NCBI GenBank assembly: GCA_033344915.1
Contig: JAWPML010000001.1
Location: 2,042,369-2,106,368 of the forward strand
Length of the DNA stretch: 64,000 bases
Direction: 5' to 3'
From: Acidimicrobiales bacterium
GTDB taxonomy: Bacteria > Actinomycetota > Acidimicrobiia > Acidimicrobiales > Aldehydirespiratoraceae
Shown here: positions 1 to 64,000 of the stretch, one piece after another
How positions within the stretch are numbered: the stretch's first letter is position 1
Layout: every line of letters starts with the position of its first letter
Translations under genes and position numbers: made by a program
Notes under the pieces: generated by a model
Databases searched by the model: none
Told to the model about the DNA's origin: nothing
Seen by the model: the letters and a program-made list of their open reading frames with translations, nothing else

Positions 1-127
1 CGCCGACGTCGTCGGTGACATCACCGGGAGCGACATCGGTGTCGGCATCGTCGTCGCCGCAGGCCGCGGCGATCAGGGTGAGGGTCAGGAAGGCAGCGAG
101 CAGCCGCCAGAACGCGCGTGAGCGCAT
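1..127 (-). CDS. Lipoprotein, N-terminal fragment (runs off left edge)
   Basis: Only the first 42 codons are present. They encode a basic start (MRSRAFWR), a hydrophobic stretch and a lipobox ending in Cys23 (LIAAAC), followed by an Asp-rich linker. The product should therefore be exported and lipid-anchored on the outer face of the membrane. The gene is cut before any recognisable domain, so its role cannot be told. The ATG at 125-127 fits the signal peptide exactly. The small membrane protein gene at 195-581 lies just upstream on the same strand. Confidence 0.7.
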   Translation of the reverse strand, partial: MRSRAFWRLLAAFLTLTLIAAACGDDDADTDVAPGDVTDDVG

Positions 128-194
128 GAGTGGATCTCCAGTCGTTCGTTCGTACTCGTCGTGTGCGGTCCCCGGCCGTGCCGGGGTGCAGGCC

Positions 195-581
195 TCAGCG
201 CGAGACGACGGGTGGACCGCGGCGACCGACGCCGGCGGGAACGAAGGCGACACGGGGACGTTGCGCCACTGCGGCCGGGGCCCAACCGGGTGCCGGCGCG
301 ACGAGCGAAATCGAGGGGGCGAGCGAGGCCAGCAGGGTCGACCACGCGTCGATGACGCCGGAGCGCAACGTGCGAGCGAGGCGGAAGACGAGCGCGCCCG
401 TGATGACACCGCCGAGCACGGCGGGAATGCCGACGAGCGCCGCAGCCGGGTCCGTCGTGGACGCGATGTCGGCGACGAGCGCCGTCGACGTGACCGACAG
501 CACCGGAATCGCGAGCAGCCCGAGGATCATCCATACAGCCCGAGCGGCGTCAGCGTGGCGGTGCTCCCTCACGACCCCCAC
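195..581 (-). CDS. Small hypothetical membrane protein
   Basis: About 128 residues with two hydrophobic segments in the first half (MILGLLAIPVLSV and ALVGIPAVLGGVITGALVF), probably two transmembrane helices, then a third weakly hydrophobic stretch and a short Arg/Pro-rich tail. No family was recognised. The GTG at 579-581 gives the longest form; an ATG 16 codons later, just before the first hydrophobic segment, is an equally good start. Neither has a clear ribosome-binding site. It may be co-transcribed with the lipoprotein gene 67 bp downstream. Confidence 0.5.
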   Translation of the reverse strand: MGVVREHRHADAARAVWMILGLLAIPVLSVTSTALVADIASTTDPAAALVGIPAVLGGVITGALVFRLARTLRSGVIDAWSTLLASLAPSISLVAPAPGWAPAAVAQRPRVAFVPAGVGRRGPPVVSR

Positions 582-604
582 GGTACCAACCCCCCATACC
601 TTCT

Positions 605-675
605 GGTGTCAGACCCCCGTACCTTCTCGGCCACGAAAGCGCCCGTTACCCGCGCTTCACCTGGGGTCTGACCCC
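605..675. repeat. Two short relatives of the REP core (605-618 and 663-675)
   Basis: GGTGTCAGACCCCC at 605-618 and GGGGTCTGACCCC at 663-675 share the GTC(A/T)GACCCC core of the 37-bp repeats around the transposase at 7.2-8.2 kb. Each is bracketed by a short direct repeat (ACCTTCT around the first, CGCTTCACCT around the second). A similar sequence, GGTGTCTGACCCC, follows the transposase near 8192-8204. They look like degenerate or half copies of the same repeat, gathered next to the full copy at 698-729. Confidence 0.55.
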
Positions 676-697
676 CGCTTCACCTCGCCCGCTGAGA

Positions 698-729
698 TGG
701 GACGGGACTCTGACCCCGGCGTCTCAACT
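698..729 (+). repeat. REP-type repeat, solo copy 1
   Basis: This 32-base stretch matches, with one difference, the 37-base inverted repeats at 7198-7234 and 8146-8182 that enclose the tyrosine transposase. The core CGGGGTCAGAG(C/T)CCCG, on the other strand, can fold into a 5-bp hairpin. The copy supplies the stop codon (724-726) of the DUF6285 gene, so it has settled against or replaced the end of a coding region. It lies 6.5 kb from the transposase, as expected for a REP copied to a distant site by its partner enzyme. Confidence 0.75.
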
Positions 730-1104
730 CTCGAGGGAGGGGTCGCGGTAGCGGGGGTTGGCGACGGCGAGTTTGGCGAGGGTCGTCGTCCACAGGGCGG
801 CGGCGAGTTCGGCGTGGCGGGCGTCGAGCGAGCCCGCCCGGATGGCCGCGCTCAGGTCGGCCTCCGATGCCACGCCGAAGGCCGCGAGCATCTCGGCGTG
901 GGCGGCCGCGTCCTCGGGCAATGCGCTGATCTCCCGCTCGGCGATGGCGAGGGCATTCGCCGCCACCCGCAGCAGGAAGCGGTCCCGCCCCTCGCTGCGG
1001 GGGCCGAGGTCATCGGCGAGGTAGGTCCGTACCGCGGCGACCAGTTCGGCGGCCGACGGCACGTCGTGCGGCCAGTTGTCGCGAGGCGGCGGACGATCGG
1101 TCAT
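724..1104 (-). CDS. DUF6285 domain protein
   Basis: A 126-residue, mostly helical protein (AELVAAVRTYLADDLGP near the start, then helices with ERE and AEMLAAFG). This matches the DUF6285 family, which is commonly encoded next to acyl-CoA-dehydrogenase-linked phosphotransferases. The ATG at 1102-1104 overlaps the stop of the phosphotransferase gene (ATGA), so the two are translationally coupled. Its function is unknown, and the steady pairing suggests an accessory role for the kinase. The last codons and the stop lie in a REP repeat, so the C-terminus (SLES) may be acquired. Confidence 0.75.
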   Translation of the reverse strand: MTDRPPPRDNWPHDVPSAAELVAAVRTYLADDLGPRSEGRDRFLLRVAANALAIAEREISALPEDAAAHAEMLAAFGVASEADLSAAIRAGSLDARHAELAAALWTTTLAKLAVANPRYRDPSLES

Positions 1105-2045
1105 GCCGCCAGCTCCGGTCGGAGCAGGAGCAGGATGTCGTACTCGTTCTCGACGACGCGGCGACCGATGGCCGCCTGTTCCATGGACGGCGACGCGCCC
1201 GACCGGTACTCGGCCCCCATGAACATCGTGATGACACCCCACCGCAGCGTGGCGAGCACCTCCCACCAGCGCAGCGTCTCCAGCGGGATCTCCCGCCCGC
1301 CCGCGGCCACGTAGGCCGCCACCAGGTCTTCCCGCGTCCCGATGCCGCCGACGGCGCCGTCGCCGCCGAAGCGCCACGCCCGGGCGCAGAGCCAGCCGAG
1401 ATCCTCGGCCGGGTCGCCGCGATGGGCGAGCTCCCAGTCGAGCACGGCGGTCAGCCCCGACGCGCCGACCAGCAGGTTGCCCATCCGGAAGTCGCCGTGG
1501 ACGACCGTGGGCGTGCCCATCGCCGGCCGATTGTCGTCGAGCCAGCGGAACGCCAGCTCGAACACCGGGTGCGGATCGCCGATCAGGTCGAAGGTGGACC
1601 GCTGCGCCGCCACCGGATCCTCCAGCAGCGCCAGGAAGCCCTCGACGGGTGCCGGGTCGAGGGCATGGATCGCCGCCAACTCCCGACCGCAGTCCGCGAC
1701 GAAGCACGACCGGGCCGCGGCGAACTCGTCGTCGCGCAGGATCTTGCGGGCGATCGACTCACCCTCCACCCGCTCGGAGATCGTGAAGCTCGGTCCGATC
1801 GGATGGTCGCCGCTCGCCGACGACCGCACGATCTCGGGCACCGTCACTCCCCCGGCGTGCGCGTGGCGCAACAGCGCCGGTTCGTCGATCGGGTCGGTGA
1901 GACCGCCGGTGCGATTGCGCTGGAGGATCAGGGGACGACCGTCGACCGAGAACGACCACGTCTCGCGGCTGGCGCCGGCTGACAGGCGTCGGAGGTCGGT
2001 GATGTCGCCGCCCAACTCCTCGGCGAGCTGCTCCTCGAGGTTCAC
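1101..2045 (-). CDS. Phosphotransferase family protein (APH/ACAD10-like)
   Basis: A 314-residue kinase-fold protein of the aminoglycoside phosphotransferase superfamily. The catalytic loop VVHGDFRMGNLLV (HGD...N) and the metal-binding VLDWELAHRGDP are both intact near residues 200-230. The closest relatives are the kinase-like proteins resembling the N-terminus of ACAD10/11, which act in acyl-CoA metabolism rather than in drug resistance. The GTG at 2043-2045 was chosen because it overlaps the upstream stop (GTGA). It is the middle gene of a tight three-gene operon. The substrate cannot be told from sequence. Confidence 0.85.
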   Translation of the reverse strand: MNLEEQLAEELGGDITDLRRLSAGASRETWSFSVDGRPLILQRNRTGGLTDPIDEPALLRHAHAGGVTVPEIVRSSASGDHPIGPSFTISERVEGESIARKILRDDEFAAARSCFVADCGRELAAIHALDPAPVEGFLALLEDPVAAQRSTFDLIGDPHPVFELAFRWLDDNRPAMGTPTVVHGDFRMGNLLVGASGLTAVLDWELAHRGDPAEDLGWLCARAWRFGGDGAVGGIGTREDLVAAYVAAGGREIPLETLRWWEVLATLRWGVITMFMGAEYRSGASPSMEQAAIGRRVVENEYDILLLLRPELAA

Positions 2046-3070
2046 GACGGGACGTCGGCCCCGATCGGCCGACCGTCGACGACCTGATCGAGGTACTCGC
2101 TCATCCCCATGCCCTTGCGGCCGTTGCACTCGTAGCGGGTCATCGCCTCGGTGATGCGGGTGTGGAGCTGCTCGCCGTCGGGAGTCGTGCGCCGGTTGCG
2201 CAGCGGGATCATCGAGATGACGTCGCCCGTCACCTCGTACTCCTTGTGGTCGGTCTTCGCCCAGCACCGCATCGACGTCTGATAGTGGTTCTCGTCCCAC
2301 TCTGACTCGATCGTGCAGTCACGGATGTGGTGATACTCGCCGTCCTCCAGGACCATGCCCGAGCGGCGGGTCTTCCCGTCGTTGTCCGTGATCGACAGCA
2401 TCATCGCGAAGTCGGGCCCGAAGATCATCGGCAGCCAGCGGTACCAGCTCACGGCCTGCCAGTAGCGGGGGCCCCAGGACTTGTCGCGAAGGCCGAGACC
2501 GTCCATCTCGATGATCTCGTCACCGACCTGGATCGTGCCCGTGACCGCGGTGTGCTGCTCGTAGTGCGCCTTGGCGAAGCTCTTCTCCGAGTCAGTCTCG
2601 ATCGGCGATCCGTCCTCGTACTGCGGGAGCCCGCCGTACATCGGGGAGACGCCGCGCACGTCGAGACGCACCTCGCACTCCACGAACGGGTTGGTCTTGA
2701 ACGCCTCGCGGGGGTTCGCCATCTGCTCGGGCTCGTCGAGCAGACAGACTTTGCCGTCATAGTTGATCTTCAGGTGCTCGAACGGGGTGACGACGGCGAT
2801 CTCGAGCCCGCCGGCCTTCATCTCGTCGTTGCTCGTGATCTCCGGCCGGCCGTAGAGGAACGCCACCCGCCCGCCGGGCAGATAGATGCACACGGTCATC
2901 TCCGCGTAACCCTCGTTGACCCGGTTGCCGATGCGGAACCAGGCCCCGACCTCACGCTCCAGGTCGAAGCCGTTGAGGTACATCGACTCGTTGTAGTTGG
3001 GTACCGGATCCGGTTCGTGGGTGTATTCGTCCTCGGGCTCGAGGACGGTGATGATCTTGCGGTCGGCCAT
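2042..3070 (-). CDS. DUF7064/DUF7065-like (CrtC-fold) protein
   Basis: A 342-residue soluble protein, first gene of the operon with the phosphotransferase and DUF6285. Its layout recalls hydroxyneurosporene-synthase (CrtC)-like beta-barrel proteins: an N-terminal half with FDLEREVGAWFRIGNR and FLYGRPEIT, and a C-terminal half with DGLGLRDKSWGPR and YRWLPMIFG. Actinobacterial relatives occur in lipid or steroid catabolic regions. The enzyme activity is unknown. The ATG at 3068-3070 starts the conserved region. The assignment rests on overall resemblance only. Confidence 0.6.
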   Translation of the reverse strand: MADRKIITVLEPEDEYTHEPDPVPNYNESMYLNGFDLEREVGAWFRIGNRVNEGYAEMTVCIYLPGGRVAFLYGRPEITSNDEMKAGGLEIAVVTPFEHLKINYDGKVCLLDEPEQMANPREAFKTNPFVECEVRLDVRGVSPMYGGLPQYEDGSPIETDSEKSFAKAHYEQHTAVTGTIQVGDEIIEMDGLGLRDKSWGPRYWQAVSWYRWLPMIFGPDFAMMLSITDNDGKTRRSGMVLEDGEYHHIRDCTIESEWDENHYQTSMRCWAKTDHKEYEVTGDVISMIPLRNRRTTPDGEQLHTRITEAMTRYECNGRKGMGMSEYLDQVVDGRPIGADVPS

Positions 3071-3131
3071 GAGCGGACCCTACTTCTCGGCTGCCCCGGC
3101 CTCCCCATTTCCCGGTTCGTACACTGGCGCC

Positions 3132-3833
3132 ATGCTCGACCCGCTCGACGAGGACTGGTCCGTGGCGCTGGCGGTCGTCGCCCACCCCGACGACATGGAG
3201 TACGGCGCCGCTGCCGCCGTGGCCCGGTGGACCGATCAGGGCAAGTCCGTCGTCTACTGCCTCGTCACCAAGGGCGAAGCCGGCATCGCCGGGATGGCGC
3301 CCGAGGTGGTCGGTCCGCTGCGCATGGCCGAACAGCACGCCTCGTGTGACGTCGTCGGCGTCACGGACGTCCGCTTCCTCGACCATCCCGACGGTCTCGT
3401 GGAGGAATCGACGGCCCTACGCCGCGACCTCACCGCGGTGATCCGCGACGTGCGCCCCGACGTCATCGTGTCGATCAACCATCGCGACTCGTGGGGCGGG
3501 CCGTCATGGAACCATGTCGACCATCGCGCCGTGGGCCGCGCCCTGCTCGACGCGGCCCGCGACGCCGGGAACGAGTGGATCTTCCCCGATGCCGGTCAGG
3601 CCTGGGACGGGGTGCGCTTCGTCGCCTTCAACGCCTCGCCCCAGGCGAGCCACACGGTCGACGTCACGAACACGATCGACCGCGGGATCGCGTCGCTCGA
3701 GTGTCATCGCACCTATCTCGACGCCCTCGCCGATCCGACCGACCCGGAGGCATTCCTGCGCGGCAACGCCGAGGCCGCGGCCCGCGACACGCCGTTCGAT
3801 CTCGCCGCGACGTTCGAGATCGTCGTCGTCTGA
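3132..3833 (+). CDS. PIG-L family deacetylase (LmbE-like)
   Basis: A 233-residue zinc-dependent N-deacetylase of the LmbE/PIG-L family. The metal motif AHPDDMEYG lies near residues 16-24 and a second ligand motif, WNHVDHRAVG, near residue 130. Family members include MshB and Mca of mycothiol metabolism. This one is shorter than MshB (about 300 residues), so it is more likely a general deacetylase of unknown substrate. The ATG at 3132 follows a 61-bp gap from the divergent operon. It ends 20 bp before the convergent cupin gene. Confidence 0.85.
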   Translation: MLDPLDEDWSVALAVVAHPDDMEYGAAAAVARWTDQGKSVVYCLVTKGEAGIAGMAPEVVGPLRMAEQHASCDVVGVTDVRFLDHPDGLVEESTALRRDLTAVIRDVRPDVIVSINHRDSWGGPSWNHVDHRAVGRALLDAARDAGNEWIFPDAGQAWDGVRFVAFNASPQASHTVDVTNTIDRGIASLECHRTYLDALADPTDPEAFLRGNAEAAARDTPFDLAATFEIVVV

Positions 3834-3853
3834 CTGGCGGGGCGGGCGGGGGC

Positions 3854-4375
3854 TCAGTCCTGTTCCGCTCCCTTGGCCAACACGGCCCGCAGGTCCTCGA
3901 GGCCACCCGGCAGCTCGATCGGCGGGTCGGGCAACTGCACCGCGCCCCGCTCGGCGAGCCACTCGTGGATCGACTTGTCGTCGTCCGACCACGACCGCGG
4001 GTCGCCCATCATCACCTCGTAGAGCTCGCATCCCTCGGGGCCCGCGACGAACGGTCCGAACGACGCACCGAGCGGCAGCTCGATGTGGCCGCCCACGCCG
4101 AGGGTGATGTCCTGACAGGTCAGCTCGCCCTTCAGCACCGTGAGCGTGTGGGGCGAGTAGTGCCCGTGGTGGCGGACGATCATTCCCGGATCCCAGCGGG
4201 CGAAGAGCGCGAGGTAGAGCGGCTCGACGGAGAATCCCACCCACTTCTCCCACACGTGTGACTCGCTGCCGTCGGCGTTGCGTTGGCTGCGAACGGGGAT
4301 GAACGGGATCCCGTCATCCTCGGCGTTGACGTCGGTGAACTTCGGCTCGAGGCCTTCGATGCGTGGGGTGGACAT
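3854..4375 (-). CDS. Cupin-like protein
   Basis: A 173-residue protein with a cupin core: MIVRHHGHYSPHTLTVLKG carries the His cluster of motif 1, and FGPFVAGPEGCELYEVM corresponds to the second strand set. Many such actinobacterial proteins are metal-dependent dioxygenases or sensor domains, but nothing here fixes the ligand. The ATG at 4373-4375 was preferred over one eight codons upstream because it begins the folded part (MSTPRIEG). It is transcribed toward the PIG-L gene and stands apart from the patatin gene behind it. Confidence 0.7.
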   Translation of the reverse strand: MSTPRIEGLEPKFTDVNAEDDGIPFIPVRSQRNADGSESHVWEKWVGFSVEPLYLALFARWDPGMIVRHHGHYSPHTLTVLKGELTCQDITLGVGGHIELPLGASFGPFVAGPEGCELYEVMMGDPRSWSDDDKSIHEWLAERGAVQLPDPPIELPGGLEDLRAVLAKGAEQD

Positions 4376-4441
4376 GGGCGAGTTTCTAGCGTGCGGCACC
4401 AGGCTCGGCCATACTCGGCCCGGCTGGCCGAGCTCGACCTG

Positions 4442-5617
4442 TCACGAGTCTCCGTCGCCGGCTCGACGGCCCGGCGTGCGACGGCGATCACGCCGACCGC
4501 CCAACCGATCCGCAGGATCGACACTGCTCCCCCGCTCGATGACGAGCTCGGTCAACTGCGACGCCCGGAAATGCTTCACCGGCGCGTCCGCATGCGTCAG
4601 GACCACCCGCTGCTCGACGACCACACCGTGTTCGCCCCCGAGTCCGAAGTGATCGACGACGGCGTTCGCACCGGCGATCAGCGCGTCGACCAGCACCGGC
4701 CGTTCGCGCTCGAGGCGGGTGGGCAACCGGACGGACTCCGGCACGTGGACGATGTCGAAGCGGGGCTGACCGCGACCGGACTTCCAATCGACGGGCGTGG
4801 ACCGTCCCTCGCTCACGGCCCGCAGGTTCCACGCTTCGCGCGACGACCGCACCGGCAGGGTGGCGACGAGATCGCCGACATGGTCGTTGTGGACGCGCCG
4901 GACCACGGGAACGACCGACACCCGTTCGATGAAGCTCAGCGAGTCGAGCTCGTGGTCCGGGGTCACGGGCTTCGACGGGAGCGCGAGCACGTGGGTCGCG
5001 CCCAGCATCGCGGCCGTGCGCCACGGGATCTGCTCGTGGAGACCGCCGTCGACGTAGTACTCCCCGTCGACCTGCTTGGCCGGGCCCGCGAGCACCGGCA
5101 GCGAGGCGGACGCCTTGAGGATGGCGTTCACGTGGTCGGCGCTGCCGGTGACGGGGAAGTAGCGACGGGAATTGCCGGGGTCGACCGGCGCGACCGTGGC
5201 GTAGAGCTCGATCGGGTTCGTCACGAGCATGGTGACGTCGAGCCCCCGGTCGACCGCCGCCTGCTCGACGAGATAGTCGAGGTCGAGCGCGGCCGCCCGC
5301 TTGAGGAGCCGGGACCGATCGAGGAAGGGCTCCTCGTGGAGATCGGTGTAGAACAACACGCTGCCTTCCACGGCGCGGCCGTCGACGAAGAAGGCACCGG
5401 CGAGCGCGCCGGCGGACGTGCCGACCACGAGGTCGATCGTGCCGGTCATGCCGAGTTGCTCGAGCGCGACGAGCATCCCGGCGCTGACCACGCCGCGCAT
5501 CCCGCCCCCCTCGATGGCGAGGGCGAGCCGATACGGGTCGTCGCGCTCGCCCGGCTTCGTGCCGGCCGCGAGGCGCTGGTGGATCACCTCCGCAGCGGAC
5601 GGCAGCCCATCGGCCAC
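4442..5617 (-). CDS. Patatin-like phospholipase family protein
   Basis: A 391-residue lipid acyl hydrolase. The oxyanion-hole loop EGGGMRG, the nucleophile elbow VVGTSAGA (GxSxG) and the catalytic Asp in YVDGGL are all present, so the Ser-Asp dyad is complete. It probably cleaves membrane or storage lipids. The GTG at 5615-5617 begins two bases after the ribH stop, making a two-gene operon. The C-terminus is a very Arg-rich tail (RRDRRRTPGRR) with no recognised role. No signal peptide is visible, so it should act in the cytoplasm or at the inner membrane face. Confidence 0.85.
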   Translation of the reverse strand: MADGLPSAAEVIHQRLAAGTKPGERDDPYRLALAIEGGGMRGVVSAGMLVALEQLGMTGTIDLVVGTSAGALAGAFFVDGRAVEGSVLFYTDLHEEPFLDRSRLLKRAAALDLDYLVEQAAVDRGLDVTMLVTNPIELYATVAPVDPGNSRRYFPVTGSADHVNAILKASASLPVLAGPAKQVDGEYYVDGGLHEQIPWRTAAMLGATHVLALPSKPVTPDHELDSLSFIERVSVVPVVRRVHNDHVGDLVATLPVRSSREAWNLRAVSEGRSTPVDWKSGRGQPRFDIVHVPESVRLPTRLERERPVLVDALIAGANAVVDHFGLGGEHGVVVEQRVVLTHADAPVKHFRASQLTELVIERGSSVDPADRLGGRRDRRRTPGRRAGDGDS

Positions 5618-5618
5618 G

Positions 5619-6092
5619 TCAGCTCCAGTCGCGAGCGAGCAACGCCATCTCGACGGCGACCTGGGCGGCCTCCGCGCCGACATTGTGGCCGTCGCCGGCT
5701 TCGCTTCGAGCCTCGGCCTGGGCGACGTTCTCGGTGGCGAGGACCCCGAAGCCGATGGGCACGCCGGTCTGGATCTGCACGTCCTGGAGGCCCCGGGCAC
5801 ACTCCTCGGACACGATCTCGTAATGGGTGGTCTCACCCCGGATGACGGCACCGATCGCGACGATCGCATCGACCCGACCGGAGGCGGCGATCGTCCGGCA
5901 CGCGAACGGGAGCTCGAACGCCCCCGGCACCTCCACGGTGGTCACGTCGTCCACGCCGAGGGCCGCGAGCGTGCGGGACACGCCGTCGGCGAGGCGATCG
6001 ATGATCTCGGGATTCCAGCGCGTCCGCACGAGCACGACCTGCAGGCCCGAGCCGTCGATGTCGAGGGCTGCGGTCACGTCCTTGGTCGCCAT
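5619..6092 (-). CDS. ribH: 6,7-dimethyl-8-ribityllumazine synthase
   Basis: A 157-residue lumazine synthase, the penultimate enzyme of riboflavin synthesis. It condenses 5-amino-6-ribitylamino-uracil with 3,4-dihydroxy-2-butanone 4-phosphate. Family signatures are TTVEVPGAFELP (substrate binding) and AIGAVIRGETTHYE with the catalytic His. The length is normal for the family, which forms pentamers or 60-mer capsids in the cytoplasm. No other riboflavin genes are nearby; it is paired instead with a patatin gene two bases downstream. F420-type and flavin enzymes are abundant in this window. Confidence 0.95.
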   Translation of the reverse strand: MATKDVTAALDIDGSGLQVVLVRTRWNPEIIDRLADGVSRTLAALGVDDVTTVEVPGAFELPFACRTIAASGRVDAIVAIGAVIRGETTHYEIVSEECARGLQDVQIQTGVPIGFGVLATENVAQAEARSEAGDGHNVGAEAAQVAVEMALLARDWS

Positions 6093-6148
6093 GGCCGCGA
6101 CGGTACCGCCCGGTGGGGACCGAGACGCGATCCCACCGAAAACGCGAA

Positions 6149-6172
6149 ACGGCGGCCCCGAAGGGCCGCCGT
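6149..6172 (-). terminator. GC-rich hairpin after the Dyp peroxidase gene
   Basis: A perfect 10-bp stem (ACGGCGGCCC / GGGCCGCCGT) closes a four-base loop, CGAA. It lies 19 bp past the peroxidase stop and upstream of ribH. No T-run follows on either strand, as is common for actinobacterial terminators, so the call rests on hairpin strength and position. Confidence 0.7.
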
Positions 6173-6191
6173 CTCACGGATTCAGCTCGGT

Positions 6192-7106
6192 TCAGCCGAG
6201 GGCGGCGGAGAGCGCTTCGACCGACGGGGCGAAGTAGTACGAACCCGACGCCGGGGTCGAATAGTCGGTGATGAAGTCGGTCTCGTGGCCGTTGTGGCCG
6301 TACATCGCCTCCATGCGCTCACGCATGGGAGCCTGCGTCTTGCAGAAGCCCATGAAGTACAGGCCGACGGTGCCGTCGTGGAACGCGTAGGGCGTGGAGC
6401 GACGAACCATCTCGCCCCGCTTCGGCGTGGACTCGTCGGCGGTGGCACCTTCGCGGAGCTCCACGTGGGACAGGTGCGAACGGGGAACCTGCGTCTCGAG
6501 CTTGGTGGAGTCCGCCTTGGTGCGACCGAAGGTGTTCTCCTCCTCCTCGAGGCTCAGCGTGGCCCAGTAGTCCATGTCGTGGACCCAGCGCTGGGCGATG
6601 CAGTAGGAGCCACCTTCGCCGGGCTGGCCGTCGTCGATGATGCCGCGGTCCTTCTGGTCCTCGGGCTCCGGGTTGCCGGTGCCGTCGATGTGGCCGGTGA
6701 GATCGAGGCTGTTCTTGTAGATGAAGCAGGGGGTCTCACGGGCGACGGACATGTGGCCGGCGAGGGCACGGCGCATCGTGTGCTGGACCTCCCAGATGAG
6801 GTCCTTGTCCGCGTGGTGCAGCCAGAGAAGCAGCTCCTCCTGGGTGCCCTTGGCGACCTTGGCGCCGTCGGGGGACTCGTAGCCCGGGTAGGCCTCGAAG
6901 TCGCCGTCGGTCTCGATGCCGAGATCGGCGGCGAGGGTCGGCCCGAAGAGCAGGCACAGGTTGACGCCCTGCGCCGCGGCGTCCGCCTGGCCGGCCTTGA
7001 GCGCTTCCTTGATGACGCCGAGATCAGCGCCCTCCGTGCGGCTCATGTGGACGTACCACTGGTACTTCTGGAGATCCCCGAGGATCGCGGGCTGCGACGT
7101 TGCCAT
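6192..7106 (-). CDS. Dyp-type heme peroxidase
   Basis: A 304-residue dye-decolourising peroxidase. The family GxxDG motif is present (LTGHIDGTGNPEPED), carrying the catalytic distal Asp. The C-terminal heme-side part is also present (RSTPYAFHDGTVGLYFMGFC). It uses hydrogen peroxide to oxidise bulky substrates. The ATG at 7104-7106 is preceded by GAGGAAAC. No encapsulin gene or C-terminal cargo-loading extension is seen, and the protein ends just after the fold (ALSAALG), so it is probably a free cytoplasmic enzyme. Confidence 0.9.
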   Translation of the reverse strand: MATSQPAILGDLQKYQWYVHMSRTEGADLGVIKEALKAGQADAAAQGVNLCLLFGPTLAADLGIETDGDFEAYPGYESPDGAKVAKGTQEELLLWLHHADKDLIWEVQHTMRRALAGHMSVARETPCFIYKNSLDLTGHIDGTGNPEPEDQKDRGIIDDGQPGEGGSYCIAQRWVHDMDYWATLSLEEEENTFGRTKADSTKLETQVPRSHLSHVELREGATADESTPKRGEMVRRSTPYAFHDGTVGLYFMGFCKTQAPMRERMEAMYGHNGHETDFITDYSTPASGSYYFAPSVEALSAALG

Positions 7107-7197
7107 TGAAAGTGTTTCCTCTGTCGGTGTTCGCGGTTCAGCCCGGACCATAGACGAACGATCGAACGGTTGGCACAGTCCCACCGAGGAATTTCGC

Positions 7198-7234
7198 AAG
7201 TTGAGACGCCGGGGTCAGAGTCCCGTCCCACCTT
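7198..7234 (-). repeat. REP-type repeat, copy 2 (left of transposase)
   Basis: A 37-bp repeat identical to the copy at 8146-8182 read on the other strand, except for one base in the hairpin (CGGGGTCAGAGTCCCG here, giving a G-T pair in the 5-bp stem). It lies 32 bp before the transposase start and probably also covers part of its promoter. Confidence 0.8.
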
Positions 7235-7266
7235 TGCTGTCACACGCCGTTCGTAGCGTGCGGGTC

Positions 7267-8184
7267 ATGCCCAGAACATCTCGTACACGTCAGCCCGGCG
7301 AGTGGCATCACGTCGTCAACCGGGGCGCTCGGCGGCTTCCGATCTTCGGAGACGACGACGACCACGAGTTCTTCCTGAACCTGCTGGCGAAAGCAGTCCG
7401 GCGATCCGGAATCGAGGTCCACGCCTACGCGCTCATGCCCAACCACTACCACCTGCTCGTCCGGGCCGAGGTCGGCACGCTGGCCGTCGCCATGCAAGTG
7501 CTCGGCGGCGAGTACACGCGTCGGTTCAACGTTAAGTACGGACTCGATGGCGCACTCTTTCGCGGCCGCTACCGCTCCGTCGCCGTGGAATCGGAACAAC
7601 ACCTCGCGTCAACGGTGCGATACATCCATCGCAACGCGCCACGAAGCGATCCACCGCGTCTCTCCGACTTCCGTTGGACCAGCCATCTCGCACACTCGCG
7701 ACTCGCCCGCGCGCCGCAATGGCTCGCCCAGTCCCTCGTTGAGCAGCTCTTCGCAGGCGACACGACGCGGCTTCGTCGGTTCGTCGAGGGGCCGAGCATC
7801 GCCGACGATCCCCCGTCGGCGACTGCGCTCGAGGGCGCCTCCGATCCTCGGGTCCTCGATGCAGCAGATGTCGAGCAAGCCCTGGGCGTGGAATCCGAGC
7901 CAGAACGGCGCCTCCTGCAGCAAGGCGGCCGCGGCCTGCGCAATCGGCAACGGACGGCGTGCGTTCTGCTGTGCCAGGAGTTCACCGACCTCACGACGGC
8001 CGCACTCGCCGAGCGGTACGGGTATGGGTCGGCGAGCAGTGTTCGCACGGCTGCCCAGCGGGGGCGTGCACTTGCAGAGTCGGACCTCTCGTTCGCGACG
8101 ACCCTCGACGCAGCCCGCCGGCGACTGAGCCCTGCCAGACCGGTGAAGGTGGGACGGGGCTCTGACCCCGGCGTCTCAACTTGA
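7267..8184 (+). CDS. REP-associated tyrosine transposase (RAYT, Y1_Tnp)
   Basis: A 305-residue protein of the IS200/IS605-like HUH superfamily. The family signature HHVVNRG is at residues 14-20, the HUH-type His pair is H60-Y61-H62 within LMPNHYHLL, and Tyr83 in GGEYTRRFN is the likely nucleophile. RAYTs nick single-stranded REP sequences and are thought to spread them. The C-terminal third contains a helical, Arg-rich DNA-binding-type region (YGYGSASSVRTAAQRGRAL). The last residues (GRGSDPGVST) and the stop are encoded inside the right-hand REP, so gene and repeat are physically fused. Confidence 0.9.
   Translation: MPRTSRTRQPGEWHHVVNRGARRLPIFGDDDDHEFFLNLLAKAVRRSGIEVHAYALMPNHYHLLVRAEVGTLAVAMQVLGGEYTRRFNVKYGLDGALFRGRYRSVAVESEQHLASTVRYIHRNAPRSDPPRLSDFRWTSHLAHSRLARAPQWLAQSLVEQLFAGDTTRLRRFVEGPSIADDPPSATALEGASDPRVLDAADVEQALGVESEPERRLLQQGGRGLRNRQRTACVLLCQEFTDLTTAALAERYGYGSASSVRTAAQRGRALAESDLSFATTLDAARRRLSPARPVKVGRGSDPGVST
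8146..8182 (+). repeat. REP-type repeat, copy 3 (right of transposase)
   Basis: A 37-bp repeat overlapping the last codons of the transposase gene. Its core CGGGGCTCTGACCCCG forms a perfect 5-bp stem with a 6-base loop on single-stranded DNA. It is inverted relative to the copy at 7198-7234, and ten bases later a related half motif, GGTGTCTGACCCC, begins. Confidence 0.8.
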
Positions 8185-8223
8185 GAGTGGACAGGTGTCT
8201 GACCCCATGTCCAGACTCGTCGG

Positions 8224-9015
8224 ATGGTGCTCTCTGAACTGTTTTCGATGGGTGGGCGGACGTGTTTGGTCACGGGCGGGTCGAAGGGGCTGGGCCGGCA
8301 CATGGCCGAGGCGTTCCTCGAGGCCGGCGCCGATCGGGTCTACATCACGGCCCGCAACGCCGATGTCGTGGACGCGACCGCAGCGGAGCTGACCGACGCC
8401 CACGACGGTGAGTGCATCCCACTCGCCGGCGACCTGTCGACGATGGCCGACGTCGAGGCGCTCGCCGCCACGATGGTCGAGCGCGAGAGTCACCTCGACG
8501 TGCTCGTCAACAACGCGGGCCGCGGCTGGATGGCGCCGCTCGGCGACTTCCCCGAGCGGGGCTGGGACAAGGTCATGGACCTGAACGTCAAGTCGCCGTT
8601 CTTCCTCACGCAGGCGCTGCTTCCGCTGCTCACCCAGCGGGCCACCCCCGAGCAGACGAGCAGCATCATCAACATCGGCTCGATCGCGGGCCTCACCGCC
8701 AACCCCGTCGACACCTACAGCTACGACGTGTCGAAGGCGGGCATCCACCAGATGACGCGCAACCTCGCGTTCACCCTGTCCCAGCAGAACGTGCGGGTGA
8801 ACGCGATCGCACCCGGCCGCTTCCACTCGGACATGACCGAGTTCGCCAAGGCCGACCCGGCGTCCTACGAGGCGGAGCTGCAGATGATCCCGATGCACCG
8901 ATGGGGAGACGCCGACGACATCAAGGGCGTCGCCCTCATGCTCGCCAGCCGGGCCGGCGCGTTCATCACCGGACAGATCATCCCGATCGACGGCGGCACC
9001 ACCCTCGTCGCCTAG
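8224..9015 (+). CDS. SDR family NAD(P)-dependent oxidoreductase
   Basis: A 263-residue classical short-chain dehydrogenase. It has the cofactor loop TGGSKGLG near residues 18-25, NNAG near 98, the catalytic serine in INIGSIAG, and YSYDVSK carrying the Tyr and Lys. The C-terminal GQIIPIDGGTT is typical of FabG-like reductases. The substrate is unknown. The gene starts 40 bp beyond the transposase unit and overlaps the convergent DUF2332 gene by four bases at its stop. Confidence 0.9.
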   Translation: MVLSELFSMGGRTCLVTGGSKGLGRHMAEAFLEAGADRVYITARNADVVDATAAELTDAHDGECIPLAGDLSTMADVEALAATMVERESHLDVLVNNAGRGWMAPLGDFPERGWDKVMDLNVKSPFFLTQALLPLLTQRATPEQTSSIINIGSIAGLTANPVDTYSYDVSKAGIHQMTRNLAFTLSQQNVRVNAIAPGRFHSDMTEFAKADPASYEAELQMIPMHRWGDADDIKGVALMLASRAGAFITGQIIPIDGGTTLVA

Positions 9016-10052
9016 ACGGCGAGGTCGACCCAGGTCCCGTGGGGATGGGTCCAGCCGAGGAACCGTCGCTCCACGGGCCGAGCCGCGCCACCGGTCACGA
9101 GCGTCATCGCGCTCGTCTCGCCTGCACCATCCGGTGGCGCCGGTGTGTCGACGTCCGGCACGACGCCCGCCATCTCCATCGCCAGCCACGCGGTCGGCCG
9201 GTCGGCGCCGACGATTGCCGCCTCGAAGTCGCGCCGGAGGTCGGCATCGAAGTAGTAGACGACCCACGTCGTGAGGACGACGGCGAGCAGGTCGTCCGGC
9301 GCGTCCGCCAGCGCGGACTCGAGCCCGGCGAGGGCATCCGCCTGCACCAACGGCGGCGGGTCCTTTCGCAGCTCGTCGATCGCGGCGCGCAGGCGGGCGA
9401 GTCGATCCGGATGATCCGGCCACACGAGCGCCTCCAACCAGCGGGCCTGATCGGGATCGGTCGCGTCGATGGGGTTGCGGTCGACGCCGCGCCGCCACCC
9501 GATGTCCGCCGCGGTGGTCTCCACAGGTCCGCCGCGGTTCTCGGCGTGGAGGTGGAGGCCTGCGTCAGCCGGTCCGAGGACGGCGTCCCCGATGGTGATC
9601 CGGTAGCGGTCGAGGAGGAGGTTGAGCCCGGCGCTGCATCCCAGGTCGATCAGCGCCAGCGGCGATCCGGTCGCGGCGCCGATCCGGTTCACCAGCGGCG
9701 CGATCGCGGCCGTGCGGTTGACCTCGTTGGTCTGCACGACACGCGTCGCGAGCAGTTCGGCCACGGCCTCGGCGTGGCCGAGCAGCAGGTCACAGAACGC
9801 CGGGCCCGGGTCACCGTCGAAGTCCGGCTCGTACGCAGCGGCCAGCGGATGGTCGACACCGGACAGCAGGAGGTAGTGCGCTGCAGCCTGCAGGTTGTTG
9901 GGCGAGTGCGTCTCCGGCGGCGCGGCGGCCAGCAGCGCCATCACCTCCGCGTCGTCCGCCGCCGCTCGCGTCATTGCGTCGTAGCGCGGCGCGTACGGGG
10001 CCAACGAGATGTCCGCGAAGGCCCGGAAGAAGTCGGCGAGCGCCTCGCTCAC
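9012..10052 (-). CDS. DUF2332 domain protein
   Basis: A 346-residue protein of the DUF2332 family. ALIDLGCSAGLNLLLDRY resembles the glycine loop of SAM-dependent methyltransferases, and HAENRGG, GWRRGVDRNPID and GWTHPHGTW are family-type motifs. No activity is established for the family; a methyltransferase-like fold is a reasonable inference. The GTG at 10050-10052 begins two bases after the upstream stop, so it is the last gene of a three-gene operon with a sugar-lactone-oxidase-like flavoenzyme and a PLP enzyme. Confidence 0.8.
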   Translation of the reverse strand: MSEALADFFRAFADISLAPYAPRYDAMTRAAADDAEVMALLAAAPPETHSPNNLQAAAHYLLLSGVDHPLAAAYEPDFDGDPGPAFCDLLLGHAEAVAELLATRVVQTNEVNRTAAIAPLVNRIGAATGSPLALIDLGCSAGLNLLLDRYRITIGDAVLGPADAGLHLHAENRGGPVETTAADIGWRRGVDRNPIDATDPDQARWLEALVWPDHPDRLARLRAAIDELRKDPPPLVQADALAGLESALADAPDDLLAVVLTTWVVYYFDADLRRDFEAAIVGADRPTAWLAMEMAGVVPDVDTPAPPDGAGETSAMTLVTGGAARPVERRFLGWTHPHGTWVDLAV

Positions 10053-10054
10053 GG

Positions 10055-11362
10055 TCAGCCGCCGATCGGGCCGAGCACCCGATCGGTGTAGGCGTTGGCG
10101 AACCGGCCTTCCGGGTCGAGCTCGGCGCGCACCGCCTGGAACAGATCCCACTCCGGATAGCGCGGCGCCAGCGTCGTGTGGTCCTGGAAGTGGAGCTTGC
10201 CCCAGTGGGGACGACCGTCGTAGTCGTTCATGATCTGTTCGACGCCCTGGAAATAGGTCTCGTAGGAGCCACCCTTGTGGACGTGGACGGCGATCCACGC
10301 GCTGTCGCGACCGCTGGCGGTCGAGAGCGGGATGTCGTCCCCGGCGGACACCCGCACCTCGACCGGGAAGAAGATCGGCTCGGCGAGCCCGAGCACGAAC
10401 TCGCGTAGTCGGCCGAGCGCCTCCGGCAATGCCTCGCGGGGAATGCCGTACTCCATTTCGTAGAACCGCACCCAGCGCGGGCTCGCGAAGATCTTGTAGC
10501 TCTTGTCGACAAGATCTCTGGCCTGCACCCCACCACCGACGAGCTTCCCGATTCTCGGTGCGGCCGACGGGAAGCGAGCGCCGACCTTGCACACGAGCCC
10601 GAATGCGATGTTCTCCGCGAGGATCTTGTTGCGGAAGTAGGTCGACCGCGACTCGGGTTGCCGCGGCTCCTCGGTGCGGTTGTTTCGCTTGACCTGGCAG
10701 CGCCGCGCCCCCGGCATCCAGAAGAACTCGAAGTGGTCGTTGGCCGTCGCATCGTCGGCGAATGTGCCGAGCAGGTCGTCCAGCGACTCGATCGTCTCCT
10801 CGGCCCGCAGGTCGAACGCCGGCACGCACTGGAGCGTGACCCGGGTGACGATCCCCAGCGCCCCCACACCGACGCGGGCGACCCGGAGCAGATCGGGTCG
10901 TTCGTTCTCGTCGCACCAGATGCGCTGGCCCTGTCCGTCGACGATCTCCATGCCCACGATCGTCGTCGCGAGGTTGCCGAGCTCCGCGCCGGTGCCGTGA
11001 GTGGCCGTCGCGGTCGCACCGGCGATGGACTGGTAGGCGATGTCGCCCAGGTTCGGCATCGCGAGACCGGCGCCGTCGAGCACTTCGTTCAGCTCGTGGA
11101 GACGCATGCCCGCGCCGACGGTGACCCGCCCGGTCTCCGTGTCGATCGACTCGACCTCGTTGAGCTTGTCGAGCGAGAGCAGCACGCCGTCGGTCATCGC
11201 GGCAGCGGTGAACGAGTGGCCGGCCCCGACCGCCTTGACCCGCTGCCCGTTCTCGGCGGCACGGGCCACGATCGCCGCGAGTTCGTCGGCCGAGCCCGGC
11301 GTGAGCATCTCCGTCGGCAGGCAGACCTGGTTCCCGGCCCAGTTTCGGTACGACGCGCTCAC
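10055..11362 (-). CDS. D-arabinono-1,4-lactone oxidase-like FAD oxidoreductase
   Basis: A 435-residue VAO-type flavoenzyme. The N-terminal FAD domain has VKAVGAGHSFTAAAMTDG and IAGATATATHGTG. The C-terminal ALO domain has the hallmark GRPHWGKLHF and ends with the family pattern FANAYTDRVLG. The family oxidises sugar lactones or polyols, passing electrons to oxygen; the substrate here is not determinable. The GTG at 11360-11362 was chosen because it overlaps the upstream stop (GTGA), giving tight coupling to the PLP enzyme gene. Confidence 0.88.
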   Translation of the reverse strand: MSASYRNWAGNQVCLPTEMLTPGSADELAAIVARAAENGQRVKAVGAGHSFTAAAMTDGVLLSLDKLNEVESIDTETGRVTVGAGMRLHELNEVLDGAGLAMPNLGDIAYQSIAGATATATHGTGAELGNLATTIVGMEIVDGQGQRIWCDENERPDLLRVARVGVGALGIVTRVTLQCVPAFDLRAEETIESLDDLLGTFADDATANDHFEFFWMPGARRCQVKRNNRTEEPRQPESRSTYFRNKILAENIAFGLVCKVGARFPSAAPRIGKLVGGGVQARDLVDKSYKIFASPRWVRFYEMEYGIPREALPEALGRLREFVLGLAEPIFFPVEVRVSAGDDIPLSTASGRDSAWIAVHVHKGGSYETYFQGVEQIMNDYDGRPHWGKLHFQDHTTLAPRYPEWDLFQAVRAELDPEGRFANAYTDRVLGPIGG

Positions 11363-12366
11363 CAGTGCCTCAGATCCACGGCCCAACGATCCACGACCGC
11401 GTCGCCGTCGACCACCCACATCGCCTCGTGCCGGGCGACGGTCGGATCGAGATGGGCCGGTTGGAGGCGCACCCGATCACCGACGGCGAGCGCGCCGTCG
11501 GGATTCAGCAGCGTCGCGTGTTCGTCGGAGCAGAACAGGAGGTCGCCGTCCGGCCACACCGGATTGCCGTGGTCCATGCCGAAGGCCTTGAGCCCGGCGT
11601 CCACCACCGCCCAGCCGTCACGGTTCACCGAGATGACGGTGGCAAGCACCGTTATGGCGATCTCGAACGGCGAGTCGAGCTTGGCGTAGTCGGTGTCGAG
11701 CAGACAGTACGAGCCCGCCTGGATCTCGGTCGCCCAGGTGTTCACCGCGTACGTCCCGGTGCCACCGGCGGACACGACGTCGCCGCCCACCGCCTCGGCG
11801 GCACGGAGCAGATGCGCCATCGACTCCTCGACGGCTGCGGGCTTGTCCTCGGCCGCGGCCATCATCAGATGCCCCTCGTAGCCCATCACCCCGCGGACCT
11901 CGAGCCCCGCGGCGCGAGCGTCATCGGCGATCCGGCCCGCGTCGTCCGGCGAACAGCCGCAACGGGGCATCCCGACGTTCACGTCGACGAGCGCCTCTCG
12001 GACACCGCCGGCGACCGCGGCGGCGATCGTCTCCGCCGAGTCGATCGCGACGGTGACGCGATGACCGTCGTCGACCAGGGCGCCGAGGCGGCGGGCGTCG
12101 AGCGTCTGATTGGCGAGCAGGAGGTCGGTGCCGAGCCCGGCCCCCGCCATCCCCTCCATCTCGCGCACGGTCGCCGCGCAGAAGCCGCTGTGGCCGGCCG
12201 CGGCCAGCTCCTTCGCGAGCGCCGTCGACTTGAACGCCTTCACGTGGGGACGGAGCTCGAGGCCCGGCCGGGCGGCCGACATCGCGGCGACGTTGGTGTC
12301 GAAGATCGAGCGCTCGACCAGGAGGCTCGGCGTCGGCAGCTCGGCGAGGGTGGCGGGTTCGGACAT
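11359..12366 (-). CDS. PLP-dependent D-threonine aldolase/D-serine dehydratase-like protein
   Basis: A 335-residue fold-type III PLP enzyme. The N-terminal TIM barrel has the cofactor lysine in LRPHVKAFKS near residue 45 and the phosphate region in SAGGTGTY. The C-terminal D-serine-dehydratase-like domain ends with DEHATLL and RLQPAHLDPTVA, where the family places metal-binding His and Cys (the Cys position is Leu/Asp here). Members act on D-amino acids or D-3-hydroxy amino acids. It is first in the operon with the lactone oxidase and DUF2332. The ATG at 12364-12366 faces a divergent SDR 46 bp away. Confidence 0.85.
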   Translation of the reverse strand: MSEPATLAELPTPSLLVERSIFDTNVAAMSAARPGLELRPHVKAFKSTALAKELAAAGHSGFCAATVREMEGMAGAGLGTDLLLANQTLDARRLGALVDDGHRVTVAIDSAETIAAAVAGGVREALVDVNVGMPRCGCSPDDAGRIADDARAAGLEVRGVMGYEGHLMMAAAEDKPAAVEESMAHLLRAAEAVGGDVVSAGGTGTYAVNTWATEIQAGSYCLLDTDYAKLDSPFEIAITVLATVISVNRDGWAVVDAGLKAFGMDHGNPVWPDGDLLFCSDEHATLLNPDGALAVGDRVRLQPAHLDPTVARHEAMWVVDGDAVVDRWAVDLRHW

Positions 12367-12412
12367 CGTGGGAGCTTAGGTCCTCCCCGGGCGGTGATCG
12401 TATGCTCGGCCG

Positions 12413-13303
12413 ATGCGCGATTTCTCCGACAAGTTGGCCGTCATCACCGGTGGAGCGTCCGGTATGGGGCGCCAGATCGCCCGCCAACTCGCAGCCGAGG
12501 GTTGCGACGTGGCGATCTGTGATCTCTCCGACGACGACATGGCCGACACGCTCGCCGAGATCCGCGAGGAGACGACGGGCGTGCGCATCACCAGCCACCA
12601 CTGTGACGTCGGCGACGAGGAGGCGATCCTGCGCTTCCGGGACGAGGTGGTCGAACAGCACAACACCGACCACGTCCACCTCGTGTTCAACAACGCGGGC
12701 ATCAGCGGCGGCGGATCACTCTTCGACGGAAGCCGAGAGAGCTGGGATCGCTGCTTCAACGTCTGCTGGGGCGGCGTCTACTGGGGCACCCGGGCGTTCC
12801 TGCCCCTCCTGACGGCGGCGCAGGAAAGCCACCTGATCAACACGTCGAGCGTCAACGGCTTCTGGGCGAGCCTCGGCCCCGACCGTCCCCACACCGCCTA
12901 CTCCGCCGCGAAGTTCGCCGTGAAGGGATTCACCGAGGCACTCATCACGGACCTCCGGCTCAACGCGCCCCACGTCGGCGTGTCGCTGGTGATGCCCGGC
13001 CACATCGGCACCGGCATCGTGCGCAGCTCGATCCGTCACGGCGACAACCCGGAGGTGACCGACGACATCAAGTGGATGATGGACGAGGCCGCCGATCAGT
13101 TCGAGGCGAACGCGCCGATGACCGCCGCCGAAGCGGCGACGGTCATCCTCGACGGCGTTCGTGAGAACCGCTGGCGGATCCTCGTCGGCGAGGACGCCCA
13201 CGCCCTCGATCAGATGGTGCGAGCCCATCCCGAGGACGTGTACGACGGGTCCGGGCTGAGCGACATGATCGCTTCGCTGAGCGGTGCCCTCGACCAGGAC
13301 TGA
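12413..13303 (+). CDS. SDR family oxidoreductase
   Basis: A 296-residue classical SDR. TGGASGMGRQIA is the cofactor loop, NNAGISGGG follows, the serine is in LINTSSVNGF, and AYSAAKFAVKG carries the catalytic Tyr and Lys. The long C-terminal tail (AAEAATVILDGVRENRWRI) matches a subgroup common in actinobacterial lipid-catabolic regions. The substrate is unknown. It runs convergently toward katG with a 15-bp gap. Confidence 0.9.
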   Translation: MRDFSDKLAVITGGASGMGRQIARQLAAEGCDVAICDLSDDDMADTLAEIREETTGVRITSHHCDVGDEEAILRFRDEVVEQHNTDHVHLVFNNAGISGGGSLFDGSRESWDRCFNVCWGGVYWGTRAFLPLLTAAQESHLINTSSVNGFWASLGPDRPHTAYSAAKFAVKGFTEALITDLRLNAPHVGVSLVMPGHIGTGIVRSSIRHGDNPEVTDDIKWMMDEAADQFEANAPMTAAEAATVILDGVRENRWRILVGEDAHALDQMVRAHPEDVYDGSGLSDMIASLSGALDQD

Positions 13304-13318
13304 GCCGCCGCCCGGCGA

Positions 13319-15469
13319 TCAGGCGAGATCGAACCGATCGGCGTCCATGACCTTGACCCACGCCCGCACGAAGTCACGCACGAACTTCTCGCCCGCGTCA
13401 TCGGCGGCGTAGACGTCCGCGATGGCTCGCAGGATCGAGTTCGAGCCGAAGACGAGGTCGTTGCGGGTGCCGGTCCACTTCGCCTCACCGGTCGAACGGT
13501 CCTTGCCCTCGAAGACGCCCTCGGCGGAAGCCGACGCGGTCCACTCGGTGTCGTAGTCCAGCAGGTTGACGAAGAAGTCGTTGCTGAGGGTTCCCACCCG
13601 GTCGGTGAGCACGCCATGGCCATCGGTGGTGACGCCGAGGACTCGCAGGCCGGCGACGAGAACCGCCATCTCCGGAGCGGCGAGCCCGAGCAGCTGGGCC
13701 TTGTCGACGAGGAGGTGCTCTGCGACCGCCTCGTTGCCCTTGCCGACATGGTTGCGGAAGCCGTCCCAACGGGGCTCGAGCCAGGAGAAGTTCTCCTCGT
13801 CCGTCTGCTCCTGCGTGGCGTCACCACGACCGGTGCTCACGCCGACGCCGACATCGACACCACCGGCGGCAGCCGCGGTCTCGATCGCCGCGGCACCGCC
13901 GAGCACGATGAGGTCGGCCATCGACACGTCGAACCCGACCGTGCCCTGCACGCCTTCGAGCGCGGACAGGACCCGGCGCAGCTCGGCGGGGTTGTTGGCC
14001 TCCCAGTCGATCATCGGTGACAGACGGATGTGGCCACCGTTGGCACCCCCGCGCTTGTCGGAATCGCGATACGTCGAAGCGGATGCCCAGGCGACGCTCA
14101 CGAGGTCGGACACGCTCAGGCCGGTGTCCAGGATCGCGGCCTTCACGGCGGCGACCTGATCATCGCTGAGTTCGGTGCCGGCGGGGATCGGATCCTGCCA
14201 GATGTAGTCCTCGCTCGGGGCCTCCGGTCCGATGTAGCGGACCTTCGGACCCATGTCGCGGTGGGTGAGCTTGAACCAGGCGTCGGCGAACGCCTTGTCG
14301 AGCAGCGACCGGTCGTTGCGGAAGCGGGTGCTGATCTCGTTGTAGATCGGGTCCATCTTCATCGACATGTCGGCCGTGCTCATGACCGGCGCGTGGGTGA
14401 GCGCCGGATCGTGGGCGTCGGGCACGGTGCCGGCCAGAGCCGGGGCCACCCACTGCTTGTGACCGGAGGGGCTCTCGGTGAGCTCCCACTCGTTGTCCAT
14501 GAGGGTCTCGAGGTAGTTGTTGTCCCACGTCGTCGGCGTGGAGTTCCACGCCCCCTCGAAGCCCGACGAGGTCGTGTGCACGCCGAGGCCCGACTCGAAG
14601 CCATTCTTCCAGCCGATGAGCTGTTGCTCCATCGGCGCCCCTTCGGGTTCGGACTCGACGAGTTCCTCGGGGCCGGCGCCGTGCATCTTGCCGAACGCAT
14701 GCCCACCGACCACGAGGGCGACGGTCTCCTCGTCGTTCATCGCCATACGGCGGAAGGTCTCGCGCACGTCACGACCGGACGCCACCGGGTCGGGGTTCGC
14801 GTTGGGGCCCTCGGGGTTGACGTAGATGAGACCCATCTGCACCGCACCGAGCGGCTCCTGGAGCTGGCGGTCGCCGCTGTAACGCTCGTCGTCGAGCCAC
14901 ACGTTCTCGGGACCCCAGTAGATGTCCTCCTCGGGCGCCCAGACGTCCTCGCGGCCACCGGCGAACCCGGCGGTTTCGAACCCCATCGACTCGAGCGCGA
15001 CGTTGCCGGCGAGGATGAGCAAATCCGCCCAGGAGATCTTGCGGCCGTACTTGCGCTTGATCGGTTCGAGCAGCAGGCGGGCCTTGTCGAGGTTGACGTT
15101 GTCGGGCCAGCTGTTGAGAGGGGCGAACCGCTGGGTGCCGGACGCGCCACCGCCGCGTCCGTCGTGGGTGCGGTAGGTACCGGCGGAATGCCACGCCATG
15201 CGGATGAAGAGCGGGCCGTAGTGGCCGTAGTCCGCCGGCCACCAGTCCTTCGAGTCCGTCATGAGGGCGTGGAGGTCGGCCTTCAGCGCGTCGTAGTCGA
15301 GCGTGGCGAACGCCGCGGCGTAGTCGAAGTCGTCGTCCGTCGGGTCGGCTGCGGGCGAGCCCTGGTGGAGGATGTTCAGGTTGAGTTGGTCCGGCCACCA
15401 GTGTTGGTTCGCTTGGCTACCACGAGCCGAGTGGTCGTGATGCAGTACGGGGCACTTCTCGTCGGACAT
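13319..15469 (-). CDS. katG: Catalase-peroxidase
   Basis: A 716-residue bifunctional heme catalase-peroxidase that removes hydrogen peroxide. The distal site is [11 protein letters not shown], with the Trp of the Met-Tyr-Trp adduct. The Tyr is in [10 protein letters not shown], and [13 protein letters not shown] contains the proximal His. The second, inactive repeat of the family follows from about residue 420. Length and domain order are normal. The ATG at 15467-15469 follows AGGAG. It is divergent from an oxyR-like regulator across a 109-bp promoter region, the usual peroxide-response pairing. Confidence 0.97.
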
Positions 15470-15541
15470 GGTGATGCTCCTGGTCGCTTCCGGCATGGCG
15501 TTGGCCTGGACTGCATCCTCCCCGACCCGATCGAGAAGTTC

Positions 15542-15557
15542 CAGGACATATATCCTG
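15542..15557. promoter_or_regulatory. Probable OxyR operator
   Basis: The 16-base sequence CAGGACATATATCCTG is an inverted repeat with a single mismatched pair. It lies 22 bp before the regulator start and 73 bp before katG. Position and symmetry fit a LysR-type site controlling both divergent genes. Confidence 0.65.
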
Positions 15558-15578
15558 TGGTTTCATTAGGGTGTAACT

Positions 15579-16487
15579 ATGAATCCTCCCCACCGCCGAC
15601 CGACCATTCGGCAGCTCGAGTATCTCGTGGCCGTCGCCGACCACGGCCACATCGGACGCGCCGCGGAGGCGTGCCATGTCGCCCAGCCATCGCTCAGCGC
15701 CCAGCTCAAGGAACTCGAGCGGGCACTCGCCACATCGGTGACCGAGCGGATCGGCCGAGGCGTCCGCCTGACCACGGCCGGCGCGGAACTCGCGGCGCGG
15801 GCCCGGCAGATCCTCCAGGACACGGACGACCTCGTCGCGGCCGCCGGGTGGGCGGCAACAACGCTGCGGGGTCGACTGCGCGTCGCCGCGATCCCCACCG
15901 TGGCGCCGTACCTGCTCCCCCGGTTCGTGCCCCTTCTGCGCGACCGGCATCCCGACGTGGAGACGCACCTACGCGAGATGCAGACGCCGCTGCTCGTCCC
16001 CGCGCTGGCCCGCGGCGAGGTCGACCTCGGCCTGCTGGCGTTGCCGATCGAGGACCCGACCCTGGAGCACATCACCATCCTCGACGACCCGTTCGAGTTG
16101 GCGCTCGATCCTCAGCACCAGCTGGCCGGTATCGACGACGTTCCCGTCGACCAGCTGGCCGGCGAGGCGGTGCTCCTGCTCGAGGACGGGCACTGTCTGC
16201 GAGATCAGGCGTTGGAGATCTGCGGCCGGGTCGGAGCGGAGGAGGCCGGCGAGATCCAGGCAACCAGCCTGTCCACCCTCTGCCAGATGGTGGCGGCGGG
16301 CATGGGCGTCACCCTGCTTCCCCGGAGTGCACGCTCGGTCGAAGCCCGAGACGGCACGGGCATCGTCGTCAAGCCGTTCCGGGGCGACCCACCGACACGC
16401 CGGCTCGTCCTCGCGTGGCGGAGCCGATCACCGTCCGCCCCGCACTATCGCGCGCTCGGCGAGGCGCTGCGCGAGATCCTCGACTGA
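15579..16487 (+). CDS. oxyR: OxyR-like LysR-family peroxide sensor
   Basis: A 302-residue LysR regulator. The N-terminal winged helix has RQLEYLVAVADHGHIGRAAE and QPSLSAQLKELE. The effector domain carries Cys206 (EDGHCLRDQ) and Cys215 (ALEICG), nine residues apart as in the peroxide-sensing pair of E. coli OxyR (Cys199/Cys208). It should therefore form a disulfide on contact with peroxide and activate katG, from which it diverges. A palindrome at 15542-15557 is the likely binding site. Confidence 0.9.
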   Translation: MNPPHRRPTIRQLEYLVAVADHGHIGRAAEACHVAQPSLSAQLKELERALATSVTERIGRGVRLTTAGAELAARARQILQDTDDLVAAAGWAATTLRGRLRVAAIPTVAPYLLPRFVPLLRDRHPDVETHLREMQTPLLVPALARGEVDLGLLALPIEDPTLEHITILDDPFELALDPQHQLAGIDDVPVDQLAGEAVLLLEDGHCLRDQALEICGRVGAEEAGEIQATSLSTLCQMVAAGMGVTLLPRSARSVEARDGTGIVVKPFRGDPPTRRLVLAWRSRSPSAPHYRALGEALREILD

Positions 16488-16492
16488 ATCGC

Positions 16493-17233
16493 CTACCGCA
16501 GTTCGACCGTCACGGGATAGTGGTCGGACGCGTGGCCGGCCTCGGTGTGGATCGTCGCCGCGACGACCTCGAAGTTCGCGCTGACGAAGACATGATCGAT
16601 CTGTTGCTGACCGGACGCCGCGCCGAAACCGTTCGCCGTCGGACCGACGCCATCCTCCAGCGCCGATCGCAGGCCCGCCGCACGCAACGCCGAGTGCCAC
16701 GACTCGGTGAGCGGCCCGTTGAAGTCACCGAGCACGATCATCGGCCCGCCGAGTCGCGGCTCCAGCCAGCCGAGGAGCTGATCCACGCTCGCAGCCCGGC
16801 GCTCGCCCGACACCGGGTCGAGGTGCACGTTGGCGATCGTGAGCTCGGCGTCGTCTCCCACGAGGTCGTAGTCGGCGATCGTCGCGATCCGCGGATGGGC
16901 GGCGCCGGGCGGGCGTGAACCGGCGCGATCCGGATCGGGGCCGAACCAGCGGGTGACCTCGGTGCGGTTCGCGAGTGCGGACGAGCGGGTGAAGATCGGC
17001 GCCGCCTCGCCCCCGCCGCCGGCGTTGCGGCCGCGTCCGGCGACCTGCCACTCCGACGCCGTCAACGGATCGTCTCGAAGCCAGCGGATCTGCGACGGGT
17101 AGGCCTCCTGCAGCGCCACGACGTCGGCGTCGAGACCGGCGACGACGGCGCGGACCGCGCCTCGCCGACGCCACCACCACGACGCGCGGTCCATCGCCCG
17201 GACGTTGCGGATGTTGTACGTGGCCACGCGCAC
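16493..17233 (-). CDS. Endonuclease/exonuclease/phosphatase family protein
   Basis: A 246-residue metal-dependent hydrolase of the EEP fold. RVATYNIRNVR opens the domain, VVALQEAYPSQ carries the metal-binding Glu, IANVHLDP the His/Asp region, LGDFNGPL the GDxN motif, and ASDHYPVTVEL the C-terminal catalytic His. The substrate could be DNA, a phosphoinositide-like head group or another phosphodiester. The GTG at 17231-17233 starts two bases after the mutase stop, so it is the last gene of the mutase operon, an unexpected partner. Confidence 0.85.
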   Translation of the reverse strand: MRVATYNIRNVRAMDRASWWWRRRGAVRAVVAGLDADVVALQEAYPSQIRWLRDDPLTASEWQVAGRGRNAGGGGEAAPIFTRSSALANRTEVTRWFGPDPDRAGSRPPGAAHPRIATIADYDLVGDDAELTIANVHLDPVSGERRAASVDQLLGWLEPRLGGPMIVLGDFNGPLTESWHSALRAAGLRSALEDGVGPTANGFGAASGQQQIDHVFVSANFEVVAATIHTEAGHASDHYPVTVELR

Positions 17234-17235
17234 GG

Positions 17236-19182
17236 TCAGCTCCGATGGGCGAGTGCCAGCTCGGCCATCTCCCCGACGATGACGCCGAGGTCGTAGTCCG
17301 CTGGGGTGTATATCCGCGCGACCCCGAGCCCGTGCAGATCGGCGTGGTCGGCGTCCGGGATGATCCCGCCGACCACGACCGGCGCATCGACGGCGTGGGC
17401 GGCCAACGCGGCAATCGTGTCTCGCACGAGTGACAGATGGCTGCCGGAGAGGATCGACAGACCGATCAGGTCGACGTCCTCCTCCTGGGCGGCCTGGGCG
17501 ATCTGCTCCGGCGTCGACCGGATGCCGACATAGATCACTTCCATGCCGGCGTCGCGGCCCGCGAGCGCGAGCTGCTCCGCGCCGTTGGAGTGCCCGTCGA
17601 GCCCGGGCTTCGCGATGAGCACCCGGGGCGGCACGGCCCCGTCGAGGCGGCGACGCGTTGCGGCGAGCGAGGAGGACGGGGGACGCGGCCCGGCCGCGGC
17701 GACCCCGGTGGGACCGCGGTACTCGCCGAACTCCTGGCGCAGGGTGTCGGCCCACTCCCCCGTCGTCCCTCCGACGTGGGCGAGGGCGATCGACGGCTCC
17801 ATGATGTTGGTGCCGTCGGCCGCGGCCGCGGACAGTCGGGCCAGCGCCTCGTCGACGGCGGACTGATCGCGCGACGAGCGCCACTCGTCGAGTGCCGCGA
17901 CGAGCCGACTCTCGACCTGGGGGTCGGCCTGGAGGATGCTCGCCGCGCCACCCAGCGGCGACGGCTCGGCCTCGGTGAACTCGTTGACGCCGACCACGGT
18001 GAGATCGCCCTGCTCGATCCGGGCGCGGCGTTCGGCATGGGACCGGACGAGCTGCGCCTTGAGCGACTCGACGTTCGCGAACGCGCCGCCCTGGTCGATG
18101 ATCTCGTCGAGCGCCACGGTCGACGCCTCGACGAGCCCGGCCGTCTTCCCCTCGATCACATGCGACCCGGCGAAGATGTCGTCGTACTCGAGCAGGTCGG
18201 ACTCGTGGGCGAGGATCTGCTGCATCCGCAGGGACCACTGCTGGTCCCACGGGCGGGGCAGGCCGAGCGCCTCGTTCCAGGCCGGAAGCTGGATCGACCG
18301 GGCCCGGGCGTCCTTCGAGAGCGTGACGCCGAGGATCTCGAGGCCGATGCGGTGCACATTGTTCTCCGGCTGCTCCGCGGTGAGGCCGAGCGAATTCACC
18401 TGTACGCCGTAGCGGAAGCGGCGGGCCTTCGGATCGGTGACGCCGTAGCGCTCGGCCGTGATCCGATCCCACATCTGCGTGAACGCCCGCATCTTGCAGG
18501 TCTCCTCGACGAAGCGGATGCCCGCGTTCGCGAAGAACGACACGGCCGCGACGACGTCGACGAACCGATCCTCGTCGACCTGGCCGGACGCGCGGACGGC
18601 ATCGAGCACGTCGACCGCCGTGGCCAGCGCCATGGCGATCTCCTGCACCGGCGTCGCGCCGGCTTCCTGGAGGTGATACGAGCAGATGTTGATCGGGTTC
18701 CACTTCGGCACCTCGGCCGCGCAGAACGCCATCGTGTCGACGATCAGCCGCTTCGACGGCTCCGGCGGGAAGATGTAGGTCCCGCGGCTGAGATACTCCT
18801 TGACGATGTCGTTCTGTGTCGTCCCCCGAAGGGCCGCGCGAGCGACGCCCTGGGTCTCGGCGTGGGCGACGTAGAGCGCCAGCAACCATGCGGCGGGCGC
18901 GTTGATCGTCATCGACGTGTTCATCGAGTCGACCGGGATGTCTTCGAGCAACGTCGCCATGTCACCGAGGTGGGTGACCGGCACGCCGACCTTGCCGACC
19001 TCGCCGCGGGCCAGCACGTGGTCCGGGTCGTAGCCGGTCTGGGTGGGCAGGTCGAAGGCGATCGACAGCCCCGTCTGGCCCTTCGCCAGGTTCGTTCGGT
19101 ACAGCTCGTTGCTCGCCGCCGCGGAGGAATGGCCCGAGTAGGTCCGCATGATCCACGGCCGATCGGCCCCCGGTGCCGGCAT
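17236..19182 (-). CDS. ecm: Ethylmalonyl-CoA mutase / MeaA-like B12 mutase
   Basis: A 648-residue adenosylcobalamin-dependent acyl-CoA mutase with catalytic and B12 domains in one chain. The barrel contains RTYSGHSSAAASNELYRTN, IAFDLPTQTGYD and RGTTQNDIVKEYLSRGTYI, patterns typical of ethylmalonyl-CoA mutase rather than methylmalonyl-CoA mutase. The cobalamin domain near residues 530-648 has KPGLDGHSNGAEQ (DxHxxG) and GLSILSGSHL, then VVVGGIIP. It would convert (2R)-ethylmalonyl-CoA to methylsuccinyl-CoA for acetyl-CoA assimilation. No crotonyl-CoA carboxylase/reductase is in the window. A VOC gene lies two bases upstream. Confidence 0.88.
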   Translation of the reverse strand: MPAPGADRPWIMRTYSGHSSAAASNELYRTNLAKGQTGLSIAFDLPTQTGYDPDHVLARGEVGKVGVPVTHLGDMATLLEDIPVDSMNTSMTINAPAAWLLALYVAHAETQGVARAALRGTTQNDIVKEYLSRGTYIFPPEPSKRLIVDTMAFCAAEVPKWNPINICSYHLQEAGATPVQEIAMALATAVDVLDAVRASGQVDEDRFVDVVAAVSFFANAGIRFVEETCKMRAFTQMWDRITAERYGVTDPKARRFRYGVQVNSLGLTAEQPENNVHRIGLEILGVTLSKDARARSIQLPAWNEALGLPRPWDQQWSLRMQQILAHESDLLEYDDIFAGSHVIEGKTAGLVEASTVALDEIIDQGGAFANVESLKAQLVRSHAERRARIEQGDLTVVGVNEFTEAEPSPLGGAASILQADPQVESRLVAALDEWRSSRDQSAVDEALARLSAAAADGTNIMEPSIALAHVGGTTGEWADTLRQEFGEYRGPTGVAAAGPRPPSSSLAATRRRLDGAVPPRVLIAKPGLDGHSNGAEQLALAGRDAGMEVIYVGIRSTPEQIAQAAQEEDVDLIGLSILSGSHLSLVRDTIAALAAHAVDAPVVVGGIIPDADHADLHGLGVARIYTPADYDLGVIVGEMAELALAHRS

Positions 19183-19184
19183 GG

Positions 19185-19607
19185 TCAGCCGACCTGCTTC
19201 GGGTCGGGGACCCCGGGCCGGGTGCCCTCGGCGTGCTCCACGAACTCGACGAGGTAGCCGTCGAAGTCCTTGACGAACGCGACGGTGACCGGCCAGCGGT
19301 CCAGTTCCTGGGGTGCGGTGACGGACTCGCACCCGGCTGCGATCGCCCGGTCGTAGACGGCCCGGCAGTCCGACGTGTTGACGTAGATCTTCCACATCGC
19401 CGTGCCCATGTCGATCGGCCCGTCCTGATCCTTCTGCTGGGCGAGCTGGAGCCGTGATCCGCCGTGCGGACTCTGCAGCACCGCCTCGTACGCCGTCGGG
19501 ATCTCGGTGCGGTGCTGCACCTCGAGCTCGCAGACGCCTTCCCAGAACGCGATCGCCCGGTCCATGTCCGCGACATTGATGCAGAACTGTCCGAGGATCT
19601 GGGTCAT
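19185..19607 (-). CDS. VOC (glyoxalase-fold) protein upstream of the mutase
   Basis: A 140-residue vicinal-oxygen-chelate protein with two beta-alpha-beta-beta-beta modules (INVADMDRAIAFWEG and YVNTSDCRAVYDRAI). Acyl-CoA mutases are often encoded with a VOC-fold epimerase, so that role is tempting. However, the usual metal-binding His of module 1 is Gln (LGQFCINV) and the one in module 2 is replaced in KIYVNT; only Gln (RLQLAQQ) and Glu (YLVEFVEH) sites remain. It may bind acyl-CoA without being a standard metal-dependent epimerase. Confidence 0.8.
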   Translation of the reverse strand: MTQILGQFCINVADMDRAIAFWEGVCELEVQHRTEIPTAYEAVLQSPHGGSRLQLAQQKDQDGPIDMGTAMWKIYVNTSDCRAVYDRAIAAGCESVTAPQELDRWPVTVAFVKDFDGYLVEFVEHAEGTRPGVPDPKQVG

Positions 19608-19644
19608 TCCGGGCAGGCTAGGACGCGCGAGTAGGGTGCGCGCC

Positions 19645-20859
19645 ATGACGCCAGAGGAACTCGGGTTCGACTCCCGCCGGCTGCCGAGGATCGCCGATCT
19701 CACCCACCGCTATGTCGACGAGGGGAAGTGGCCGGGCGCCCTCGTAGCGGTGTGGCGCCACGGCGAAGAGGTGTACCGCGACGCCTACGGCATGGCCGAC
19801 ATGGAGCGGAGCACCCCGGTCGCGGACGACACCGTCTACCGGCTCTACTCGATGACGAAGCCGATCACGTCGATCGCGCTGCTCCAGCTCGTCGAGCGGG
19901 GCATCGTGCGCCTCGAGGATCCCGTCAGTGACTACATCCCCGGGTTCGCGGACACGGAGGTCTACGTCTCCGGCGACGCCGACGGCTACGAAACCCGGCC
20001 GCCCGATCGCCCGATGGAGGTCGTCGACATCCTGCGGCACACCGCCGGCCTCACGTACGGCTTCCTCGAAGCGGGGCCCGTCGATGCCATCTACCGGGCG
20101 AACGGGTTGGGAACGTTCGCTCGCGAGACCCGCCCCCTCACGGACGTGTGCGACGAGCTCGCGAGGCTGCCGCTCGTCTATTCGCCGGGCGATCACTGGG
20201 AGTACTCGATGGCGACCGACGTCTGCGGACGGGTGATCGAGGTCGCGTCCGGCACGCAACTGAGCACGTACATCGCCGAGCACGTCACGGGTCCGCTCGC
20301 CATGTCCGAGACCGCGTTCTGGGCCCGACCCCACCAGCACGACCGGCTCGCGGCGAACTACGCGGCCACGCCGGACCAGAAGCTGATGCTCATCGATGAC
20401 CCGGCGACATCGCCGGCGCGGGAGGCGCCGGCGTTCGAAGGTGGCGGCGGCGGGATGGTCGGCACGCTCGACGACTACCTGCGGTTCTGCCAGGCGCTGC
20501 TCGACGGCGGCGAACTCGACGGCGAGCGGGTCATCGGCCGCAAGACCCTCCAGGTGGCGACGCGCAACCACCTCCCCGGCGGCCGCACGGTGGCCGACAT
20601 GTGGCTCGCGCAGACCTTCGCCGAGGCGCAGATGTCCGGCATGGGATTCGGACTCGGCTTCTCCGTCATCCAGGACGTCCCCACCAACCGCATCATCGCG
20701 AGCGAGGGCGAGTTCGCCTGGGGCGGCGCGGCGAGCACCGGTTTCTGGGTCGATCCCGTCGAGGACCTGATCTGCGTGATCATGACCCAGCAGCTGCCGA
20801 GCAGCACCTACCCGATCCGGCGCCAGCTCCGCAACGTCGTCTACGGCTGTCTCACCTGA
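19645..20859 (+). CDS. Serine hydrolase (beta-lactamase/esterase family)
   Basis: A 404-residue class C beta-lactamase-fold hydrolase. The nucleophile motif SMTK (SxxK) is near residue 70, the tyrosine motif is YSMAT, and LRHTAGLTYGF is a family pattern. No signal peptide is visible, so it is more likely a cytoplasmic esterase such as EstB or lipid esterases than a periplasmic beta-lactamase. The ATG at 19645 follows a short gap from the divergent mutase operon. Confidence 0.88.
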   Translation: MTPEELGFDSRRLPRIADLTHRYVDEGKWPGALVAVWRHGEEVYRDAYGMADMERSTPVADDTVYRLYSMTKPITSIALLQLVERGIVRLEDPVSDYIPGFADTEVYVSGDADGYETRPPDRPMEVVDILRHTAGLTYGFLEAGPVDAIYRANGLGTFARETRPLTDVCDELARLPLVYSPGDHWEYSMATDVCGRVIEVASGTQLSTYIAEHVTGPLAMSETAFWARPHQHDRLAANYAATPDQKLMLIDDPATSPAREAPAFEGGGGGMVGTLDDYLRFCQALLDGGELDGERVIGRKTLQVATRNHLPGGRTVADMWLAQTFAEAQMSGMGFGLGFSVIQDVPTNRIIASEGEFAWGGAASTGFWVDPVEDLICVIMTQQLPSSTYPIRRQLRNVVYGCLT

Positions 20860-20868
20860 GCGGCGACG

Positions 20869-21864
20869 TCAGCCGAGCACGGCGGCGGCGAAGGCCCGCA
20901 TCTCCCGTTCGAGGTCCGGGCCGGCCGGCGTGTAGAGGATCTCGGTCGACCCCGCCGCGGCGGCGGCCTCGACCCGGTCGCGGATGTCCGCCGCGTCGCC
21001 GACCCAGCCGCTCCAGGGGTCATCGGCCGTTCCCTTCGTGGCGAGCAGCGGTCGATCCCGATCGGTCACATGGGAGCAGTGCCCCTCGTGCACGGCGAGG
21101 TGCCGCTCGCCCTCCGGGCGGTCGGCATTGACCCGTTCGACCCACTCGGCGCCGCCCGGCAGCATCGCCGCGACCTCCTCACCGGCCATGTGCCACGCAC
21201 CGTGCCAGCCGAGCACCTCCCACGGCCCGGCGGCGTCGACCACGCGGTCCGACGTCGGCGCCTCGCCCTCATCGAGCACCGTGCCGTTGATCATCTGGAT
21301 GTGGCGACCGGCGCCGGGCGCGTCCGGCGGAGCGACGTGCATCACGCCGTCCGCGATCTCGGCCGCGATCGCCTGACCTTTCGGGCCGAGCGCCGAGAGG
21401 ATGATCGGCACGTCGATGGGCCGGGCGACGGTCATCGCCGGATGGTGGTTCATCTGGCAGCGCTCGCCCGCGATGTCCACGACCTCCCCGGCGAGCAGGC
21501 CCCGGAGCTGACGGGTGTAGGTCTCGGTCGTCGCCCACGAGAGCGCCTTCTTGTTCAACACGAGCCGGGCCGTGAAACCGGTGCCGATCGCGACCTGGAG
21601 CCGCCCGGGCGCGAGCCGGGCGACGGTCGCGATCGCGGACGCCGTGGCCATCACATGACGCAGGTTCGGGACGAGGACCGCGGTCCCGAGCCCGATGGTG
21701 GAGGTGCGCTCGGCGATCAGGCCGAGATGGATCCAGATGTCCTCGTAGATCGCGGCGGAGTCGTAGAGCCACACGCGCTCGTAGCCGAGGTCCTCGGCGA
21801 GCACGGCGAGATCAGGGGCGCCCGGGCTCGGGGGGACGCCGATGGAGATCGAGGGAGTCGTCAT
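20869..21864 (-). CDS. LLM class flavin-dependent oxidoreductase
   Basis: A 331-residue luciferase-like TIM-barrel enzyme. LAVLAEDLGYERVWLYDSA, IGLGTAVLVPN and APGRLQVAIGTGF match the F420- or FMN-dependent subfamily common in actinobacteria. The ending is the usual helical region (DPWSGWVGDAADIRDRVEA). Cofactor choice between F420 and FMN cannot be decided from sequence. The deazaflavin-dependent nitroreductase gene 48 bp upstream on the same strand favours F420. Confidence 0.85.
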   Translation of the reverse strand: MTTPSISIGVPPSPGAPDLAVLAEDLGYERVWLYDSAAIYEDIWIHLGLIAERTSTIGLGTAVLVPNLRHVMATASAIATVARLAPGRLQVAIGTGFTARLVLNKKALSWATTETYTRQLRGLLAGEVVDIAGERCQMNHHPAMTVARPIDVPIILSALGPKGQAIAAEIADGVMHVAPPDAPGAGRHIQMINGTVLDEGEAPTSDRVVDAAGPWEVLGWHGAWHMAGEEVAAMLPGGAEWVERVNADRPEGERHLAVHEGHCSHVTDRDRPLLATKGTADDPWSGWVGDAADIRDRVEAAAAAGSTEILYTPAGPDLEREMRAFAAAVLG

Positions 21865-21912
21865 GGCGCCATCGTCGCAAGCCGAGGCCGCGGGCACCAA
21901 ACGGCGGCGCGA

Positions 21913-22377
21913 TCAGGCCTTCGGGGTGAGCACGCCGACCGGGATCCGGCGCTCCGTGAGTTCCTGGTAGGAGTCGAAGTCCGGGTAGACGTCCACGGCG
22001 ATCGCCCAGCATTCGTCGCGGTCCTCGCCGTCGACCTCGCGGAAATCGACGGCCCACCGGTCCGCCCCGACCTCGACGTGCGCTTCCCCCGCCGCCTGCA
22101 GATTGCGGTACCAGTTCGGGGTGGCAGGGTTGCCGCCGTTGCTCCCGATGACGATCAGATCGTCGTCGCGCCGAGCGAGCATGAGCATGACCGGGCGAGG
22201 CTCCCCGCTCGTCCGGCCGGCGACGTCGAGCAGGAAACACGGCATGCCCCGCAGCTCGTTTCCCTTCTCGCCCTTGCTGCTCCGGAACTGCTCGACCTGA
22301 CGCCGCGTCGCCCAGCGGCCCAGGCCAGGGAGCCGCTTGCTCATGATGTTGACGATACGTCCGCTGAGCGTTGCCAT
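21913..22377 (-). CDS. Deazaflavin-dependent nitroreductase (DDN) family protein
   Basis: A 154-residue split-barrel protein of the F420H2-dependent nitroreductase family. MPCFLLDVAGRTSGEPR and IVIGSNGGNPATPNWYRNL are diagnostic. Members use F420H2 to reduce quinones, nitro compounds or unsaturated substrates, usually at the membrane. The ATG at 22375-22377 has a basic, amphipathic helix directly after it (IVNIMSKRLPGLG), typical for the family. It probably shares an operon with the LLM enzyme downstream. Confidence 0.9.
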   Translation of the reverse strand: MATLSGRIVNIMSKRLPGLGRWATRRQVEQFRSSKGEKGNELRGMPCFLLDVAGRTSGEPRPVMLMLARRDDDLIVIGSNGGNPATPNWYRNLQAAGEAHVEVGADRWAVDFREVDGEDRDECWAIAVDVYPDFDSYQELTERRIPVGVLTPKA

Positions 22378-22503
22378 CCGCCGAGCGTACGCTCCCGGGG
22401 AGTCGCTCGGCGGGGTCGCGTTCGGTTCCCGCGAGCGCGGTCCGCTACCGTTCAACCTCGCAAACGCCGCACCCGACGTTGCGGCGACGGCCCGAGGAGT
22501 TCT

Positions 22504-23052
22504 GTGCCCACCTACGTTCCGTTCGTTGCCGATGGCATCGCGATCGCCGTTCTGGTGTTCGCGATCTACTTCCCCCGGCACCGGCGGCGCGATCTCTCCC
22601 TGGCCTATCTCGCGCTCAATGCCGGTGTGCTCTCCGTCGCGCAGGCACTGTCGAGCGTGCAGGTGAACTTCGGACTCGGCCTCGGACTCTTCGGCGTTCT
22701 GTCGATCATCAGGCTCCGTTCGGCCGAGCTGGACCAGTCCGAGGTCGCCTACTACTTCACGGCGCTCTCACTCGGTCTGCTCGGCGGCCTCGAGATCGCC
22801 GACGACTGGCTCGCGCCGGCCCTCATGGCCACCCTGGTGCTCATCATGTACATCGCCGATCACCCGCGGATCTTCGCGGACTACCGACGCCAGGTGCTCA
22901 CCTTCGACCAGGCGATCCCGAACGAAGAGGCGGTGATCAAGCGGGCCGAGGAGATCCTCGGCGCGACGATCCACTCCGTGAAGATCCGACGCACGGATCT
23001 CGTCAACGACACGACCGTCGCCGAGGTCCGCTACCACGTCCCGTTGACATGA
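22504..23052 (+). CDS. DUF4956 membrane protein
   Basis: A 182-residue protein with about four membrane helices (IAIAVLVFAIYF, LAYLALNAGVLSVAQAL, the glycine-rich FGLGLGLFGVLSIIRLR, and LAPALMATLVLIMYIA), then a soluble C-terminal domain (HSVKIRRTDLVNDTTVAEV). This matches DUF4956, regularly encoded beside VTC-domain polyphosphate polymerases. The GTG at 22504 follows GAGGAG. Its stop overlaps the VTC start (ATGA), so the two are coupled. Confidence 0.85.
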   Translation: MPTYVPFVADGIAIAVLVFAIYFPRHRRRDLSLAYLALNAGVLSVAQALSSVQVNFGLGLGLFGVLSIIRLRSAELDQSEVAYYFTALSLGLLGGLEIADDWLAPALMATLVLIMYIADHPRIFADYRRQVLTFDQAIPNEEAVIKRAEEILGATIHSVKIRRTDLVNDTTVAEVRYHVPLT

Positions 23053-23795
23053 CGGTGCCGGCGGTCATCGGCGAGCTCGAGCCGGTGTCGCTCGACGAGC
23101 TGAACGACCGCGCCGCGCTCACCACGCGTCGCGACCGCAAGTATCTGGTCCCGACCGACCGCCTCCCCGCGCTCCTCGAGGCGGTGGCCGATCACCTCCG
23201 CGTGCTCGACATCGACGGGCGCCGCGCGTTCGCATACGACACCCACTACTTCGACTCACCGGAGCTGACCAGCTATCTGGACACGGCCCGCCGCCGCCCG
23301 TTCCGCTACAAGATCCGCACCCGCCACTATGTCGACGACGACCTCAGCTGGTTCGAGGTGAAGCAGCGGGGCCGTCGCGGCATCACCGTCAAACATCGAT
23401 GGTCCGTCGACGACGGGCCGCACCGCTTCGGCGCCCGCGAGCTCGACATCGTCGCCGAGACCCTCGGGCCGGACGTCGCCGCTCGCCGCTTGGATCCGAC
23501 GCTCGCGACCCGCTTCGAACGCACGACCCTGCTGGTCGGCGACGACGCCCGCATGACCGTGGACCTCGACGTGGCCTTCGCCACGCCCGGGGCGGGCGAC
23601 CAACGCCGGCTGCGCCACGCGATCGTCGAGACGAAGACCCTCGGCCGGCCGTGCCGGGCCGACCGGGCCCTGTGGCGGCTCGGCGTGCGCCCCACCAAGG
23701 TGAGCAAGTACGGCACCGGCCTGGCATCGCTGCGCCCCGAGTTGCCGTCGAACCGCTGGGCCCGCCTCCTGCGCAGTGACGCGTGGGCCGCCTGA
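23049..23795 (+). CDS. VTC-domain polyphosphate polymerase-like protein
   Basis: A 248-residue protein of the VTC family, tunnel-shaped enzymes that make polyphosphate from ATP. Characteristic basic and acidic tunnel residues are seen in RRDRKYLVP, FRYKIRTRHYVDD, WFEVKQRGRRGITVKHR and HAIVETKTLGRP, ending with VSKYGTGLASLRP. It is coupled to DUF4956, which may anchor it at the membrane. Such pairs often include a CotH-family gene; here a CotH-like gene exists but 13 kb away. Confidence 0.88.
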   Translation: MTVPAVIGELEPVSLDELNDRAALTTRRDRKYLVPTDRLPALLEAVADHLRVLDIDGRRAFAYDTHYFDSPELTSYLDTARRRPFRYKIRTRHYVDDDLSWFEVKQRGRRGITVKHRWSVDDGPHRFGARELDIVAETLGPDVAARRLDPTLATRFERTTLLVGDDARMTVDLDVAFATPGAGDQRRLRHAIVETKTLGRPCRADRALWRLGVRPTKVSKYGTGLASLRPELPSNRWARLLRSDAWAA

Positions 23796-23880
23796 TCCCG
23801 ACGAGCGGCCCGGCGCAACTCGCCCGATCCGGTGACGGGCACTAGAACCTGGGTGCTGCATCGAACCCGAGGGGGCTGGC

Positions 23881-25164
23881 ATGGCGTGGGACTTCTCCAC
23901 CGAACCGGAATTCCAGGAGAAGCTCGACTGGGTCGAGGACTTCTGCAAGACGGAAATCGAGCCGCTCGACATGGTGTTCCCCTACGCCGTGCGCAACCCG
24001 GACCCGAAGATCAAGGCACTGGTCAAGGATCTCCAGGACCAGATCAAGGCGCAGGGTCTGTGGGCGCTGTTCCTCGATGAGGAACTGGGCGGTCCCGGCT
24101 TCGGTCAGCTCAAGCTGGGCCTGCTCAACGAGATCCTCGGTCGCTATGGCAGCGCGCCCCAGTTCTTCGGCTGCGCCGCCCCCGACACCGGCAACATGGA
24201 GATGCTCGCGGCCTACGGCACGGAAGAGCAGAAGGAGCGCTGGCTCACGCCGATGCTCAACCAGGAGATGTGGTCGGCGTACTCGATGACCGAACCCGCC
24301 GGCGGCTCCGATCCGAACCTCTTCACGACCCACGCCACACGCGACGGTGACGAGTGGGTCATCAACGGCGAGAAGTGGTTCACGAGCGCGGCGCGCGTCG
24401 CCGACATCTTGTTCGTGATGTGCACCAACGGCATGTTCGTGGTGCCCCGCAAGACCCCGGGCGTGGAGATCCAGCCCTACCCGCGCAACCACAACCACAT
24501 CATCTACAACGAGGTCCGCGTTCCGGCCGATCACCTGCTCGGCCCGGAGGATGGCGCCAAGGTGCTCGCCCAGCGGCGGCTCGGCGGCGGGCGAATCCAC
24601 CACGCCATGCGCACGATCTCGAACTGCAAGCTCGCCTTCGACATGATGTGCGAGCGGGCCCTCAGCCGTGAGTCCCACGGCAAGATCATCGGCGAGCACC
24701 AGATGGTCCAGGAGAAGATCGCCGAGAGCTACGCCCAGATCCGGATGCTGCGCCTGTTCGTGCTCGAGACCGCCTGGAAGATCGACAACTCCTCGACCCA
24801 GGAGACCCGCACCGACATCGCGGCGGTGAAGTTCACGATGGCGAAGACGCTGCGCGAGGTGTCGTTCAACGCCCTGCACATCCTCGGCTCGCTCGGCACG
24901 ACGGGGTTGACCCCGCTGCAGGACATGTACGCCGGCGCACCCACGATGGGCATCGCCGACGGCGTCGACGAGGTCCACAAGGCCACCGTCGCCCGCAACG
25001 TGCTCAAGGGTTACACCCCGCACGAGGGCTACTGGCCGACGGAGTACCTGCCGGAGAAGCGCCGCAAGGCCCGCGAGAAGTTCCAGCCGATGCTCGACGC
25101 CGACCCCGACCTCAAGAAGATGGCCGACGGCTGGTCCGACTACATGGACCGCCGCATGCGCTGA
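23881..25164 (+). CDS. Acyl-CoA dehydrogenase
   Basis: A 427-residue flavoenzyme of the acyl-CoA dehydrogenase family (ACAD10/11-like). The N-terminal helical domain has LFLDEELGGPGFGQLK. The middle beta domain has AYSMTEPAGGSDPNLF and VINGEKWFTSAA. The C-terminal helical domain has GGGRIHHAMRTISNCKLA and the base region near GIADGVDEVHKATVARNVL. It oxidises an acyl-CoA to the enoyl form. The ATG at 23881 follows GAGGGGG. The gene is intact and ends 7 bp before the insertion element. Confidence 0.93.
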   Translation: MAWDFSTEPEFQEKLDWVEDFCKTEIEPLDMVFPYAVRNPDPKIKALVKDLQDQIKAQGLWALFLDEELGGPGFGQLKLGLLNEILGRYGSAPQFFGCAAPDTGNMEMLAAYGTEEQKERWLTPMLNQEMWSAYSMTEPAGGSDPNLFTTHATRDGDEWVINGEKWFTSAARVADILFVMCTNGMFVVPRKTPGVEIQPYPRNHNHIIYNEVRVPADHLLGPEDGAKVLAQRRLGGGRIHHAMRTISNCKLAFDMMCERALSRESHGKIIGEHQMVQEKIAESYAQIRMLRLFVLETAWKIDNSSTQETRTDIAAVKFTMAKTLREVSFNALHILGSLGTTGLTPLQDMYAGAPTMGIADGVDEVHKATVARNVLKGYTPHEGYWPTEYLPEKRRKAREKFQPMLDADPDLKKMADGWSDYMDRRMR

Positions 25165-25228
25165 GTTGAGACAAGGGGTTCGCGCGGTGCGCGCGATCAT
25201 CCACCGTTTGAGTGGCGAGGGTGTCCAC

Positions 25229-25256
25229 GATCAGGGGGCTTACACAAACCCTGATC
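25229..25256 (+). other. Hairpin upstream of the transposase gene
   Basis: GATCAGGG (25229-25236) and CCCTGATC (25249-25256) form an 8-bp perfect inverted repeat with a 12-base loop, ending 16 bp before the transposase ATG and just before its AAGGACA ribosome-binding site. It could be a transposase binding site or a structure limiting translation. Confidence 0.5.
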
Positions 25257-25272
25257 CTGAAGGACACAGCGC

Positions 25273-26181
25273 ATGAACCCTGAACTGGACACCCTCGCGA
25301 CGCGACTCTACGTCACCATCGACGATCTCTTGATCGATCACCCGGAGTGGGCGCCGGAACGGCCCACGGTCGGGATCGCCCCCAAACTCAGCGACGCCGA
25401 ACTGATCACGTTGGCGGTGATCCAGGCGTTGCTCGGGTTCACGTCCGAGGCCCGGTTCATTCGTCACGCCAGAGCCCATCTCACGCCCTGGTTCACGTAT
25501 CTACCCGATCGGCCCGGCTACAACAAACGCCTCCGTCACGCCGGCCAACTCTTCCAGCACGTCATCGCCGCGCTCACCAATGCCTGCCCGTCAGCAACCG
25601 ATGATCTTTGGCTCGTCGACTCGACACCGGTCGAGTGCGGACGTTCACGTGAGACCACGAGACGATCGAGCCTGGCCGGGTTCGCCGAGTACGGCTACTG
25701 CGCGTCGCACTCCCGGTTCTTCTGGGGACTGCGCCTCCATCTGATCACCACCACGACGGGTCTTCCGTTGGCGTTCGCGCTCACCGGCGCCAAAGCCGAC
25801 GAACGCGACACCTGCCTCGACATGATCGCGTTCTCCGGCCTGCGCACCGACGGCGTCACCCTGATCGCCGACAAGGGCTACCGGCGCGCCGCGTTCGAGA
25901 CCGAGCTGAACACCGCCGGCATCGCCCTGATCCGCCCCAACCTCAAATCAGAGAAGACCCGCACCGGACGCCGTTACCTCAAAGCATTCCGCCAGATCAT
26001 CGAGTCCGTGAACCAGACCCTCAAAGCTCAACTCGACCTCGAACGCCACGGCGGCCGCACCCGATCCGGTGTCGCCGCCAGAATCCTCCAACGCATCCTC
26101 GCGTTGACCGCCGCCATCTGGCACAACGAAACCACCAACCGAGCCGGCCCCGCCCGCTCACTCACCGCCTACGACCACTGA
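25273..26181 (+). CDS. IS982-family transposase
   Basis: A 302-residue DDE transposase. The first Asp is in WLVDSTPVECGRSRE, the second in AFALTGAKADERD (with LIADKGYRR following), and the Glu is in RQIIESVNQT. LSDAELITLAVIQALLGF and EYGYCASHSRFFWGLRLH are family-typical. The reading frame is complete, so the element may still be active. The stop codon overlaps the right-hand terminal repeat. Confidence 0.92.
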   Translation: MNPELDTLATRLYVTIDDLLIDHPEWAPERPTVGIAPKLSDAELITLAVIQALLGFTSEARFIRHARAHLTPWFTYLPDRPGYNKRLRHAGQLFQHVIAALTNACPSATDDLWLVDSTPVECGRSRETTRRSSLAGFAEYGYCASHSRFFWGLRLHLITTTTGLPLAFALTGAKADERDTCLDMIAFSGLRTDGVTLIADKGYRRAAFETELNTAGIALIRPNLKSEKTRTGRRYLKAFRQIIESVNQTLKAQLDLERHGGRTRSGVAARILQRILALTAAIWHNETTNRAGPARSLTAYDH

Positions 26182-26199
26182 CCCCTTGGAACTATCCGT

Positions 26200-26631
26200 C
26201 TAGTAGCCGGAGATGTAGTTGGTGAGGCGTTCGGTGGCGATCTCGAGGTTGTGGACGCGGGCGTTCACGACGTCGCCGATGCTGACGATGCCGATCAGTT
26301 CGCCGTCCTCGGTGACCGGGACGTGGCGGAACCGGCGCTCGGTCATCTCGGCCATGAGCTGCTCGATCGTCGCGTCCTGACTGCAGGTGACCACGTCGGC
26401 GGTCATGAGGTCGCGGGCGGTCCGGGTCAGCGTCGAGGCTCCGTCGACCGCCAAGGCGCGCACGACATCGCGCTCCGAGATGATGCCGTCGACCGAGTTG
26501 CCGTCCACGGAGACGACGAGCGCGCCGACGCCGTGCTCGGCCAGCGCGGCCACCACGTCTTCGACCGACATGTCGGGTGCGACCGTCGCGACCGCGGAAC
26601 CCTTCTTCCTGAGCACCTCGCTGATCAGCAT
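26200..26631 (-). CDS. CBS-domain pair protein
   Basis: A 143-residue protein made of two CBS domains: residues 8-65 (VATVAPDMSVEDVVAAL, VDGIISERDVVRAL) and 75-130 (VVTCSQDATIEQLMAEM, LIGIVSIGDVVNARV). CBS pairs bind adenosine nucleotides and act as energy sensors. With no attached domain, it is probably a stand-alone regulator or inosine-5'-phosphate-dehydrogenase-like module. The stop lies 11 bp past the insertion element. Confidence 0.88.
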   Translation of the reverse strand: MLISEVLRKKGSAVATVAPDMSVEDVVAALAEHGVGALVVSVDGNSVDGIISERDVVRALAVDGASTLTRTARDLMTADVVTCSQDATIEQLMAEMTERRFRHVPVTEDGELIGIVSIGDVVNARVHNLEIATERLTNYISGY

Positions 26632-26679
26632 GCTAGTAGTGTGACAGACGTCACCGTTTCTTGTCAGCGGGGTACCGCC

Positions 26680-27165
26680 ATGAACGACGATCCGACTCGT
26701 CCCGACATCGATCTCACGGTGTCGAACGAGGCACTGGACCAGGCCCGCGTACGTCGCACCGCGCTCGGCGACGCCGCCGACCTGATCGAGGAGATCCTCG
26801 CCCGCCCCGGCTCCGACCCGCAGTGGACGATGCGGGTCGCCGACGCCCTCCAGGGACTCCAGTACGCGTTCGCCGCCCACGTCGAGGAGGTGGAGAGCGA
26901 CGACGGCCTGCTCCCCCAACTGCTGCGGGAGGCTCCCCGCGTCGCCAACGGCGTCCACCGGATGGAGCGCGAACACGTGTCGCTCACCGACGAGATGGAG
27001 GCCGCGGCCGCCCTCGTCCGCTCGTGTGACGGCGAGTGCGACGCAGCCACCGTCGACGAGATCCGCGAGGCGATCGTGGACCTCCTGCGCGCCATCTCAC
27101 GCCATCGCCAGAAGGGCGCCGACCTCATCTACGAGGCGTACCACGTCGACATCGGCGGCGGCTGA
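26680..27165 (+). CDS. Hemerythrin-like helical protein
   Basis: A 161-residue, all-helical protein. Possible metal ligands are His and Glu in FAAHVEEVESDDG, MEREHVSLTDEM and ISRHRQKGADLIYEAYHVD, a spacing that suggests a hemerythrin-type four-helix bundle. The first part is not typical, so the family call is tentative. The ATG at 26680-26682 lies 48 bp from the divergent CBS gene. The flavin monooxygenase follows 15 bp later. Confidence 0.6.
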   Translation: MNDDPTRPDIDLTVSNEALDQARVRRTALGDAADLIEEILARPGSDPQWTMRVADALQGLQYAFAAHVEEVESDDGLLPQLLREAPRVANGVHRMEREHVSLTDEMEAAAALVRSCDGECDAATVDEIREAIVDLLRAISRHRQKGADLIYEAYHVDIGGG

Positions 27166-27180
27166 GGGCAGACTCGTCGG

Positions 27181-28665
27181 ATGTCCTCCGACCACTTCGA
27201 TGTCGTGATCGTCGGCGCCGGGATCTCCGGCATCGGCGCCGCATACCATCTCAAGACGCTCTCCCCCGATCGCACGTTCACGATTCTCGAGGGACGCGGC
27301 GACATCGGCGGCACCTGGGACCTCTTCCGTTACCCCGGCATCCGGTCCGACAGCGACATGCACACGCTCGGCTACAGCTTCAAGCCGTGGCTGGCCGAGA
27401 AGTCGATCGCCGACGGCCCCGCGATCATGGACTACCTGCGCGAGACCGTCGCCGAGAACGACATCGGTCCCCACATCCGCTTCAACCATCTCGTCACCCA
27501 GGCCGAATGGTCGACGCCGGACGCCCGCTGGACGCTCACCACCACCGATGCCAAATCGGGCGAGGTGCGCACCGTCACCGGCAACTTCCTCTTCATGTGC
27601 AGCGGCTACTACTCGTACCAGGGCGGCTACGAACCGGAGTTCCCCGGACGCGACCGGTTCGCCGGCGACGTGATCCACCCGCAGAAATGGCCCGAGGACC
27701 TCGACTACGCGGGCAAGAAGGTGGTCATCATCGGATCGGGCGCCACCGCCGTGACCCTCGTACCGGCGATGGCCGACGACGCCGCCCACGTCACGATGCT
27801 GCAGCGCTCCCCCACCTACGTCGTGTCCGCACCGTCGGTCGACCCGATCAACAAGGTGCTCAAGAAGGTCCTCCCCGCGAAGGCGGCCTACGCCCTGACC
27901 CGCAAGAAGAACGCGGGCATGACCGAGTTCTTCTACAAGCAGACCCGCACCCGCCCCGAACGCATCAAACAGCGGCTCCTCAAGGAGGTCCGCAAGCACC
28001 TCGGCGAGGACTACGACGTCGACACGCACTTCACGCCGCGCTACAACCCGTGGGATCAGCGCATGTGCCTCGTGCCGGACGGCGATCTGTTCACGGCGAT
28101 CAACCGCGGCCGCGCCAGCGTCGTCACCGACACGATCGAGACGTTCACCGAGACCGGCATCCAGCTCGACTCCGGTGAGCACCTCGACGCCGACATCATC
28201 GTCACCGCCACCGGCCTGCAGATGGTGACCCTCGGCGAGGCGGACTTCATCGTCGACGACGAGAAGGTCGACTTCGCCGAGACGTGGAGCTACAAGGGCA
28301 TGGCCTACTCGGACGTGCCCAATCTCGTGTCGAGCTTCGGCTACATCAACGCGTCGTGGACGCTGCGCGCCGACCTCACCTGCGAGTACGTGTGCCGTCT
28401 CGTCAACCACATGGCGGCCACGGGTACGGACACGTGTGTGCCGACCCTGCGTCCGTCGGATCACGACATGCCCCGTCGTCCCTACATCGACGACTTCTCG
28501 GCGGGCTACATGCAGCGCATCATGCCGATGCTGCCGAAGCAGGGCGACCGGGCCCCGTGGCTGAACACGCAGTCCTACAGCGAGGACAAGAAGCTCTTCC
28601 GCGAAGGCCCGCTCGAGGACGGCGTGATGCAGTTCACCCGGGAACGCACGCCCAGCAGAGTCTGA
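27181..28665 (+). CDS. Flavin-containing monooxygenase (Baeyer-Villiger, EthA-like)
   Basis: A 494-residue FAD/NADPH monooxygenase. The FAD loop is VIVGAGISGIG near residues 8-18, the NADPH loop is VVIIGSGATAV near 181, and the Baeyer-Villiger fingerprint FAGDVIHPQKWP lies between them. Overall it resembles actinobacterial EthA-type enzymes (GGTWDLFRYPGIRSDSDM), which insert oxygen next to ketones or S-oxidise drugs. It probably acts in the cytoplasm on steroid- or terpenoid-like ketones. Confidence 0.9.
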   Translation: MSSDHFDVVIVGAGISGIGAAYHLKTLSPDRTFTILEGRGDIGGTWDLFRYPGIRSDSDMHTLGYSFKPWLAEKSIADGPAIMDYLRETVAENDIGPHIRFNHLVTQAEWSTPDARWTLTTTDAKSGEVRTVTGNFLFMCSGYYSYQGGYEPEFPGRDRFAGDVIHPQKWPEDLDYAGKKVVIIGSGATAVTLVPAMADDAAHVTMLQRSPTYVVSAPSVDPINKVLKKVLPAKAAYALTRKKNAGMTEFFYKQTRTRPERIKQRLLKEVRKHLGEDYDVDTHFTPRYNPWDQRMCLVPDGDLFTAINRGRASVVTDTIETFTETGIQLDSGEHLDADIIVTATGLQMVTLGEADFIVDDEKVDFAETWSYKGMAYSDVPNLVSSFGYINASWTLRADLTCEYVCRLVNHMAATGTDTCVPTLRPSDHDMPRRPYIDDFSAGYMQRIMPMLPKQGDRAPWLNTQSYSEDKKLFREGPLEDGVMQFTRERTPSRV

Positions 28666-28714
28666 TCGGCCCCTCGCACTGGTGGACTCGCGCTCCCCTG
28701 CGTAGGGTCCGCGC

Positions 28715-29746
28715 ATGGAAACACGACACTTCGGTCAGACCGGTGTGAGCGTCTCGAAGTACTGCTTCGGGGCGATGATGTTCGGCCCGATGGGCAACAC
28801 CGACGAGGCCGAGTGCATCAGCATGCTGCACACCGCACTCGACGCGGGCGTGAACTTCGTGGACACCGCGGATGCGTACAGCCGCGGGATCAGCGAGGAG
28901 ATCGTCGGCAAGGCGCTGGCCGGGCGGCGCGACGACGTCGTGCTCGCGACGAAGGCGTACATCCCGATGAGCCGGGATCCGAACCACCAGGGCGGGTCGC
29001 GCCGCTGGCTGATCCGCGCCGTCGAGGACAGCCTCCGCCGGCTCGACACCGACCACATCGACCTCTACCAACTGCACCGCCGCGACCACACGCTCGATCT
29101 CGACGAGTCGCTGTCCGCGCTCGACCAGCTCCAGCGGGACGGCAAGATCCGCTACGCGGGCATGTCCGCCACGCCGGCGGAATGGATCGTCGAGGCGCGC
29201 CACATCTCCGACGCCCGGGGCCACGTCCGCATCCGGTCGGAGCAGGTGATCTACAACATCTTCAACCGGTCGATCGAGCAGGACGTGCTCCCCGCCTGCG
29301 ACCGCCTCGGTATCGGCGTGATGACCTACGGCCCGCTCAACAGCGGCTGGCTGACCGGCAAGTACACCCGTGACGGTGGGATCCCCGACGGCAGTCGCGG
29401 CGACCGTATGGGCGATCGCGGCGATCGCTGGGAACTCGAGCGCGAGGCGAACCAGAAGAAGTTCGATCTCCTCGACCGCTTCCGCGCCCTCTGTGACGAC
29501 GCAGGGCTGCCGATGTCGCACGTGGCCCACGCCTGGGCGGCGGAACATCCCGTCGTGTCGTCGGTGATCATCGGACCCCGTACTCCCGAACAACTCGACG
29601 ACGCCCTGGCGTCGGCGGACCTCCGCCTCGACGCCGACCTGCTCGATGCGATCGACGACCTCGTCCCCGCGGGCACGACCGTCGACGCGGCGGACACGAT
29701 GCGAGCGGAGCCCCAGCTGGCGGCGAGTGCGCGCCGGCGGGGTTGA
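28715..29746 (+). CDS. Aldo/keto reductase
   Basis: A 343-residue (beta/alpha)8 NADPH-dependent oxidoreductase. The catalytic Asp and Tyr are in NFVDTADAYSRGISEE, the Lys in VLATKAY, and the His in LYQLHRRDH. The insertion around PNHQGGSRRW and the extended helix GDRWELEREANQKKFDLL fit the AKR11/12-like group. The substrate is unknown. It ends 43 bp before phnM. Confidence 0.9.
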   Translation: METRHFGQTGVSVSKYCFGAMMFGPMGNTDEAECISMLHTALDAGVNFVDTADAYSRGISEEIVGKALAGRRDDVVLATKAYIPMSRDPNHQGGSRRWLIRAVEDSLRRLDTDHIDLYQLHRRDHTLDLDESLSALDQLQRDGKIRYAGMSATPAEWIVEARHISDARGHVRIRSEQVIYNIFNRSIEQDVLPACDRLGIGVMTYGPLNSGWLTGKYTRDGGIPDGSRGDRMGDRGDRWELEREANQKKFDLLDRFRALCDDAGLPMSHVAHAWAAEHPVVSSVIIGPRTPEQLDDALASADLRLDADLLDAIDDLVPAGTTVDAADTMRAEPQLAASARRRG

Positions 29747-29789
29747 AACTGTCGGCACGGCGCTCGGGTGGGGCCTACGGTCGACACCC

Positions 29790-30929
29790 GTGACCAGCCT
29801 CCTCGTCCAGGGCGGCGACACGCTGCTCGCCGACGGGTCCGTCCGGCGAGCCGACGTGCGCACCGACGGTTCCCTCATCACCGCGGTCGGCGAGCCTGAC
29901 GCGACCGACACCACCACGCTCGACGCCACTGGCGCCCTCGTCCTGCCCGGCATCATCGACGTGCACGGCGACGCATTCGAGCGGGCGATCATGCCGCGAC
30001 CCGGTGTCGTCATGACCGTCGAACGGGCGCTGGCGGAGACCCGGCCCCAGCTGCTCGCCGCGGGGATCACCACCGCGTTCGTGTCGGTCACCGACGGATG
30101 GGAGCCGGGCCTGCGCAGCCGGGCCCGCCTGCGTGCCCTCCTGGAGGCGGTCACGTCGACCAGCGCACGCAGCCGGCCGCCCCGGCTCGAGGTCCACGTC
30201 CGCCACGAGTGCTGCAACACGGACGACCTCGACGAGCTCGTCGGCTGGATCGAGAACCGGGTCGTGAAGCTGCTCTCCTACAACGACCACACGCCGGGAG
30301 GGATCAAGCTGGTCACGGGACTGAGCGACGTCCGGGTGCAGCGCTCCGGGGTCAGCCGCGACGAGCTCCAGCGCCTCCAGGACCAGGCGATCGAGCGGCG
30401 ACCCGAGGGGCAGGCCCAGCAGCGGCAGCTCGCCGAGACGGCGCGTGCGGTCGGGGTGGTGACGGCGAGCCACGACGCGGACGACGCCGAGGACCTCGCC
30501 CGCGATCTCGAACTCGGCGTGGGGTTCGCCGAGTTCCCGACCTCGATCGCTCTCGCCGGCGAGTATCGGACCCACGGCATCCCGGTGCTGCTCGGCGCGC
30601 CGAACCTGGTGCGGGGCGGCTCCCACCTCGGCAATCTGTCGGTGGGGGACGCGTGGGAGGCCGGAGTCGTCGACATGTTGTGCTCGGACTACCACTACCC
30701 GTCCCTGCTCCTCGCGCCTTTCTCGCTCGTCGAACGGGGCGCGACGCTGGGCGATGCCTGGGCGACCGTTTCCGCGACGCCGGCGCGAGTGGCGGGGTTG
30801 TCCGACCGGGGCAGAATCGAGCCTGGTCGGTCCGCCGACCTCGTCGTGGTCGAGCCACCGACGGACGGCGAGGACGCCCGGGTCCGGGCGGTGGTGGTCG
30901 ACGGGCAGGTGGCGATGCTCTCGCCATGA
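29790..30929 (+). CDS. phnM: PhnM-type ribose 1-methylphosphonate 5-triphosphate diphosphatase
   Basis: A 379-residue amidohydrolase matching PhnM of the C-P lyase pathway. It has GIIDVHGDAFERAIMPRPG, VRHECCNTDD, LLSYNDHTPGG, VVTASHDADDAED and DMLCSDYHYPSLLL, all PhnM hallmarks and metal sites. PhnM removes diphosphate from alpha-D-ribose 1-methylphosphonate 5-triphosphate. No other C-P lyase genes (phnG-L, phnJ) are in the window. The GTG at 29790 begins the fold; no clear ribosome-binding site precedes it. The next gene overlaps by four bases. Confidence 0.88.
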   Translation: MTSLLVQGGDTLLADGSVRRADVRTDGSLITAVGEPDATDTTTLDATGALVLPGIIDVHGDAFERAIMPRPGVVMTVERALAETRPQLLAAGITTAFVSVTDGWEPGLRSRARLRALLEAVTSTSARSRPPRLEVHVRHECCNTDDLDELVGWIENRVVKLLSYNDHTPGGIKLVTGLSDVRVQRSGVSRDELQRLQDQAIERRPEGQAQQRQLAETARAVGVVTASHDADDAEDLARDLELGVGFAEFPTSIALAGEYRTHGIPVLLGAPNLVRGGSHLGNLSVGDAWEAGVVDMLCSDYHYPSLLLAPFSLVERGATLGDAWATVSATPARVAGLSDRGRIEPGRSADLVVVEPPTDGEDARVRAVVVDGQVAMLSP

Positions 30930-31438
30930 CTCACGCCGAGCTGATCCTCTACGCGACCCCGACCGGTCCGCTCGCCGACGCCCTCGCCGACCTCTTCGAG
31001 CGCCTCCGGCGCGATGCGCCGACCACCGCACAGACGTACCCGCCGCACTGCACCCTGACCGGCTTCTTCCACCGGGCCCGTACGGACGTGGCCCGGGCCG
31101 TCGACGACGCCCGAGCGGCGGTCGCGGCGGCCGGGCCGCCCACGCTGGTGACCGTGGACCGCCTCCGTTTCGCGCCGGACTGGATCGGGCTGGAACTCAC
31201 CGCTCCATGGCTGCTCGCCGTGACCGAGGCGTTCGTGGATCGACACGAACTCGCCGAGGGCGACGATGCGTTGCGCCCGAAGGACTGGCTGCACCTGAGC
31301 ATCGCCTACGGCGACGGTGACCTCGACGCGGCTGCCCGCATGGCACAACGCCTGGACCCGACGCTCGTCGCCGGGTGGGACGTGGGCGTGTGGGAACGCG
31401 ACGCCGACGGATCGTGGACCGAACTCAGTCGGCCGTAG
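30926..31438 (+). CDS. 2H phosphoesterase-superfamily protein
   Basis: A 170-residue protein with the two HxT/S motifs of the 2H family: YPPHCTLTGFF and WLHLSIAYG. These proteins open cyclic phosphodiesters or act as RNA ligase/phosphodiesterase-like enzymes. The start overlaps the phnM stop (ATGA). In phosphonate operons a 2H protein may act on the cyclic ribose phosphate made by C-P lyase, so pairing with PhnM is functionally sensible. It overlaps the convergent TetR gene by 14 bases at the 3' end. Confidence 0.82.
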   Translation: MTHAELILYATPTGPLADALADLFERLRRDAPTTAQTYPPHCTLTGFFHRARTDVARAVDDARAAVAAAGPPTLVTVDRLRFAPDWIGLELTAPWLLAVTEAFVDRHELAEGDDALRPKDWLHLSIAYGDGDLDAAARMAQRLDPTLVAGWDVGVWERDADGSWTELSRP

Positions 31439-32009
31439 CGACCGCCGACGCCGCAACGGGCAGCGCGGCGACGAGCATCGCGACGAGCCGCTCACCGGTC
31501 ACGCCGTCGTCGACGGGGAGCGTGAACCGGCCGGTACTGCGGAGCCGGGCGTAGCCCCCGACCGCGGCGAGCAGCAGCCGCGTCCAGTGGATCGCGTCGT
31601 CGTCGGTCACGCCGGCGGAAGCCAGCACCGAGGTGAGTGGCTCACCGGCCGCGGCGACGGCCGCCGCAAGCTCCGGGTCCTCGCTCGGTGGATGGATCGA
31701 CAGGTCGTAGAGATCGGGGGCGGCGGTGGCGAACGCGAGATGGACGCGCACGATCGACTCGATCGCGGCCGGCCCGCTCACCCCGAGCGCGGCCGCGGTG
31801 ACGTCGTCGCGCAGCCGGCCGAGCCCGTGCACCGCGATCGCCCGGCGCAGCCCGTCCGCCCCGTCGACATGGGCGTAGAGCGACTGGGTCCGGATGCCGA
31901 GGCGACCGGCGACGGCACCGAGCGATATCGCATCCGGCCCGGCCTCCGCGAGCAGGTCGACAGCACTTGCGACCACGTCCTCACGGGTGATGCCGACACG
32001 TGCGGCCAT
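31425..32009 (-). CDS. TetR-family regulator
   Basis: A 194-residue repressor. The N-terminal helix-turn-helix (ITREDVVASAVDLLAEAG, then LGAVAGRLGIRTQSLYAHV) is followed by a helical ligand-binding domain (WTRLLLAAVGGYARLRSTG). The ATG at 32007-32009 follows AGGGAGG. It diverges from the operon beginning at 32065, with a perfect inverted repeat between the two (32039-32055), so it most likely represses the selenoprotein operon and perhaps itself. Confidence 0.88.
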   Translation of the reverse strand: MAARVGITREDVVASAVDLLAEAGPDAISLGAVAGRLGIRTQSLYAHVDGADGLRRAIAVHGLGRLRDDVTAAALGVSGPAAIESIVRVHLAFATAAPDLYDLSIHPPSEDPELAAAVAAAGEPLTSVLASAGVTDDDAIHWTRLLLAAVGGYARLRSTGRFTLPVDDGVTGERLVAMLVAALPVAASAVATAD

Positions 32010-32038
32010 GCGTCCTCCCTGCGGGGGTTGCCCTTCCT

Positions 32039-32055
32039 GTCTGAATGTATCAGAC
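32039..32055. promoter_or_regulatory. Probable TetR operator
   Basis: GTCTGA-N5-TCAGAC is a perfect 6-bp-arm inverted repeat centred between the divergent TetR gene and the operon starting at 32065. It ends ten bases before that start codon, so it would cover the core promoter of the operon. Confidence 0.65.
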
Positions 32056-32064
32056 TGGTGACTG

Positions 32065-33129
32065 ATGTCTACAGACGCCACCACATCGGCCCCGGGCGGT
32101 CCGCTGTTCCTCGAGGTCGACGACGATCCGATCGCGATCATGGAGGCCTACGCCGAGCGGGGCTGGGGCGACGGCCTCCCCCTCGTCGCCCCCACCGAAT
32201 CCCGCGTCGATGCCATGCTCGCGGCGGCGCCGGGCGACCCGGACGAGGTGATCGCCACGCTGCCGCCCCGCTCCGGCGCGGCGACCCGCCGCATGATCGC
32301 CGTCAACGCCGTGCTCGCCGGATGCGCACCGGCGCAGCTCCCCGTCCTGATCGCCGCCGTACGAGCGCTCGGTGCCCCCCAGCTGAACCTCCGCGGCGTC
32401 AACGCCACCACCCATCCGGTCGCCCCTCTCCTCATCGTCCACGGCGAGATCGCCGAACGGGCCGGGTTCAACAGCGGCCTCGGCGCCTTCGGGCCCGGCA
32501 ACCGCGCCAACGCGACGACCGGTCGGGCCCTGCGGCTCATCCTGCTCCACATCGCCGGCGCCGTCCCCGGCCCCGGCGACGCGTCGACCCAGGGCGGCCC
32601 GGCCAAGTACACCTTCTGCGTCGCGGAGAACACCGCCGAATCGCCGTGGGGCGGCTACGCCCGCTCCGTCGGCGTCGACGCACCGTCGGCCGTGACCGTG
32701 CACTGTGGCGAAGCTCCCCACAACGCCCACGACATGGAATCGGCCGAACCCGCCGCGATCCTGGACAAGCTCGCGTCGGCGATGACCTCACTCGGGCAGA
32801 ACAACGCGCCGATCGCCCAGGGCGAGTACTTCGTCGCCCTGTGTCCGGAGCACGCCGCGGCCTGCGCCGACGACGGGTGGACGCGCGCCGACGTGGCGTC
32901 CTACCTCTTCCAGAACGCCCGGCTGCCGGCCGGCGAGTTCCGCGCCGCGTTCGGGCTCCTCGCCTGGGAGCCCTGGCAACGGGCGCTGCCCGACGACGCC
33001 CTCGTGCCGATGACCGGCCATCCGGACCACATCAAGGTGCTGGTCGTCGGCGGGGCCGGCAAGCACAGTTGTGTCGTCCCGAGTTGGGGGATGACGAAGA
33101 GCGTGACCATTCCGATCGAGGAGCACTGA
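32065..33129 (+). CDS. Unrecognised 354-residue protein, first gene of the selenoprotein operon
   Basis: No family function is recognised. The protein is soluble, with a distinct opening (AERGWGDGLPLVAPTESRV), a central glycine/asparagine-rich segment (GLGAFGPGNRANATTGRA) and a C-terminal half with several Cys residues (VHCGEAPHNAHDMES, ALCPEHAAACADDGW, GKHSCVVPSWGMTKS). There is no signal peptide. Its stop is one base before the selenoprotein start, which implies joint function. The Cys residues could serve as a redox partner of the selenocysteine, but this is a guess. Confidence 0.8.
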   Translation: MSTDATTSAPGGPLFLEVDDDPIAIMEAYAERGWGDGLPLVAPTESRVDAMLAAAPGDPDEVIATLPPRSGAATRRMIAVNAVLAGCAPAQLPVLIAAVRALGAPQLNLRGVNATTHPVAPLLIVHGEIAERAGFNSGLGAFGPGNRANATTGRALRLILLHIAGAVPGPGDASTQGGPAKYTFCVAENTAESPWGGYARSVGVDAPSAVTVHCGEAPHNAHDMESAEPAAILDKLASAMTSLGQNNAPIAQGEYFVALCPEHAAACADDGWTRADVASYLFQNARLPAGEFRAAFGLLAWEPWQRALPDDALVPMTGHPDHIKVLVVGGAGKHSCVVPSWGMTKSVTIPIEEH

Positions 33130-33130
33130 C

Positions 33131-33649
33131 ATGCGGATCTACACACCAGACGGCGCGATCGGCGAGGAGCCGGGCCCGCTCGCCGCGTCCCGACCCGTCC
33201 TCAGCGGCGCCCGCATCGGGATCCTCGACAACACGAAGCCGAACGCCGGCGTCCTGCTCGGCCGCATGGCCGACCGCATCGCCGAACGCACCGGCGCCGA
33301 GGTGCGGATCGTCGAGACGAAGAACGCCGCGCTCGCCGCGCCCGACGACGTGCTCACCCGCCTCGAGAAGGAGGTCGACGTCGTTCTCACCGGCTCGGCC
33401 GATTGAGGCAGCTGCACGTCGTGGAGTGTCCACGACCTCGTCCAACTGGAAGCCGCCGGTGTCCCCACCGTCGTCGTCACCACCACCAAGTTCCGCATGC
33501 TGACCGACCAGGTCGCCGCCTCGCTCGGTCGGGCCGACGCCCGCATCGTCGAAGTCGACCACCCGCTGGGGGGCACGGACGAAGCGACGGTTCGCGCCTG
33601 GGCCGACGCCGCCGTCGAGACGGCCATCGCCCTGCTCACCGAGGCGTGA
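33131..33649 (+). CDS. UGSC-family selenoprotein (in-frame UGA = Sec92)
   Basis: Read with UGA (33404-33406) as selenocysteine, the frame is 172 residues long and ends at the TGA of 33647-33649. Sec92-Gly-Ser-Cys95 gives the UGSC motif of the known UGSC (seleno)protein family, followed by TSWSVHDLVQLEAAGVP. The N-terminal half has LDNTKPNAGVLLGRMADR at residues 32-49, and the C-terminal half VEVDHPLGG and a terminal helix. A hairpin right after the UGA fits a bacterial SECIS. A plain stop would leave a 91-residue protein ending one codon before the conserved motif. The function is unknown, probably redox, since Sec and Cys are three residues apart. It is the second gene of the operon. Confidence 0.88.
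33404..33436 (+). other. UGA selenocysteine codon with SECIS-like hairpin
   Basis: After the UGA at 33404-33406 the mRNA can form GUCGUGGA (33418-33425) paired with UCCACGAC (33429-33436), a perfect 8-bp apical stem with loop GUG. The loop begins 19 nt after the UGA, within the spacing known for bacterial SECIS elements, and it holds the G/U residues that SelB contacts. A small palindrome, GCAGCTGC (33408-33415), lies between. Confidence 0.75.
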
Positions 33650-33650
33650 G

Positions 33651-34481
33651 ATGAGCATCGAGATCGACCACACCGGCAAGGTCGCGCTGGTCACCGGCGC
33701 CGGAGCGGGCATCGGGCGCGAGATCGCCCGCTGGCTCGCCACCGCGGGCGCGGCCGTCGGCGTGAACGACCTGCGGGCCGAGAAGGCGGCCGCGGTCGTC
33801 GCCGAGATCGAAGACGCCGGCGGGCGCGCCGTCCCCCTGGTCGCCAACTGTCGAGACGACGACGCGGTCGACACGATGGTCGCGGCCTGCGTCGAACAGC
33901 TCGGCGGGCTCCACATCGCCGTGAACAACATCGGGATGATCCCGCCGGGCCGCGCCGTCAAGCCCTTCGTCGAGTACCGGGGCGACGACTGGCGCGACAT
34001 CGTCGACCAGAACCTCACGCTCGCCGCCCTGTGCGGTCGGGCCGAGGCGGAGGCGATGCTCGCGCGCGACGGCGGCGTCATCCTCTTTGTGTCCTCCGGC
34101 GAGACCACCCGCCCGTCGCCCTACAACGCCATCTACGCGGCGGCGAAGGCCGCGATCAACCATCTCGTCACGTCGATGGCCGTCGAACTCGGCCCGGGCG
34201 GCATCCGCGTGCTCGCGATGGCTCCGGGCACGACCCTCACGGAGACGGTCGCCGCCGCGTTCACCGAGGAGCGTGCGGCCGCCATCGCCGCGTCGACGCC
34301 CTTGCGCCGCCAGGTCGAGCACGATGAGCTCGCCCGTCTCGCCACCTTCCTCACGAGTGACCTCGCCCGCTGCATCACCGGCCAGTTCATCCTGGCCGAC
34401 GCCGGCGCGTTCCTCTCGAGATCGCGGCCCGCGAACGATGAGGGCCTCAAGACCAAACCGACGGGAGCCAACGCCCGATGA
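33651..34481 (+). CDS. SDR family oxidoreductase in the selenoprotein operon
   Basis: A 276-residue classical SDR. TGAGAGIGREIA is the cofactor loop; NNIGMIPPG replaces the usual NNAG. The serine is in LFVSSGETTRPS and YAAAKAAINH carries the catalytic Tyr and Lys. The ATG begins one base after the selenoprotein stop, and the gene overlaps the NifU-like gene by four bases, so it is co-expressed with both. The substrate is unknown. The C-terminal tail (SRSRPANDEGLKTKPTGANAR) is long and polar. Confidence 0.88.
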   Translation: MSIEIDHTGKVALVTGAGAGIGREIARWLATAGAAVGVNDLRAEKAAAVVAEIEDAGGRAVPLVANCRDDDAVDTMVAACVEQLGGLHIAVNNIGMIPPGRAVKPFVEYRGDDWRDIVDQNLTLAALCGRAEAEAMLARDGGVILFVSSGETTRPSPYNAIYAAAKAAINHLVTSMAVELGPGGIRVLAMAPGTTLTETVAAAFTEERAAAIAASTPLRRQVEHDELARLATFLTSDLARCITGQFILADAGAFLSRSRPANDEGLKTKPTGANAR

Positions 34482-34723
34482 TCGATCACCACACCGCCGA
34501 CGCCGCGCTCGGCCCCGTCCGCGACCTCATCGAGGCCGACGGCGGCAAGGTCGAGCTCGTCCGGACGAGCGCGGACAGCGTGCACATCCGGCTCATCCTC
34601 GACACGGCCGAATGTGCCGAGTGCGTCATGCCGAAGCCGTTCCTCGAGACGATCGCGCTCGACATGCTCGCCCCGGCCCTTCCCGGTCTGGCCACGGTCG
34701 AGATCGACGATCCGCGGGCGTAG
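34478..34723 (+). CDS. Small NifU-like C-terminal domain protein
   Basis: An 81-residue protein resembling the NifU/Nfu iron-sulfur scaffold domain. RDLIEADGGKVELVRTSADSVHIRL leads to the CxxC motif AECAECVMP, then FLETIALDMLAPALPGLATVEI. Nfu domains bind a [4Fe-4S] cluster between two subunits through this motif. The ATG overlaps the SDR stop (ATGA). It may load a cluster onto an operon partner, or use its thiols for another purpose. Confidence 0.78.
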   Translation: MIDHHTADAALGPVRDLIEADGGKVELVRTSADSVHIRLILDTAECAECVMPKPFLETIALDMLAPALPGLATVEIDDPRA

Positions 34724-34732
34724 CCTGGGCGC

Positions 34733-35092
34733 ATGCCCCTCCCCCACCTGACCGGCGCCGGCTCGCTGACGGCCCGCGACGCATTCCGCGCCCTCAATCG
34801 GGTCGTGCTCCCCGCGGTAAGGGCGGGGGTCGCCAACCCACTCCCGGTCGGACTCGGTGTCGTGGTCGTCGAGACGACGGGACGCCGCTCCGGACGTCCC
34901 CGCCCGGTGCCACTCGTGGCCCTACGCGTCGGCAAGACGGTCACGGTCTCGACCGTGCGGCCCGACTCACAATGGATGAAGAACGCCGATGCCGACCCCG
35001 AGGTCAGCGTGTGGCTCCATGGTCACAAGCGAACCGCCACGGCCACGACCCACGCGGGCGCGCTCTCGACGGCGACGCTGCAACTCGACTGA
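34733..35092 (+). CDS. Nitroreductase/deazaflavin-dependent family protein
   Basis: A 119-residue split-barrel protein of the F420H2-dependent nitroreductase type. [22 protein letters not shown] is followed by [21 protein letters not shown]. The helix before it ([18 protein letters not shown]) is the usual membrane-associating segment. It starts nine bases past the NifU-like gene and may be the end of that operon. An inverted repeat follows its stop (35099-35128). Confidence 0.75.
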
Positions 35093-35098
35093 GCGTCG

Positions 35099-35128
35099 GT
35101 CGACCCGACGGCGACCCGCCGGGTCGAC
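35099..35128. terminator. Hairpin between convergent genes
   Basis: GTCGACCCG (35099-35107) and CGGGTCGAC (35120-35128) form a perfect 9-bp stem with a 12-base loop. It lies seven bases past the stop of the deazaflavin gene and just beyond the end of the small minus-strand gene, so it can end transcription from both sides. Confidence 0.65.
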
Positions 35129-35131
35129 GGA

Positions 35132-35269
35132 TCAGCGGTGGTCTCGACTGCAGGTGTGGGTCACCGCGCGCAGCACGCTCTCGGTGATGCCGCCGGCCTG
35201 GAGGCCCGGCCCCTGGGCCAGGCGAAGGGCGGCGAAGTCGACGTAGCTGGAGTTCCGGGGGGTGGTCAT
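35132..35269 (-). CDS. Small hypothetical protein (45 residues)
   Basis: A short frame, MTTPRNSSYVDFAALRLA through HTCSRDHR, divergent from the LysR gene. It has no recognised family, no membrane segment and no clear ribosome-binding site. Support comes from its position: it lies between a bidirectional-looking hairpin and the LysR operator, where a regulated target gene is expected. It might also be a spurious frame in GC-rich DNA. Confidence 0.35.
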   Translation of the reverse strand: MTTPRNSSYVDFAALRLAQGPGLQAGGITESVLRAVTHTCSRDHR

Positions 35270-35332
35270 GGCCCCAGTATCGGCAGAAACAGGCATGACG
35301 TGGGCTGTTTGAACTTCTCTTTTCCATCGAAT

Positions 35333-35346
35333 CTTGTCATGACAAG
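35333..35346. promoter_or_regulatory. Perfect palindrome upstream of LysR gene
   Basis: CTTGTCATGACAAG is a 14-base perfect palindrome ending 14 bases before the LysR start. It lies in an AT-richer patch (TTTGAACTTCTCTTTTCC precedes it), the likely promoter. It is probably the autoregulatory site. Confidence 0.65.
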
Positions 35347-35360
35347 GGTAGGGTCGGCCC

Positions 35361-36227
35361 ATGCAGCTCGACGTCGAATCCGTCCGGACGTTCATCACCG
35401 TGCTCGACCACGGTGGCATGACCGCCGCGGCCGACGTGCTCGGGATGAGCCAGTCGGCCGTCAGTTGGAAGATCAAACGCCTGGAGGAGCGAGTCGGCCG
35501 CGACCTCCTCGTGCGCGATGGCCGAACGCTGACGCCCACCCACGACGGCCGCGAGCTCCTCGAGCACGGGCGGACGCTCATCCGCATCCACGACGAGACG
35601 GTGCAGCGACTCAGCAGCACCCCGCTCGAGGGCAACGTCCGGCTCGGATCCACAGAGGAAGCCGGCGCGCTCGCCACCGGTGCGGTCTGCGGCCGCTTCG
35701 CCCGCATCCATCCCGACGCCGACCTCGACTTCCACGTCGACCGGTCGAGCCGGCTCGCCGAGATGATCGAGCAGGGCGAGCTCGATGTCGCCATCCTCCA
35801 GCTCGCCGAACACGAGGTCCGCGCCAGTGACCGCCTCCTCTGGCGCGACGAGCTCCGCTGGGTCTCGTCGCCGGACTGGACCTACGACGAAGGGCCGGTC
35901 CCCCTCATCACGTTCGGGCAGGACGGGTTCTACCGGCCCATCTCCGAGGAACTGCTCGACAAAGCCGGGATCCGACACCGGGTCGCGTACTCGGGGCCGA
36001 GCATCGGCGGCGTGCTGTCCGCCGTCGCCGCGGGGACCGGCGTCGCGCTGCTCAGCAGCCGATCCGTCTCCGGTCCCATCATCGACTGGCCGCGCGCGGA
36101 GACGCTCGACAAGCCGCCCACCGTCGTCAACGTGGCCCGAGCGGCGCGGGGCGCGACATCCGAGGTCGCCAACGCACTGATCGACGACATCCGCGCCGAG
36201 ATGGGCGAGATCGCCGCCAACGACTGA
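35361..36227 (+). CDS. LysR-family transcriptional regulator
   Basis: A 288-residue LysR protein. The winged helix has ESVRTFITVLDHGGMTAAA and MSQSAVSWKIKRLEERVG. The effector domain starts at VRLGSTEEAGALATGAV and ends with SEVANALIDDIRAEMG. The ligand is unknown. A perfect palindrome overlaps its promoter. The nearest divergent gene is the 45-residue frame 91 bp away; downstream, the CotH-like gene is on the same strand after 47 bp. Confidence 0.88.
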   Translation: MQLDVESVRTFITVLDHGGMTAAADVLGMSQSAVSWKIKRLEERVGRDLLVRDGRTLTPTHDGRELLEHGRTLIRIHDETVQRLSSTPLEGNVRLGSTEEAGALATGAVCGRFARIHPDADLDFHVDRSSRLAEMIEQGELDVAILQLAEHEVRASDRLLWRDELRWVSSPDWTYDEGPVPLITFGQDGFYRPISEELLDKAGIRHRVAYSGPSIGGVLSAVAAGTGVALLSSRSVSGPIIDWPRAETLDKPPTVVNVARAARGATSEVANALIDDIRAEMGEIAAND

Positions 36228-36274
36228 CACAGTCGTTTCGGCAGCCGCGGGAGCCGACCGCTACCTTCTCCCGG

Positions 36275-37720
36275 ATGCCCATCCGCACCTGCGCCCGGGT
36301 CGGCGCGGCCGCGCTCACCCTCGCGCTCGTCGCCGCGACGTGCGCCGACGACTCGACCAGCGCCGATCCGGAGCCGAGTGTCACTCCCAGGGAAACCACC
36401 ACGTCAACGACCGTCCCACCGGGAGCCGGCAGCGAGAATCCGCCGCCGGAACCGGCGTGGCAAACCGGCGACTCGGCATTCCTGTTCGACCAGGACGAGC
36501 TCCACACCTTCGAGCTGACCCTGGACGACGAAGCCCTCGCCTTCCTCGACGCTGATCCCGTCGCCGAGGAGTACGTCGAGGGAAGCCTCACGTTCAACGG
36601 GGAGACGCTCGACCGCGTCGGCATCCGCTACAAGGGCTCCATCGGGGCATTCTTCGGGTGCGTCTCCGAGGTCAATTTCAGCAATCTGACGGCCATCGGC
36701 GGCCACAAGACCTGTCGCAAGCTCTCCATGAAGGTGAAGGTCAACTGGGACGGCCAGGACCGGACCTTCTACGACGTCCGCAAGCTGCAGTTCCACGCGA
36801 TGAGCAACGACCAATCACTGATGCACGAGCGGCTCGGCTACCAGCTGTTCCGCGACATGGGCATCGCCGCCCCCCGTGCGGTGCACGCGCGTTTGGTGCT
36901 CAACGGCGAGGAGATCGGCGTGTTCGTGCTCGTCGAGCAGATCGACGGGCGGTTCACCCGCGAGAACTTCGCCGACGGCACCGGCAACCTCTACAAGGAG
37001 GTGTGGCCGATCGTCGGCGACCAGATCGCGAACGACCGGCAGCTCTTCGCCGGTTTGAAGACCAACGAGAACGAGGACCCGCGCTACGACCAGATCCAGT
37101 CGTTCGCCCAGGCCATCCGCGACGCCGACGACGAGGACCGGGGCGCCCAGCTCGCCCGCTTCATGGACATCGACGAGGTGGCCCGCTACACCGCCGTCGA
37201 CCGCACGATCCGCAACGACGACGGCGTGTTCCACGTGTACTGCTTCGACGGCCCCGACGCCGCGTGCGCCCCGCACAACTACTACTGGTACGAGGAGCCG
37301 ACCGCGGGAACGATGCACCTGATCCCCTGGGATCTCGATCACGCGTTCGGGAGCATCATCTCGCCCCAGAACCCGGTGATCCCGATCCCCGACGAGCTCG
37401 GCGAGATCTCGAACGACTGTGAGCCGTTCGGCGGCTTCGGCCCGTTCATGCAGGTGTCGGCGGCCTGCGACCCGATCCTGGGCGCGATCGCCTCGTTCGA
37501 CGAGGAGATCGACGCGAAGGTCGCCGAGTTCCTCGCCGGTCCGTTCGCGCTGGACCGGGTCAACGGACTCCTCGACGCTTGGGCCGACCAGATCCGCGAC
37601 GCCGTGGAAAAGGAGGCCGACGACCACACCGACGCCCTTCGGGTCAGCACCTGGGAGACGTCGCTCGAGTGGCTGCGCGAACAGATCGCCTGGGTGCACG
37701 AGCAGGCCGAGATCGGATGA
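36275..37720 (+). CDS. CotH-kinase-like lipoprotein
   Basis: A 481-residue exported protein. A signal peptide with lipobox-like LVAATC (Cys23) is followed by a Thr/Pro linker and a CotH domain: [38 protein letters not shown], then the kinase-like elements [34 protein letters not shown] and [12 protein letters not shown]. CotH proteins are atypical kinases that phosphorylate proteins on the cell surface or in spores. It often keeps company with VTC and DUF4956 genes, which here are at 22.5-23.8 kb. A flavin monooxygenase gene follows seven bases later. Confidence 0.85.
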
Positions 37721-37727
37721 CCGGACG

Positions 37728-39547
<1,820 letters not shown>

Positions 39548-39552
39548 CGTTC

Positions 39553-39611
39553 GTCTCACGTATTGCGACATGCGACAGGACCGGCTTGTCGCTTGTCGCA
39601 ATACGTGAGAC
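39553..39611. repeat. Long hairpin (24 paired bases) between convergent genes
   Basis: The 18 bases at 39553-39570 are the exact reverse complement of 39594-39611. After one T-T mismatch, GCGACA (39572-39577) pairs with TGTCGC (39587-39592) around a 9-base loop. Outside, TGACGT at 39545-39550 echoes ACGTCA at 39610-39615 imperfectly. It starts five bases after the monooxygenase stop and lies 47 bp before the end of the convergent SDR gene. It is longer and less GC-biased than an ordinary terminator here. Confidence 0.8.
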
Positions 39612-39658
39612 GTCAGGACGCACGGACCACGGCCGGGTGCGGCGCGAGGACCTGCCGC

Positions 39659-40594
39659 TCAGATCTCCTTCGACGGGAAACCGGGGCCGAACGCCTCGTG
39701 GCCCGACATGTCCGCGTTGCCCTTCGCCTGCGCCATCAAGTCAGCGACGACGGGGCCGAGCTGGGCCGGATCGTCCGGTTGCACGGCGCCCGGACCGATG
39801 TGCCAGCCCTCGGCGATGGCGAGGTTCTCGCCCCGCACGTCGAACACGCGGCCCGTCACGTTGCCGGCCTCCGGGCTGGCCAGCCACGTGACGGTCACCG
39901 CGATCCAGCGGGGCGACATCGCCTCCAGCCGCTCCTCGGGGATCGCGTCCATGCCCCCTGACAGCGGCGCCGTCATGCGCGAGATCGCGCCGGGGGCGAT
40001 GCAGTTGACCGTGACGCCGTACTTGACGAGTTCCTGGGCGGCGATGATCGAGAAGGCGGCGATACCGGCCTTGGCGGCGCCGTAGTTGGTCTGGCCGACG
40101 TTGCCGTAGATGCCCGACGGCGATGCCGTGTTGATGATGCGACCGTAGACGTCGTTGCCCGCCTTGGCCTGCGCCCGCCAGTGCGCCGCCGCGTGGTGCG
40201 TCGGCCCGAACGTGCCCTTGAGGTGCACGGCCATGATCGAGTCCCAGTCGTCCTCGGTCATCGAGAACACCATGCGATCGCGCAGGATGCCCGCATTGTT
40301 CACCACGATGTGGAGGTCGCCGAACGTGTCGACGGCCTGGTCGACCATCGCCTTGGCCTCGTCGAAGATCGCGACGTTGCCGCCGTTGACCACGGCTTCA
40401 CCCCCCATCGCCTCGATCTCGGCGACGACATCCTGGGCCGGGGTGAGGTCCTCGCCGCCCCCGGCAGCGTCGCCCCCGAGATCGTTCACGACGATCCTGG
40501 CGCCCTCACCCGCCATCATCAGCGCGTGCTCGCGGCCGATGCCGCGACCGGCCCCGGTGATGAGCGCGACCTTGCCCTCCAGCAACTTCCCCAT
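39659..40594 (-). CDS. SDR family oxidoreductase (MFE-type 3-hydroxyacyl-CoA dehydrogenase-like)
   Basis: A 311-residue SDR. TGAGRGIGREHALMMAGEG followed by VVNDLGGD is the pattern of multifunctional-enzyme-type 3-hydroxyacyl-CoA dehydrogenases. Also present are NNAGILRDRM, NTASPSGIYG and YGAAKAGIA with the catalytic Tyr and Lys. Such proteins act in beta-oxidation of fatty acids or steroid side chains. It is followed upstream by an LLM-type oxidoreductase gene on the same strand, 26 bp away. Confidence 0.88.
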   Translation of the reverse strand: MGKLLEGKVALITGAGRGIGREHALMMAGEGARIVVNDLGGDAAGGGEDLTPAQDVVAEIEAMGGEAVVNGGNVAIFDEAKAMVDQAVDTFGDLHIVVNNAGILRDRMVFSMTEDDWDSIMAVHLKGTFGPTHHAAAHWRAQAKAGNDVYGRIINTASPSGIYGNVGQTNYGAAKAGIAAFSIIAAQELVKYGVTVNCIAPGAISRMTAPLSGGMDAIPEERLEAMSPRWIAVTVTWLASPEAGNVTGRVFDVRGENLAIAEGWHIGPGAVQPDDPAQLGPVVADLMAQAKGNADMSGHEAFGPGFPSKEI

Positions 40595-40620
40595 GGGTTC
40601 TGCTCCCTCTCGTCCCCGGC

Positions 40621-41655
40621 CTACTCCGACCAGGCTTTGATCTTCTCGATGGTGCCCAACGTGTCCGGACCGACCGGCATCACATTGAGATGGGTGACGC
40701 CGACGTCCTTGAACACCTGGATGCGTTCGCGGACATAGCCCTCGTCACCGATCAGCGCCGACAGGTCGATGTACTCGTCGGGCACGGCGGCCATCGCTTC
40801 CATCCGCTTGCCGGAGAGGAAGAGATCCTGGATCTCCTCCGCCTCCTGCTCCCACCCGTAGCGCTTGAACAGGTCGTTGTAGAAGTTCTTCGTCTTCGCG
40901 CCCATGCCCCCGACGTAGAAGCCGATGGTGCCCCGGTGCATGTCCCGTGCTTCCTGGATGTGGTCGCCCGAGCCGAGCGCCACCGTGCTGCCGGCCATCA
41001 TCTGGAGCGGCGCGAGGTCCGGTGAACGCTTCGCCTTGCCCGCGGCGAGGGCGTCACCCCACACCTGCTCGAAGCGATCCGGCACGAAGTGGATCGTCTG
41101 CCAGAGATCGGCGACCTCGGCGGTGAGCTCGACGTTCTTCGGGCCGATCGCGGCGAGGGCGATCGGGATGTCGCGCTCCGGTGGGCGATCCATGAACTTG
41201 ATCGGCTTGCCGAGCCCTGTGCCACCCTCGGCGAACGGCAGCTGGTAGGTGGCGCCGTCGTGTTCGAGCCGGTCGCCGCTCCACACCTTGCGGCAGATCT
41301 CGATCGTGTCGCGGGTGCGCCCCATCGGCTTCTCGAACGGCACGCCGTGCCAGCCTTCGATCACCTGCGGGCCCGACGAACCCAAACCGAGCACGAACCG
41401 CCCCCCGGAGAGCGCATCGAGGGTCGCCGCCGTCTGGCCGATCAGGGCGGGGCTGCGGCTGTAGAGCGGAATGATCCCCGTCATCAGCTGGGCGTGTTCG
41501 GTCTGGCCGGCGAGGAAGCCGAGGATCGACACCAGGTCGTAGCCGTAGATCTCGGCCCCCCACATCAGGTCGACCCCGGCCGACTCCAGATCGCGGGCCC
41601 GTTTCGCGAGCGCCTGCGGGTCGCCGCTCAAGCCGATGGTGGTGCTGATCTTCAC
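40621..41655 (-). CDS. LLM class F420-dependent oxidoreductase
   Basis: A 344-residue luciferase-like enzyme. ISTTIGLSGDPQALAKRARD opens the barrel; LDALSGGRFVLGLGSSGPQ and GWHGVPFEKPMGRTRDTI match F420-dependent members of the Mycobacterium type (TIGR03559-like group). The terminal part (YVRERIQVFKDVGVTHLNV) completes the fold. It is probably co-transcribed with the SDR gene downstream in a lipid or steroid pathway. The ATG at 41653-41655 follows AGGAGG. Confidence 0.88.
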   Translation of the reverse strand: MKISTTIGLSGDPQALAKRARDLESAGVDLMWGAEIYGYDLVSILGFLAGQTEHAQLMTGIIPLYSRSPALIGQTAATLDALSGGRFVLGLGSSGPQVIEGWHGVPFEKPMGRTRDTIEICRKVWSGDRLEHDGATYQLPFAEGGTGLGKPIKFMDRPPERDIPIALAAIGPKNVELTAEVADLWQTIHFVPDRFEQVWGDALAAGKAKRSPDLAPLQMMAGSTVALGSGDHIQEARDMHRGTIGFYVGGMGAKTKNFYNDLFKRYGWEQEAEEIQDLFLSGKRMEAMAAVPDEYIDLSALIGDEGYVRERIQVFKDVGVTHLNVMPVGPDTLGTIEKIKAWSE

Positions 41656-41729
41656 GGGGCCTCCTGCGTTCGAGCCGCGAACCTAGTGCGCCCGGCCAGG
41701 GGGCGACACCGGGCGACTAGCGTGCCGCC

Positions 41730-42788
41730 ATGTCCACATGCCGAGGCGTCGTCTTCGCCGGCGACGGAACCTACGAGACCCGCGAGTTCCCCATCCCGAC
41801 ACCGCCACCGGGCGGGGCCGTGCTGAAGGTGGAGTCGGTGGGTCTGTGTGCGAGCGACGTGTCCCAGCTCCACGGCCACCACCACGTGCCGGGCGAGGTC
41901 TCACCGATCGTGCCCGGCCACGAGATCGTCGGTCGCGTCCACGCCCTCGCGGCCGACGCCGACCTCGGGGTCGACGTCGGGCAGCGGGTGGGCGTCGACC
42001 TCGTGCTGTTCGGCGGCCGCGACGGCCACGGGCTGGACGTCTACGGCTACACCATCGGCCCCGATGTCGATCACGGCCTGTGGGGCGGCTACGGCGAGTA
42101 CATGGGCATCCTCCCCCGCACCCATCTCGTGCCGCTCACCGACGACGTACCGGCCGCGGAGCTGAGCCTCTTCGAACCGCTGGCCAGCATCGTGAACTGG
42201 TCGGACATGCTCGACCTGCAGCCCCACGACCGGCTCGTCATCCAGGGCCCCGGCCACATGGGGTTGATCGCGGCCGCCTACGCGTCGAGCCAGATCGGCG
42301 TGCGCCAGATCATCGTCACCGGCACGTCACGCGATGGGTTGCGGCTGGAGGCGGCGAAGGCGGTCGGCGCCCACGAGGTGATCGACGTCGAGGCGGAGGA
42401 CGACCTCGTCGGGCGGATCCAGGAACTCACGCGGGGCGGCCCGAGCGCGGTGATGGAACTGACCGCGCTGGCCACCCAACCGGTGGCCGACGCGGTCGCC
42501 ATGGCCGCGTTCGGCGGACGGATCCTGCTCGCGGGCCTGAAGGACGAGCGACCGGTCGAGATCATCAGCGACCATGTCGTGTTCAAGTCGCTGCGAATCG
42601 TCGGTGGCTCCGGCTCGACGCCGCAGACGATGGACCGCGCCGGCGAGGTGCTCAACAGTGGGACGTTCCCCACCGCCGAACTGCTCGGCGAGACCTACGG
42701 ACTCGATCGTCTCGACGAGGCGATCGAGATGCTCGAACGCCGGGTCGAGGGTCGCGACGCCGTGCGGGTCAGCCTCGTCCACACCTGA
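41730..42788 (+). CDS. Zinc-binding-type alcohol dehydrogenase (MDR)
   Basis: A 352-residue medium-chain dehydrogenase. The catalytic-zinc ligands are in VGLCASDVSQLHG (Cys near 36) and VPGHEIVGRV (His, Glu). The four-Cys structural zinc loop is absent and replaced by FGGRDGHGLDVYGYT. The Rossmann loop is QGPGHMGLIAAAYASS. It belongs with threonine/sorbitol-dehydrogenase-like MDRs of unknown substrate. It diverges from the LLM gene with a 74-bp gap. Confidence 0.88.
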   Translation: MSTCRGVVFAGDGTYETREFPIPTPPPGGAVLKVESVGLCASDVSQLHGHHHVPGEVSPIVPGHEIVGRVHALAADADLGVDVGQRVGVDLVLFGGRDGHGLDVYGYTIGPDVDHGLWGGYGEYMGILPRTHLVPLTDDVPAAELSLFEPLASIVNWSDMLDLQPHDRLVIQGPGHMGLIAAAYASSQIGVRQIIVTGTSRDGLRLEAAKAVGAHEVIDVEAEDDLVGRIQELTRGGPSAVMELTALATQPVADAVAMAAFGGRILLAGLKDERPVEIISDHVVFKSLRIVGGSGSTPQTMDRAGEVLNSGTFPTAELLGETYGLDRLDEAIEMLERRVEGRDAVRVSLVHT

Positions 42789-42799
42789 TCCGCGAACGA

Positions 42800-43792
42800 T
42801 CAGTCCGCGAGCGCCGCCTCGATCTCGGTCTTCACCGCGTCGTCCAGCTTCGGGATCACTGCGACCGTCTCGAAGTTCGACACGACCTGTTCGACCTTCG
42901 ACGCACCGGTGATCACGGTGGACACCGCCGGGTTGGTCGTGCACCAGGCCAGGGCGAGCTGCGCCATCGTGCAGTCGAGCCGTTCGGCGATCGGCCGCAG
43001 CCGCTCGACCCGCGCGACCGCCGACGGGTCGTTGAGCCGCTTGGCGAGCCACTCGTAGCCCTCGAGCGCGAAGCGCGAGTCGTCTGGGATCCCGTCGCGG
43101 TACTTGCCGGTCAACAGGCCCGAGGCCAGAGGACTCCAGATGGTGTTGCCGTAGCCGGTGTCGGCGACCAGCTCGGCGTACTCCTCCTCGACCCGCGATC
43201 GTTCGAGCAGGTTGTACTGGCTCTGTTCGGTGACCGGCTTGTGGAGGTGGTGGCGGTCGGCGATCGCCATCGCCTCGCGGATCTCCGCCGCCGACCATTC
43301 ACTGGTGCCCCAGTAGGTGGCCCTGCCGGACGACACGATGTCGCTCATCGCCCACACGACCTCCTCCATCGGCGTGTTCGGGTCCGACCGGTGGCAGTAC
43401 AGGACGTCGACGAAGTCGGTCTGGAGGCGTTCGAGCGACCCCTCGATCGCCTGGAGGAGGTACTTCCGGTTGAGCGTCATCCCCATGTTCGGCACGCCCG
43501 CGTGGATCCCGAAGAAGACCTTCGTCGTGAGGACATAGGACCAGCGGGGCCAGCCGAGGTGCTGGAGAGAACGTCCCATGATCGCCTCGGACTCACCACC
43601 CGCGTAGGCCTCGGCGTTGTCGAAGAAGTTGCAGCCTGCCTCCCCCGCCGCCGCCATGCAGTCGATCGCGAGCTGGTCGTCCAGCTGCGTGTCGAAGGTG
43701 ACCCAGCTGCCGAAGGACAGCACGCTCACCCGCAGTCCCGTCGCGCCGAGCCGTCGATACTCCATGTCCGTGTTCACCGCGGGTTGTGCCAT
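42800..43792 (-). CDS. Aldo/keto reductase (Kv-beta-like)
   Basis: A 330-residue [21 protein letters not shown] opens, [15 protein letters not shown] carries the Asp/Tyr, LTTKVFFG the Lys and DVLYCHRSD the His. [20 protein letters not shown] and [15 protein letters not shown] match the potassium-channel-beta/YghZ-like group. The ATG at 43790-43792 shares one base with the upstream stop (TGATG), so it is coupled to the dienelactone hydrolase gene. Confidence 0.88.
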
Positions 43793-44517
43793 CAGAGACG
43801 CCGTCCGAACAGGTCGAGCGTCGCGGACCAACTCTCCTCGGCGCCCTGCTCGTGGTAGTTCGGCGAGATCGGCCAGGTGAATCCATGATCGGCGCCGTCG
43901 ATGACGTTCACCTCGATGTTGTCCCGCAACGCCGCCGCGTCGAGGTAGCGCTGATGCATCTCGATCGACTGCACGCGATCGGCGGTGCCGATACCGATGT
44001 AGAGCTGGCCGGCGAGGTCGTCGACGGTGAGGTGCGGGGACGCGTCGGTGTCGTCCGTGAGGAACGACGGGTGCCACATGGCGCCGGCCACGAACCGATC
44101 GGGGTGGGCGATCATCGCCCGGTGCACGCCGCGGGCGCCCATGCAGAAGCCGATCGCACCCAACGACCCCGTGTCCCACCCGAGCGCGGCGAGCGCGGCC
44201 TCGCGGTCCATGTCGGTGCCGGCGTCGGTGAGGGTGCCGAGCATCTCGCCGATGTGCGCCCGCCGCAACGGGTCGGCGGCGATGTCGGCCGGTTCGTAGC
44301 CGATCAGCCGGCCGTGGCGATGCCAGAGATCGGGGATGGCGACCTCGTAGCCCTCACCCGCGAGCCGGACGGCGTACTCGTGCAGCGACGCCCGGATGCC
44401 CGGGGCGTCCATGAAGATCATGACCCGCTTGTCCGTGCCCGCGTCCGGTTTCTTGCGGACGACCGCCATGGGCCCGTCGGCCGTCTCGGCGTCGATGATC
44501 GTCTCGTTCACGGACAT
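43792..44517 (-). CDS. Dienelactone hydrolase family protein
   Basis: A 241-residue alpha/beta hydrolase. The nucleophile is Cys in IGFCMGARG, as in true dienelactone hydrolases; the Asp is in [11 protein letters not shown] and the His in [11 protein letters not shown]. It would open lactones or hydrolyse related esters in aromatic-compound breakdown. It is the first gene of the pair with the aldo/keto reductase. The ATG at 44515-44517 starts the fold. Confidence 0.88.
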
Positions 44518-44633
44518 GGGTGAAACCGTAGCGCAGCGACGAATCCACGATTTCGGAGCCGAATTCACAGAAATCGCGCGACTCGCGGCCGTCTGGGCCG
44601 TTGTACCTACGACCACCCACCCCCGAACGTCCC

Positions 44634-44822
44634 ATGAGTCATCCACGCAACACCGCCCTCCCCCTCCACCTTCGAGTCGCCGATCGTCGCCAAGCCGAGC
44701 GCGTCGCGTCGATCGACGAGCCCCAGTTCCCCGCGACCGGCACCGCCCGGGTGTCGGCGATGCTCGCCGCCGCGAAGGAGCGGGAGTCGGAGGAACGCCG
44801 CCGAGCGCGAGCCGAGCGCTAG
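44634..44822 (+). CDS. Small hypothetical protein (62 residues)
   Basis: A short, charged protein, MSHPRNTALPLHLRVADR with a helical Arg/Glu-rich end (AAAKERESEERRRARAER). No family was recognised; it resembles small actinobacterial proteins of unknown function. There is no strong ribosome-binding site. Between it and the divergent hydrolase gene is an inverted repeat, CGATTTC (44548-44554) with GAAATCG (44570-44576), a possible regulatory site. Confidence 0.45.
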   Translation: MSHPRNTALPLHLRVADRRQAERVASIDEPQFPATGTARVSAMLAAAKERESEERRRARAER

Positions 44823-44865
44823 CGGGCCCACCCCGCGCCCCGGGCGGGCGCATTACGGTGACGCC

Positions 44866-45636
44866 GTGACGGATCCCGAGGACCACCCGCCCGGAGTCGC
44901 CCTGGTCACCGGAGCCTCCAGCGGCATCGGTGAGGCGACGGCTCGCCACCTGCGCACGGCCGGCTTCACGGTCCACGCGGTTGCTCGCCGGGCCGACCGC
45001 CTCGCCTCGCTCGCCGACGCCAGCGGCTGCACGCCCCACACGCTCGACGTGCGCGACTTCGCCGCGATCAACGACCTGGTGGCGTCGATCGGTGCGGTGG
45101 ACGTGCTCGTCAACAACGCGGGGCTCGGGCGCATGGAGCACCCGCTCGCCGAGACCAGGATCGAGGACATCGAGACCACGATCCAGACCAACGTCACCGC
45201 GCTCATGGTTGCGACCCGCGCGGTGCTTCCCGGCATGATCGAGCGACGACGCGGCCATGTCGTCAACATCGGCTCGATGTCGGGCCTCTACCCGCTGGCC
45301 TCCGCCAGCTACGGCGCGTCGAAGGGTGCCGTCCATCGGCTCTCGACCAACCTCCGCATGGAGCTGCGGGGGACGGGTGTGCGAGTCACCGAGATCTGCC
45401 CCGGTCGGGTGACCACGGAGTTCTACGACGTCGCGATCGACGATCCCGAACAGCGAGCCCGCCTCAAGGACACCGGCGTGGACGAGGTGACCTCCGACGA
45501 CGTGGCGGCTTCCATCCTCCACGCCGTGCTGGCACCGGCCCGCGTGAACATCAACCGCATCGAGATCCAGCCCACGGAGCAGGTCTACGGCGGCATGCAC
45601 TTCGACGCCGTCGCGCCCGGAACGCAGGACACGTGA
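44866..45636 (+). CDS. SDR family oxidoreductase
   Basis: A 256-residue SDR of the YdfG/serine-dehydrogenase-like group. TGASSGIGEATARHL, NNAGLGRMEHP, NIGSMSGLYP and YGASKGAVHRL carry the cofactor loop and catalytic residues. PGRVTTEFYDVAIDD and INRIEIQPTEQ near the end are typical of the group. The GTG at 44866 is the likely start. It overlaps the next SDR gene start by one base, giving an SDR pair. Confidence 0.88.
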   Translation: MTDPEDHPPGVALVTGASSGIGEATARHLRTAGFTVHAVARRADRLASLADASGCTPHTLDVRDFAAINDLVASIGAVDVLVNNAGLGRMEHPLAETRIEDIETTIQTNVTALMVATRAVLPGMIERRRGHVVNIGSMSGLYPLASASYGASKGAVHRLSTNLRMELRGTGVRVTEICPGRVTTEFYDVAIDDPEQRARLKDTGVDEVTSDDVAASILHAVLAPARVNINRIEIQPTEQVYGGMHFDAVAPGTQDT

Positions 45637-46385
45637 TGGCGCGCTTCACGGACCGCGTGGTCGTCGTCACCGGCGGCGCGTCGGGCATGGGCGCGGCCAG
45701 CGCCCGCGAGTTCGCGGCCGAGGGCGCGACCGTCGTTCTCGTCGACCGGGACGGCGACGGCGCCGCCGCGGTCGCGGCCGAGTGCGGCGCGACGACCATC
45801 GTCGGCGACATCGGCGAATCGGCGTTCTGCGACCGCGTCGTCGAGCGCGTCGTGGCCGACCACGGCCGACTCGACGTGCTCGTCAACGCCGCGGGCACCA
45901 TTCACCGCGCCGACAGTCTCGGCACGAACGACGACGACTGGCGGCGGGTCATGCGCGTCAACGTCGACGGGATGTTCTTCCTCTGCCGGGCCGCGATCGC
46001 GGCGATGGCCGATGCCGGTCGCGGTGCGATCGTGAACTTCGGTTCGATCTGGGGTGGGGTCGGCTCCGCCGGCGCCACGGCCTACTGCGTCTCCAAGGGT
46101 GCCGTCCACCAACTGACCCGAGCGCTCGCCCTCGACCATGTCGAACAGGGCATCCGGGTCAACGCCGTCGCACCCGGCGAGGTGCGGACGCCGATGCTCT
46201 CGTCACAGCGGGACACCCCGCCGACCGACGCCGACCTCCAGGCCCTCGCCGACGCGACGATCCCCATGAAGCGGCTCGCCGAACCGGAGGAGATCGCCAA
46301 GGTGGTCGTGTTCCTCGCGTCCGACGATGCCAGCTACATGACCGGCGAGATCGTCCACGTGGACGCCGGCTACACCGCCCGCTGA
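45636..46385 (+). CDS. SDR family oxidoreductase (FabG-like)
   Basis: A 249-residue classical SDR. TGGASGMGAASAREFA, LVDRDGDGAAAV, NAAGTIHRADS, NFGSIWGGVGS, YCVSKGAVHQL and a C-terminal GEIVHVDAGYTAR. The ATG at 45636 shares a base with the upstream stop; a GTG one codon earlier is an alternative. The two SDRs probably catalyse linked steps. Its 3' end overlaps the convergent zinc-ribbon gene by 16 bases. Confidence 0.88.
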   Translation: MARFTDRVVVVTGGASGMGAASAREFAAEGATVVLVDRDGDGAAAVAAECGATTIVGDIGESAFCDRVVERVVADHGRLDVLVNAAGTIHRADSLGTNDDDWRRVMRVNVDGMFFLCRAAIAAMADAGRGAIVNFGSIWGGVGSAGATAYCVSKGAVHQLTRALALDHVEQGIRVNAVAPGEVRTPMLSSQRDTPPTDADLQALADATIPMKRLAEPEEIAKVVVFLASDDASYMTGEIVHVDAGYTAR

Positions 46386-46609
46386 TCCCGGCGGCGTTGC
46401 CGCGCCTCCCGGCGGGCCTGGGCCCGCTCCCACTTGCGTTGGCGACTCCGGCACGCCTTGCGACAGAAGAGATGGTTCGCGGTGCGGCGCTCGAACAGCT
46501 CGCCGCAGCGCCAGTAGGCGCACTCGGCGAGGCGATCCGGGTCGAGGTCGTCGAAATCGGGATGGTCGGGATCGTCGATGTCGGGGGTGTCGATCCCCCA
46601 TGGTGACAC
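46370..46609 (-). CDS. Small zinc-ribbon-like protein
   Basis: A 79-residue protein. An acidic N-terminus is followed by a possible four-Cys zinc site (LAECAYWRCGELF and HLFCRKACRSRQ) and a very basic tail (RKWERAQARREARQRRRDQR). The GTG at 46607-46609 starts immediately at the end of the coiled-coil gene, so both come from the same SigF-type promoter at 47079-47104. It is likely to bind nucleic acid; no family name is certain. Confidence 0.65.
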   Translation of the reverse strand: MSPWGIDTPDIDDPDHPDFDDLDPDRLAECAYWRCGELFERRTANHLFCRKACRSRQRKWERAQARREARQRRRDQRAV

Positions 46610-47032
46610 TCAGGTCACGGCGTCGGTGACCGTCTCGACGGCGTCGCTCGCGGTGCGCTTCGCCGCACGACCGAACCGGCGGCTCTTGACCTCGGTCTTG
46701 CGGGCTGCCTTCTGCAGCTTGCGCTCGGCCTTGCGGCGGCCACGACGGGTCAGCGAGCCGGCGGCGTCGACCGCGTCGTTCTTCAGCTTGCGGCGCTTGG
46801 CCCGGCGCTTGGCCGACTGCACGGTCGCGAGCGTCTCGAGCTCGGCCTTCTCGGCGCGCTTCGCCGCGGCCTCGGCCCGGGCTTCGAGCTTCTCGCGCTT
46901 GCGCAGCGACTTCTCGAGCGCCTCCTGGGCCTGATCGCGGTCGTTGCGGGCTCGGTCGAGGAGCTCGGTCTTGCTCCGGAAGTTGATCGCTCCGAGGGTG
47001 AGGATCGAGGCCGTTTTGCGGATCATTCCCAT
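46610..47032 (-). CDS. Basic coiled-coil protein
   Basis: A 140-residue protein. A short hydrophobic start (KTASILTLGAINF) is followed by a long Lys/Arg/Glu-rich helix (RARNDRDQAQEALEKSLRKR, then AKRAEKAELETLATV) predicted to form a coiled coil, and a basic tail (RKLQKAARKTEVKSRRFGR). There is no known family. The composition suggests a DNA- or envelope-associated structural protein made under stress. A promoter with exact SigF-type boxes precedes it. Confidence 0.7.
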   Translation of the reverse strand: MGMIRKTASILTLGAINFRSKTELLDRARNDRDQAQEALEKSLRKREKLEARAEAAAKRAEKAELETLATVQSAKRRAKRRKLKNDAVDAAGSLTRRGRRKAERKLQKAARKTEVKSRRFGRAAKRTASDAVETVTDAVT

Positions 47033-47078
47033 GAGAACTCGTTTCTGGCGCGGTCGCCGTTGGTCGGGTGCCGTTTCG

Positions 47079-47104
47079 ATACCCCCGGGCGTTCGATCCG
47101 AAAC
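47079..47104 (-). promoter_or_regulatory. SigF-type promoter of the coiled-coil/zinc-ribbon operon
   Basis: On the minus strand GTTT (47104-47101) and GGGTAT (47084-47079) are separated by exactly 16 bases, matching the SigB/SigF consensus fully. The predicted start of transcription near 47072 lies about 40 bp before the ATG at 47032. It is back to back with a second such promoter at 47119-47145. Confidence 0.75.
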
Positions 47105-47118
47105 ATCGCGGGAAACCC

Positions 47119-47145
47119 GGTTTGAGTCCTCGCGAGTCGGGGTAG
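47119..47145 (+). promoter_or_regulatory. SigF-type promoter of the flavodoxin-like gene
   Basis: GGTTT (47119-47123), 16 bases, then GGGTAG (47140-47145). The predicted transcription start near 47152 would leave almost no leader before the ATG at 47156, consistent with the lack of a ribosome-binding site there. Confidence 0.75.
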
Positions 47146-47155
47146 AGCCCAGTCG

Positions 47156-47899
47156 ATGAATGACCAGACCACCCCGCCGAGCGCCGGCCCCCGAGTCGAC
47201 GACCTCCACGCCGCCTTCGTCAACTGCTCGCTGAAGTACGACGCCTCCACGTCCCACACCGCCACGTTGATGCAACGGGCGGCGCGGGTGATGACGGACG
47301 CGGGTGCGTCGGTCGACATGATCCACGCCCTCGATCACCGGATCGAGTTCGGGATGGCGCCGGACATGACCGAGAAGGGACGCCCGGTCGACGACTGGCC
47401 CTCGCTGCACGAGCGGATCATGGCGGCGGACATCCTGGTGCTCGGCACCCCGATCTGGCTCGGCGCGAAGTCCAGCGTGGCCACGCTCGTCATCGAGCGT
47501 CTCTACGCCTCGAGCGGCGAGACCAACGACAAGGGCCAGTACCTCTACTACGGCAAGACGGCCGGCTGCATCGTGACCGGCAACGAGGACGGCGTGAAGG
47601 CGTGCAGCCGCGACGTGCTCTACGCCCTCCAACACATCGGCTACATGATCCCGCCCCAGGCCGACTGCGGCTGGCTCGGCGCCATCGGCCCCGGACCCAG
47701 CTACGGCGACGACATCGAGGGATCGGACGTGCCCGCCGGGTTCGACAGCGATTTCACCAACAAGAACACGACCTACATGGCCTGGAACCTGCTCCACACC
47801 GCTCGGATGCTCCGTGACAACGACGGCATCCCGGCCCACGGCAACACCGCGGACTCGTGGACGGACGTTCCCAACGCCCGAGACGTCGAACTCGCCTGA
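47156..47899 (+). CDS. Flavodoxin/NAD(P)H-dependent FMN reductase family protein
   Basis: A 247-residue protein with the flavodoxin-like fold of the FMN reductase family. AAFVNCSLKYDASTSHTATL is the phosphate-binding segment, ADILVLGTPIWLGAKSSV the second FMN loop, and YYGKTAGCIVTGNEDGVK the third. It likely reduces flavin or quinones during oxidative stress. A SigF-type promoter sits directly upstream, suggesting a leaderless mRNA. Confidence 0.85.
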   Translation: MNDQTTPPSAGPRVDDLHAAFVNCSLKYDASTSHTATLMQRAARVMTDAGASVDMIHALDHRIEFGMAPDMTEKGRPVDDWPSLHERIMAADILVLGTPIWLGAKSSVATLVIERLYASSGETNDKGQYLYYGKTAGCIVTGNEDGVKACSRDVLYALQHIGYMIPPQADCGWLGAIGPGPSYGDDIEGSDVPAGFDSDFTNKNTTYMAWNLLHTARMLRDNDGIPAHGNTADSWTDVPNARDVELA

Positions 47900-47943
47900 C
47901 CAGCACCTTCCCCCGAACCCACCCATCAACCAGGAGAACAGAC

Positions 47944-48117
47944 ATGACATCGTCCGACGACACCAACAAGGACACCGCGAACGACGGCGTGACCGACGGC
48001 CCCAAGGAGCCGGCCAAGCCGAAGGTCGACCCCGACAAGATCGGCCCGGACGGCACCGTCTACGACGAGGACGCCACCGAAGAGGCCGAGCGCAAGATGA
48101 CCGGCGGCGACAGCTGA
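47944..48117 (+). CDS. Small acidic disordered protein (57 residues)
   Basis: MTSSDDTNKDTANDGVTDG and a Lys/Pro stretch lead to DPDKIGPDGTVYDEDATEE. It is very acidic and probably unstructured, with no family recognised. AGGAG lies seven bases before the ATG, supporting translation. It may be a stress-induced hydrophilic protein, given the surrounding stress genes. Confidence 0.65.
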   Translation: MTSSDDTNKDTANDGVTDGPKEPAKPKVDPDKIGPDGTVYDEDATEEAERKMTGGDS

Positions 48118-48154
48118 TGCACCGCTCGGCTGACGACGCGGCCGGGGATCCGAC

Positions 48155-49042
48155 GTGAACCCCGTCCTCGCCGCCAACGACGTGTGGGAGGACGCGCTCG
48201 ACATCGCGCCGCGTATCGGCGGCGCGATCGGGCTCGTACTCCTCGGCTACGTCGGCTCGCGCATCCTGCGGTGGATCCTGTTCCGCTCCTTCCGGGGAAA
48301 GCGGACCGAGAGCTTCTCCCGCGTGATGAGCAAGGTCGGAGGCTGGATCCTCCTGACCGTCTTCGTCCTCGCGGCGACCGCGGTCGCGTTCCCGTCGGTG
48401 AAGCCGGTCGACCTGTTGGCCGGCCTCGGCTTCTTCTCGGTGGCGATCGGCTTTGCCTTCCAGGACATCCTCGAGAACACCCTCTCGGGCGTCCTCCTGT
48501 TGTTCCGTCAGCCGTTCGAGTCGGGAGATCAGATCGAAGTCCAGGAGCAGCAGGGCACCGTGGAGGCGATCACGATCCGTGAGACACGTTTGAAGACGTT
48601 CTCGGGCGAGCTCGTGGTGATCCCGAATCGGGACGTGTACAAGAACGCGATCAGGGTCCAGACCCACTATCCGGATCGTCGCATCAGCTTCATGGTCGGC
48701 ATCGCCTACGAGAACGACGCGACCGAGGCGACCGGCGTCGTCACCGACGCGCTGGCCTCGGTCGACGGCGTTGCCACGGATCCGGGCCCCGAGGCGCTGA
48801 TCAAGCAGCTCGGGGTGTCGACCGTCGACATCGAAGCCCGGTTCTGGGCCGGCTCACACCAGCACGACGCGCGAGTCGTCCTCGACCAGGCCATCAAGGC
48901 TGTCAAGAAGCACCTCGACGACGCCGGGATCGAGATGCCGGCCGACATCGTCGCCCTCCAGGCGACCCCGAGCTTCCGGGCCGCACTCCAGAACGACGGC
49001 GAGCTCACTCCGGGCGGCAGTCTCCGTGCTGTGGAGGGTTAG
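48155..49042 (+). CDS. MscS-family mechanosensitive channel
   Basis: A 295-residue small-conductance mechanosensitive channel. Two membrane helices (IGGAIGLVLLGYVGSRILRW and GGWILLTVFVLAATAVAF) precede the pore helix region DLLAGLGFFSVAIGFAFQD, and the beta domain has PFESGDQIEVQEQQGTVE and VVIPNRDVYKNAI. It would release solutes on osmotic downshock from the cytoplasmic membrane. The GTG at 48155 starts it; the stop shares one base with the RsbW-like gene start. Confidence 0.9.
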   Translation: MNPVLAANDVWEDALDIAPRIGGAIGLVLLGYVGSRILRWILFRSFRGKRTESFSRVMSKVGGWILLTVFVLAATAVAFPSVKPVDLLAGLGFFSVAIGFAFQDILENTLSGVLLLFRQPFESGDQIEVQEQQGTVEAITIRETRLKTFSGELVVIPNRDVYKNAIRVQTHYPDRRISFMVGIAYENDATEATGVVTDALASVDGVATDPGPEALIKQLGVSTVDIEARFWAGSHQHDARVVLDQAIKAVKKHLDDAGIEMPADIVALQATPSFRAALQNDGELTPGGSLRAVEG

Positions 49043-49467
49043 TGTTCGTGGCGCCCCGACCGGATCAACCGACTCATGACGAAGGTGTGCCCTTGACGGC
49101 CAACCAACTGACCCTGACGTTCGCCGCCGACTCGCGTTTCATTTCGACGGTTCGGCTCACCACCGCCAGCGTCGCCGCCGAGTTCGGTTTCGATGTCGAC
49201 GACATCGAGGACCTTCGGGTTGCAGCCAACGAGCTCGTCGCCTTTCTCGTCGAGACCGCCGAATCGGTGGGTGGTGCAGAGGTCGAGATCGCGATCCATC
49301 CGTCCGACGGCGAGATCGAGATCGAGGGGCGCGTGCTCGGCGCCAACGGCGCCACGCCGGAGGGGCAGGTCGTCGACGAACTGACGGCCCGCATCCTCGA
49401 CGCGGTGGTCGACGGACATGACTTCGACGGCACGTGGGGCCGCATCCACAAACGAAGCTCGTCGTGA
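49042..49467 (+). CDS. RsbW-like anti-sigma factor (degenerate ATPase)
   Basis: A 141-residue GHKL-ATPase-fold protein coupled to the sigma factor gene. The helix DDIEDLRVAANELVAFLVETA is the N-box region, but the usual Asn after ELV is missing, and no glycine-rich G-box is evident later. It may bind the sigma factor without kinase activity. GGAGGG precedes the GTG at 49042; the stop overlaps the sigma start (GTGA). Compare the intact RsbW-like protein at 51896-52327. Confidence 0.8.
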   Translation: MFVAPRPDQPTHDEGVPLTANQLTLTFAADSRFISTVRLTTASVAAEFGFDVDDIEDLRVAANELVAFLVETAESVGGAEVEIAIHPSDGEIEIEGRVLGANGATPEGQVVDELTARILDAVVDGHDFDGTWGRIHKRSSS

Positions 49468-50213
49468 GCGATCTGACCCCGGAGGAGGCGCTCGATCTCT
49501 TCCGTGAGTACAAACAGCATCGCCGCCGGGCCGTCCGGAACCGGCTGGTCGAGGAACACATGGGCTTCGCGCACCACATCGCCCACCGGTACCGCAACCG
49601 CGGCGTCGCCGACGACGACCTCCATCAGGTCGCCCTCGTCGGCCTCGTGAAGGCGGTGGATCGTTTCGATCCGGAGTTCGGCGTGGCGTTCACGACCTTC
49701 GCCGGTCGGACCATCGAAGGCGAGGTGAAGCGCCATTTCCGGGATGCGACCTGGGCGGTGCGGGTGCCGCGGTCGATGAAGAACACGTCGCTCCAGGTAC
49801 GGGGGGCGCGCGACGAGCTCGGGCAGACGCTCGGCCGGCCGCCCACGGTCCCCGAAGTCGCCGCGCATCTCGGGATCGACACCGACGAGGTCGTCGCCGC
49901 GCTCGCCGCGTCGGAGGCCTTCGGCACCGACTCGCTCCTCACCGGCTCCGACCGTGGCGACGCGACACGCGACCGCGACGACGTGCTCGGCACCGTGGAC
50001 GAGGAACTCGAGTCCACCGTCGACCGCGCCCTGGTCGAGTCACTGCTGGAGCTGCTCTCGGACCGCGACCGCCGGATCGTCGAGCTGCGCTTCTATGAAC
50101 AGCTCAGCCAGCAGGAGATCGCCGACCGGGTCGGCGTGAGTCAGATGCACGTGTCGCGGCTGCTGTCGCGGTCGCTGACGCTGATGCGAGCCGAGGCGAC
50201 GTCGGGCGACTGA
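49464..50213 (+). CDS. sigF: SigF/SigB-type RNA polymerase sigma factor
   Basis: A 249-residue group 3 sigma factor. Region 2 has GFAHHIAHRYRNRGVADDDL and QVALVGLVKAVDRFDPEFG; region 3 has VRVPRSMKNTSLQVRGARDE and RPPTVPEVAAHLGI; region 4 has RRIVELRFYEQLSQQEIAD and RVGVSQMHVSRLLSR. These are the SigF/SigB general-stress family hallmarks. It is co-expressed with a partner-switch protein. Candidate target promoters with its consensus are scattered through 47-59 kb. Confidence 0.95.
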   Translation: MSDLTPEEALDLFREYKQHRRRAVRNRLVEEHMGFAHHIAHRYRNRGVADDDLHQVALVGLVKAVDRFDPEFGVAFTTFAGRTIEGEVKRHFRDATWAVRVPRSMKNTSLQVRGARDELGQTLGRPPTVPEVAAHLGIDTDEVVAALAASEAFGTDSLLTGSDRGDATRDRDDVLGTVDEELESTVDRALVESLLELLSDRDRRIVELRFYEQLSQQEIADRVGVSQMHVSRLLSRSLTLMRAEATSGD

Positions 50214-50276
50214 GCTCCGCCGCACCATCGGCGGACCATTGCACCGCGCACCCTTGCGTGAAAGCGTGGCCGCTCG

Positions 50277-51890
50277 ATGTCCTCCCCCGGCAAATCGAAC
50301 TCCCCTGACCTCGAGGCCGCCTTCGCGGCCGCGCCGTCGCCGTACGCGCTGATCGATCGAGACTTCGTCTACGTCTGGGTCAACCGGGCCTACGCCGCGT
50401 TGTCGAGCCGACCGGAGGGTGACCTCATCGGCCGTTCGGCCCTCGAGAGCTTTCCGGGCGGGACGATCCCGGACGCCGTCGACGGCGAGCGATCGCTTCG
50501 CCACTCGTTGGCTCGCGTGCTCGCGACCGGTGAGCCCGACACCTTCGCAGTGACCCGGCGCGCACTCGGCTCGGCACCCGGGACGTTCGACGAAGCCCCG
50601 TACTGGGCGGTGACGAGCAGCGCGGTGACGGAGGGTGACCGCATCACCGGCATCCTGATCCATGCCGAGAACGTCACCGGTTCCATCGAGGCCGTCGGCG
50701 AGGATGCTCCCGGCGACGGCGGTCCCCCGCGGGCCGGGACCGTCGCCGCGGTCGACAACCTGCTGCAGCGCTCCCTCGTGCGGCTCGGGGCACTGAACGA
50801 CCTCGGTGTCGCGCTCGTCGGCGTGACATCGATCGACGACTTGGCGGCGATCTTCTGCGCGCCGGGGGCGCTGGGGGCCGGTCCGAACTCGGTGCGAATG
50901 GCCGTCGCCGACCAGGGAGTCACCCGGGTCGCCCGCCTCGTCGACGACGGCGTGACGTGGGATCCCGCCCCGGCGATCGACCCGGACCCCACCGCCTACC
51001 CGAAGACCACGGATACCGACGACGGCACGGAGGTGGTGATCGCCCTCGGTGCCGACGACACGACGGTCGCCACGCTCAGGCTCCACTACGACCCGGGCTA
51101 CGAGTTCACGTCCACGGACCGGTTGATCTACGAGTTGGTCGCGGGGCTCGGCAGCGACGCGATCGCGGCGTGCCTGCTCCACAGCGAACAGAGCGAGACG
51201 CTCGAGTCGGTGAGCGAGGCGCTTCTCCACTCCAACATCGAGGATCCGGTCCACGCCGAGGTCCATGGCCTGTACCGGCCCGCGACGACGCACACGACGG
51301 CCGGCGGCGACTGGTTCGATCAGTTGCAGCTCGAAGGCGAGCGGGTCCTGCTCGTGATCGGCGACGTCGCCGACCACGGGGCGACGGCATCCGGCGAGAT
51401 GGCCCGCGCCAAGGCGACCATCCAGGCCCACGCGCTCGAGAGCGCCTCCACCGACGTGATCGCCACGAAGGCGTCCGCCGCGATCCGTCGGTTCGCCGGA
51501 ACGCTCGCCACCGCCGTGATCGCGCTCTACGACCCGGCCACCGAGCTGCTGTCCTGGACCACCGCCGGTCACCCCTTCCCGTTGATGATCCCGGCGTCGG
51601 GCCCCGCCCGGTTTCTCGAGGGGACCCACGGCCCGCCGCTCGGAACCGGCCTGGCCGGCCGGTACACGCAGTCGTCGTGTCGGCTCGAGCGGGGCGACAC
51701 CGTCGTGTTCTACACCGACGGGCTGATCGAACGACCGGGTGAACTCATCGACACGGGTCTCGAACGGCTGCGGGCGGTCGCGCAGGACGTGAGCCACTCG
51801 CCGGACCTCGCCGAAGACCTGTTCGCCCGTCTCGTGCCGGACGAGGCCAACGCCGACGACGTCGCGATGCTCGTCGCCCGCATCACCTGA
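50277..51890 (+). CDS. PAS-domain PP2C (SpoIIE/RsbU-type) phosphatase
   Basis: A 537-residue regulator. An N-terminal PAS domain (residues about 10-125; ALIDRDFVYVWVNRAYAAL) and a central GAF-like sensor region (about 155-300) precede a PP2C domain from about 315: TTAGGDWFDQL, VIGDVADHGATASG, TAGHPFPLMI, VVFYTDGLIERP and ANADDVAMLVARI, all metal-binding motifs intact. It would dephosphorylate a STAS anti-anti-sigma factor in response to a signal sensed by the PAS/GAF part, releasing SigF. It starts 63 bp after sigF. Confidence 0.9.
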   Translation: MSSPGKSNSPDLEAAFAAAPSPYALIDRDFVYVWVNRAYAALSSRPEGDLIGRSALESFPGGTIPDAVDGERSLRHSLARVLATGEPDTFAVTRRALGSAPGTFDEAPYWAVTSSAVTEGDRITGILIHAENVTGSIEAVGEDAPGDGGPPRAGTVAAVDNLLQRSLVRLGALNDLGVALVGVTSIDDLAAIFCAPGALGAGPNSVRMAVADQGVTRVARLVDDGVTWDPAPAIDPDPTAYPKTTDTDDGTEVVIALGADDTTVATLRLHYDPGYEFTSTDRLIYELVAGLGSDAIAACLLHSEQSETLESVSEALLHSNIEDPVHAEVHGLYRPATTHTTAGGDWFDQLQLEGERVLLVIGDVADHGATASGEMARAKATIQAHALESASTDVIATKASAAIRRFAGTLATAVIALYDPATELLSWTTAGHPFPLMIPASGPARFLEGTHGPPLGTGLAGRYTQSSCRLERGDTVVFYTDGLIERPGELIDTGLERLRAVAQDVSHSPDLAEDLFARLVPDEANADDVAMLVARIT

Positions 51891-51895
51891 TCGGT

Positions 51896-52327
51896 TCAGT
51901 CGCCGCTGGTCACCGAGAGCAGAACGGTCACCGTGGCGCGGCCGTCCTCGTCGGTGACGGAGACATCATCGACCAGCGCCTGCACGATCGCCAGACCCCT
52001 CCCTCGCGGCGCGAGCACGGACTCCGGGCCCCACTGCGCGGGGTCGGGAATGAGGACCGCGTCGGCGAGGCTGCTCACCGCCAGCTGCAGTCGCTGACCG
52101 GCCCACGACGCGGCGACGTGATACGGCTCCGGCGCCGACGCCTCGATCGCGTTGGACACCAACTCGCTCACCACGAGCTGGGCGACTTCGATGTCGGCCT
52201 CGACACACCCGTGCGCGGCCATCCACTCGCCGACACCTTGACGGGCACCGTTGATGGTGGCCGTCGACCCCTCGTAGGTCACGGCAAAGCGATCGCCGGG
52301 AGCGTCGTGGGGGCCACCTGCCGTCAT
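51896..52327 (-). CDS. RsbW-type anti-sigma kinase
   Basis: A 143-residue GHKL ATPase. The N-box VVSELVSNAIEAS and the G-box-like PRGRGLAIVQALVDDV are intact, so it should bind ATP and phosphorylate a STAS antagonist. It lies three bases after the STAS gene in the same operon, a standard RsbV-RsbW pair, transcribed toward the phosphatase gene. Confidence 0.88.
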   Translation of the reverse strand: MTAGGPHDAPGDRFAVTYEGSTATINGARQGVGEWMAAHGCVEADIEVAQLVVSELVSNAIEASAPEPYHVAASWAGQRLQLAVSSLADAVLIPDPAQWGPESVLAPRGRGLAIVQALVDDVSVTDEDGRATVTVLLSVTSGD

Positions 52328-52330
52328 GGG

Positions 52331-52639
52331 TCAGCGCAGATGCAGATGGTCGCGAATACCCGCGATCTCGAACAACCGGGCGACCGCAGAGGTCGGTGAG
52401 CTCATCACGAGGCGCTTGCCCGCGTCCGCGAGGGTCTCGTGCCAGGTGACCAACGCGCGGAGCCCGGAGGAGTCCACGAAGTCCACGCCGGAGAGATCGA
52501 CGTGGACGTCATCGGCCGCGCCGAGCGCTTGCGCCTTCTCGTCGAGCACCGGCGCAGTGTGCGCGTCGATCACGCCCTCGAGGGCGATGGTCCGCGGCTC
52601 GGTGGCCGCGAACGAGAGACGGGACGGTTCAGGGTTCAT
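52331..52639 (-). CDS. STAS-domain anti-anti-sigma factor
   Basis: A 102-residue RsbV/SpoIIAA-like protein. IALEGVIDAHTAPVLDEKA and the phospho-serine motif VDFVDSSGLRALV are typical. When unphosphorylated it should bind RsbW and free the sigma factor. A GGTTT-N16-GGGTAC promoter at 52708-52734 suggests that SigF raises its own regulators. Confidence 0.9.
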   Translation of the reverse strand: MNPEPSRLSFAATEPRTIALEGVIDAHTAPVLDEKAQALGAADDVHVDLSGVDFVDSSGLRALVTWHETLADAGKRLVMSSPTSAVARLFEIAGIRDHLHLR

Positions 52640-52707
52640 GAGCCACCGATCCTACCTGCGAAGGCCGGAGCGCGGGAGCGCTGATGTTGTTCGACATCAC
52701 CGGTGTC

Positions 52708-52734
52708 GTACCCGGGCCCGGCGCGATCCAAACC
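52708..52734 (-). promoter_or_regulatory. SigF-type promoter of the STAS-RsbW operon
   Basis: On the minus strand GGTTT (52734-52730) and GGGTAC (52713-52708) are separated by exactly 16 bases. The start of transcription would be near 52701, about 60 bp before the STAS ATG. On the plus strand a weaker box pair (GTTT at 52740-52743 and TGGAAT at 52760-52765, also 16 apart) could serve the hemerythrin gene. Confidence 0.75.
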
Positions 52735-52775
52735 AACACGTTTGGGCTCGTGCCGGCCGTGGAATGACCTGCCCC

Positions 52776-53222
52776 ATGACGAACATCTTCGAATCCCTCC
52801 GAGCCGACCACGACATCCAGCGCGATCTGATCGACGAGCTGGTGGCGACGACCGGGGATTCCCCGGACCGACACGAGCTCTTCGAACGTCTGACCCGGGA
52901 GCTCACGGCGCATGCCGATCAGGAGGAACGCCACTTCTACGTGCCGCTCATCCGCGCCGACCTGACCCAGGAGAAGGCGCGCCACAGCGTCGCCGAGCAC
53001 CACGAGCTCGACGAGCTCGTGGAGAAGCTCGAGACCTACGAATGGGCGTCCTCGCAGTGGCTGACCACCGCGGAGCAGCTCCGTCACCAGCTCGTGCATC
53101 ATCTCGACGAGGAAGAGCAAGAAGTGTTCCAGCTCGCCGGCAAGGTCCTCACCGACGACGAGAAGGTCGATCTCGGTGAGCAGTACCGCAACGCCATGAC
53201 GGCCGCACGCGCCAACGCATGA
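52776..53222 (+). CDS. Hemerythrin-domain protein
   Basis: A 148-residue hemerythrin-like four-helix bundle with a non-heme di-iron site. The His/Glu ligands lie in FESLRADHDIQRDL, ELTAHADQEERHFYVPL, AEHHELDELVEKLE and QLVHHLDEEEQEVF. It may bind oxygen or sense iron, peroxide or nitric oxide. The ATG at 52776 was chosen; one four codons earlier is possible. Its stop overlaps the DUF1206 start (ATGA). Confidence 0.9.
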   Translation: MTNIFESLRADHDIQRDLIDELVATTGDSPDRHELFERLTRELTAHADQEERHFYVPLIRADLTQEKARHSVAEHHELDELVEKLETYEWASSQWLTTAEQLRHQLVHHLDEEEQEVFQLAGKVLTDDEKVDLGEQYRNAMTAARANA

Positions 53223-53992
53223 CCGCCCTGCGGGTCGGCTGGCTCGCGAAGGGCGCCCTGTTCGTCCTGGTCGGCCTGCTCGCCGTCGGGCTGGCCCAGA
53301 AGGACTACGGCGGCACGGACGCCGATCAACGCGGCGCGTTGTCCTCGCTGGCCGAACGACCGGCCGGCACCTTGCTCGTGACCGCCGTCTCCGTCGGGCT
53401 GCTCGCCTATGCGGCGTGGCAGCTCCGATCCGTCCTCGGTCCGCGCGACGGCCTTCTCGATCAGGCGAAGCGGATCGGCACCTTCGGCCTCGCCCTCAGC
53501 TACGGAGCCCTCGCGATCGACGGACTCCAGCTCGCCTGGGTGTCGCCCGAACGCGGGCCCGAAGGCGAGCGGGTTTCCTCCCCTGAAGGCATCGCCGACC
53601 GGGTGCTGTCCCTCCCGGGTGGCGTGGTCGTGGTGAGCGCGATCGGGATCGGAGTGTTCGCCGTCGGCGGCTACCACCTCCGGAGAGCGCTGCGGGGCGG
53701 CTTTCTGGACGACATCGACACGGCGGACCTCGACCGGCGGGCACAACAGGTCCTCCGAGCGCTCGGCACGACCGGGTTCATCGGGCGCGCCGCCGTTCTC
53801 GCCATGGCCGGGTGGCTGCTCATCGACGCCGCACTGCGCCACTCCCCGGATCGGGCAGCCGGCATGGACCAGTCGCTGCGGACGCTCCTGGAAGCGCCTG
53901 CGGGCCCCACGCTGCTGACCGCCATCGGTCTCGCGATCGCCTGCGCCGGACTGTACGACGCCGTCACCTTTCGTCGTCAGCGTGTCGACTGA
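53219..53992 (+). CDS. DUF1206 membrane protein
   Basis: A 257-residue protein built from three related two-helix units typical of DUF1206: GWLAKGALFVLVGLLAVG, GTFGLALSYGALAIDGLQLA and GFIGRAAVLAMAGWLLIDAA, each followed by a second helix, giving about six membrane spans. The function is unknown; relatives are common near stress genes in actinobacteria. It is coupled to the hemerythrin gene. Confidence 0.85.
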   Translation: MTALRVGWLAKGALFVLVGLLAVGLAQKDYGGTDADQRGALSSLAERPAGTLLVTAVSVGLLAYAAWQLRSVLGPRDGLLDQAKRIGTFGLALSYGALAIDGLQLAWVSPERGPEGERVSSPEGIADRVLSLPGGVVVVSAIGIGVFAVGGYHLRRALRGGFLDDIDTADLDRRAQQVLRALGTTGFIGRAAVLAMAGWLLIDAALRHSPDRAAGMDQSLRTLLEAPAGPTLLTAIGLAIACAGLYDAVTFRRQRVD

Positions 53993-54011
53993 CGTCTCGC
54001 CGACAAAGGAC

Positions 54012-54037
54012 GTTTGAACCACCGGAGCCCCGGGTAA
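54012..54037 (+). promoter_or_regulatory. SigF-type promoter of the small-peptide/CsbD group
   Basis: GTTT (54012-54015), 16 bases, then GGGTAA (54032-54037). The transcript would begin near 54044, 33 bp before the 24-residue peptide gene, and could run through csbD to the hairpin at 54406-54445. Confidence 0.7.
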
Positions 54038-54076
54038 GCCCGATCCGTCACCGACAGCGATCGAAAGGAGCGTCCC

Positions 54077-54151
54077 ATGGTCATCGGAGGAGGAGTTCTC
54101 GGAACGATTCTCATCATTCTTCTCATCGTGTGGCTCGCCCGCCGAGTCTGA
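54077..54151 (+). CDS. 24-residue single-span membrane peptide
   Basis: ATG at 54077 opens MVIGGGVLGTILIILLIVW, ending LARRV and TGA. It has one hydrophobic helix with a positive end, so the C-terminus should face the cytoplasm. AAGGAG lies six bases before the ATG, and a SigF-type promoter is upstream, so despite its size it is probably translated. Small peptides of this kind occur with CsbD-type genes in actinobacteria. Confidence 0.7.
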   Translation: MVIGGGVLGTILIILLIVWLARRV

Positions 54152-54208
54152 CGAGAACGAATACCCCAAGCCCCCAAACCCAACCCCCAACCCGGAGGAA
54201 GAAACAAC

Positions 54209-54394
54209 ATGAGTGGAGAAAAGGACAAGATCACCGGTCGCGTCAAGCAGGCCGCAGGCGACCTCACCGATGACGAGGAGCTCCAGGAAGAAGGTGAGCT
54301 CGACGAGCTCGCCGGCAAGGTCAAGGACGCCGTCGACGACGTGGGCGACAAGGTCCGCGGCGGCATCGACAAGCTCCGCAAGAAGTTCGACTGA
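54209..54394 (+). CDS. CsbD-family stress protein
   Basis: A 61-residue, hydrophilic helical protein matching CsbD: KDKITGRVKQAAGDLTDDEE, then DELAGKVKDAVDDVGDKV. CsbD is a classic general-stress (SigB-type) gene of unknown mechanism. GGAGGAAG precedes the ATG. A hairpin terminator follows 11 bp after the stop. It supports the view that this region belongs to the SigF regulon. Confidence 0.92.
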   Translation: MSGEKDKITGRVKQAAGDLTDDEELQEEGELDELAGKVKDAVDDVGDKVRGGIDKLRKKFD

Positions 54395-54405
54395 TCCCCC
54401 GGTCC

Positions 54406-54445
54406 CCGATGCCCGGCTCGACGTCACCGTCGGGTCGGGCATCGG
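54406..54445 (+). terminator. Two-part hairpin after csbD
   Basis: CCGATGCCCG (54406-54415) pairs with CGGGCATCGG (54436-54445), and inside it CGACG pairs with CGTCG around loop TCAC. The two stems are separated by a 3x3 internal loop. It starts 11 bp past the csbD stop. Confidence 0.75.
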
Positions 54446-54486
54446 TGTATCCGCACCACCTCCCAACAACGAAGGAGCAATCCCCC

Positions 54487-54630
54487 ATGGCCTTTCTTCT
54501 GTGGCTTCTCGCCGTCGTCCTCGTGGTCGCCGGCATCGTGAATCTCGTCCGCCGCCAGGTGCTCTACGGCCTCGTCCTGATCATCGTCGGCTTCCTCGTC
54601 GGTCCCGGCGGCGTCTCGCTCTTCACCTGA
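54487..54630 (+). CDS. GPGG-motif small membrane protein
   Basis: A 47-residue protein with two hydrophobic helices (FLLWLLAVVLVVAGIVNLV and LYGLVLIIVGFLV) and the C-terminal signature GPGGVSLFT. It matches the GPGG-motif small membrane protein family of actinobacteria, of unknown function. AAGGAG lies ten bases before the ATG at 54487. It sits between csbD and the acetolactate synthase-like gene, which starts two bases after its stop. Confidence 0.82.
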   Translation: MAFLLWLLAVVLVVAGIVNLVRRQVLYGLVLIIVGFLVGPGGVSLFT

Positions 54631-54632
54631 CG

Positions 54633-56291
54633 ATGACGATGGACGACGCGAGCGGCGCGGATCTCCTCGCCGCTCGGCTCGTCGCCCACGGCATCACGAC
54701 CGTCTTCGGTCTTCCCGGCGAGGAGAACATCGACGTCGTCGACGCGTTCCACGACGCCGGCATCGATCTGATCGTCACCCGCCACGAGCAACACGCGGCG
54801 TTCATGGCCTCGACCCACGGGCGGCTGACCGGCCGCCCAGGGGTCTGTCTCGCCACGCTCGGGCCGGGCGCGATCAACCTCTTCACCGGGCTGGCCCAGG
54901 CCGAGCTCGGCGGCACCCCCGTGGTCGCGCTGACCGGCCAGAAGGCCCGACGTGACAACGACGAGGGGTCGTTCCAGGTCGTCGACGTGCCCGCCGCGGT
55001 CCGACCGATCATCCGGTGGGCCACCTCGATCGACGACCCTCGTGACATCGAGTCCTCGGTCGACGAGGCGTTCCGACGGTCGATGAGCGGCCGACCCGGC
55101 GCCACGCTGATCGAGCTCCCCGAAGACGTCGCCCGCGAGACCGCCTCCGCACGCGCGCCCGCCCTGACGGACGAGTCGATCGGACAGGTCGAAGATGCGG
55201 CGATCGCAGCCGCTGCGGACCGCATCGACGAGGCCGGCCGGGTGGTCGTGCTCGCCGGCGACGGGGCGAACCGACCGGGACCCTCGGCAGCGCTCATCCG
55301 GTTCGCCGAACGAACCGGGATCGGCGTGCTCGCGACCCAGCTCGGCAAGGGCGCGATCCCGGAACTGCACCGCAACTCCTGTCGGTCCCTCGGGATCCAT
55401 CGACCGGACTACTCGCACCTCGCCATCGAGCCCGCCGACACGGTCATCGCCGTGGGCTACCAGCCCGTCGAACACCCGCCGCTCGCCTGGAATCCCGACG
55501 AGGACAAGACCGTGATCCATCTCGCGCCATGGTCGGCGGCGTCGGAGCGTGGCTACCATCCGGCCCGGGCGCTCGTCGGTGATCTCGCCGACACGCTCGA
55601 CCGGTTGGCCGACGCCGTCACCCCCCGCGATCCCGACGAGTTGACCGCGACCCAACAGACCATCGAACGACTTCTCGCCGAGGAGGACGAAGGACCGGCG
55701 TTCCCGCCCTCCCCGCTCGCCATCGTGCGGGCGATGCGACGCGTCCTCGGCCCCGACGACGTCGTCGCGCTCGACAACGGCGCGTACAAGATCTGGTTCG
55801 CGCGGCACTACCCGACCGAACGGCCCCAGACCCTCCTGCTCGACAACACGCTCGCGACGATGGGGGCCGGGCTCGCGACGGCGACGGAAGCGGCCCGGCT
55901 CGATCCGTCCCGTCGCGTCGTTGCGGTCTGCGGCGACGGCGGCTTCCTGATGAACGTGCAGGATCTCCAGACCGCCTGCGAGCTCGGCCTCGACCTGACC
56001 GTCGTCATCGTGCGAGATGACGCCTACGGCTTCATCGGCTGGCACCAGGAGGAGGCCGGCCTCGAGCGTCGTGGCGTCGAGCTCACCAACCCCGACTATG
56101 TCGCCCTTGGCGCCGCCTTCGGGGCCACGGCGTACCGGGTCGGGGAAGCCGACGATCTCGACGACGTCCTCGCCCGCGCGATCGCCGAGCCCGGCGTCGC
56201 CATCGTCGACTGTCCGATGGACTACGCCATCAACGAACTGCTCGGCACGGACCTCTACGGCCGCGCCCGAGGGGAGATCGGCTGGTCGTGA
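54633..56291 (+). CDS. Acetolactate synthase-like ThDP enzyme
   Basis: A 552-residue thiamine-diphosphate enzyme. The N-terminal domain has TVFGLPGEENIDVVDAFH and the catalytic Glu in VTRHEQHAAFMA. The middle domain runs from about 190 to 330. The C-terminal domain has the cofactor motif VCGDGGFLMNVQDLQTA. It resembles catabolic AlsS-type synthases more than FAD-dependent biosynthetic ones, although substrate specificity is uncertain. No regulatory subunit gene is near. It follows the GPGG gene by two bases. Confidence 0.85.
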   Translation: MTMDDASGADLLAARLVAHGITTVFGLPGEENIDVVDAFHDAGIDLIVTRHEQHAAFMASTHGRLTGRPGVCLATLGPGAINLFTGLAQAELGGTPVVALTGQKARRDNDEGSFQVVDVPAAVRPIIRWATSIDDPRDIESSVDEAFRRSMSGRPGATLIELPEDVARETASARAPALTDESIGQVEDAAIAAAADRIDEAGRVVVLAGDGANRPGPSAALIRFAERTGIGVLATQLGKGAIPELHRNSCRSLGIHRPDYSHLAIEPADTVIAVGYQPVEHPPLAWNPDEDKTVIHLAPWSAASERGYHPARALVGDLADTLDRLADAVTPRDPDELTATQQTIERLLAEEDEGPAFPPSPLAIVRAMRRVLGPDDVVALDNGAYKIWFARHYPTERPQTLLLDNTLATMGAGLATATEAARLDPSRRVVAVCGDGGFLMNVQDLQTACELGLDLTVVIVRDDAYGFIGWHQEEAGLERRGVELTNPDYVALGAAFGATAYRVGEADDLDDVLARAIAEPGVAIVDCPMDYAINELLGTDLYGRARGEIGWS

Positions 56292-56301
56292 CGGTCCGCG
56301 G

Positions 56302-57090
56302 TCAGCCGATCCGTACGGACGGCGGCTCCTGGGGCGTCAGCAGGTACGACGGTCCCCGCTGGTGCAACGGCCGCATCACCATCACGGCGATGTCGTCCTC
56401 GGCGGTCTCGCTGGCGTCGTCGGTCAGCCGCGCCGCGATGTCGATGCACGGCGCGTCGATCATCGAGGCGACGACCTCCCCGACCGCGTCGATCGCGTCG
56501 TCGACGGAACCACCCCGCCGTTCGACGAGCCCGTCCGTGTAGAGCACCAGCAGGTCGTCGACGCCGTACTCGAAGGTGCCGACCGTCGGCTCGCCGCGCC
56601 CCATCGTGAGCGGTGGTCGCCGCCCGACCTCGACCGACCTGACCTCGCCCTGGGCGGTGACGTGGACGGTGGGCGGATGGCCGGCCGACGCGATGCGGGC
56701 GACGTTCGATCCGTCGAGCATCACCACCGCCATGGTTGCCATCTCGGCGCCCGGCAGGTCGGCGGCGAAGCCGTCGAGATCCCGAACGAGCGATGCCGGG
56801 TCCTCGCACCGTCGGGCCAGGGCGTTCGCCGCCGCCCGCAGTTGGCCCATCACGCTGATCTGCTCGAGTCCGTGGCCCACGACATCGCCGACGATCGCCA
56901 CGATCCTGCCGTCGTCGCGATCGACGAGGTCGTACCAGTCGCCGCCCAGCTCGAGTTCGTGGTTGTGGGACCGGTACTCCACCGCGATCTCGGTGCAGCC
57001 GATCGGCGGGAGGCCGGCCGGGAGCAACAGGCGCTGGAGTCGGGTGAGCTGATCGCGCGCCGACTCGACGGGGCGCGCGGGGGACGACAT
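56302..57090 (-). CDS. PP2C (SpoIIE-type) phosphatase
   Basis: A 262-residue phosphatase domain protein without a sensor domain. LELGGDWYDLVD, IVGDVVGHGLEQ, ASAGHPPTVHV, LLVLYTDGLVERR and AEDDIAVMVM supply the metal ligands. It would be a second activator acting on a STAS protein of the SigF switch. It is preceded by the 57115-58641 gene on the same strand, 24 bp away. Confidence 0.88.
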   Translation of the reverse strand: MSSPARPVESARDQLTRLQRLLLPAGLPPIGCTEIAVEYRSHNHELELGGDWYDLVDRDDGRIVAIVGDVVGHGLEQISVMGQLRAAANALARRCEDPASLVRDLDGFAADLPGAEMATMAVVMLDGSNVARIASAGHPPTVHVTAQGEVRSVEVGRRPPLTMGRGEPTVGTFEYGVDDLLVLYTDGLVERRGGSVDDAIDAVGEVVASMIDAPCIDIAARLTDDASETAEDDIAVMVMRPLHQRGPSYLLTPQEPPSVRIG

Positions 57091-57114
57091 CCAGCGGACG
57101 CTAGCCCGCCACCC

Positions 57115-58641
57115 TCATGTCGTCACAGCCTCCGCGTCGGTCCCGGCGATCGTCTCCGCCTCGGCAGCACGCAGGATCGCCCCGATCATCTTGGGGAAGA
57201 TGACGTGGTGGAACGGCACGACCGAGTACCAGTAGAGACGCCCCAGCAGGCCCCGCGGCACGTAGCGGGCCCGCTGGACGACCTCGGTTGCGTGCTGGCC
57301 GCTCGCGTCCGTGGTGGGCGAGATCGTCCACTCGAGCCACGCATAGCCCGGCAGCTTCATCTCGGCCCGGAGCCGCAGGAACCGGTCGGGCTCCAGATCC
57401 ACGACCCGCCAGAAGTCGACGGCGTCACCGACGGCCAGTTCGTAGGGATGACGCCGGCCGCGGCGAAGGCCGATCCCGCCGGCGAGCTGGTCCAGCGCGC
57501 CGCGCACCCACCAGAGCCACGATCCCCACAGCCAGCCGCGTTCGCCGCCGAGGGACGTGACGACCCCGTAGACGGACTGCGGCGACGTCGCGGGCGTGAC
57601 GACCCGGCGGACGTCCTCGAACACCTTGCCGCCGGCCCAGTCCGGGTCGTCGGCGTCGGGCGTCGCGTCCAGTTCGGCGCGGGAGTTGCCACTCCAACGG
57701 GTAGGGATCACGAGGTCGTCGACCATCCGGATCGCTTCGCGAACGGCGCTCTCGAAGCTCTGCACGTCCAGGCCCAGCGCGTCGGCGGCCGACTCGCCCG
57801 TCACGACGACGTCGTTGACGAGGCTGTCGACCAGCTGGCGGGCGAGGGTCGCCGGCAGCGGCGTCACCAGGGCGACCCAGTGGGCCGACAAGCCGGGTGA
57901 CAGGGTCGGCAGGCCGATGATGCGCCGGCGGGGAAGGCCCGCGGCCTCGGCGTAGATGTCCATCATCTCGCGGTAGGTGACCACGTCGGGGCCACCCAGC
58001 TCGAGCACGTCGTGGCCCGCGACGGTGCGATGACGGGCTGCGCAGAGCGCCTCGAGCACGTCGTTGATGCCGGTGGGCTGGCACTTCGTCGAGTTGACCC
58101 AGGACGGCGTGGTCATGATCGGGAGCAACTCCGTCAGCCAACGCAACATCTCGAACGATGCGCTCCCCGAGCCGATGATGACGGCGGCGCGAAGCTCGGT
58201 GACGGCGATCGGCCCGGCCGCGAGAACGGCACCGACCTCCTGACGGCTCCGCAGATGCGGGGAGAGATCGTCGTCCTCGGCGCCCAGCCCGCCGAGATAG
58301 ACGATGCGTTCGACGCCGGCGCGCTCGCATCCGGTGCGGAACGCCTCGGCGAGGTCACGATCGCGTTGCTCGAAGTCGTCGCCGTCGAGCGAGTGGATCA
58401 GGTAGTACGCGACCGAGCAGCCGCGTGCTGCTTCCGCCACCGCATCCGGGTCGTCGGCCGAACCCTCGACGGTCGTGACCGCCGGGGTGAACGGCCGGTC
58501 GAGCGACGCCGGGTTGCGCACCAGGCAGACCACCTCGTCACCGTCGTCGAGCAGGCGGGGAACAAGCCGCCCGCCGACATAGCCGGTGGCGCCGGTGACG
58601 AGCACGCGGCGCGAGGAGATGGGGTCTGCGGATTCGGGCAC
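57115..58641 (-). CDS. NAD-dependent epimerase/SDR with DUF2867 domain
   Basis: A 508-residue, two-domain protein. An atypical SDR (NmrA-like) domain has VLVTGATGYVGGRLVPRLL, and a C-terminal DUF2867 domain from about 330 has VRGALDQLAGGIGLRRGR and WYSVVPFHHVIFPKMIG. The same fusion occurs in many actinobacterial stress regions; its substrate is unknown. The GTG at 58639-58641 was chosen: it lies just past a GTTT-N16-GGGCAT promoter, giving a nearly leaderless mRNA. A longer form from 58719 is less likely. Confidence 0.82.
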   Translation of the reverse strand: MPESADPISSRRVLVTGATGYVGGRLVPRLLDDGDEVVCLVRNPASLDRPFTPAVTTVEGSADDPDAVAEAARGCSVAYYLIHSLDGDDFEQRDRDLAEAFRTGCERAGVERIVYLGGLGAEDDDLSPHLRSRQEVGAVLAAGPIAVTELRAAVIIGSGSASFEMLRWLTELLPIMTTPSWVNSTKCQPTGINDVLEALCAARHRTVAGHDVLELGGPDVVTYREMMDIYAEAAGLPRRRIIGLPTLSPGLSAHWVALVTPLPATLARQLVDSLVNDVVVTGESAADALGLDVQSFESAVREAIRMVDDLVIPTRWSGNSRAELDATPDADDPDWAGGKVFEDVRRVVTPATSPQSVYGVVTSLGGERGWLWGSWLWWVRGALDQLAGGIGLRRGRRHPYELAVGDAVDFWRVVDLEPDRFLRLRAEMKLPGYAWLEWTISPTTDASGQHATEVVQRARYVPRGLLGRLYWYSVVPFHHVIFPKMIGAILRAAEAETIAGTDAEAVTT

Positions 58642-58650
58642 GGGGGAACC

Positions 58651-58676
58651 ATGCCCCGCGACGCGAGAATTCAAAC
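58651..58676 (-). promoter_or_regulatory. SigF-type promoter of the SDR-DUF2867 gene
   Basis: On the minus strand GTTT (58676-58673), 16 bases, then GGGCAT (58656-58651), one base from consensus GGGTAT. The predicted start near 58644 is three bases before the proposed GTG. It is back to back with the promoter at 58681-58707. Confidence 0.65.
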
Positions 58677-58680
58677 GCGA

Positions 58681-58707
58681 GGTTTGCCGATTGCCGGTCG
58701 GGGGTAG
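58681..58707 (+). promoter_or_regulatory. SigF-type promoter of the SRPBCC-SDR operon
   Basis: GGTTT (58681-58685), 16 bases, then GGGTAG (58702-58707). The predicted transcription start near 58714 leaves about four bases before the ATG at 58718, as in the promoter at 47119-47145. Confidence 0.75.
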
Positions 58708-58717
58708 ACCAGACCTC

Positions 58718-59155
58718 ATGGCCCACTACTCGACCACCGTCACCACCCTCTGGAGTCCGGAGGAGGCGTTCGCCTACATGGCTGACCTCCGCAACTTCGA
58801 GGAGTGGGATCCCGGCGTCAGCTCCGCCGAGCTGGTCGCCGGCGAGGCCCCGGGCATGCACGCGGAGTACGACGTCAAGGTCGCCGCCACCACACTGCGC
58901 TACAAGACCCTGGAGTTCGAACCGTCAACCCGTGTGGTCATCGAGGCGACGTCGTCGTTGCTCCGCAGCTACGACGTCATCGAGGTCACGCCGGCCGACG
59001 AGGGTGGCGGCGCGATCGTGCACTACGACGCCACGCTCGAGCTGAACGGCATCCTCCGGCTCGCCGATCCGCTGCTGCGGCTCGCGTTCGACCGCATCGG
59101 TGACCGGGCCGCCGACGGCATGCGCCGCGTGCTCGCATCGAAGGCCCGCGCATGA
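58718..59155 (+). CDS. SRPBCC family protein
   Basis: A 145-residue START/polyketide-cyclase-like fold, which forms a hydrophobic pocket for lipids or hormones. STTVTTLWSPEEAFAYMAD opens, RNFEEWDPGVSSAELV and a long C-terminal helix (LLRLAFDRIGDRAADGMRR) follow. It starts four bases after its promoter and overlaps the next SDR gene by four bases (ATGA), so it acts with it, perhaps presenting a substrate. Confidence 0.85.
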   Translation: MAHYSTTVTTLWSPEEAFAYMADLRNFEEWDPGVSSAELVAGEAPGMHAEYDVKVAATTLRYKTLEFEPSTRVVIEATSSLLRSYDVIEVTPADEGGGAIVHYDATLELNGILRLADPLLRLAFDRIGDRAADGMRRVLASKARA

Positions 59156-60111
59156 GCCCGTCCGCCCGGGTCTCCTCGATCCTCGACTCGACGCTCGAGG
59201 GCACCGTCGTGGGCAGCTTCACCAAGCTCGGCATCCGCGCCCGCGACCGACTCTTCGACTGGGATCACGACCTGCCCCGGATGGACGGCCAGACGGTCGT
59301 CGTCACCGGCGGCACCAGCGGCATCGGCGAGGCGACCGCGGCCCGGCTGCTCGACCTCGGCGCCGACGTGCACCTCACGTCCCGGGATGAGGATCGTGCG
59401 CAGGAGGCCGCCGACGCGTTGAACCGGGGTGGGTCCGACGCCCGACGCGGCACCGCCACGGGGCACGCGCTCGACACCGCCGACCGGGCCTCGATCGCCT
59501 CGTTCGTGGCCGAGATGAGCCGCCTCGCTTCGGGGCTGGACGTCCTCATCCACAACGCCGGAGCGCTCACCTCCGAGTACCGCACCGACGATTGCGGCAA
59601 CGAGCTCACGCTCTCGAGTCACCTCATCGGTCCGTACCTGCTCACCCGCGACCTGCGTCCCGCGCTCAACCCCGGCGCCCGGGTCCTGTGGATGTCGTCC
59701 GGCGGCATGTACACACAGGGCCTCGACGTCGACTCGATCGAACTGAGCGAGGACGACTACCGCGGCGCGATCGCCTACGCCCGCGCGAAGCGCGGTCAGG
59801 TCGAGCTCGTCACCCATCTCGCTCCGGACTGGGCGCCCGACATCGTCATGCATTCGATGCACCCCGGCTGGGTCGACACCCCCGGCGTGGATGCCGGTCT
59901 CCCCGGCTTCGGCAAGGTCATGGGCCCGCTCCTGCGCACCGCCGAGGAGGGCGCCGACACGATGGTCTGGCTCGCCGCGACCGGCGGTGACGACGCCGAA
60001 CCGGGCAGCTTCTTCCTCGACCGACGCCCCCGACGCACCCACTATCTGCCCGGCACCGGCACCACCGACGACGAACGAAGCCGTCTCGTCGAATGGCTCG
60101 AGTCCCACTGA
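59152..60111 (+). CDS. SDR family oxidoreductase (DHRS12-like)
   Basis: A 319-residue SDR. TVVVTGGTSGIGEATAARL, HNAGALTSEYR, LWMSSGGMYTQGL and AYARAKRGQVELV carry the cofactor loop and catalytic Ser, Tyr and Lys. The ending SFFLDRRPRRTHYLPGTGT fits DHRS12-type proteins. It is coupled to the SRPBCC gene and thus probably SigF-controlled; a role in lipid change under stress is likely but unproven. Confidence 0.88.
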   Translation: MSPSARVSSILDSTLEGTVVGSFTKLGIRARDRLFDWDHDLPRMDGQTVVVTGGTSGIGEATAARLLDLGADVHLTSRDEDRAQEAADALNRGGSDARRGTATGHALDTADRASIASFVAEMSRLASGLDVLIHNAGALTSEYRTDDCGNELTLSSHLIGPYLLTRDLRPALNPGARVLWMSSGGMYTQGLDVDSIELSEDDYRGAIAYARAKRGQVELVTHLAPDWAPDIVMHSMHPGWVDTPGVDAGLPGFGKVMGPLLRTAEEGADTMVWLAATGGDDAEPGSFFLDRRPRRTHYLPGTGTTDDERSRLVEWLESH

Positions 60112-60142
60112 GCTGACCAGCGCGCCGGCCGCGGTCCGACCG

Positions 60143-60964
60143 CTAGCCGAGCTCCCACAGCAGGCGGTAGTACTCGGTCCGCTCCGGGTCGGCATCGATC
60201 CCGTAGCCATCGAGGAGTGCCTGCTGCCAACCGGGGCCGAAGTTCCAGTCCGCGCTCCAGGTCGCGACCGCGATGTCGGCCCAACGGTCCGCGACGCCCA
60301 TCGATCCGAGATCGACGACGCCCGCGGGCCGACCGTCGGCGGTGATCAACGTGTTCGGCGCGCAGGGATCGCCGTGGCAGACGACGAGCGCGTCGATCGG
60401 CGGGACCTCCGCGACGCGGCGCAATGCCTCACGCACGGTCACGCCGCGGAAGTCCGGCCGCCAGTCCGGCGCCGACAGCAGCTCGTCCGAAGGCTCTCGG
60501 CCCCCCGTCGCGAGCCGGGTCTCGACCGAGCGGGAGAACGGACAGGTCTCGACGGGGAGGGCGTCGTGCACGGCGCGGAGCTGGACACCGATGGCGCGGG
60601 CGGCGACCGCCGGCTCCGCCTTCCACCGGGAAGACGCCGCGCTCTCCCCGGCGAGCCCTGCGGTCACGAGCCAGCTCTGGTCGGCGTCGGTGCCGAAGTC
60701 CAGCACCTCGGGCACCCGCAGGTACGGGCCGGCCCACATGAGCCGGTCCCGCTCGGCGGCGAGATCGACCCCCGACCCCGTCGCCGCCCACTTGACGAAC
60801 CGCCGGGTCTCCCCGTCACCGAGTCGGAACGTCAGCCCACCGAGCTGGTTCTCCCACACGGGCATGATCGGCTGACCGTTCGCCAATTCGCGCACGACGT
60901 CCGGCACGTCGATGTCGCCCACCGGAGGGCCGGCCATGCGGTCGTCGCGGTTGTCGGTTGACAC
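60143..60964 (-). CDS. Aminoglycoside phosphotransferase-like kinase
   Basis: A 273-residue kinase of the APH(3') type. VVCHGDPCAPNTLI is the catalytic loop, GVVDLGSMGVADRWADIAV the metal-binding loop with the extended sequence seen in aminoglycoside 3'-phosphotransferases, and RFVKWAATGSGVDLAAERD the ATP-binding part. It may inactivate an aminoglycoside or phosphorylate another sugar; chromosomal homologs in environmental actinobacteria are often not resistance genes. It follows the mycothiol-enzyme-like gene on the same strand, 11 bp away. Confidence 0.82.
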   Translation of the reverse strand: MSTDNRDDRMAGPPVGDIDVPDVVRELANGQPIMPVWENQLGGLTFRLGDGETRRFVKWAATGSGVDLAAERDRLMWAGPYLRVPEVLDFGTDADQSWLVTAGLAGESAASSRWKAEPAVAARAIGVQLRAVHDALPVETCPFSRSVETRLATGGREPSDELLSAPDWRPDFRGVTVREALRRVAEVPPIDALVVCHGDPCAPNTLITADGRPAGVVDLGSMGVADRWADIAVATWSADWNFGPGWQQALLDGYGIDADPERTEYYRLLWELG

Positions 60965-60975
60965 GGCGAAGGTCG

Positions 60976-61749
60976 TCAGTCCGGGCGGCGGGCGATCCGC
61001 GCCGCGAGGGCGCGGACGGCATCCTCAGGCCCGCCCATCAGGGCCGCCGCCTGGTCCTCGTGATGTGCCAGCGTCAGTAGATCGGCGGCCTGGGCGCGCG
61101 AGCCGAGGGTGAGGGGGCCGAGCGTGACGTCGCCGACGTCCGGCACCGATGCGGGGAGCGCGGCGACGGTCGCGACGATGCGGGCGCCGACCTCGAGGAA
61201 CGGCGAGTCGGCCAGGGAGGACAGCCCGAGGGCACGGCGGATCTGCGAGTGGTGGGTCCACCGCTCGAGGTACTCGCGCACGATCGCGTGCCAGTAGGGC
61301 GAGCCCTCACCGGGCGGCGGGGAGAACAGCGGGACCGGCTCGCCCGGCGCCATCGGGTCGATCTCTTCGTAGAAGGCCGCGCTCTCCTCCCCCACGAGCC
61401 GCAGCAGTTCGAGCAGCAGGCGGGGGCTGAGAAAGCGAGCCGCCTCCACCCACTGGTCGTTGAACCCGTCGAGCAGCGCGCGGAAGTCGAGCCCCGGGTT
61501 GTGCTCGGCGAAGAGGATCAGACCCTGCATGGCGCCGTCACGCTGGCGGCTCAGGAGGCTCAGGTCGTCGCCGAGGATGTGAGTGGCGATCCCCTTGACG
61601 GGATAGGCGGGGCATTCGGTCGGCCGGGTCCAGTCCTCGGCGTCGAGGCCGGACAGCAGCTCGAGGAGCTCGCCCCGCTCCGCTCGCATGGCGTGGGTGA
61701 CGACGACGAGGGTGTCCGGCCCGATCGGGTCGAGGGCGGCGTCAGACAT
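60976..61749 (-). CDS. Maleylpyruvate isomerase/mycothiol-dependent enzyme-like protein
   Basis: A 257-residue protein of the MDMPI/DinB-like family. The metal-binding His residues are in KGIATHILGDDLSL and EYLERWTHHSQIRRALG, with the helical bundle between. A C-terminal domain follows (GSRAQAADLLTLAHHEDQA). Many members use mycothiol as cofactor, as expected in an actinobacterium. Its reaction is unknown. It lies nine bases past the stop of the transporter gene. Confidence 0.85.
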   Translation of the reverse strand: MSDAALDPIGPDTLVVVTHAMRAERGELLELLSGLDAEDWTRPTECPAYPVKGIATHILGDDLSLLSRQRDGAMQGLILFAEHNPGLDFRALLDGFNDQWVEAARFLSPRLLLELLRLVGEESAAFYEEIDPMAPGEPVPLFSPPPGEGSPYWHAIVREYLERWTHHSQIRRALGLSSLADSPFLEVGARIVATVAALPASVPDVGDVTLGPLTLGSRAQAADLLTLAHHEDQAAALMGGPEDAVRALAARIARRPD

Positions 61750-61758
61750 GGCGCGACT

Positions 61759-62682
61759 CTAGGTCGGCGCCGGAGATCGCCGGAGCTGCGTGAGGAAGAC
61801 ACCGGCCGACACGACGGCGACACCGACCAGGCCGATCCAGCCGGGGCTCTCGTCCAGGAACCACCACGCGAGTACGGCGATCTGGAGGAGCATGGTGTTG
61901 TTGATCCCGGCCGACTCGATCGCGGACAGCCGGCGCAGCGACAGGTTCCACAGGGTGAAGGCGAACGCGGTGTTGACGATCGCCAGCCAGGCGATGATCA
62001 GCCCGGCGCGCAGCGTGATCGAGGGCAGACCCTCGACGACGAGCCCCGCGAGCACGAGCAGCGCTGCGCCGATCGACATGCTGACGGTGGTCACGATGAT
62101 CGGCGAGGTCGACTGGGTGCGGTTGACGGTGCGGCCGAGGAGGGAGCCGCCGACGTTCGCGGCGAGGCCGATGATCGCAGCGGTCAGTCCGATCGCGGTC
62201 GCACCGAGGTCACCGGCGAAGTAGACGACCGCGCCGGCGACGATCAGGCCGGAGCCGGCGAACTGTCGGGGGGTCGGGCGTTCCCCGAGCGACCGCGCCC
62301 CGGCGATCCCCACGAAGAGCGGGGTCAGCGAGAGCACCAGGCTCGTGGTCGCGGCCGGCTGGCTGTCGATCGCGACGAACTGCGCTCCCTGGGTCAGCGC
62401 GTAGAACACGACGCCGAGCACCACGAGTTCGACCCGCGCCCGCCGGTCCAGCCGTCGGATCTCCTGGCGACGACTCCGCTTCGCCGAGACCGCGACGATC
62501 AGGGCAATGGCGGCGAGGCCGTAGCGCAGGCCCGCGAAGGTCAGCGGGGCGAGGTCCTCGTCGTCGAGACCCAGCCGGATGAGCACCCACGACGAGCTCC
62601 ACAGGATGGTGACCAGAAGCGCCGAGGCGATCGCCAGGAGGTGCGCTCGCCGATCATGCGGTGGAGGGTGGATGCCGGCCAT
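61759..62682 (-). CDS. EamA/DMT family transporter
   Basis: A 307-residue membrane protein with ten hydrophobic helices in two EamA repeats (LLVTILWSSSWVLIRLGL and LGLAANVGGSLLGRTV begin the halves; DESPGWIGLVGVAVVSAG closes the second). It exports or imports small metabolites such as amino acids or nucleosides. It is the first of three genes in the same direction, 110 bp after the pilin gene and behind its terminator. Confidence 0.88.
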   Translation of the reverse strand: MAGIHPPPHDRRAHLLAIASALLVTILWSSSWVLIRLGLDDEDLAPLTFAGLRYGLAAIALIVAVSAKRSRRQEIRRLDRRARVELVVLGVVFYALTQGAQFVAIDSQPAATTSLVLSLTPLFVGIAGARSLGERPTPRQFAGSGLIVAGAVVYFAGDLGATAIGLTAAIIGLAANVGGSLLGRTVNRTQSTSPIIVTTVSMSIGAALLVLAGLVVEGLPSITLRAGLIIAWLAIVNTAFAFTLWNLSLRRLSAIESAGINNTMLLQIAVLAWWFLDESPGWIGLVGVAVVSAGVFLTQLRRSPAPT

Positions 62683-62740
62683 CGATCGGTGTCCGCACCG
62701 TACACGAACCGGTCAGGACCGGCGCCAGCCGTAGACGCGA

Positions 62741-62776
62741 CACGGCGGCCCACCCGGTGTCGGGTGGACCGCCGTG
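62741..62776 (-). terminator. Strong hairpin after the Flp pilin gene
   Basis: CACGGCGG (62741-62748) pairs with CCGCCGTG (62769-62776), and CACCCG (62751-62756) with CGGGTG (62761-62766) around loop GTGT; a 2x2 internal loop separates the stems. It lies just beyond the pilin stop, insulating the abundant pilin mRNA from the transporter gene. Confidence 0.8.
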
Positions 62777-62792
62777 CGCAGGATTCTCGGGA

Positions 62793-62978
62793 TCAGCCGA
62801 TGCCGCTCTCGACCTCGGAGAACTTGCCCGAGGCGCTCGAGCCCAACGCGGTCACTGCGGCGATGCAGACGACGGCGATGAGCGCGACGAGGAGCGCGTA
62901 CTCCACGAGCGAGGCGCCTCGATCATCATCGATTCGCGAGGTGACCCAGGCTGTGAAGAACTGGTATGCGGTGGTCAT
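62793..62978 (-). CDS. flp: Flp-family type IVb pilin
   Basis: A 61-residue pilin. A polar leader (MTTAYQFFTAWVTSRIDDDR) is followed by the prepilin cleavage region GASLVEYALLVALIAVV, with Glu five residues after the cut (GASLVEYA), and a short tail. It forms Flp pili for adhesion. No assembly genes (tadA, cpaF, rcpC) are in view, so the rest of the system must be elsewhere. AGGGGAG precedes the ATG at 62976-62978. Confidence 0.92.
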   Translation of the reverse strand: MTTAYQFFTAWVTSRIDDDRGASLVEYALLVALIAVVCIAAVTALGSSASGKFSEVESGIG

Positions 62979-63021
62979 GGTGGGTGGACTCCCCTGTTGT
63001 GGGCCGCTGCGAGGGTGCACC

Positions 63022-63060
63022 GGCCGTAGCTAGAGCCATCGGCAGACTCCGACCACGGCC
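63022..63060 (-). other. Possible structured leader upstream of the pilin gene
   Basis: GGCCGT at 63022-63027 and ACGGCC at 63055-63060 are inverted copies enclosing a second small inverted pair (TCGG ... CCGA). On the minus strand this lies 44-82 bases before the pilin ATG, where an untranslated leader is expected. It does not match the c-di-GMP riboswitch core that I know. It may simply be a promoter or operator. Confidence 0.35.
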
Positions 63061-63237
63061 TTACCGATTGTCAGCAGTGGAGCCGAATGGCCTAGGACGG
63101 CCCCGAGCGGGCGACGAAGACTCGAGGAATGGCACGAACCGGGCGGTTCCGGCTGATAGGGCTATGGCGAGTCGCGCGGCGATCGAGACGCCGTTGCGTG
63201 AGGACCTCGATCCCCGCACGTCCGGGAGGGCAACACG

Positions 63238-64000
63238 ATGAGATGGGTGACCTACCGGGATGGGAATGGCGACGAGCACGTCGGGCTCGTGGTGGGCGGG
63301 TCGATCCACGGTGTGCAGGTGGAGGGTGGCCTGATCTCGCTCCTCGGCGACGACGGCACGGCGATGGCGGAGGCAGAAGCCCGCGCCCGCAACGAGCCCA
63401 CCGAGACGATTCCCTTCGCCGGGGCGGACCTCGCCGCACCGCTGCGGCCGGTCCAGGTGCGGGACTTCCTCACCTTTCTGGACCATCTGCGGAACTCCCT
63501 GAGTGCCGCGGAACTGACCATGGCTCCCGAGTTCGACGAGATCCCCGCCTTCTACTTCTCCAACACCTCGTCGGTCTTGGGCCCCCATGACGAGGTCCTC
63601 ATCTCACCCGGCTGCGAGCAGTTCGACTTCGAGCTCGAGGTGGCGGCGATCATCGGGCGCCCCGGCTCCGACATCGCGCCCGAGGACGCCCATCACCACA
63701 TCGCCGGCTACACGATCTTCTGCGACTGGAGCGCCCGCGACGTCGCGACCAAGGAGTTGCGACTCGGTCTCGGCCCCGCGAAGGGAAAGGACGGCGGGAA
63801 CACCTTCGGCCCGATGCTCGTCACGGCGGACGAGTTGGAACCGTTCCGTTCCGGCAACTCCTTCCACCTCGAGATGCGGGCGTTCGTCAACGGCGAGCTG
63901 ACCGGTTCCGGCTGGATGGATCAGATGGACTGGTCGTGGGCGGACCTCGTGGCGTATGCGTCCCGGGGAACGAATCTTCGGGCCGGCGAGGCACTGGGGT
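63238..64000 (+). CDS. Fumarylacetoacetate hydrolase family protein (cut by right edge)
   Basis: The first 254 codons of an FAH-fold enzyme. The N-terminal part (MRWVTYRDGNGDEHVGLVV) precedes the FAH core: VRDFLTFLDHLRNS, PAFYFSNTSSVLGPHDEV, QFDFELEVAAIIGRPGSD with the metal-binding Glu-x-Glu, and GYTIFCDWSARDVA. The family opens C-C bonds of acylpyruvates or isomerises related compounds in aromatic catabolism. GGGAGGG lies seven bases before the ATG. The C-terminus is missing. Confidence 0.88.
   Translation, partial: MRWVTYRDGNGDEHVGLVVGGSIHGVQVEGGLISLLGDDGTAMAEAEARARNEPTETIPFAGADLAAPLRPVQVRDFLTFLDHLRNSLSAAELTMAPEFDEIPAFYFSNTSSVLGPHDEVLISPGCEQFDFELEVAAIIGRPGSDIAPEDAHHHIAGYTIFCDWSARDVATKELRLGLGPAKGKDGGNTFGPMLVTADELEPFRSGNSFHLEMRAFVNGELTGSGWMDQMDWSWADLVAYASRGTNLRAGEALG

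Follow-up and report, generated by a model that had tools for sequence, protein, structure and literature searches.

A UGSC-family selenoprotein gene and its partner subunit in an Acidimicrobiales bacterium, with a putative link to GrdB/PrdB-type reductases

The UGSC gene and its in-frame UGA

In the 64,000-nucleotide stretch of DNA analysed here (the window), a UGSC-family selenoprotein gene at 33131–33649 (+) is preceded by a gene for a partner protein of 354 residues (32065–33129, +). One nucleotide lies between the end of the partner gene and the start of the UGSC gene, and GAGGAG (33118–33123, +), within the end of the partner gene, is, judged from its sequence and position, the probable ribosome-binding site of the UGSC gene. 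A short-chain dehydrogenase gene (33651–34481, +), a recurrent neighbour, starts 1 nt after the UGSC stop, and a divergent TetR-family regulator is encoded on the opposite strand (31425–32141, −; PF13305 above its cut-off, PF00440 below). The true start of this regulator probably lies nearer 32009, since that would avoid an overlap with the partner gene. PHROGs gave no credible match; over the 64-kb window, Rfam gave nothing above gathering scores, and a tRNA search found none.

The UGSC frame runs from ATG at 33131 to a TGA at 33404–33406 (+; codon 92) and then, just as a previous sequence-only reading had described, stays open for 80 sense codons up to TGA 33647–33649, the real stop. Read through, the frame gives a protein of 172 residues with selenocysteine (Sec) at position 92, containing ...TGSADUGSCTSWSVHD... 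(motif U92GSC95). The codon of Cys95 (33413–33415, +) provides the second residue of the UxxC pair and, as far as the sequence goes, a possible resolving thiol. The proposed assignment to the UGSC family is borne out by two curated models, both above cut-off across the UGA: PF24696 (‘UGSC family’; E = 1.3e-46, 159.3 bits against a cut-off of 25, residues 3–170) and NF041046 (‘UGSC family (seleno)protein’; E = 5.8e-41, 139.9 bits against a cut-off of 125, residues 26–170).

Mechanical annotation shortens this 172-residue subunit to 91 residues, as had been anticipated: the mechanical ORF list ends the gene at 33406. Taken at face value, that ORF call would make UGA 33404 a true stop, and the locus a pseudogene, a sequencing error or two separate small ORFs, a reading to which we attach almost no weight. 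UGA occupies the position of codon 92 in 101 distinct genes from several phyla, and, in comparison with six relatives, differences are more frequent at third than at first or second codon positions on both sides of the UGA. In other relatives, Cys replaces it (L024, L025, L034, L047, L074, L080, L105 and L113), a substitution that had been named beforehand as a check, and a SECIS and Sec machinery are present as well (see below). The comparison already makes a true stop very unlikely.

Alignment A4, which unites 61 of 64 stand-alone UGSC proteins with the window protein and the second copy from the same genome, has 63 members, every one of which (63 of 63) matches NF041046. Cys95 is nearly invariant among these 63 and invariant in an alignment of 11 members. 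Two UGSC relatives (L116 6342–6953 and L097 704–1306) carry a UGSS motif, with Ser for Cys; a divergent pair of fusion genes (L083 70–1605 and L101 10538–12238) reads UGSCTP/UGACTP and then a VVRASVAAE run, not SWSVHD.

The family as such is known: UGSC selenoproteins were in print by 2008 (the literature is cited here from excerpts of the papers), have Pfam and NCBIfam entries, and have been reported in actinobacteria from Geodermatophilaceae, with TAG as Sec codon (PMC5330540). The window gene, for which no difference from PF24696 or NF041046 was found, therefore only adds one member to it. The description of the family as functionally uncharacterised agrees with the excerpted text of PMC13188914, and the excerpts of the UGSC selenoprotein literature give neither a function nor a link to GrdB.

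SECIS hairpin and Sec machinery

Downstream of the UGA lies a bacterial SECIS hairpin (33418–33436, +), assigned from its fold, from covariation and from the conservation of a G-U loop. Its arms, GUCGUGGA (33418–33425) and UCCACGAC (33429–33436), form an 8-bp stem around the loop GUG (33426–33428). Stem and loop are as first described; the accompanying figure of 19 nt past the UGA holds for the distance from UGA to loop, whereas the stem begins 11 nt after the UGA.

Folding energy was dropped as proof of a SECIS, as both shuffling tests were unremarkable. For the window hairpin, a fold at least as good was reached by 82 of 200 dinucleotide shuffles (z = -0.17); by synonymous-codon z-scores, Sec genes (mean -1.15, n = 103) and Cys genes (mean -1.05, n = 8) look alike, the window gene itself scoring +0.25. 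A comparative test was used instead. It was restricted to hits of at least 90 bits in genes whose motif could be recognised, and merging identical sequences reduced 103 Sec sequences to 101.

The loop starts with G-U in 100 of 101 distinct Sec genes (window and second copy included) and in 0 of 8 Cys genes, these eight coming from a few lineages only. A loop that starts with G-U entails a final T in the seventh codon after the UGA, and the occurrence of T at this third base distinguishes Sec from Cys genes (Fisher P = 2.4e-11); among the other AGY and TGY codons nearby in the Sec genes, C is the usual last base (225 C, 69 T). The stem pair 20–26, counted from the U of UGA as 0 and formed by two third codon positions, is of Watson–Crick type in 100 of 101 Sec genes (72 G-C, 28 C-G) and in 4 of 8 Cys genes; in a permutation that ignores kinship, the mean was 60.1, and 0 of 10,000 permutations reached 100. 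The outermost pair, 14–32, is weaker (standard in 79 of 101 Sec genes). L116, one of the two genes with the variant motif UGSS, is the only one of the 101 Sec genes without a G-U loop. By this comparison of sequences, the SECIS hairpin is under constraint at the RNA level, beyond coding needs, and the earlier suggestion that it suits a bacterial SECIS stands, both the G-U loop and the third-position pair being kept in nearly all Sec genes, against none (loop) and half (pair) of the Cys genes.

The genome (G000; 4.48 Mb, one contig) holds all four components of the decoding machinery that the sequence-only reading had pointed to: tRNA-Sec (RF01852, 64 bits, above the Rfam cut-off; also reported as tRNA-SeC by ARAGORN), SelB (275.7 bits), SelA, which adjoins SelB (PF03841, E = 2.2e-95), and SelD (359.8 bits). 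Judged by this gene complement, the organism is able to decode Sec. The selD gene (L022 1501–2427; G000 C1:1225971–1226897) contains one in-frame TGA, which makes selenophosphate synthetase a probable selenoprotein as well. At G000 C1:933555–934055 (L021) lies a second UGSC gene, whose motif likewise has UGA; here, the partner gene overlaps the UGSC start by ATGA. The same genome contains a further GRDB-family gene with an in-frame TGA, GrdB/PrdB-like in character (L149 5483–6082; G000 C1:331482–332081; PF07355, E = 4.6e-7).

UGSC was matched in 106 of the 296 genomes searched in the class to which this genome belongs, and the matches listed mostly contain one TGA. SelB was found in 87 of these 106 genomes versus 73 of the 190 without UGSC (Fisher P = 2e-13), on the assumption that both searches covered the same 296 genomes. 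No SelB match at E 1e-70 was obtained in the other 19 UGSC genomes: in G087, G145 and G220, none of the UGSC matches contains a TGA, which is what Cys users should show, and at least G060, G188, G197, G292 and G295 have the TGA form, for which draft genomes or the strict threshold must be part of the explanation.

Taken together, family models that span the UGA, Sec or Cys at the position in relatives, a SECIS under selection and a complete Sec machinery are the features of a decoded Sec codon, and they confirm, at the level of sequence comparison, that the window gene is a UGSC-family selenoprotein gene, in which UGA 33404 appears to be read as Sec.

A second subunit and the thioredoxin-like domain of some partners

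A second subunit accompanies UGSC, either as a separate gene or as part of one fused ORF, and is represented in the window by the upstream partner gene. The partner lies within 300 nt of UGSC in 29 of 31 UGSC loci, comprising the two of this genome and 29 of the best-scoring others from its class; in L035, it is further off, as a partial match at the edge of the locus, and in L029 (longer stretch L148), it is situated ~3.7 kb upstream. The partner matched nothing in Pfam or NCBIfam at E 0.01 and has no significant relative among PDB sequences.

A search with the partner in one genome per species (84,980 species) gave 586 confirmed stretches, the best 80 of which were used. These 80 come from Acidimicrobiales, Chloroflexota, Betaproteobacteria, Rokuibacteriota, Nitrospinota, Binatia, Myxococcales, the haloarchaeon Natrialba asiatica and others, the closest named relatives among the matches listed being Acidimicrobiales MAGs. 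A UGSC match is present in the fetched stretch at 76 of these 80 partner loci, L089 (see below) among them; three of the remaining four are cut by a contig end near the partner, and the fourth, L132, is a genuine exception, its partner gene (6971–7999) having no UGSC match within ~7 kb on each side. The titles of four stretches (L093, L094, L123 and L127) name Bordetella parapertussis; these are MAG contigs with environmental-looking isolate names, and the label is probably wrong.

Fusions of UGSC and partner were found as 18 ORFs in 14 loci, with UGSC first in 17 and the partner first in one; the ORF in L102 runs off its locus, and that in L083 holds unread bases. A predicted structure of the fused protein from L084 reached a pLDDT of 91.3 and a pTM of 0.92 over both domains, with a linker of low confidence, and would fit a single compact enzyme; the Foldseek and VIA matches listed for this model fall mostly on the UGSC half. 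A UGSC/Unknown_1 fusion noted in the GOS survey (PMC2398784, in excerpt) likewise joins a UGSC protein to an unannotated domain, and Unknown_1 is likely to be the partner described here.

Some loci depart from the simple pair. One Chloroflexi genome has three tandem UGSC–partner fusion genes (L112 4320–9771). In L089 (4900–6744), the UGSC half of a fusion has neither Sec nor Cys at the motif, and a second, unfused partner gene adjoins; from its sequence, this fusion is possibly a non-redox derivative. In the haloarchaeon N. asiatica (L074 5713–7403), a Cys-form UGSC and its partner lie in a cluster of CoA and lyase genes.

The partner alignment (A5) consists of 51 of 67 stand-alone partners, the window partner and 14 of 18 fused ORFs, and contains 19 invariant columns over its 66 rows. 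A single Cys is invariant, Cys87 in the window protein, and on this conservation, it is a candidate active residue. Other conserved positions of the window partner include D36, N81, R154 and E188.

The partner from the second copy in this genome (L021) and those from 12 further loci begin with an additional domain, in which CxTC and VPT are invariant (alignment A7); the window’s own partner is without it. Each of the 13 aligned N-termini is hit by the thioredoxin model TIGR01068 at E up to 0.1 (6.4e-6 at best), and a profile built from them finds PDB thioredoxins (best 4.1e-5). The scores shown for single N-termini are below curated thioredoxin cut-offs, and hence the domain is, as far as these profiles tell, a divergent thioredoxin. 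Its fusion to some partners suggests that the reductant of the enzyme is probably thioredoxin, fused or free.

The neighbouring genes bear on the substrate. A short-chain dehydrogenase gene lies within 600 nt of the module in 15 of 82 stretches, counting the window, and a gene for a TctC-type receptor does so in 12 of them; genes for CoA-transferase III, acyl-CoA dehydrogenase, MmgE/PrpD and luciferase-like proteins recur more loosely, and the Natrialba locus also has enoyl-CoA hydratase, HMGL-like, Lyase_1, DUF6282 and PEP-mutase-like genes. This catabolic neighbourhood suggests a substrate of organic-acid or acyl-CoA type and a role in organic-acid catabolism.

Proposed relation to GrdB and PrdB, and a possible enzyme

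At E up to 0.1, the GrdB model is matched by 33 of the 63 UGSC members (best 3.7e-6), the GrdF model by 18 (best 8.6e-7), the GrdH model by 13 (best 2.5e-5) and the PrdB model by nine (best 0.006). The window protein alone reaches 15.7 bits against the GrdB equivalog TIGR01917, with a cut-off of 602.2, and aligns only with positions 332–397 of 431. Comparison of profiles by hhalign, using 15 full-length GrdB-type selenoproteins from the phylum, gave E = 3.1e-6, a score of 49.2 and a probability of 88 over ~95 residues; Sec falls on Sec, and the Gly after Sec and the GIP and HP.G motifs are in register. When the columns of the UGSC profile were shuffled, 100 such profiles scored at most 22.4 against GrdB. 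We infer from these profile matches a remote homology, in which UGSC corresponds to the GrdB/PrdB Sec region in the form of a stand-alone subunit.

The resemblance to GrdB (TIGR01917, PF07355) and to GrdF and GrdH (sarcosine/betaine) resides in their C-terminal Sec region. GrdB and UGSC are also alike in going with a second gene and in being linked to thioredoxin, the latter through domain fusion in some UGSC partners. By contrast, GrdB has ~327 residues before the aligned region and UGSC has 72; Cys95 has no counterpart in the 15 aligned GrdB-type proteins, where it falls on Ser or Gly, and 14 of these 15 rows have a Cys six residues after Sec. Published tables do list UxxC for PrdB and for marine GrdB (PMC1088965 and PMC2398784, in excerpt). 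The second genes also differ. In 14 of the 15 GrdB loci, the gene preceding GrdB, which we take to be GrdE, was chosen by position and not by model; the partner shows no relation to these 14 genes (probability 0.3). Profile comparison was negative, and the partner was rejected as a relative of GrdE or GrdB.

PrdB (242 residues, Sec152, UxxC; PMC3091704 and PMC1088965, in excerpt) is, like UGSC, a small Sec subunit with a separate second subunit, the substrate-activating PrdA, whereas the match between PrdB and UGSC is weak, UGSC is shorter (172 residues) and its partner is a different one. According to the D-proline reductase scheme in the excerpts of PMC3091704, the pyruvoyl group of PrdA binds the substrate and Sec of PrdB attacks the alpha carbon; the selenoether is then resolved by a Cys of PrdB, with thiol exchange bringing the electrons back. 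The same source has glycine reductase fed by thioredoxin.

The AlphaFold2 model of the window UGSC protein (pLDDT 95.3, pTM 0.89) contains five strand–helix alternations, with Sec92 just before a helix. Foldseek and VIA-align matched it to lumazine synthase, the C-terminal part of a NagZ-type enzyme, and CheY-like and B12-binding domains; thioredoxins are absent among the structural matches listed, an absence that does not amount to exclusion. The UGSC profile shows no resemblance to the thioredoxin domain of the partners (probability 0.4). The predicted fold is (beta/alpha)5, and probably not the thioredoxin fold suggested in print.

This prediction bears on the reading supposed in the first papers, in which UGSC would be a general thiol/selenol oxidoreductase or peroxidase, with the partner as protein substrate or scaffold. 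Such a role would suit the UxxC motif and the peroxidase activity reported for GrdB in the title of a reference cited in PMC3091704. The five strand–helix alternations and the lumazine synthase, CheY-like and B12-binding matches speak against it, as does the dissimilarity between UGSC and the partners’ thioredoxin domain, and the 19 invariant columns over 66 partner rows would suit an enzyme subunit better than a redox client; we therefore consider a general oxidoreductase rather unlikely.

Having regard to the sequence comparisons above, we lean, with a little more belief than doubt, towards a Sec-dependent reductase of GrdB/PrdB type that has two subunits and is linked to thioredoxin: the gene would encode the subunit that carries Sec, and the substrate-handling subunit would be the partner, which is unrelated to the gene in GrdE position. 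In such a reductase, Sec92 would attack a carbon of the bound, activated substrate, as proposed for GrdB/PrdB enzymes; Cys95 would then resolve the intermediate on Sec92, leaving a selenide-sulphide for re-reduction by thioredoxin, which some partners carry as a fused domain. The similarity of the Sec regions and the thioredoxin fusion are what make this scheme like that of D-proline reductase. Binding and activation of the substrate would fall to the partner, in a role like that of GrdE or PrdA; as the partner is unrelated to the gene in GrdE position and to GrdB, this part is an analogy only. The bond that would be cleaved need not be C–N: for one GrdB-like operon, the proposed role is the removal of fluoride from fluoroacetate (PMC10838667, in excerpt).

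Confidence in a GrdB-like mechanism, and in the broader class of enzymes described below, is slightly lowered by the position of Cys95, unmatched in the GrdB proteins used. Together with the lack of homology between the partner and the gene in GrdE position, and with the short-chain dehydrogenase, CoA-transferase, acyl-CoA dehydrogenase and TctC-receptor genes nearby, it would also fit a Sec-dependent enzyme that is not of GrdB type, for example, one in which Sec reduces or isomerises a substrate held wholly by the partner in CoA-linked acid catabolism. We regard such an enzyme as unlikely, since Sec, the following Gly, GIP and HP.G all align with GrdB, far above shuffled controls.

The partner gene, the second copy in the genome and the relationship to GrdB go beyond the earlier note. 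The family descriptions of PF24696 and NF041046 mention neither a partner subunit nor a relation to GrdB, and the excerpts of published work searched contain no mention of the wide partner module, of its thioredoxin domain or of a link to GrdB.

With a co-occurring partner, naturally fused forms, a thioredoxin domain on some partners and a link to the Sec region of the glycine and proline reductases, what was an orphan redox motif becomes an enzyme hypothesis that can be tested, and the Cys form in a deposited haloarchaeon, N. asiatica DSM 12278, would permit a test without Sec incorporation. In its broadest form, which we put forward tentatively and with distinctly less confidence than the GrdB/PrdB-type reductase itself, UGSC and its partner may represent an unrecognised, widespread class of Sec-dependent reductive-cleavage enzymes outside the amino-acid-fermenting clostridia. 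Such enzymes would join the catalytic Sec domain of GrdB/PrdB to a substrate-activating subunit of a new kind, some lineages adding a thioredoxin of their own, and would break a carbon–heteroatom bond in organic-acid catabolism.
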